A DNA stretch of 16,684 nucleotides, from positions 1 to 16,684 of the forward strand of contig JAEZQX010000021.1 in NCBI GenBank assembly GCA_023441105.1, in the 5' to 3' direction. How positions within the stretch are numbered: position 1 is the first letter of the stretch; each line of letters opens with the position of its first letter. Of this stretch, positions 1 to 16,684 are shown piece by piece. The stretch is from Pseudomonadota bacterium. Lineage in GTDB: Bacteria > Pseudomonadota > Gammaproteobacteria > Burkholderiales > Burkholderiaceae. Both the position numbers and the translations under genes were made by a program. Below the pieces are notes generated by a model. That model saw nothing but the letters and a program-made list of their open reading frames with translations, had not been told where the DNA came from and searched no databases.

Positions 1-61
1 CCACCGCGCCGGCCGCGAGCGCCCAGGCGATGCAGCCGACGGCGTATCGCAGCCGGGTCAC
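1..61 (-). CDS. Start of an exported protein, cut by the window edge
   Basis: A GTG codon at 61-59 overlaps the TGA stop of the upstream imelysin gene in a GTGA arrangement, typical of translationally coupled genes. The frame stays open to the left edge and reads MTRLRYAVGCIAWALAAGAV. This has a basic start followed by a hydrophobic run, as in a signal peptide or membrane anchor. Only 20 codons are visible, so the family cannot be told. Imelysin genes are often followed by di-heme thiol oxidoreductase (DUF1111), a second imelysin or DUF1513 genes, and one of these is a reasonable guess. The call rests on the overlap and the N-terminal composition alone. Confidence 0.5.
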   Translation of the reverse strand, partial: MTRLRYAVGCIAWALAAGAV

Positions 62-1251
62 GGTTGCTGCAGCGTCAGGCGGGTGATGCCGATGGCTGCT
101 GCCGACTCCACCAGGTGCTTCGACTGCTGCACCAGATTGTCGATCAGCTGGCGCACCCGCTTGCGGCCGGGCGCGTCGTCGTCGCCGATGATCTCCTGGT
201 CGAAGGGGGGCTGGAGCGCTTCGGCCGCCGCCACCGATGCCGCGATGGCGGCCCCGGTGCGACTGGCTAGCGCCGGATCTGCCGCGGCCACCAGCGCCTG
301 CAGTGACGGCCCTTCGAGGATCTTGCCGTCGCGCCGGCGGTAGCGGCCCTGCCAGACGTTGGCGATGCCGACTGCATTGACGACCACATCGCGATGGGTG
401 TTGTCCGAAAAGCAGGAATGCTCGTCTTCCTGGTCCTGCGTGTTGGCCGCCACCTCCAGCCGTTCTCCCGCCAGCTCGCCGCGCGACAGCGAGCCGACGC
501 CGACGATGATCTTGCGCACGGATTCCAGACCATCCTTCTCGAAGCCGGCGCGATAGTTCTGCCTAGCCGGTGCCCAGGCATCGACGAGCGACGCGAGGTC
601 GTCCACCAGCAGCGCGCTGACGATCTCGAGGTACTGCCGCCGGCGATCGGCGTTGTCGCGCTGGCCGTCGACGAAGTCGCCGTAGGGACGAGCCCCCGGC
701 CCGTCGTCCGCCAGATCCTGGCCCCACAGCAGGAACTCGATCGCATGCCAGCCGGTCGAGATGTTCTCCTCGCCACCGCGCTCGTTGGCCTCGACCAGCA
801 GCTCCCGGGTGATCGGGACACTGCGATCGTTGATGAGGCCGGCGCCGGGCAGGTCCTCGACGCCATCGATGTAGGCCTCATCCAGCGGCCAGGCATTGAG
901 CCGCCCTTCAGGGCCGTCCTCGGCGTCGATCGGCCCGCCATAGAAGCGGAAGGCTTCGGTCTGCCCGTACCACTCGCGCGCCTCGAGCCATGCCTTGCGC
1001 GCCTGCGCCAGCCCTGCTTCGGACGGCGCGGCGGTGAAGCGCGCGATGGCGGCCTGCATCTCGCGGGCCGCATCGAGCGTGTCCTGGTAGCCCGCCTGCA
1101 CGATGGCTGCATAGTGCGCCACCACCCCCGCCACGGCCTTTGCCCTCGTACCCGATGCCGCCGGCGCGGCCGCAGGCGACTGCGCCAGCGACAGGCCTGG
1201 CAGCCCTATCACCAGCGGCGCCAGCGTCTTCATGAACGAGCGTCTGTTCAA
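58..1251 (-). CDS. Imelysin-family (peptidase M75) periplasmic protein, probably iron-linked
   Basis: This 397-residue protein belongs to the imelysin/IrpA/EfeO-like M75 family, periplasmic proteins tied to iron uptake. The family signature GxHxxE is present as GWHAIE at residues 167-172, followed by FLLWGQD. A second conserved acidic/His stretch, DQEDEHSCFSDNTH, lies at 273-286. The N-terminus carries a twin-arginine motif (NRRSFMK, residues 2-8), a hydrophobic segment and an AQS cleavage-like site near residue 24, so export by Tat is likely. The start is TTG at 1251: a GGAG lies about 8 bases upstream and this start keeps the whole Tat motif, whereas the ATG at 1233 would delete RR. A Fur box lies 37-57 bases upstream of the start, which points to iron repression. 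Peptidase activity is doubtful for this family; metal binding or an accessory role in iron uptake is more likely. Family certain; precise role not. Confidence 0.9.
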   Translation of the reverse strand: MNRRSFMKTLAPLVIGLPGLSLAQSPAAAPAASGTRAKAVAGVVAHYAAIVQAGYQDTLDAAREMQAAIARFTAAPSEAGLAQARKAWLEAREWYGQTEAFRFYGGPIDAEDGPEGRLNAWPLDEAYIDGVEDLPGAGLINDRSVPITRELLVEANERGGEENISTGWHAIEFLLWGQDLADDGPGARPYGDFVDGQRDNADRRRQYLEIVSALLVDDLASLVDAWAPARQNYRAGFEKDGLESVRKIIVGVGSLSRGELAGERLEVAANTQDQEDEHSCFSDNTHRDVVVNAVGIANVWQGRYRRRDGKILEGPSLQALVAAADPALASRTGAAIAASVAAAEALQPPFDQEIIGDDDAPGRKRVRQLIDNLVQQSKHLVESAAAIGITRLTLQQP

Positions 1252-1287
1252 CTGCGATCTCCACGGCGCCAGCGCCAGTCAGTCAAG

Positions 1288-1308
1288 CAATGAGAATTAT
1301 TCGCATTG
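1288..1308 (-). promoter_or_regulatory. Fur box upstream of the imelysin gene
   Basis: The core AATGAGAATTATTCGCATT (1289-1307) is an inverted repeat around a central T, with only one unpaired position per arm. One further C/G pair at 1288/1308 extends it. It matches the Fur consensus (7-1-7 form TGATAATnATTATCA) at about 12 of 15 positions. It ends 37 bases before the TTG start, and AT-rich hexamers that could serve as a -10 element (TACAAT, AATAAT on the minus strand) overlap or adjoin it. That is where a repressing Fur site should sit. Confidence 0.8.
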
Positions 1309-1342
1309 TACTGCCGCAAACGTTGCTTGTTCGCCGGGCGGG

Positions 1343-1370
1343 GCTATGGCTGGCGATCGCAAGCCGTAGC
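1343..1370. repeat. 28-bp imperfect palindrome; possible terminator or protein-binding site
   Basis: Arms GCTATGGCT (1343-1351) and AGCCGTAGC (1362-1370) pair with one mismatch and flank a perfect GCGATCGC octamer (1353-1360). In all, 24 of 28 positions are symmetric. It lies 24 bases past the stop of the enzyme I gene and 35 bases before the Fur box, so it could end the dhaL-enzyme I transcript. No T-run follows on either strand, which weakens the intrinsic-terminator reading. A dimeric regulator could bind it instead. Confidence 0.45.
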
Positions 1371-1393
1371 GGCGGGGCGAGAACCCGACGAGG

Positions 1394-3106
1394 TCAGCCG
1401 GCTGCCGTCGGCGCCGCGACCCGGGTTCCGGCCACGGCAAGCTTGACCCGCGGCAGCTGGGCGGGCGCTACCGACAAGGTGCGCAGGCCGGTGCCGAGCA
1501 AGGCGGCGATCTCGTCCGGATCGCTGGCGGCGTCGCCGCACAGGCTGGTCTCGATCCCGCGACGGTTGCCTGCGGCAACCACCCCGGCGATCAGGCGCAG
1601 CATGGCCGGCTGGGTCGGGCTGGCCAGGTCGGCCAGCGCGCCGACATCGCGGCCGACGGCCGAAACGTATTGCGCAAGGTCGTTGGAGCCGATCGAGAAG
1701 AAGCCGGCATCGAAGGTCTCGGCCATCAGCGCGGCTGCCGGAACCTCGACCATCATGCCGACCAGGGGCATGGCCGCCGGCACGCCCGCCCGCGCCAGCG
1801 CGGCATGCTCCTCAGCGAGCATCCGCCGGACCTGCGCCAGCTCGCGCGGCATGGTCACCATCGGCACCATCACGCGGATGTCGCCGTGGCAGGCAGCCCG
1901 CGCCAGCGCCCGCAACTGCACCCGGAACACCTCCTCCCTGGCAAGCGACAGGCGCAGCCCGCGCACGCCCAGGAATGGATTGAGCTCGTTCTCGATCGTC
2001 AGGCCGGCGATCGGCTTGTCGCCGCCGGCGTCGAGCGTCCGGATGGTGACGATGCGTCCGCCCGCCCAGTCGACCATGCGCCGGTAGGCGAGGAACTGGG
2101 TCTCCTCGTCGGGCAGCCCGTCCCCGTCCTGGAAGAGGAACTCGGTGCGGGCGAGGCCGATGCCGTCGCAGGAGGCGGCATCGACCTCGTCGAGTTCGGC
2201 AAGATCGGAGACGTTGATGCAGATGCGTATCGGCAGGCCATCGGCGGTGCGGGCGGACTTGAGCCGCAGGCACTCGGCCGCCGCATCGATCGCCGCTTCG
2301 CGACGCAGGTTGTCGGCATGTTCGGCAAGCGCCGCCTCGCCCGGGCCGAGCACCACCTCGCCCCGGTTGCCATCGACCGTCGCTTCCAGGCCCTGCCACT
2401 CGCGCACCGGCAGCCTGCTCCCGTCGAGGCCGACGACCATCGGCAAGCCCCGCGCGCGCGCCAGCATCGCCACATGGCTGGTCGGGCTGCCCTGCAGCAG
2501 CAGCAAGGCGCCCAGGCGACGCGGTTCGATCGCCAGGAACCGCGACGGCGCCAGGTCGCCGGCAACCAGCAACGCGCCCTGCGGGATCTCGGCCAGCCAG
2601 TCGCCGGTATCGGAGGAGCCGCGCTGCAGGCAGTCGAGCACGCGGTCCTTGACGTCGCCGAGGTCGCTCGCGCGGGCGCGGAAGTATTCGTCCTCGGCCG
2701 TCTGGTACCAGCGGATCTGGTCGTTCAGCGCCGACCGCCAGGCTTCGACCGCCGGCCGGCCTGCGGCAATCGCCTGCAGTGCCGGCGCCACCAGCGCCTC
2801 GTCCTGCAACAACGCGAGCTGGAAGCCGAGGATGCCGACCGCGTCATCGTTGCGGGTGCCGGCGGCGCCGAGGGTGGCGATCAGGGCGCGCATTTCATCG
2901 GCGGCGACCGCCAGCGCCTTGGCCAGCATCGCCGCCTCCACCGCCGGATCGCGCACGGGCGGCTCCGCTGCGGCGACCGCTGCCGGATCCCCCTCCGGGT
3001 CCGGATAGACGTGGGCGCCCGCCCCCGTCAGCACGTCGAGCAGGTGGATCCGTCCGACAGCGTATCCCGGCGACGCCGGCCGGCCCTTGATCCGGTTGTC
3101 CTTCAT
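1394..3106 (-). CDS. PTS enzyme I (phosphoenolpyruvate-protein phosphotransferase)
   Basis: This 570-residue cytoplasmic protein has the length and motifs of PTS enzyme I, which takes phosphate from PEP and passes it to HPr. The phosphohistidine motif GSPTSHVAMLARARGLP (206-222) places the active His at 211. The PEP-binding barrel shows DGIGLARTEFLF (314-325), IRTLDAGGDKP (355-365), NPFLGVRGLRLS (376-387), VGMMVEVP (449-456), GFFSIGSNDLAQY (468-480) and the C-terminal active Cys in SLCGDAASD (521-529). The ATG at 3106 opens with MKDNRIKGRPASPGYAVG, the normal family start. The frame runs further upstream, but only antisense-like, arginine-rich sequence under dhaL. No IIA or HPr domain is attached, unlike the multidomain DhaM proteins. 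It follows dhaL by 68 bases, so it probably serves a dihydroxyacetone-kinase-type PTS. It might instead be the general or a nitrogen-type enzyme I, but the N-terminal GAF domain of PtsP is absent. Confidence 0.9.
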   Translation of the reverse strand: MKDNRIKGRPASPGYAVGRIHLLDVLTGAGAHVYPDPEGDPAAVAAAEPPVRDPAVEAAMLAKALAVAADEMRALIATLGAAGTRNDDAVGILGFQLALLQDEALVAPALQAIAAGRPAVEAWRSALNDQIRWYQTAEDEYFRARASDLGDVKDRVLDCLQRGSSDTGDWLAEIPQGALLVAGDLAPSRFLAIEPRRLGALLLLQGSPTSHVAMLARARGLPMVVGLDGSRLPVREWQGLEATVDGNRGEVVLGPGEAALAEHADNLRREAAIDAAAECLRLKSARTADGLPIRICINVSDLAELDEVDAASCDGIGLARTEFLFQDGDGLPDEETQFLAYRRMVDWAGGRIVTIRTLDAGGDKPIAGLTIENELNPFLGVRGLRLSLAREEVFRVQLRALARAACHGDIRVMVPMVTMPRELAQVRRMLAEEHAALARAGVPAAMPLVGMMVEVPAAALMAETFDAGFFSIGSNDLAQYVSAVGRDVGALADLASPTQPAMLRLIAGVVAAGNRRGIETSLCGDAASDPDEIAALLGTGLRTLSVAPAQLPRVKLAVAGTRVAAPTAAG

Positions 3107-3174
3107 CTCGAAGGCACTTCCGCGATCAGCGAAGCTTGCTGCTGGACATGGACGCAAGTCCCCCGCCGCGCCAC

Positions 3175-3798
3175 TCAAGCGTCGCGAAGCACGCTGCAGG
3201 CGGCAGCGATCATGAGCTGTGCCGACCGCGCGCCCGGATCGACATGGCCGACGGAGCGATCGCCAAGGAAAGCTGCGCGGCCACGGGTGGCCTTCAGGGC
3301 TGCGGTTGCCTCGGCCGCCTCGGCGGCCAGCGCGTCGATGCGCCCCGGCAGGTCCGGACCGCCTTCCGCGAGCAGGCGCTGCACCGGAACGAGCACGTCG
3401 AGCATCGTCTTGCAACCCGGTTCGGAGCGACCCAGGCGCTGCATGGCCATGATGGCGCCTGCCAGCGCCGCCGCCAACCGAGCGGGATCCCGCGCCGGCG
3501 CCGGCCCCGGATCCTGCCCCAGCCCCTTGCCCAGGGCGATGAACAGGGTGCCGTACAGGGGACCCGACGCACCGCCCACCTTCATCTGCAGGATGTTGCC
3601 GACGCCGCGCAAGGCATCGGGCAGCGGACGCTGCGCAAGCTGCTCGGCCTGCGCGAGCACCGCCTCGCAACCGAGCTTCATGTTCACGCCGTGGTCACCG
3701 TCTCCCGTCTCGCGATCGAGCGCGGTCAGGTCGTCTGCCGCCGCAATCACCCTCGATGCGATGGCTTCGATCAGACGACGGGTGAGCGCTTCGGTCAT
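3175..3798 (-). CDS. dhaL: DhaL, ADP-binding subunit of PTS-dependent dihydroxyacetone kinase
   Basis: This 207-residue protein matches DhaL throughout. LDRETGDGDHGVNM carries the aspartates that hold the two Mg ions at the ADP site. VGGASGPLYGTLF, EPGCKTMLDVLVPV, TRGRAAFLGDRSVGH and VDPGARSAQLM are the other family blocks. In the PTS-type kinase DhaL keeps ADP bound, is re-phosphorylated by DhaM and passes the phosphate to dihydroxyacetone held on DhaK. The ATG at 3798 is fixed by an in-frame TAG a few codons upstream; the ribosome site is weak. Enzyme I follows 68 bases downstream. No dhaK lies on either side, although it usually precedes dhaL. The partner must be elsewhere, or the pair handles another substrate of the DhaK-like kinases. 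Confidence 0.92.
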   Translation of the reverse strand: MTEALTRRLIEAIASRVIAAADDLTALDRETGDGDHGVNMKLGCEAVLAQAEQLAQRPLPDALRGVGNILQMKVGGASGPLYGTLFIALGKGLGQDPGPAPARDPARLAAALAGAIMAMQRLGRSEPGCKTMLDVLVPVQRLLAEGGPDLPGRIDALAAEAAEATAALKATRGRAAFLGDRSVGHVDPGARSAQLMIAAACSVLRDA

Positions 3799-3860
3799 GG
3801 CCTGGAACGACTACGCGCCCCTCCTCCTGTACGCCTCGTTCAGCTTCAGGCGCTGCGGAA

Positions 3861-3889
3861 ATTCTAGGGGTCCGTCGCGACTTCTCCAA
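3861..3889 (-). promoter_or_regulatory. Possible sigma-70 promoter for dhaL
   Basis: On the minus strand TTGGAG (3889-3884) and TAGAAT (3866-3861) are separated by 17 bases, and the -10 matches consensus at five of six positions. The start of transcription would fall near 3854, giving a leader of about 55 bases before dhaL. The -35 match is only moderate. Confidence 0.3.
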
Positions 3890-3949
3890 ATGAACGGGCG
3901 CAGTGCTTGCCACCTGTCAACCTGTCCGAACCCGAATCTGGAGCATGCG

Positions 3950-4144
3950 ATGACCTCACCGCCCACTGCAACGCCGCAGCCGCTGCGCGCCCATTCGCCC
4001 GATCCCGATCCTGCCCCCGATCCGATCGGCGATCCGCCGCCGATGCCGGTGGGCGATCCGCCACTGCCGATTTCGCCCGACCCGCAGCCCGATCCTGTGC
4101 CCGGGCCCGACCAGATTCCGCCACCCCCGCCAATGCCAGGTTGA
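3950..4144 (+). CDS. Proline/aspartate-rich 64-residue protein of unknown function
   Basis: The ATG at 3950 has a GGAG six bases upstream (3940-3943), and the frame closes with TGA at 4142-4144. The product has 28 prolines and 8 aspartates in 64 residues, almost no basic residues, and no signal peptide or hydrophobic segment. Its middle is built from short repeating units of the kind GDPP-x-P and PDP (for example IGDPPPMPVGDPPLP), so it must be an extended, disordered chain. Ribosome site, start and stop all agree, and the composition is unlike a random GC-rich frame, which would be rich in Arg and Ala. Similar short DPP-rich proteins are annotated as hypothetical in many Proteobacteria. The gene is divergent from dhaL. 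I do not know its function. Confidence 0.65.
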   Translation: MTSPPTATPQPLRAHSPDPDPAPDPIGDPPPMPVGDPPLPISPDPQPDPVPGPDQIPPPPPMPG

Positions 4145-4243
4145 CCGCCGGGCGGCGACGCCGTCGCGGGACCGGGTCGCCCGACGGAATGGCGCGGGTC
4201 GTTCCGAGGAGCGGCCCGACGCGTTTGCTCTGGCAGGAAAAAC

Positions 4244-5158
4244 GTGCGAGTCTGCACGCCTGCCATGCACCACCAGCCCGTTCCGCGTCGCGCCCTCGTC
4301 CTGCTCGTCATCCTCACCCTGGTCTGGGGTACCAACTGGCCGTTGTTCCCGCTCGCGGTCCGGGAAATATCGGTGTGGACCTTCCGAGCGATCTCGCTGG
4401 TGATCGCCGGCGTCGTCCTGCTGCTGATCGCCCGGGCGCGCGGCCAATCCCTGGCCATCGGCCGCGAGCATTGGACAACGATCGTGCTCGCGACGATCGC
4501 GTATCTCGTGGTCTGGAACATCGCCAGCACCTATTCGGCGATCCTCATTCCCTCCGGCCAATCCGCGGTCCTCGGCTTCACCATGCCGCTGTGGGCCGGC
4601 TTGTTGTCGTGGCTGGTGCTCGGCCAGCGGCCCACCCCCAGGCTGTTCCTCGCCATCGCGCTCGGGACCATCGGGGTGACGTTGCTGATGATCCCCAACT
4701 TCGGCGCCTATGCCGACGCACCCCTGGGCCTTTCGCTCGGCCTGCTCGCCGGCGTCGGCTGGGCGATCGGCACGCTGATCCTGAAGCGGCGCGTCATCGA
4801 CGTGCCGACCACCGTGCTGACCGGATGGCAGATGATCCTCACGGCAATTCCCATCACCGTCGGCGCCCTGCTTCTCGGCGACCACGAATGGTTCGTGCCC
4901 AGCTGGCAATCGATCGCGGTGATCGCGTGGATCGCGCTGGTGCCGATGTGCATCGGCAACGTCTGCTGGTTCGCGATCGTCGGCCTGCTGCCCGCCAACG
5001 TCGCCGGCCTGTCATCGATCATGGTGCCGGTCGTCGCGATGATCAGCGGCGCAATCGTGCACGGCGAGCCGCTGGGGGCGCTGCAGTTGCTGGCGATGGG
5101 CTGCAGCGTGGGGGCGTTGTCGCTGGCGCTGCTGAGGCCGCAGGCCGCGCGGTCGTAA
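4244..5158 (+). CDS. DMT-superfamily permease, EamA family
   Basis: This 304-residue, very hydrophobic protein has about ten membrane helices in two EamA repeats, the layout of drug/metabolite transporter permeases of the inner membrane. The first helix carries LTLVWGTNWPLF, the usual EamA opening (W-G-x-N). The second repeat begins near GLLAGVGWAIGTLILKRR and ends with SIMVPVVAMISGAIVHGEPLG, the conserved helix 9-10 region of the family. The GTG start at 4244 is preferred because AGGA lies five bases upstream. The ATG at 4265 lacks a ribosome site but would also give a normal protein. Substrates in this family range from amino acids to metabolites and cannot be predicted here. The gene stands alone and converges on the catabolic operon; its stop is 32 bases from the stop of the SDR gene. 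Confidence 0.9.
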   Translation: MRVCTPAMHHQPVPRRALVLLVILTLVWGTNWPLFPLAVREISVWTFRAISLVIAGVVLLLIARARGQSLAIGREHWTTIVLATIAYLVVWNIASTYSAILIPSGQSAVLGFTMPLWAGLLSWLVLGQRPTPRLFLAIALGTIGVTLLMIPNFGAYADAPLGLSLGLLAGVGWAIGTLILKRRVIDVPTTVLTGWQMILTAIPITVGALLLGDHEWFVPSWQSIAVIAWIALVPMCIGNVCWFAIVGLLPANVAGLSSIMVPVVAMISGAIVHGEPLGALQLLAMGCSVGALSLALLRPQAARS

Positions 5159-5183
5159 ATGCGCGGGGCCTCAGTCCTGGCTT

Positions 5184-5205
5184 TGGACGGCTAGGCCGCC
5201 GTCCA
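5184..5205. terminator. GC-rich hairpin between convergent genes
   Basis: TGGACGGC (5184-5191) and GCCGTCCA (5198-5205) form a perfect 8-bp stem with a 6-base loop, just beyond the permease stop and across the last codons of the SDR gene. The position suits a bidirectional terminator. No T-run follows on either side, so it may only help Rho-dependent termination or protect a 3' end. Confidence 0.35.
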
Positions 5206-5949
5206 GCCCCCATCGACCATCAGCGCCGAGCCGGTCACCATCTGCGAGGCATCGCCGGCGAGGAACACGATGGCGCCCATCACGTCCTCCAGCTGTCCAA
5301 GCCGGCCCAACGCGATGCGGGACGTGACGAAGTCCCGAAACCCGCGATCGGCGAACATCGGCTTGGTCATCGCAGTCTCGATGAACGTCGGGCAAAGCGT
5401 GTTCACGCGGATGCCGGACGGTCCCAGCTCCCAGGCCAGCGCCTTGGTGAAGCCCTCGAGCGCATGCTTGGTCGCGCAATACACAGTCCGCCGCGGACCG
5501 CCTACATGTCCCATTTGCGACGATATGTGGATCAGACTGCCGTGGAGCTTCGCCCGCTGCAGCCCTCCGGCGACGGCACGACTGACATAGAACGCGCCCT
5601 TCACGTTCAGGTCCAACACCGCATCGACGTCCTCGTCAAGCGTTTCGCCGAGCAATGCTGGCCGATTGGTGCCGGCGCTGTTCACCAGCACACGGAAGGG
5701 CCCGTGCAACGCCACGTAGCGGCTGACCGCAGCCGCGTCGGTCACATCGAGGCTCGATGTCTCGGGCCGCGTGCCACTCGACTGCGCGACAGCATCGGCC
5801 GCGGCTTCCAGTCCATGCGCATCGCGCGCGGCGAGCACGACTTCGGCCCCCGCCTGCGCCAACGCATGCGCCGCAGCGAGACCGATACCCCGGCTGCCGC
5901 CGGTCACCAGCGCGCGACGTCCGTCCAGGCGGAAGCTCGGCGTCTTCAC
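5191..5949 (-). CDS. Short-chain dehydrogenase/reductase (classical SDR)
   Basis: This 252-residue protein is a classical SDR: TGGSRGIG cofactor loop at 16-23, NSAG at 90-93, and an active-site tetrad of Asn115, Ser143/144, Tyr157 and Lys161 (YCATK). The C-terminal GSALMVDGGW is typical of the gluconate 5-dehydrogenase/3-oxoacyl reductase-like group. It should interconvert a secondary alcohol and a ketone with NAD(P). The GTG at 5949 is the best start: it gives the usual family N-terminus (FRLDGRRALVTGG) and lies 10 bases after the hisD-like stop. The ribosome site is weak, which suggests coupling. It is the last gene of the catabolic operon. Paired with an HpsN-like enzyme it recalls HpsO/HpsP, which interconvert dihydroxypropanesulfonate enantiomers, but the substrate here is unknown. 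Confidence 0.9.
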   Translation of the reverse strand: MKTPSFRLDGRRALVTGGSRGIGLAAAHALAQAGAEVVLAARDAHGLEAAADAVAQSSGTRPETSSLDVTDAAAVSRYVALHGPFRVLVNSAGTNRPALLGETLDEDVDAVLDLNVKGAFYVSRAVAGGLQRAKLHGSLIHISSQMGHVGGPRRTVYCATKHALEGFTKALAWELGPSGIRVNTLCPTFIETAMTKPMFADRGFRDFVTSRIALGRLGQLEDVMGAIVFLAGDASQMVTGSALMVDGGWTAA

Positions 5950-5959
5950 CGGACCGTGC

Positions 5960-7282
5960 TCAGGACAGCGATTCGACGGGTTCGTACCACCGCACGTCGC
6001 CGCGCGAACCGTAACGGCGCACACGTAGATTGGCCTGTTCGCCGTGTCCTGCGAAATGTTCCATGTGACAGAGCCGCGAGCAGTACTCCCCGATCAGGGC
6101 GGATGCGCTGTCGCTCGTGACGCGCTGGTATGTACAGGTCTTGAGGAACTTGCCGACCCAGAGACCGCCGGTGTAGCGAGCGCCGCGGCGCGTCGGCAGC
6201 GTGTGGTTGGTGCCGATCACCTTGTCGCCATAGCTTACGTTCGTACGAGGTCCCAGGAACAACGCGCCGTAGTTGGTCAGGCGCTTCAGGAACACGTCCG
6301 GGTCCGCAGTAAGCACCTGCACGTGTTCGAAAGCGAGGTCGTCAGCCACCTGGACCATCTCGTCGACCGAGTCGCAGACGATCACCTGCCCATAATCCGC
6401 CCAGGACTTGCGGGCGATCTCGGCCGTCGGCAGGCGCAGCAGCTGCCGCTCGATTTCGGCGACCGTGCTCCTTGCCAGGCTCTCGTCCGTCGTGAGAAGG
6501 ACTGCAGGCGACGTCGGCCCGTGCTCCGCCTGCCCCAGCAGGTCTACCGCGCACATCTCGGCGTCCGCCGTACTGTCGGCGATGATCAGCGTTTCGGTCG
6601 GCCCGGCGAACAGATCGATGCCGACGCGCCCGAACAACTGGCGCTTGGCCTCGGCCACGAACATGTTGCCGGGTCCAACCAGCATGTCGACCGGACGGAT
6701 CGATTCCGTCCCCAGCGCCATAGCGCCGACCGCCTGCATGCCGCCGAGCACGAGGATCTCGTCAGCCCCCGCCAGGTCCATCGCTGTCACAATGGCCGGG
6801 TGGGGCGAGCCTTCGAAGGGCGGCGCGGTAGCGACGATGCGCTTGACACCCGCAACCTTTGCGGTCAGCACGCTCATGTGCGCCGAGGCGATCATGGGAT
6901 ACTTGCCGCCGGGCACGTAGCAGCCTACGGAATTCACCGGGATGTGCTTGTGCCCGAGCACCACGCCTGGCATGGTCTCGATCTCGACTTCGCGCATCGA
7001 ATCGAGCTGGGCATGCGCGAAGCGCCGGATCTGCGCCTGTGCGAAAGCGATGTCCTCGAGCTCGCGCGGCGACATCTTCTTCGCGGCCGCCTCGATCTCC
7101 GCCCGCGTGAGCCGGAACGACTGCGGCGCCCACTTGTCGAACTTCTGCGAGAGCTCGCGCACGGCGTCGTCTCCGCGCGCGGTGATGTCCTTCAGCGTCT
7201 TCTCGACGATCGAACGGACTTCGCCGTCCTGCTCGGCGATCTCGGCGTCGCTCGCGCCCTGTTTCAGGTATTGGATGGTCAT
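5960..7282 (-). CDS. Histidinol-dehydrogenase-like alcohol dehydrogenase (HpsN type)
   Basis: This 440-residue protein belongs to the HisD superfamily of zinc, NAD-linked dehydrogenases that can take a primary alcohol through the aldehyde to the acid. The zinc ligands are in place: Gln251 and His254 (GQAEHG), Asp353 (SYGDK) and His413 (AGHGEQA). The catalytic pair Glu319-His320 (FEH) is also present. Several blocks, [49 protein letters not shown] and [12 protein letters not shown], look closer to sulfopropanediol 3-dehydrogenase HpsN than to histidine-pathway HisD. The context is catabolic with no other his gene, so a histidine role is unlikely. ATG at 7282 has GAGGA about seven bases upstream; the frame above it is not coding. 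It lies 26 bases after the crotonase stop and 10 before the SDR start. Substrate unproven: a sulfonated or other hydroxy compound. Confidence 0.9.
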
Positions 7283-7308
7283 CTCGGTTCCTCGGCAATG
7301 GGAGGGAG

Positions 7309-8193
7309 TCAGGGCTTCACGAACGGGTCGCCGAACGGGGCGTCCCTCTTCCGGACGGCCCCGCCGAAGCCAAGCTCGGTCATGTCGGCGCGGAACTGCT
7401 TGTTCGAGCGCGCCTGGTGGCCGCGGGCATCGTTCTCCACCGCCAGCCGCTGCAGCGTGCGGACGCCCATCAGCTCCATTGCGACGTTCACGACCCGCTT
7501 GTTCACGGCCAGGATGTCGGGATCGACCAGTGCCAATCGGGCCGCGAGCGCGGCGACGTGTGCGTCCAGCTGCGCGACTGGATGGCAATGCACAGCAAGG
7601 CCGATCCGGGCCGCATCCGCACCAAGGAGGAGATCGCCGGTCAGCAGCAGGCGCTTGGCCCATTGCGGTCCGACCAGGTAAGTCCACATATGTGACGGCG
7701 GCGAACCCTGCGAGCGGGTTGCCGGAAAGCCGATGCGAGCGTCGTCCGCGACGACCACGAGGTCGCACGCGAACGCCAGGTCGGTTCCACCGGCGAGGCA
7801 ATGCCCGTGCACCTTGGCGATCACCGGCTTGTGGATGTCCATGATCGTGAAGATGTCGGCCTGGTTGCGTTCCATCCGCCAGATGTCATTGTCGTGGCTG
7901 GCCGACGGCACGCGGTAGTCGGCGGCATCGTAGTCGTCCGTGGCGGGTGCACCGGCAGCGGGTTCGGCCTTGTAGTCGACCATGTCGTAGCCCGAGCAGA
8001 AATCGCTGCCCGCGCCCTGAAGCACCACGCAGTGCACGGCCTGGCGGTCGTCCGCTTCCAGCAACGCCTGCCGCAACTCCTGCATCAGCAGGCGGTTCAG
8101 CGCATTGCGCTTCTCCGGTCGGTTCAGCGTGATCGTCGCCACCCCACCGGCGACGTCGAAGAGGATGTGCTCGGTGCTCTTAAGCCATTTCAT
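7309..8193 (-). CDS. Crotonase-family (enoyl-CoA hydratase/isomerase) protein with altered active site
   Basis: This 294-residue protein has the crotonase fold: NRPEKRNAL (24-32), the oxyanion-hole segment DFCSGYD (64-70) and [16 protein letters not shown] (129-144). Of the two glutamates that hydrate enoyl-CoA in rat mitochondrial hydratase (Glu144, Glu164), the first is replaced by Asp138. The second aligns with Ala158 in GFPATRSQG. An insertion of about 30 residues rich in Asp and Ala follows the oxyanion strand (73-103). The later block [21 protein letters not shown] marks a distinct subgroup of annotated enoyl-CoA hydratases. It may be an isomerase, hydrolase or lyase rather than a hydratase. 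The ATG at 8193 has AAGGAG seven bases upstream and overlaps the synthetase gene by 14 bases, so the two are translationally coupled and probably act in sequence. Confidence 0.88.
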
Positions 8194-10357
8194 TGCCTGC
8201 TCCTTCCGGCGCTACAGCCGGGACCGGCTTTGCCTGGCGGACCACGAGGGCATCGACCGCGTGGATCTGCCCGTTGTGGCCGCAAATAAGGGGATTGACG
8301 TCGAGCTCCAGCAACTCGCCGCGCATGTCGTCGACCATCGTCGAGATGCGGCTCACGACGTCCGCGAGCCGCTCCAGGTCGACGGCCGGAAGGCCACGCA
8401 CGCCTCGCAGCACCTGCGCACCGCGCAGGTCCAGCAGCATGGCGTGCGCCTCCTCGCGCGAAACCGGTACGGGAGCGATGGATACGTCGGCCAGCAACTC
8501 GACGAACACGCCACCGAGGCCGACGACGAGCAGCGGCCCGAACTGGGGATCGCGCCGGGCACCGACAATCACCTCGACGCCTGCCTTGATCATCGGCTGC
8601 ACCAGCACACCGGCCACGCGCGCTTGTGGCGCGGCAAGCGAGACGCTCTCCATCATCTCGCCATAGGCCTGAATCGCTTCGTCGCGGGACCGGATGCCAA
8701 GCCGAACGCCGCCGATGTCGCTCTTGTGATGCACGTCCGGCGATTCGATCTTCATCACTACCGGGTAACCCATGGCATCGGCGGCGGCCACAGCTTCAGC
8801 CGCGCTGGTCGCGACAGCATCGGTCACGACCTGCACGCCATAAAGGGCCAGCAGTTGCTTGGCTTCGCGTTCACCGAGGGTCGGCGAGGCGCAGCGATCC
8901 CAAAGCTCCGCCGCGGCCCTGCGCTGCGCGGCCGGTATGTCGGCGAACGTGCGGCGAAGCTGCTTCCAGGCGTGGTGATCGTGCCAGGCACGCAGCGTGG
9001 CGAAGCACCGGTCCATCGAGTGGAAGACCGGCACGCGCTCGCTCTGTTCGAATTCGATGGCGCCGGGGCCTTCATGCCACTGGCTGACCCAAACGGCGCA
9101 GACCGGCTTGCCGCTGCGCCTGCCCGTTTCCTCGTAGACGGCGACACGCGCGGCCAGCGCCTGCGCCGCCCACGGGTGCGTCGTGACGAGCGCTCCATAG
9201 TCGTCGCTCATCGCGAAGGCTTCGCAGCAGGCCGCCAGCGAACCGGGACTGCCCAGCACCTGCGCCGTCAGGTCGCACGGGTTGCGTGTCGAGCCATAGC
9301 TGGGAATATGCTGCTGCAGGACGGCCAGCGTAGCCGCGTCCGGTTGCGGCAGCGGGACTCGGTTCTCCTCGGCCTTGTCGGTGGCCATGATGCCGGTCCC
9401 ACCGGAGGAGGAGACGATGGCCACGCCCTTGGCGCGCGGGGGCGGCGCCTTCGAGAAGAAGCTCGCCGTCTCGACCAGGGCCTCCAAGGAGTCGACGAGG
9501 ACGACGCCTGCGCTGCGCAGCACCGCGCGGTAGGCGCTGTCGGAGCCCGCAAGCGAGCCGGTGTGCGACATCGCCGCCTGGGCGCCCTGATCGCCCGTCG
9601 CCGTCTTGTACATGACGACGACCTTCTCACGGCTCGAGGCGAGAGCCGCTGCCTCGACGATGCGCAAGGGCGCGCTGCTTCCTTCGAACACGCACGCGAT
9701 GGCGCTGCAGGCGGGCTCGTCCGCGAGGTAGGCGATCAGGTCCGCCGTGTCCACATCGCAACCATTGCCGAACGTCAGCACGTGGCTGATCGCCACGCCG
9801 CGCCGGCGCGCCTGGGACATCGCGATGCCGATCGCGCCGGACTGGCTCACGACGCCGATGCCGCGCCGCACCGCCACGTCGCCTCCGGTGAAGTCCGCGA
9901 AAGAGAGCACCAGCTTCTTCGTGTGGTTCGCGATGCCGAGGCAGTTCGGGCCGAACACCGCGATGCCGGTCCGGCGGGCGATGCGGGCGATGCGCTCCTG
10001 CCGCTCGGAATCCCCGACTTCGCCGAAGCCCGAGGCGTAGACGACCACCCCGCCCACGCCCGCATCAGCGCACTCCGTGACCAGCGCTTCCGTCTGGTCG
10101 CCCGGCGTGGCGAGGACGACGCAGTCGGGCACCTTCGGCAGGTCCGACACCGACGGGTAGGTGCGCCCCTGCGACAGCGCGGCGCTGCTCCGGCTGACCA
10201 GCAGGACCTCGCCGTCGAAGCCGGCAAGGTTGTCCAGCGTACGGGCGCCGAACGAGCCGGGACGATTGGATGCACCGACGACGGCGATGGTGCGGGGCGC
10301 CAATGCGCGCTCGAGCGCATCCCGCCGCTTGAACGTGCCGCTCACCGGCCGTGTCAT
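8180..10357 (-). CDS. ADP-forming acyl-CoA synthetase, single chain
   Basis: This 725-residue protein joins the alpha and beta parts of NDP-forming acyl-CoA synthetases. Residues 15-140 form a CoA-binding Rossmann domain (AVVGASNRPGSFG, VFGPNCLG). Residues 160-460 are two succinyl-CoA-ligase-like flavodoxin domains with the phospho-His segment MSHTGSLAGSD (His265). Residues 490-705 are an ATP-grasp domain with YPVVMKIESPDVHHKSDIGGV, carrying the second relay His (543/544), and LDVNPL near the end. It makes acyl-CoA from acid, CoA and ATP through phosphohistidine. The order CoA-binding to ATP-grasp matches the Acd and FerA type. No acetyltransferase (GNAT) domain is attached, so it is not a Pat protein acetylase. 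Its ATG has GGAG seven bases upstream overlapping the Bug stop. Substrate unknown. Confidence 0.92.
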   Translation of the reverse strand: MTRPVSGTFKRRDALERALAPRTIAVVGASNRPGSFGARTLDNLAGFDGEVLLVSRSSAALSQGRTYPSVSDLPKVPDCVVLATPGDQTEALVTECADAGVGGVVVYASGFGEVGDSERQERIARIARRTGIAVFGPNCLGIANHTKKLVLSFADFTGGDVAVRRGIGVVSQSGAIGIAMSQARRRGVAISHVLTFGNGCDVDTADLIAYLADEPACSAIACVFEGSSAPLRIVEAAALASSREKVVVMYKTATGDQGAQAAMSHTGSLAGSDSAYRAVLRSAGVVLVDSLEALVETASFFSKAPPPRAKGVAIVSSSGGTGIMATDKAEENRVPLPQPDAATLAVLQQHIPSYGSTRNPCDLTAQVLGSPGSLAACCEAFAMSDDYGALVTTHPWAAQALAARVAVYEETGRRSGKPVCAVWVSQWHEGPGAIEFEQSERVPVFHSMDRCFATLRAWHDHHAWKQLRRTFADIPAAQRRAAAELWDRCASPTLGEREAKQLLALYGVQVVTDAVATSAAEAVAAADAMGYPVVMKIESPDVHHKSDIGGVRLGIRSRDEAIQAYGEMMESVSLAAPQARVAGVLVQPMIKAGVEVIVGARRDPQFGPLLVVGLGGVFVELLADVSIAPVPVSREEAHAMLLDLRGAQVLRGVRGLPAVDLERLADVVSRISTMVDDMRGELLELDVNPLICGHNGQIHAVDALVVRQAKPVPAVAPEGAGNEMA

Positions 10358-10361
10358 TCGC

Positions 10362-11363
10362 TCACTCCACCTTCACGTTGATACGTTTGACGAGATCTCC
10401 GTACCGGCGCGACTCGTCCGCGACGCGCGCGCTGAACTCCTGCGGTGACAGGGTCCAGATGCGTCCCTGCGCGGACAGCGCCGGGCGGAACTTCGGATCG
10501 GCGGTGATGGCGCGAATGTGCGCGCCGAGTGCTTCCACGATGTCGGCCGGCGTTCCCGCGGGCGCCAGGATCGCCGTCCAGGCGACGATTCCCATCTCCG
10601 GCATGTCGACGTCGGTCACCGACGGAACTTGCGGCAGGTCGGGCCAGCGTTCGCTGTCGGTCACCGCGAGCGCCCGCAGCCTGCCTTCCTTGATCAGCGG
10701 CGCATTGGAGATCGGGCCGACGGTGTAGTCGACCTCACCCCCGAGCAGCGCCACGTCCGCCGGCGCGGAGCCTCGGAACGGCACATGCAGCGATTGAAAG
10801 CCGAGGGAGGTGCTCAACTGCGCGGCGGCGAGGTGCGTCAGGTTGCCGTTGCCCGCGGACCCATAGGACAGACCATCCGGCTTGGAGGCGGCGACGCGCT
10901 TGAGGTCCTTGAGCGTGTGGACGGATTTCATCAGCGGCTGGTTCGGATTGACGGCCACCACCAGCGGCACCGACACGATCGGCGTGACGAAGCTGAAGTC
11001 GTTCTGCGGAACGTAGCCGAGGTTGCTGTACAGGTGTGGATTCACTGTCAGCGGGCTGGAGGTGGAGATCAGGAGCGTGAATCCGTCGGGCTTGGCCCTG
11101 GCGACAGCCGCCGCGGCGAGCATGCCGTTGGCGCCCGTCTTGTTTTCGACTACGAAGGTGCCGCCGGTGCGTTGGCTCAAGGCGGTCGCAACGGTGCGCG
11201 ACACCAAGTCCGCGGTGCTGCCCGGAGCGAAGCCGACGACGATGGTCACCGGGCGCTGCGGCCACGCCGTGGCCGGTGACTGCGTTTGCGCTCCAGCGGT
11301 GGTGGAGGCTGCGCAGGCGAGGCCGACGGCCGCCCACGCGAGGATGCGATGGATCTTATTCAT
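10362..11363 (-). CDS. Bug/TctC-family extracytoplasmic solute-binding protein
   Basis: This 333-residue protein has a signal peptide ending in AGAQ near residue 25 and a mature part with the Bug signatures. WPQRPVTIVVGFAPGSTAD, VVENKTGANGMLAAAAVA, the PDGFTLL strand, and GEVDYTVGPISNAPLIKEGRLRALAV followed by PDLPQVPS are all present. Bug proteins bind carboxylates or related small molecules in the periplasm, some for tripartite tricarboxylate transporters and many as orphans. No TctA or TctB gene is in the window, so this is an orphan or is served by a distant permease. The ATG at 11363 has a strong AAAGGAG site six bases upstream. It lies between the carboxylase (45-base gap) and the synthetase (4-base gap), so it is part of the operon and probably binds the pathway's substrate. 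Its abundance in such operons supports the Burkholderiales assignment. Confidence 0.93.
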   Translation of the reverse strand: MNKIHRILAWAAVGLACAASTTAGAQTQSPATAWPQRPVTIVVGFAPGSTADLVSRTVATALSQRTGGTFVVENKTGANGMLAAAAVARAKPDGFTLLISTSSPLTVNPHLYSNLGYVPQNDFSFVTPIVSVPLVVAVNPNQPLMKSVHTLKDLKRVAASKPDGLSYGSAGNGNLTHLAAAQLSTSLGFQSLHVPFRGSAPADVALLGGEVDYTVGPISNAPLIKEGRLRALAVTDSERWPDLPQVPSVTDVDMPEMGIVAWTAILAPAGTPADIVEALGAHIRAITADPKFRPALSAQGRIWTLSPQEFSARVADESRRYGDLVKRINVKVE

Positions 11364-11408
11364 GCTGTCTCCTTTTGACGAATTTCTCGTTCAGGGTTGA
11401 ATGCTCGT

Positions 11409-14400
11409 TCACCAGGCGTCGAGATCTGGCGCGTGGGCCGCGGAGGAGTGCGCCGGCTGCCGGCGCGCGGCATGGAGGCCGTCGACGAGCCACGCGCGCG
11501 TGTGCGCCGGGTCGATGACGTCGTCGATGCTCAGGTATGGCGCTATGTTCACGGCCTTGTTGCGCTCGTAGAGGCGGTCCACGTACTGCTTGAGGCGCGC
11601 CTGGCGCTCGCCGGCGTCTTCGATCGCCTCGAGCTCGCGCCGGTGCCCAAGGCGCGCCTGGCCTTCCAGCCCCATGGAGCCGAACTCGCCCGTGGGCCAT
11701 GCGACCGCGAACACCGAACCCGCAAAGCACCCAGCCCCCATTGCCATCCCACCCAGCCCGTAGGCCTTGCGCAAGACGATCGTGAAGAACGGTACCTGCA
11801 GTTTCGGCCCGGCCAGGAAGATGCGCGCCACGTGTCGCACAAGCGCGGTGCGCTCTGCATCGGGACCGACCATGAAGCCTGGCGTGTCGCACAAGGACAC
11901 GATCGGAAGCCCGAAGGTGTTGCACAGCTTCATGAAACGCGTGAGCTTGTCGGCCTCTTCCGCACCGATCGCCCCGCCGTTGGCACGTGAATCGTTGGCC
12001 ACGACGCCCACCGCACGGCCCTCGATGCGCGCAAAGCCCGTGTACACGCCGCGGCCGAAGGCGTGGCGCAACTCGAGGCCCGAGTCGATGTCGACGATAC
12101 GATGGATGACGTCTCGCACCTGGTACGCGCGCGTGCGGCGCTCCGGGATGGCTTCGCGCAGGGGCTCCTGCGGAGCGCACGACCAGTGCGTCACGTCACC
12201 CTGGAAGTAGGCGAGGTACTTCTTGGCGACCGAAACCGCCTGCGCCTCATCATCGACGAGGACGTCCACGACGCCCTGTCGCGCGTGCATGTCGGCCGGG
12301 CCGACATCCCCCGTCTTGACGCGGCCCAGTCCCGCGCCTTCGATCATCACGGGGCCACCCATGCCGATCGACGCGTTGCGGGTCGAGATCGTGACGTCGC
12401 AGCAGCCCAGCATGGCGGCACTGGCCGCAAAGCAGGGTCCGGATACGATGCCCACCAGCGGCACGAGGCCGCTCAGGCGGCCCAGCTTCCAGAAGGTCGG
12501 GTTCGCCAGGTTTACGCCGGCGAAGTTGTCGGTGTCCAGCGCCCGCCCGCCGCCGCCCTCGGTGAAGAGCACCAGCGGCAGGCGGTGCTGCTCCGCCTGC
12601 TCAAACAGGCGGTCGAGCTTCTTGTGACCGATGAAGCCCTGCGTGCCGCTGAACACCGTGTAGTCGGACGTGCCGACGAAGCAGCGGCTGCGCTCCGGCC
12701 CGAACAGGTTGCCGTTGATCGACGCGAGGCCGTAGATGAAGCCGTCCGCAGGGCTGATGCGCTGCAGTTCCTCGAAGCTGCGCGAGGTGCGCTGTGCTGC
12801 AACGGCGAGCGCGCCGTACTCGCGGAACGAGCCGGGATCGCAGAGATCGGCGAGGTTTTCGCGCGCCGTGCGCTGGCCTGTGGCGTGACGACGTGCCACT
12901 GCTTCGGGCCGGCTTTCGTCGAGGGTGAGCGCATGGCGCGCGCGGACGTCCTCGAGGTCCGCCCGCGGCCCGGAGGCGACAAGCCGTTCGGTGCGCGTCG
13001 TGGCCTCAGCGGACCCATCCGGCTCCAGCACCACGAGCAACTGACCCGGCGTCACCTGGTCCCCGCGCGAGACGAGGACCTCGCGCACCCAGCCGGCCGC
13101 CGGCAATGCGATGGTGTGCTCCATCTTCATCGCATCCAGCACCAGCAATTGCTGGCCGGCCTCCACCCGCTGCCCAGTCGTGACGCTGACCTCGGCCACC
13201 TTGGCGCGCATCTCGGAGACGACCGGCTCCAAGCCCTCGGCCACCTCTGCTTCGGCGGTCTCGGCCGCCGGTATCCCAGTGTCTTGAAGCGCCCCGTTCG
13301 GCTGCTGCGACTTGCGGCGAGTCGGGTGGGCACCGTCCGCCCGCATGAGGGACGGCGCGAACTCCTCCAGGAAGGATGTCGATGCGGGGACTTCCCGAAA
13401 GGCCGGGAGCACGAGCAGGTTCTGAAGGAACTGCAGGTTGTTCTCGACGCCGGCCAGGGTGAACTCCCCGGCGGCGCGGTAGGCACGGTCCACCGTATCG
13501 CCGAAGTGCGGGGAGCGCGACGTCACGATCACCTTGGCCAGCAGAGAGTCGAAATTGCGGCTCGGGGCATAGCCGGTGAAGCAGTGCGTGTCCACGCGCA
13601 CACCCGGCCCTGCGGGCGGCTCGAAGAACTGGATCACACCCGTTGAAGGAGGCGGCGCCGCCGCAGTCATGTCCTCCATGAGCACGCGCAACTGCATGGC
13701 ATACCCGGGATAGAAGCGCACCTGCTCCTGCGAGATCCCGAGGTCTCGTAACGTCTCTCCCGCGGCCAGACGGATCTGCGAGGCGACGATGTCCACGCCC
13801 GTCACCTCCTCGGTGACGGTGTGCTCCACCTGCAGGCGGGGATTCGCCTCCATGAAGAAGAACGGAGGCTCCTGCCGGCGGGGTTCCAGCGGCACAAGAA
13901 ACTCGAAGGTGCCGGCGGTCTCGTAGCGGCTCTCCCGCGCCAACGCGAGCGCGGCATCAGTGATCTGCCGCCGCACCGCGGGATCGAGCCAGGGACTGGG
14001 CGCGATCTCGACGATCTTCTGGTGGCGTCGCTGGATGCTGCAGTCACGGTCGCCCAAGTGGACGGCGTGGCGGCCGTCACCGAGCACCTGGACCTCGATG
14101 TGCCGCGCGGCCGGGATGACCTGCTCCACATACAGCTCTGCATGGCCGAAGGCCTTGTCCGCCTCCGATGCGCATTGCGCATAGGCGGCATCGAGTTCCG
14201 CAACTGAGGCTACTCGGCGCATGCCGCGGCCGCCGCCGCCGGAGATGGCCTTGACCATGATCCCCGTGCCGTCCGGCAGCGAGCGCATGAAGGCGCGCGC
14301 ATCCACGAGCGAGGTTGGGCCGGCAGTGCCGCGAGGGATCGGCACATGCCGTGCCTCTGCGAACTCGCGGGCTCGGCCCTTGTCGCCGAACAGCCGCAGG

Positions 14401-14726
14401 CTGGCTTCCGATGGGCCGATGAAGGCGATGCCCGCGGCGCGGCAATCGCGGGCGAAGTCCGCGTTCTCGCTCAGGAATCCGTAGCCGGGATGGATCGCGT
14501 CGCAGCCCGTGCGCGCCGCCGCGGCGAGCAGCGCCCGGATGTCCAGGTAGGCGCCCGGGCCGCTCGCGTGCAGCGTCACGTCCGCATCGCTCATCCGGCC
14601 ATGCATTGCGCCGACATCGTCCTGCGAGCTGACGGAGACGCTCTGGATCCGGAGATCCGCCGCGGCACGCGCGATGCGAACCGCGATCTCACCGCGGTTC
14701 GCGATGAGGATTCGCTTGAACGGCAT
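11409..14726 (-). CDS. Single-chain biotin-dependent acyl-CoA carboxylase (BC-BCCP-CT)
   Basis: One 1105-residue chain holds the full reaction. Residues 1-455 are biotin carboxylase: FKRILIANRGEIAVRI, HPGYGFLSEN (79-88), the ATP glycine loop SGGGGRGMR (162-170), FMEANPRLQVEHTVTE (291-306). Residues 500-570 are the biotinyl domain with AMKM, biotin on Lys534 (LDAMKMEH, Asp in place of the usual Glu). Residues 590-1085 are both carboxyltransferase halves, with GGGGRAL (724-730), GPCFAASAAML, then FGRGVYTGFARIEG, NDSRANGGAIGAEEADK and CDTPGFMVGP. The 45-residue linker is too short for the BT domain of two-subunit MCC/PCC/GCC. The layout and size fit the single-chain long-chain acyl-CoA carboxylases. 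The start is the ATG at 14726, five bases after the dioxygenase stop; the frame continues upstream only as an antisense-like shadow. It carboxylates an acyl- or enoyl-CoA of unknown identity. Confidence 0.92.
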   Translation of the reverse strand: MPFKRILIANRGEIAVRIARAAADLRIQSVSVSSQDDVGAMHGRMSDADVTLHASGPGAYLDIRALLAAAARTGCDAIHPGYGFLSENADFARDCRAAGIAFIGPSEASLRLFGDKGRAREFAEARHVPIPRGTAGPTSLVDARAFMRSLPDGTGIMVKAISGGGGRGMRRVASVAELDAAYAQCASEADKAFGHAELYVEQVIPAARHIEVQVLGDGRHAVHLGDRDCSIQRRHQKIVEIAPSPWLDPAVRRQITDAALALARESRYETAGTFEFLVPLEPRRQEPPFFFMEANPRLQVEHTVTEEVTGVDIVASQIRLAAGETLRDLGISQEQVRFYPGYAMQLRVLMEDMTAAAPPPSTGVIQFFEPPAGPGVRVDTHCFTGYAPSRNFDSLLAKVIVTSRSPHFGDTVDRAYRAAGEFTLAGVENNLQFLQNLLVLPAFREVPASTSFLEEFAPSLMRADGAHPTRRKSQQPNGALQDTGIPAAETAEAEVAEGLEPVVSEMRAKVAEVSVTTGQRVEAGQQLLVLDAMKMEHTIALPAAGWVREVLVSRGDQVTPGQLLVVLEPDGSAEATTRTERLVASGPRADLEDVRARHALTLDESRPEAVARRHATGQRTARENLADLCDPGSFREYGALAVAAQRTSRSFEELQRISPADGFIYGLASINGNLFGPERSRCFVGTSDYTVFSGTQGFIGHKKLDRLFEQAEQHRLPLVLFTEGGGGRALDTDNFAGVNLANPTFWKLGRLSGLVPLVGIVSGPCFAASAAMLGCCDVTISTRNASIGMGGPVMIEGAGLGRVKTGDVGPADMHARQGVVDVLVDDEAQAVSVAKKYLAYFQGDVTHWSCAPQEPLREAIPERRTRAYQVRDVIHRIVDIDSGLELRHAFGRGVYTGFARIEGRAVGVVANDSRANGGAIGAEEADKLTRFMKLCNTFGLPIVSLCDTPGFMVGPDAERTALVRHVARIFLAGPKLQVPFFTIVLRKAYGLGGMAMGAGCFAGSVFAVAWPTGEFGSMGLEGQARLGHRRELEAIEDAGERQARLKQYVDRLYERNKAVNIAPYLSIDDVIDPAHTRAWLVDGLHAARRQPAHSSAAHAPDLDAW

Positions 14727-14731
14727 CTTCT

Positions 14732-15577
14732 TCAGGCCGGTGCCAGTTGCGCCTTGGCGCGGGCGGCAGCCTCCAGCGCGGCCACCTCCGGGGAATCCAG
14801 CGACACGGCCCGCAGGGTGCGGGGCTGCGACGGGTCGAAGGTCGTGCGGGCGTGCTGAAGCATCACGTTGTCCCAGAGGATGAGGTCGTGCAGCTTCCAC
14901 ACGTGCGTGTAGATGAACTCCTCGCGCTCGATGCAGGCCCACAACTGCTTGAGCATGGCGCGGAACTCCGGCCGCTCCATGCCGGGGATGTCCTTCGCCA
15001 CCGCCCGGCTCACCATCAGCACCGGCTTGCCGGAAGGCCCGTGGCGCCCAACGATCGGCCGGGTGTGTTCGTCCATCCACTGCTGCCCATCGCGCTCGTA
15101 GACGACGGCGTGGCGGGCACAGAGGTTGTCGATACGCACGCGAAGATCCACGGGCAGTGATTCGTACACCGCGTTCACGTTCGAGAACAGCGTGTTGCCG
15201 CCTTCGGTGGGCAGCTGCAGGGCATGCAACGCACGCGCCTTCAGCGGCCACTCGAGAAAGGTCAGGTCGGAATGAAAGGACAGCTCGCCGTCACCGAAGA
15301 TCACGTCACCGTTGCGGTTCGACACCAGCGCGGAGCGACGTCCCGCCTTCGCATAGCCCTTGCCGCCGCGCCCCGAGACGACGCCGACCAGCTCGCAGAG
15401 TTTGACCTGCTGCGCTTCGGTGAGTTCCTGCCCGCGGATCAGGACCAGGTAGTGGCGCTCGAAGGCGCTGCGGATCGCGCCGGCGACCTCCGGATCGTCG
15501 ACCTCTCGTGGATCCAGGCCGACTATCTCGGCACCGACATGCCGCGACAGCGGACGGATGGAAAAGCGGTTGCCCAT
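14732..15577 (-). CDS. TauD/TfdA-family Fe(II)/2-oxoglutarate dioxygenase
   Basis: This 281-residue cytoplasmic enzyme carries the iron triad His102-x-Asp104 (SFHSDLTFLEWP) and distal His242 (WDNVMLQHARTTFD). The 2-oxoglutarate-binding arginine is in RTLRAVSL (Arg253 or Arg256). Members couple 2-oxoglutarate decarboxylation to hydroxylation of substrates such as taurine, 2,4-D, alkyl sulfates or other acids, often releasing a leaving group. Length and spacing are normal for the family. The ATG at 15577 follows a purine-rich AGAGGAG site. As the first gene after the divergent regulator it probably starts the pathway. I cannot tell which substrate it takes; the lack of sulfur-starvation genes nearby argues weakly against simple taurine use. 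Confidence 0.92.
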   Translation of the reverse strand: MGNRFSIRPLSRHVGAEIVGLDPREVDDPEVAGAIRSAFERHYLVLIRGQELTEAQQVKLCELVGVVSGRGGKGYAKAGRRSALVSNRNGDVIFGDGELSFHSDLTFLEWPLKARALHALQLPTEGGNTLFSNVNAVYESLPVDLRVRIDNLCARHAVVYERDGQQWMDEHTRPIVGRHGPSGKPVLMVSRAVAKDIPGMERPEFRAMLKQLWACIEREEFIYTHVWKLHDLILWDNVMLQHARTTFDPSQPRTLRAVSLDSPEVAALEAAARAKAQLAPA

Positions 15578-15612
15578 GTCTCCTCTTTCATCATGGCGAT
15601 TGCGACAAGGCC

Positions 15613-15641
15613 ATGTTAGGCAGCGTATCCCCCAGGAACAA
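15613..15641 (-). promoter_or_regulatory. Possible promoter of the catabolic operon
   Basis: On the minus strand TTGTTC (15641-15636) and TAACAT (15618-15613) lie 17 bases apart, giving a start of transcription about 30 bases before the dioxygenase ATG. Matches are three and four of six, so this is a weak, possibly activator-dependent promoter. Confidence 0.3.
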
Positions 15642-15659
15642 GGCGACCAGGCGCCATGA

Positions 15660-15674
15660 GTTCACATAGCGAAC
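15660..15674. promoter_or_regulatory. Candidate IclR-family operator, GTTC-N7-GAAC
   Basis: GTTCACATAGCGAAC has perfect outer arms (GTTC/GAAC) and one further matched inner pair. It resembles the 15-bp sites of aromatic-pathway IclR proteins such as PcaR/PcaU (GTTCGATAATCGCAC) in size and in the GTTC arm. It overlaps the -35 element of the iclR promoter and lies about 19 bases upstream of the candidate operon -35, so one site could repress the regulator and control the operon. Confidence 0.5.
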
Positions 15675-15690
15675 CGTTGCCCTGTATGAT
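15661..15690 (+). promoter_or_regulatory. Sigma-70 promoter of the iclR-family gene
   Basis: TTCACA (15661-15666) and TATGAT (15685-15690) each match consensus at five of six positions with 18 bases between them. Transcription starting about seven bases after the -10 falls at 15697, the A of the iclR ATG, so the transcript may be leaderless. The GTTC-N7-GAAC repeat covers the -35, which suggests autorepression. Confidence 0.55.
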
Positions 15691-15696
15691 GGACAC

Positions 15697-16494
15697 ATGC
15701 CACGAAACGCGGGCCCCGCACGCACTGCGAGCACAACCGGCACGCAGTCCATCGAGCGCGCTGCGCGGATCCTGCGTGAACTTGGAACGCGGTCCCGCGT
15801 AGGCTGGGGCCTCACCGAGCTGGCGGCGCGGTGCGAGCTGGACAAGGGAACGACGCATCGGATCGTGAGCGGGTTGTTGCGCGAGCGGCTAGTCGCTCGA
15901 CACCCCAAGGCAGCGCGGTATGTCCCCGGCCCGCTGCTCTTCGAGCTCAGTCTCGGGCTGGACGTGCATGCCCGGCTGCGGGATATGGGAGGCGACATCG
16001 CCAAGCGGTTGGCGCGCCGGCACGGCGGCATCTCCGCTGTCACGCTCGCCAGCGGCTTCGACGCCGTATGCTGCGCGCATTTCGGCAAAACCTCGGTTCG
16101 CGCCTTCTCATTCGCGGTGGGGGACCGGCGGCCCATGGTCATGAATTCAGCCGGCGTCGCCATGTTGATCCATCTGCAGCCTTCCACTCAGCGCGCCGCG
16201 TGCACGTATGGCCTCGACCGAGTCCGCCACCTGGGCGACGAGCGGCTGCGCAAGATCCGGGCGATGGTGGAACGGTCTTCGCAGCTTGGCTACGGCCTCA
16301 ACCAGGACAACACGGTTGCCGGCATCACCGGTGTCGCAGTCGCCGTGCTGGATGGCAATCGCCAGCCCGTCGCGGCCGTCAGCATCACTGGAACGACGGA
16401 GCAGTTTCCCGCATCCAAGATCTCGGCATTGGCCGAAGCACTGAGGGAAGAGGCAGCCGTTCTATCGCAGGCGCTCCCGATGGATCCGCTGTAG
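15697..16494 (+). CDS. IclR-family transcriptional regulator
   Basis: This 265-residue protein has the IclR plan. A winged helix-turn-helix spans residues 15-75 (SIERAARILREL, LTELAARCELDKGTTHRIVSGLLRERLV). An effector-binding domain spans about 90-260 and ends with GITGVAVAVLDGNRQPVAAVSITG. IclR proteins are dimers or tetramers that bind pathway acids and repress or activate adjacent operons. The gene is divergent from the seven-gene operon with 119 bases between starts, the standard layout of a local regulator. The ATG at 15697 has no clear ribosome site, which fits the predicted leaderless transcript. A Cys-Cys pair near residues 127-128 in the effector domain is unusual enough to note. 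Its ligand is unknown. Confidence 0.92.
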   Translation: MPRNAGPARTASTTGTQSIERAARILRELGTRSRVGWGLTELAARCELDKGTTHRIVSGLLRERLVARHPKAARYVPGPLLFELSLGLDVHARLRDMGGDIAKRLARRHGGISAVTLASGFDAVCCAHFGKTSVRAFSFAVGDRRPMVMNSAGVAMLIHLQPSTQRAACTYGLDRVRHLGDERLRKIRAMVERSSQLGYGLNQDNTVAGITGVAVAVLDGNRQPVAAVSITGTTEQFPASKISALAEALREEAAVLSQALPMDPL

Positions 16495-16601
16495 AAATCG
16501 CGCAGCAATGGGTGGGAAATCAAGACACAGACCGCCCAACGCCTCCGAGCAGAGTGACAAGTTCATCGACGCGGCAAACGTCACTGCAACCCCCAACCTT
16601 C

Positions 16602-16654
16602 AACAGCCCGGCTGGTGGCAGCGGTGGCGGCGGGTATCGGCGGTACGGGCTGTT
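16602..16654 (+). repeat. Inverted repeat after the iclR gene
   Basis: AACAGCCCG (16602-16610) and CGGGCTGTT (16646-16654) are a perfect 9-bp inverted repeat around a 35-base, G-rich spacer, followed by TGTGG. It lies about 110 bases past the iclR stop and could be a terminator with a long loop or a binding site. The remaining bases of 16495-16684 hold no gene I can support. Confidence 0.3.
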
Positions 16655-16684
16655 TGTGGGAGCCGTCCGCTGACGAAGGGAGAA

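Follow-up and report, generated by a model that had tools for sequence, protein, structure and literature searches.

A rare seven-gene block beside an IclR-family regulator in a Burkholderiaceae bacterium, predicted to be a composite catabolic operon

The window, which is the whole stretch of DNA analysed (16,684 nucleotides from a Burkholderiaceae bacterium), carries seven genes on the minus strand between positions 5191 and 15577, the open reading frames of which were read directly from the sequence. In transcription order, they encode a TauD/TfdA-family Fe(II)/2-oxoglutarate dioxygenase (14732..15577, 281 aa; PF02668, 169 bits), a single-chain biotin-dependent acyl-CoA carboxylase assigned by its Pfam domain order, BC-BCCP-CT (11409..14726, 1105 aa), a Bug-type periplasmic binding protein (TctC; 10362..11363, 333 aa; PF03401, 195 bits), an ADP-forming acyl-CoA synthetase (8180..10357, 725 aa; CoA_binding_2, Succ_CoA_lig and ATP-grasp_5), a crotonase-fold protein of the PRK08272 subfamily (7309..8193, 294 aa; NCBIfam score and aligned residues), a HisD-superfamily dehydrogenase (HDH) of a KYPM/KYPL clade (5960..7282, 440 aa; PF00815, motif and tree) and an SDR dehydrogenase with Y157-x3-K (5191..5949, 252 aa; Pfam, NCBIfam and neighbourhood comparison). 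For the SDR, GTG at 5949 was chosen as the start, with GTG at 6024 open as well. The intergenic gaps are 5, 45, 4, -14, 26 and 10 bases, the negative value being an overlap of the ligase and crotonase genes. The same-strand run with gaps of at most 45 bases, overlap included, that an earlier note on this DNA had described was thus confirmed by direct reading, and so were the enzyme families it had named, as all seven proteins scored above the curated Pfam cut-offs with domains as expected. An IclR-family regulator gene (15697..16494, plus strand; Pfam) diverges from the block.

The genome search proposed in the earlier note revealed that the block is kept, together with its regulator, in Caenimonas sp. 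SL110 (locus L001) and in a Burkholderiales MAG (G002). In Caenimonas, gene order and strand are identical and the seven proteins show 73-83% amino acid identity. In the MAG, order and strand are again those of the window and the block is split over two contigs, one (L006) with IclR, TauD, carboxylase and Bug genes before the contig ends, the other (L132) with the ligase gene from base 28, followed by crotonase, HDH and SDR genes. The IclR neighbour is retained at 64% identity in L001 and L006. In the protein database, two block proteins, P0003 and P0242, are listed under 83,555 bp, which is the L001 contig itself, and further pairs were assigned to a shared contig from an identical length figure alone: TauD P0004 and crotonase P0123 (40,180 bp), P0006 and P0124 (24,764 bp), and crotonase P0126 and HDH P0243 (338,224 bp). 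Among the genomes sampled (399 from the family and 330 from the order), the dioxygenase of the block was found only in the seed genome. These observations support the prediction that the seven genes form a conserved catabolic operon kept in few related bacteria.

Upstream of the regulator, a palindrome GTTC-N7-GAAC (15660..15674), which lies 22 bases before the iclR start and overlaps a promoter-like site at 15661-15690, was identified as a putative IclR operator. A palindrome 21-22 bases before iclR is common to the window, L001 and L006, with arms GTCC/GGAC in L001 and GTTC/GAAC in L006, both 21 bases from the gene, and the shuffle test gave 0 of 20,000 shuffles. The block may thus be under IclR control.

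The dioxygenase has the iron triad and the 2OG-binding arginine (H102-x-D104, H242 and R253), which are invariant in all 14 aligned rows, query included. Its closest PDB entry is TfdA 5bke, and it stays far below the cut-off of the taurine dioxygenase NCBIfam model (99.8 vs 313 bits). The ligase, in which His265 of SHTGSLAG is presumably the phospho-His, is closest to 8wzu, a 4-hydroxybutyrate-CoA ligase; its score against the corresponding ADP-forming NCBIfam model is 403.9 bits, with a cut-off of 1300. Plasmid matches, at best 34% identical for TauD and 58% for the crotonase, did not reveal the substrates of these enzymes.

In the crotonase-fold protein, Asp138 and Ala158 occupy the positions of the two catalytic glutamates, as placed through the 5zai alignment; in canonical enoyl-CoA hydratase, these glutamates are Glu144 and Glu164 of the rat enzyme. 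In an alignment of the query with 76 of its 120 listed relatives, the first position is Asp in all 77 rows; at the second, 70 rows have Ala and 7 have Pro. A hydratase-type reaction at the crotonase step of the earlier proposal was not supported, as no row, the query included, has Glu at the second position. Because Asp and Ala replace the two Glu, plain hydration by this enzyme is unlikely. The mean pLDDT of the active-site region in AlphaFold models was 68 with 16 sequences and 93 with 77 sequences, and the top three hits of a fold search with the model are enzymes known only as enoyl-CoA hydratases; the search assigned no reaction to the protein. A phenylpropanoid route like that of FerA/FerB, in which an ADP-forming ligase and a hydratase-lyase act together and the TauD-family enzyme serves as demethylase, would suit the 14 bases shared by the ligase and crotonase genes, FerA being an ADP-forming ligase. 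However, the crotonase scores only 112 bits against the hydroxycinnamoyl-CoA hydratase/lyase model NF006588 (cut-off 276), whereas it exceeds the PRK08272 cut-off (349.7 vs 257 bits), and this route has no role for the carboxylase and HDH. Given the model score and the residues, the ferulate-type route was rejected as highly improbable; the earlier note, too, had seen no match to it.

The carboxylase carries BC, BCCP and CT in order on one chain, with the biotinyl Lys534 in AMKM, and its closest PDB entries are the single-chain carboxylases 4rcn and 5fif, the latter being the YCC-type carboxylase of Deinococcus radiodurans. When 40 listed chains were ranked by score against the CT domain (a ranking, not a tree), 30 scored higher than the top-ranked MCC beta chain (143.9 bits), namely two single-chain enzymes and then 28 transcarboxylase and PCC/ACC-type chains, and a GCC chain scored 132.7 bits; a few of the bottom 10 chains are likewise not named MCC or GCC (AccD1, 135.5 bits; 9yx0, 133.6 bits; two PCC fragments). 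By score, the carboxyltransferase is nearer to the alpha-carboxylating lineage than to MCC/GCC, and the earlier view that the block does not match the leucine and geranyl-CoA routes stands. The co-occurrence of ligase, carboxylase and crotonase in the block, and the clustering of ligase and crotonase relatives with acyl-CoA dehydrogenases elsewhere, would be consistent with an MCC/GCC-like route, in which a branched enoyl-CoA is gamma-carboxylated and then hydrated by the crotonase to an HMG-CoA-like product. Against it stand the CT ranking, the missing second Glu of the crotonase and the absence of a lyase or acyl-CoA dehydrogenase from the block; on these scores and residues, the route was rejected as very unlikely.

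Alternatively, the carboxylase may have no dedicated step and may carboxylate a short end-product acyl-CoA of the propionyl- or acetyl-CoA type, in which case the actual pathway would run from the oxygenase through alcohol oxidation and CoA ligation to cleavage by the crotonase. Transcarboxylase and PCC-type chains are indeed the next closest to the CT domain once the two single-chain enzymes are set aside. Additionally, TauD, Bug, ligase and crotonase genes occur with no carboxylase match at two other loci, adjacent to each other in L176 (45, 30, 33 and 53% identity) and within 8 kb in L090 (32-33% identity). However, Caenimonas has a separate CT gene (683 bits) at a distance of 2.4 kb from a gene for methylmalonyl-CoA mutase, so the block carboxylase probably does not serve as the propionyl-CoA carboxylase of this bacterium; moreover, the carboxylase gene stands second in the block, and both L001 and L006 retain it. 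We consider this alternative somewhat unlikely.

The HDH retains the HpsN-type catalytic residues (E319-H320 and D353-K354). HpsN is the DHPS-3-dehydrogenase of Cupriavidus pinatubonensis, in which His126 recognises the sulfonate and Glu318, His319, Asp352 (and Lys353) are catalytic (PMC11382572). At the His126 position, which ends the connecting-loop motif, the window HDH has Met130 within GKYPM, and His126 is replaced in L001 and L132 as well. Among 120 close relatives listed, the motif is KYPM in 116 and KYPL in three, one row being unmatched by the pattern. Sulfonate catabolism of the DHPS type, as the names HpsN and TauD would suggest, finds some agreement in the nearest solved structures of the HDH, which are HpsN-type DHPS dehydrogenases, and in the JGI name 'sulfopropanediol 3-dehydrogenase' on 21 of the 120 listed relatives. 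But His126 is replaced in 119 of these 120 relatives, it is retained by HDHs of 48-50% identity that are encoded next to CuyA-type genes, and no sulfolactate-modifying or sulfolyase gene and no CuyA, SuyAB or Xsc domain was found among the ten window proteins scanned, which represent part of the window ORFs, with the window ends as a further limit. The sulfonate hint in the label 'HpsN-like' of the earlier note was thus lost with His126, for the absence of which this reading was rejected as extremely unlikely.

In the HDH tree, the HDHs of the three operons cluster together (SH-aLRT 99) within the KYPM/KYPL clade (26 rows, support 99), and in an SDR tree the three operon SDRs are likewise grouped (support 94); in many genomes, a relative of the SDR comes after the HDH. 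A LacI gene with at least 50% identity was detected in 15 of 23 KYPM/KYPL neighbourhoods and an HpcH/HpaI, FAH, IlvD/EDD or UxaA-type gene in 14 of 23, each vs none of 33 control loci; as the marker genes came from four of the same loci, the values with donors removed are 14/22 and 10/19. No close LacI gene lies near three of the tree rows (L141, L150 and L156); these carry a LacI label in the tree, which makes its grouping by label unreliable but has no bearing on the clade of the operon HDHs. Two IlvD genes score 973 and 1072 bits against the L-arabinonate dehydratase model (cut-off 882 bits), and in public annotation HDHs of this kind have sugar or sugar-acid genes next to them in Advenella, Variovorax, Mesorhizobium, Klebsiella and Roseomonas. 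In this way, the clade, the SDR pairing and the LacI, aldonate dehydratase and HpcH/HpaI aldolase neighbours make a polyol or sugar acid the likelier substrate type of the HDH, rather than a sulfonate. Other clade members have CoA-type genes as neighbours (L209, L210 and, on the upstream side, L205) or adjoin FAH, RND and DUF1302/DUF1329 genes (L137 and L157), so polyol chemistry is not the sole option. Two enzymes of the block, the 'HpsN-like' dehydrogenase and the crotonase, probably differ in function from what their labels imply.

The operon is best read as assembled from parts that are separate elsewhere: an HDH-SDR pair with relatives in polyol and sugar-acid loci, a TauD-Bug-CoA ligase-crotonase set and a YCC/LCC-type single-chain carboxylase. 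Tentatively, and with a little less than even confidence, we propose a rare IclR-controlled composite operon for catabolism of a small hydroxylated or ether-type carboxylate, for which we infer the substrate, every reaction and their order. The Bug protein would bind the carboxylate, and the Fe/2OG enzyme would hydroxylate it or open a C-O bond. With the SDR assisting, the HDH would then convert a CHOH-CH2OH group to a carboxylate by four-electron oxidation, the ligase would form the CoA thioester with conversion of ATP to ADP, and the carboxylase would put CO2 on the alpha carbon. Finally, the crotonase-fold enzyme might end the route by C-C cleavage, decarboxylation or thioester hydrolysis, none of them a hydration. 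A natural CO2-adding route for a hydroxylated compound, in which a hydroxy acid from HDH/SDR is made into a hydroxyacyl-CoA by the ligase, carboxylated by the single-chain enzyme as a natural hydroxyacyl-CoA carboxylase and cleaved by the crotonase-fold enzyme in a new reaction, seems quite improbable; to our knowledge, hydroxyacyl-CoA carboxylase is known only as an engineered enzyme. The block contains no dehydratase or aldolase to continue a sugar-acid route; a thiolase, an acyl-CoA dehydrogenase and the membrane part of a transporter are absent from it as well. These absences, and the CoA-type and other neighbours within the HDH clade, weigh against the proposed composite operon.

If the proposed reading is right, three functions could be tested in one small system: the substrates of YCC-type single-chain carboxylases, the reaction of PRK08272 crotonases, which lack the usual Glu pair, and the oxidation substrate of the large KYPM/KYPL HisD-like clade. 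Part of this clade is annotated as 'sulfopropanediol 3-dehydrogenase' despite the missing sulfonate-binding His, so name-based counts of DHPS degraders may run too high.

The earlier statement that no described pathway has this composition is consistent with searches of open-access papers, among whose listings none described such a pathway. Known systems resemble the block in part. The HDH shares the HisD family and the active-site Glu-His and Asp-Lys with HpsN, and differs in having Met130 for His126 and in a clade separate from CuyA-linked HDHs; the DHPS operon, like the block, also includes SDR partners. The HDH-SDR-LacI sugar-acid locus on Advenella kashmirensis pWTk445 has an HDH 80% and an SDR 62% identical to those of the window and also a Bug protein, but carries L-arabinonate dehydratase and hydroxyacid oxidoreductases where the block has CoA enzymes. 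In the Aminobacter aminovorans pAA02 cluster (L209), HDH-SDR adjoins genes for an enoyl-CoA hydratase family member and for a CoA ligase, as in the block; this cluster differs in its acetoacetate-CoA ligase and ABC uptake, with no TauD or carboxylase listed, and its crotonase gave no match above 70 bits to that of the block. Among six annotated plasmid carboxylase loci, an AMP-binding ligase directly precedes the carboxylase in three (Tistrella, D. radiodurans and R. opacus), and an ADP-forming ligase is listed in none, unlike in the window. The D. radiodurans plasmid homologue is 48.8% identical to the block carboxylase, and both YCC (5fif, D. radiodurans) and LCC (4rcn) carry BC-BCCP-CT on one chain, as the block enzyme does.

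The block at 5191-15577 comprises seven minus-strand genes, for a TauD-type Fe/2OG oxygenase, a carboxylase, a Bug protein, an ADP-forming CoA ligase, a crotonase, a HisD-family dehydrogenase (HDH) and an SDR, with intergenic gaps of 5, 45, 4, -14, 26 and 10 bases, so the same-strand arrangement with gaps of at most 45 bases, overlap included, was borne out. The enzyme families named in the earlier note also hold, since all seven proteins exceeded the Pfam cut-offs for them, and the block is very probably a real catabolic operon. Outside it, the window encodes an imelysin/peptidase M75 family protein (58-1251, PF09375, 266 bits) and, by eye, ORFs resembling a PtsI-like phosphotransfer protein (within 1394-3670) and a dihydroxyacetone-kinase DhaL subunit (3175-3798).

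Species-representative genomes were scanned for the carboxylase, and nine window proteins (the seven of the block, IclR and EamA) were compared by tblastn with the best 80 of 116 confirmed carboxylase loci. Among these, Caenimonas sp. SL110 (L001) has the complete block with IclR (identity 73-83% for the seven block genes and 64% for IclR). In a Burkholderiales MAG, one contig (L006) carries IclR-TauD-carboxylase-Bug up to its end, and another (L132) carries ligase-crotonase-HDH-SDR from base 28. The genome search proposed in the earlier note thus found the block kept in L001 and, over two contigs, in the MAG. EamA had no tblastn match of at least 90 bits in L001 or L006. No TauD, crotonase or HDH of at least 90 bits was found in the further high-scoring carboxylase loci L002-L005 and L007-L010 (47-58%), of which some lie on truncated contigs. 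A ligase relative (49%) is present in L010, about 5.5 kb from the carboxylase of that locus. The block is rare: with E-value limits of 1e-50 for 399 genomes of the family and 1e-60 for 330 of the order, TauD searches matched only their seed genome, G001. Nine of 60 genomes of its genus matched (E up to 1e-30), with identity above 50% only in G001. By contrast, 35 of those 399 genomes of the family have an HDH relative at least 65% identical.

The iclR gene (start 15697) is divergent from the block. A palindrome, GTTC-N7-GAAC, occupies 15660-15674 in the iclR-tauD intergenic region and stands 22 bases ahead of the start of iclR; L001 (GTCC-N7-GGAC) and L006 (GTTC-N7-GAAC) each have one at a distance of 21 bases. 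A 4-7-4 repeat at one common distance (+/-1 base) in all three arose in 0 of 20,000 single-base shuffles, a figure that, with arm and spacer lengths fixed after the repeat was seen, is not a strict probability. The palindrome overlaps a promoter-like site directed towards iclR, an arrangement that fits a putative IclR operator.

TauD has the complete set of iron and 2OG residues and did not reach the taurine dioxygenase model. Relatives of TauD (45%), Bug (30%), ligase (33%) and crotonase (53%) all adjoin at locus L176 of G454, which belongs to the genus group of Caenimonas, and the same four types (32-33%) lie within about 8 kb, interspersed with other genes, in Variovorax SRS16 (L090). Family genomes contain ligase (47-50%) and crotonase (55-61%) relatives, beside which acyl-CoA dehydrogenase, thiolase-like and MaoC-like genes were seen by eye in most of ten stretches. 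TauD-family candidates are numerous in G454 (L175-L178), with 57 met initially, 41 taken to scoring and 7 reported at an E-value limit of 1e-30; Bug genes are numerous too and often adjoin them.

The carboxylase joins BC, BCCP and CT in one chain, and its closest solved structures are 4rcn and 5fif. In the CT ranking these were followed by 28 transcarboxylase and PCC/ACC-type chains (238 to 149 bits), and then by MCC beta chains (144 to 114 bits) and GCC (133); AccD1 (135.5), 9yx0 (133.6) and two short PCC fragments (about 113) fall among the MCC/GCC scores. Because CT scores higher with PCC/ACC-type than with MCC/GCC chains, and the GCC paper PMC4673880 divides such enzymes into lineages acting on the alpha carbon of saturated acids or the gamma carbon of unsaturated acids, alpha-carboxylation is likelier for the operon enzyme, its lineage being placed by score ranking rather than by a tree. 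Of the seven CT-family matches in Caenimonas, one (683 bits) has a methylmalonyl-CoA mutase gene 2.4 kb away, so propionyl-CoA carboxylation is probably performed there by an enzyme other than the operon's. In three of six annotated loci examined (L082, L086 and L084, a D. radiodurans plasmid), a YCC-type carboxylase gene directly follows an AMP-binding CoA ligase gene, and this adjacency in three distant lineages hints at a common ligase-carboxylase unit.

The earlier note had called the dehydrogenase HpsN-like. According to PMC11382572, His126 recognises the sulfonate and distinguishes HpsN from HisD. The HDHs of the window, L001 and L132 retain the active-site Glu-His and Asp-Lys of HpsN but read GKYPM at that position, with Met for His126, a difference that sets them apart from HpsN. 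The HDHs of L134-L136 (48-50% identity) retain the His (RYAH), and a CuyA-type gene lies near two of these three (L134 and L135), that of L134 satisfying a curated D-cysteate sulfo-lyase model (561 vs 450 bits). HisD copies have GKAAY, and the operon HDHs fall in a third clade whose other members have K[YF]P[ML]. A quick tree of 33 rows, with SH-aLRT support alone, groups the three operon HDHs in a single clade (99). This is nested in the K[YF]P[ML] clade, which comprises 26 rows (99) and contains a sub-clade of 20 rows (98). Among 120 database relatives listed (P0241-P0360) of at least 8000 candidates passing E 1e-120, 116 have KYPM and three KYPL, and one was unmatched by the motif pattern; 21 of the 120, counted by eye, bear the JGI name 'sulfopropanediol 3-dehydrogenase'.

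We compared 26 HDH neighbourhoods (three HpsN-type and 23 third-clade) with 33 control loci. A LacI gene (at least 50% identity) was present in 15/23 third-clade neighbourhoods, and an HpcH/HpaI aldolase, FAH-type hydrolase, or IlvD/EDD or UxaA-type dehydratase in 14/23 (the HpcH match in L149 having just 33% identity); none of these markers was found in the 33 controls. This contrast is inflated because the markers were drawn from L142, L137, L141 and L156; with donor loci excluded, the counts are 14/22 for LacI and 10/19 for the others. Pfam confirmed the marker types. Against specific NCBIfam models, two IlvD genes exceed the cut-off for L-arabinonate dehydratase, and no cut-off was reached by the FAH, HpcH or UxaA types. 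All ten plasmid HDHs examined (of 13 with an annotated gene under the match, among the best 25 of 258 records) have KYPM or KYPL, and six of the ten stretches have an annotated LacI regulator; the order in Advenella is HDH-SDR-RraA-Bug-L-arabinonate dehydratase-two hydroxyacid oxidoreductases-LacI. A purely sugar-linked reading is weakened by CoA-type genes near the HDH: crotonase, ligase or thiolase genes adjoin it in L209 and L210, and acyl-CoA dehydrogenases lie upstream in Variovorax (L205). The neighbourhoods of the large KYPM/KYPL clade (L137-L159, L203-L212) are more suggestive of sugar-acid or polyol catabolism, so the JGI name, which part of the clade bears, is probably over-propagated. 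SnoaL-type two-domain proteins recur near HDH-SDR-LacI (L142-L154), SnoaL_A and SnoaL_B each in 10/26 HDH loci with donor L142 counted.

The operon seems to combine three elements: the HDH and SDR as a pair, the TauD, Bug, ligase and crotonase as a set, and a carboxylase of YCC type. Its likeliest use, at somewhat less than an even chance, would be to break down a small hydroxylated or ether-type carboxylate: the compound would be oxygenated, an alcohol group oxidised to an acid and the acid activated with CoA, followed by alpha-carboxylation and a crotonase step other than hydration. The earlier note knew of no described pathway of this composition, and searches of open-access papers turned up none, which is weak evidence; to our knowledge such a combination of parts has not been met before. 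Every component comes from a known family, and any novelty lies in the combination.
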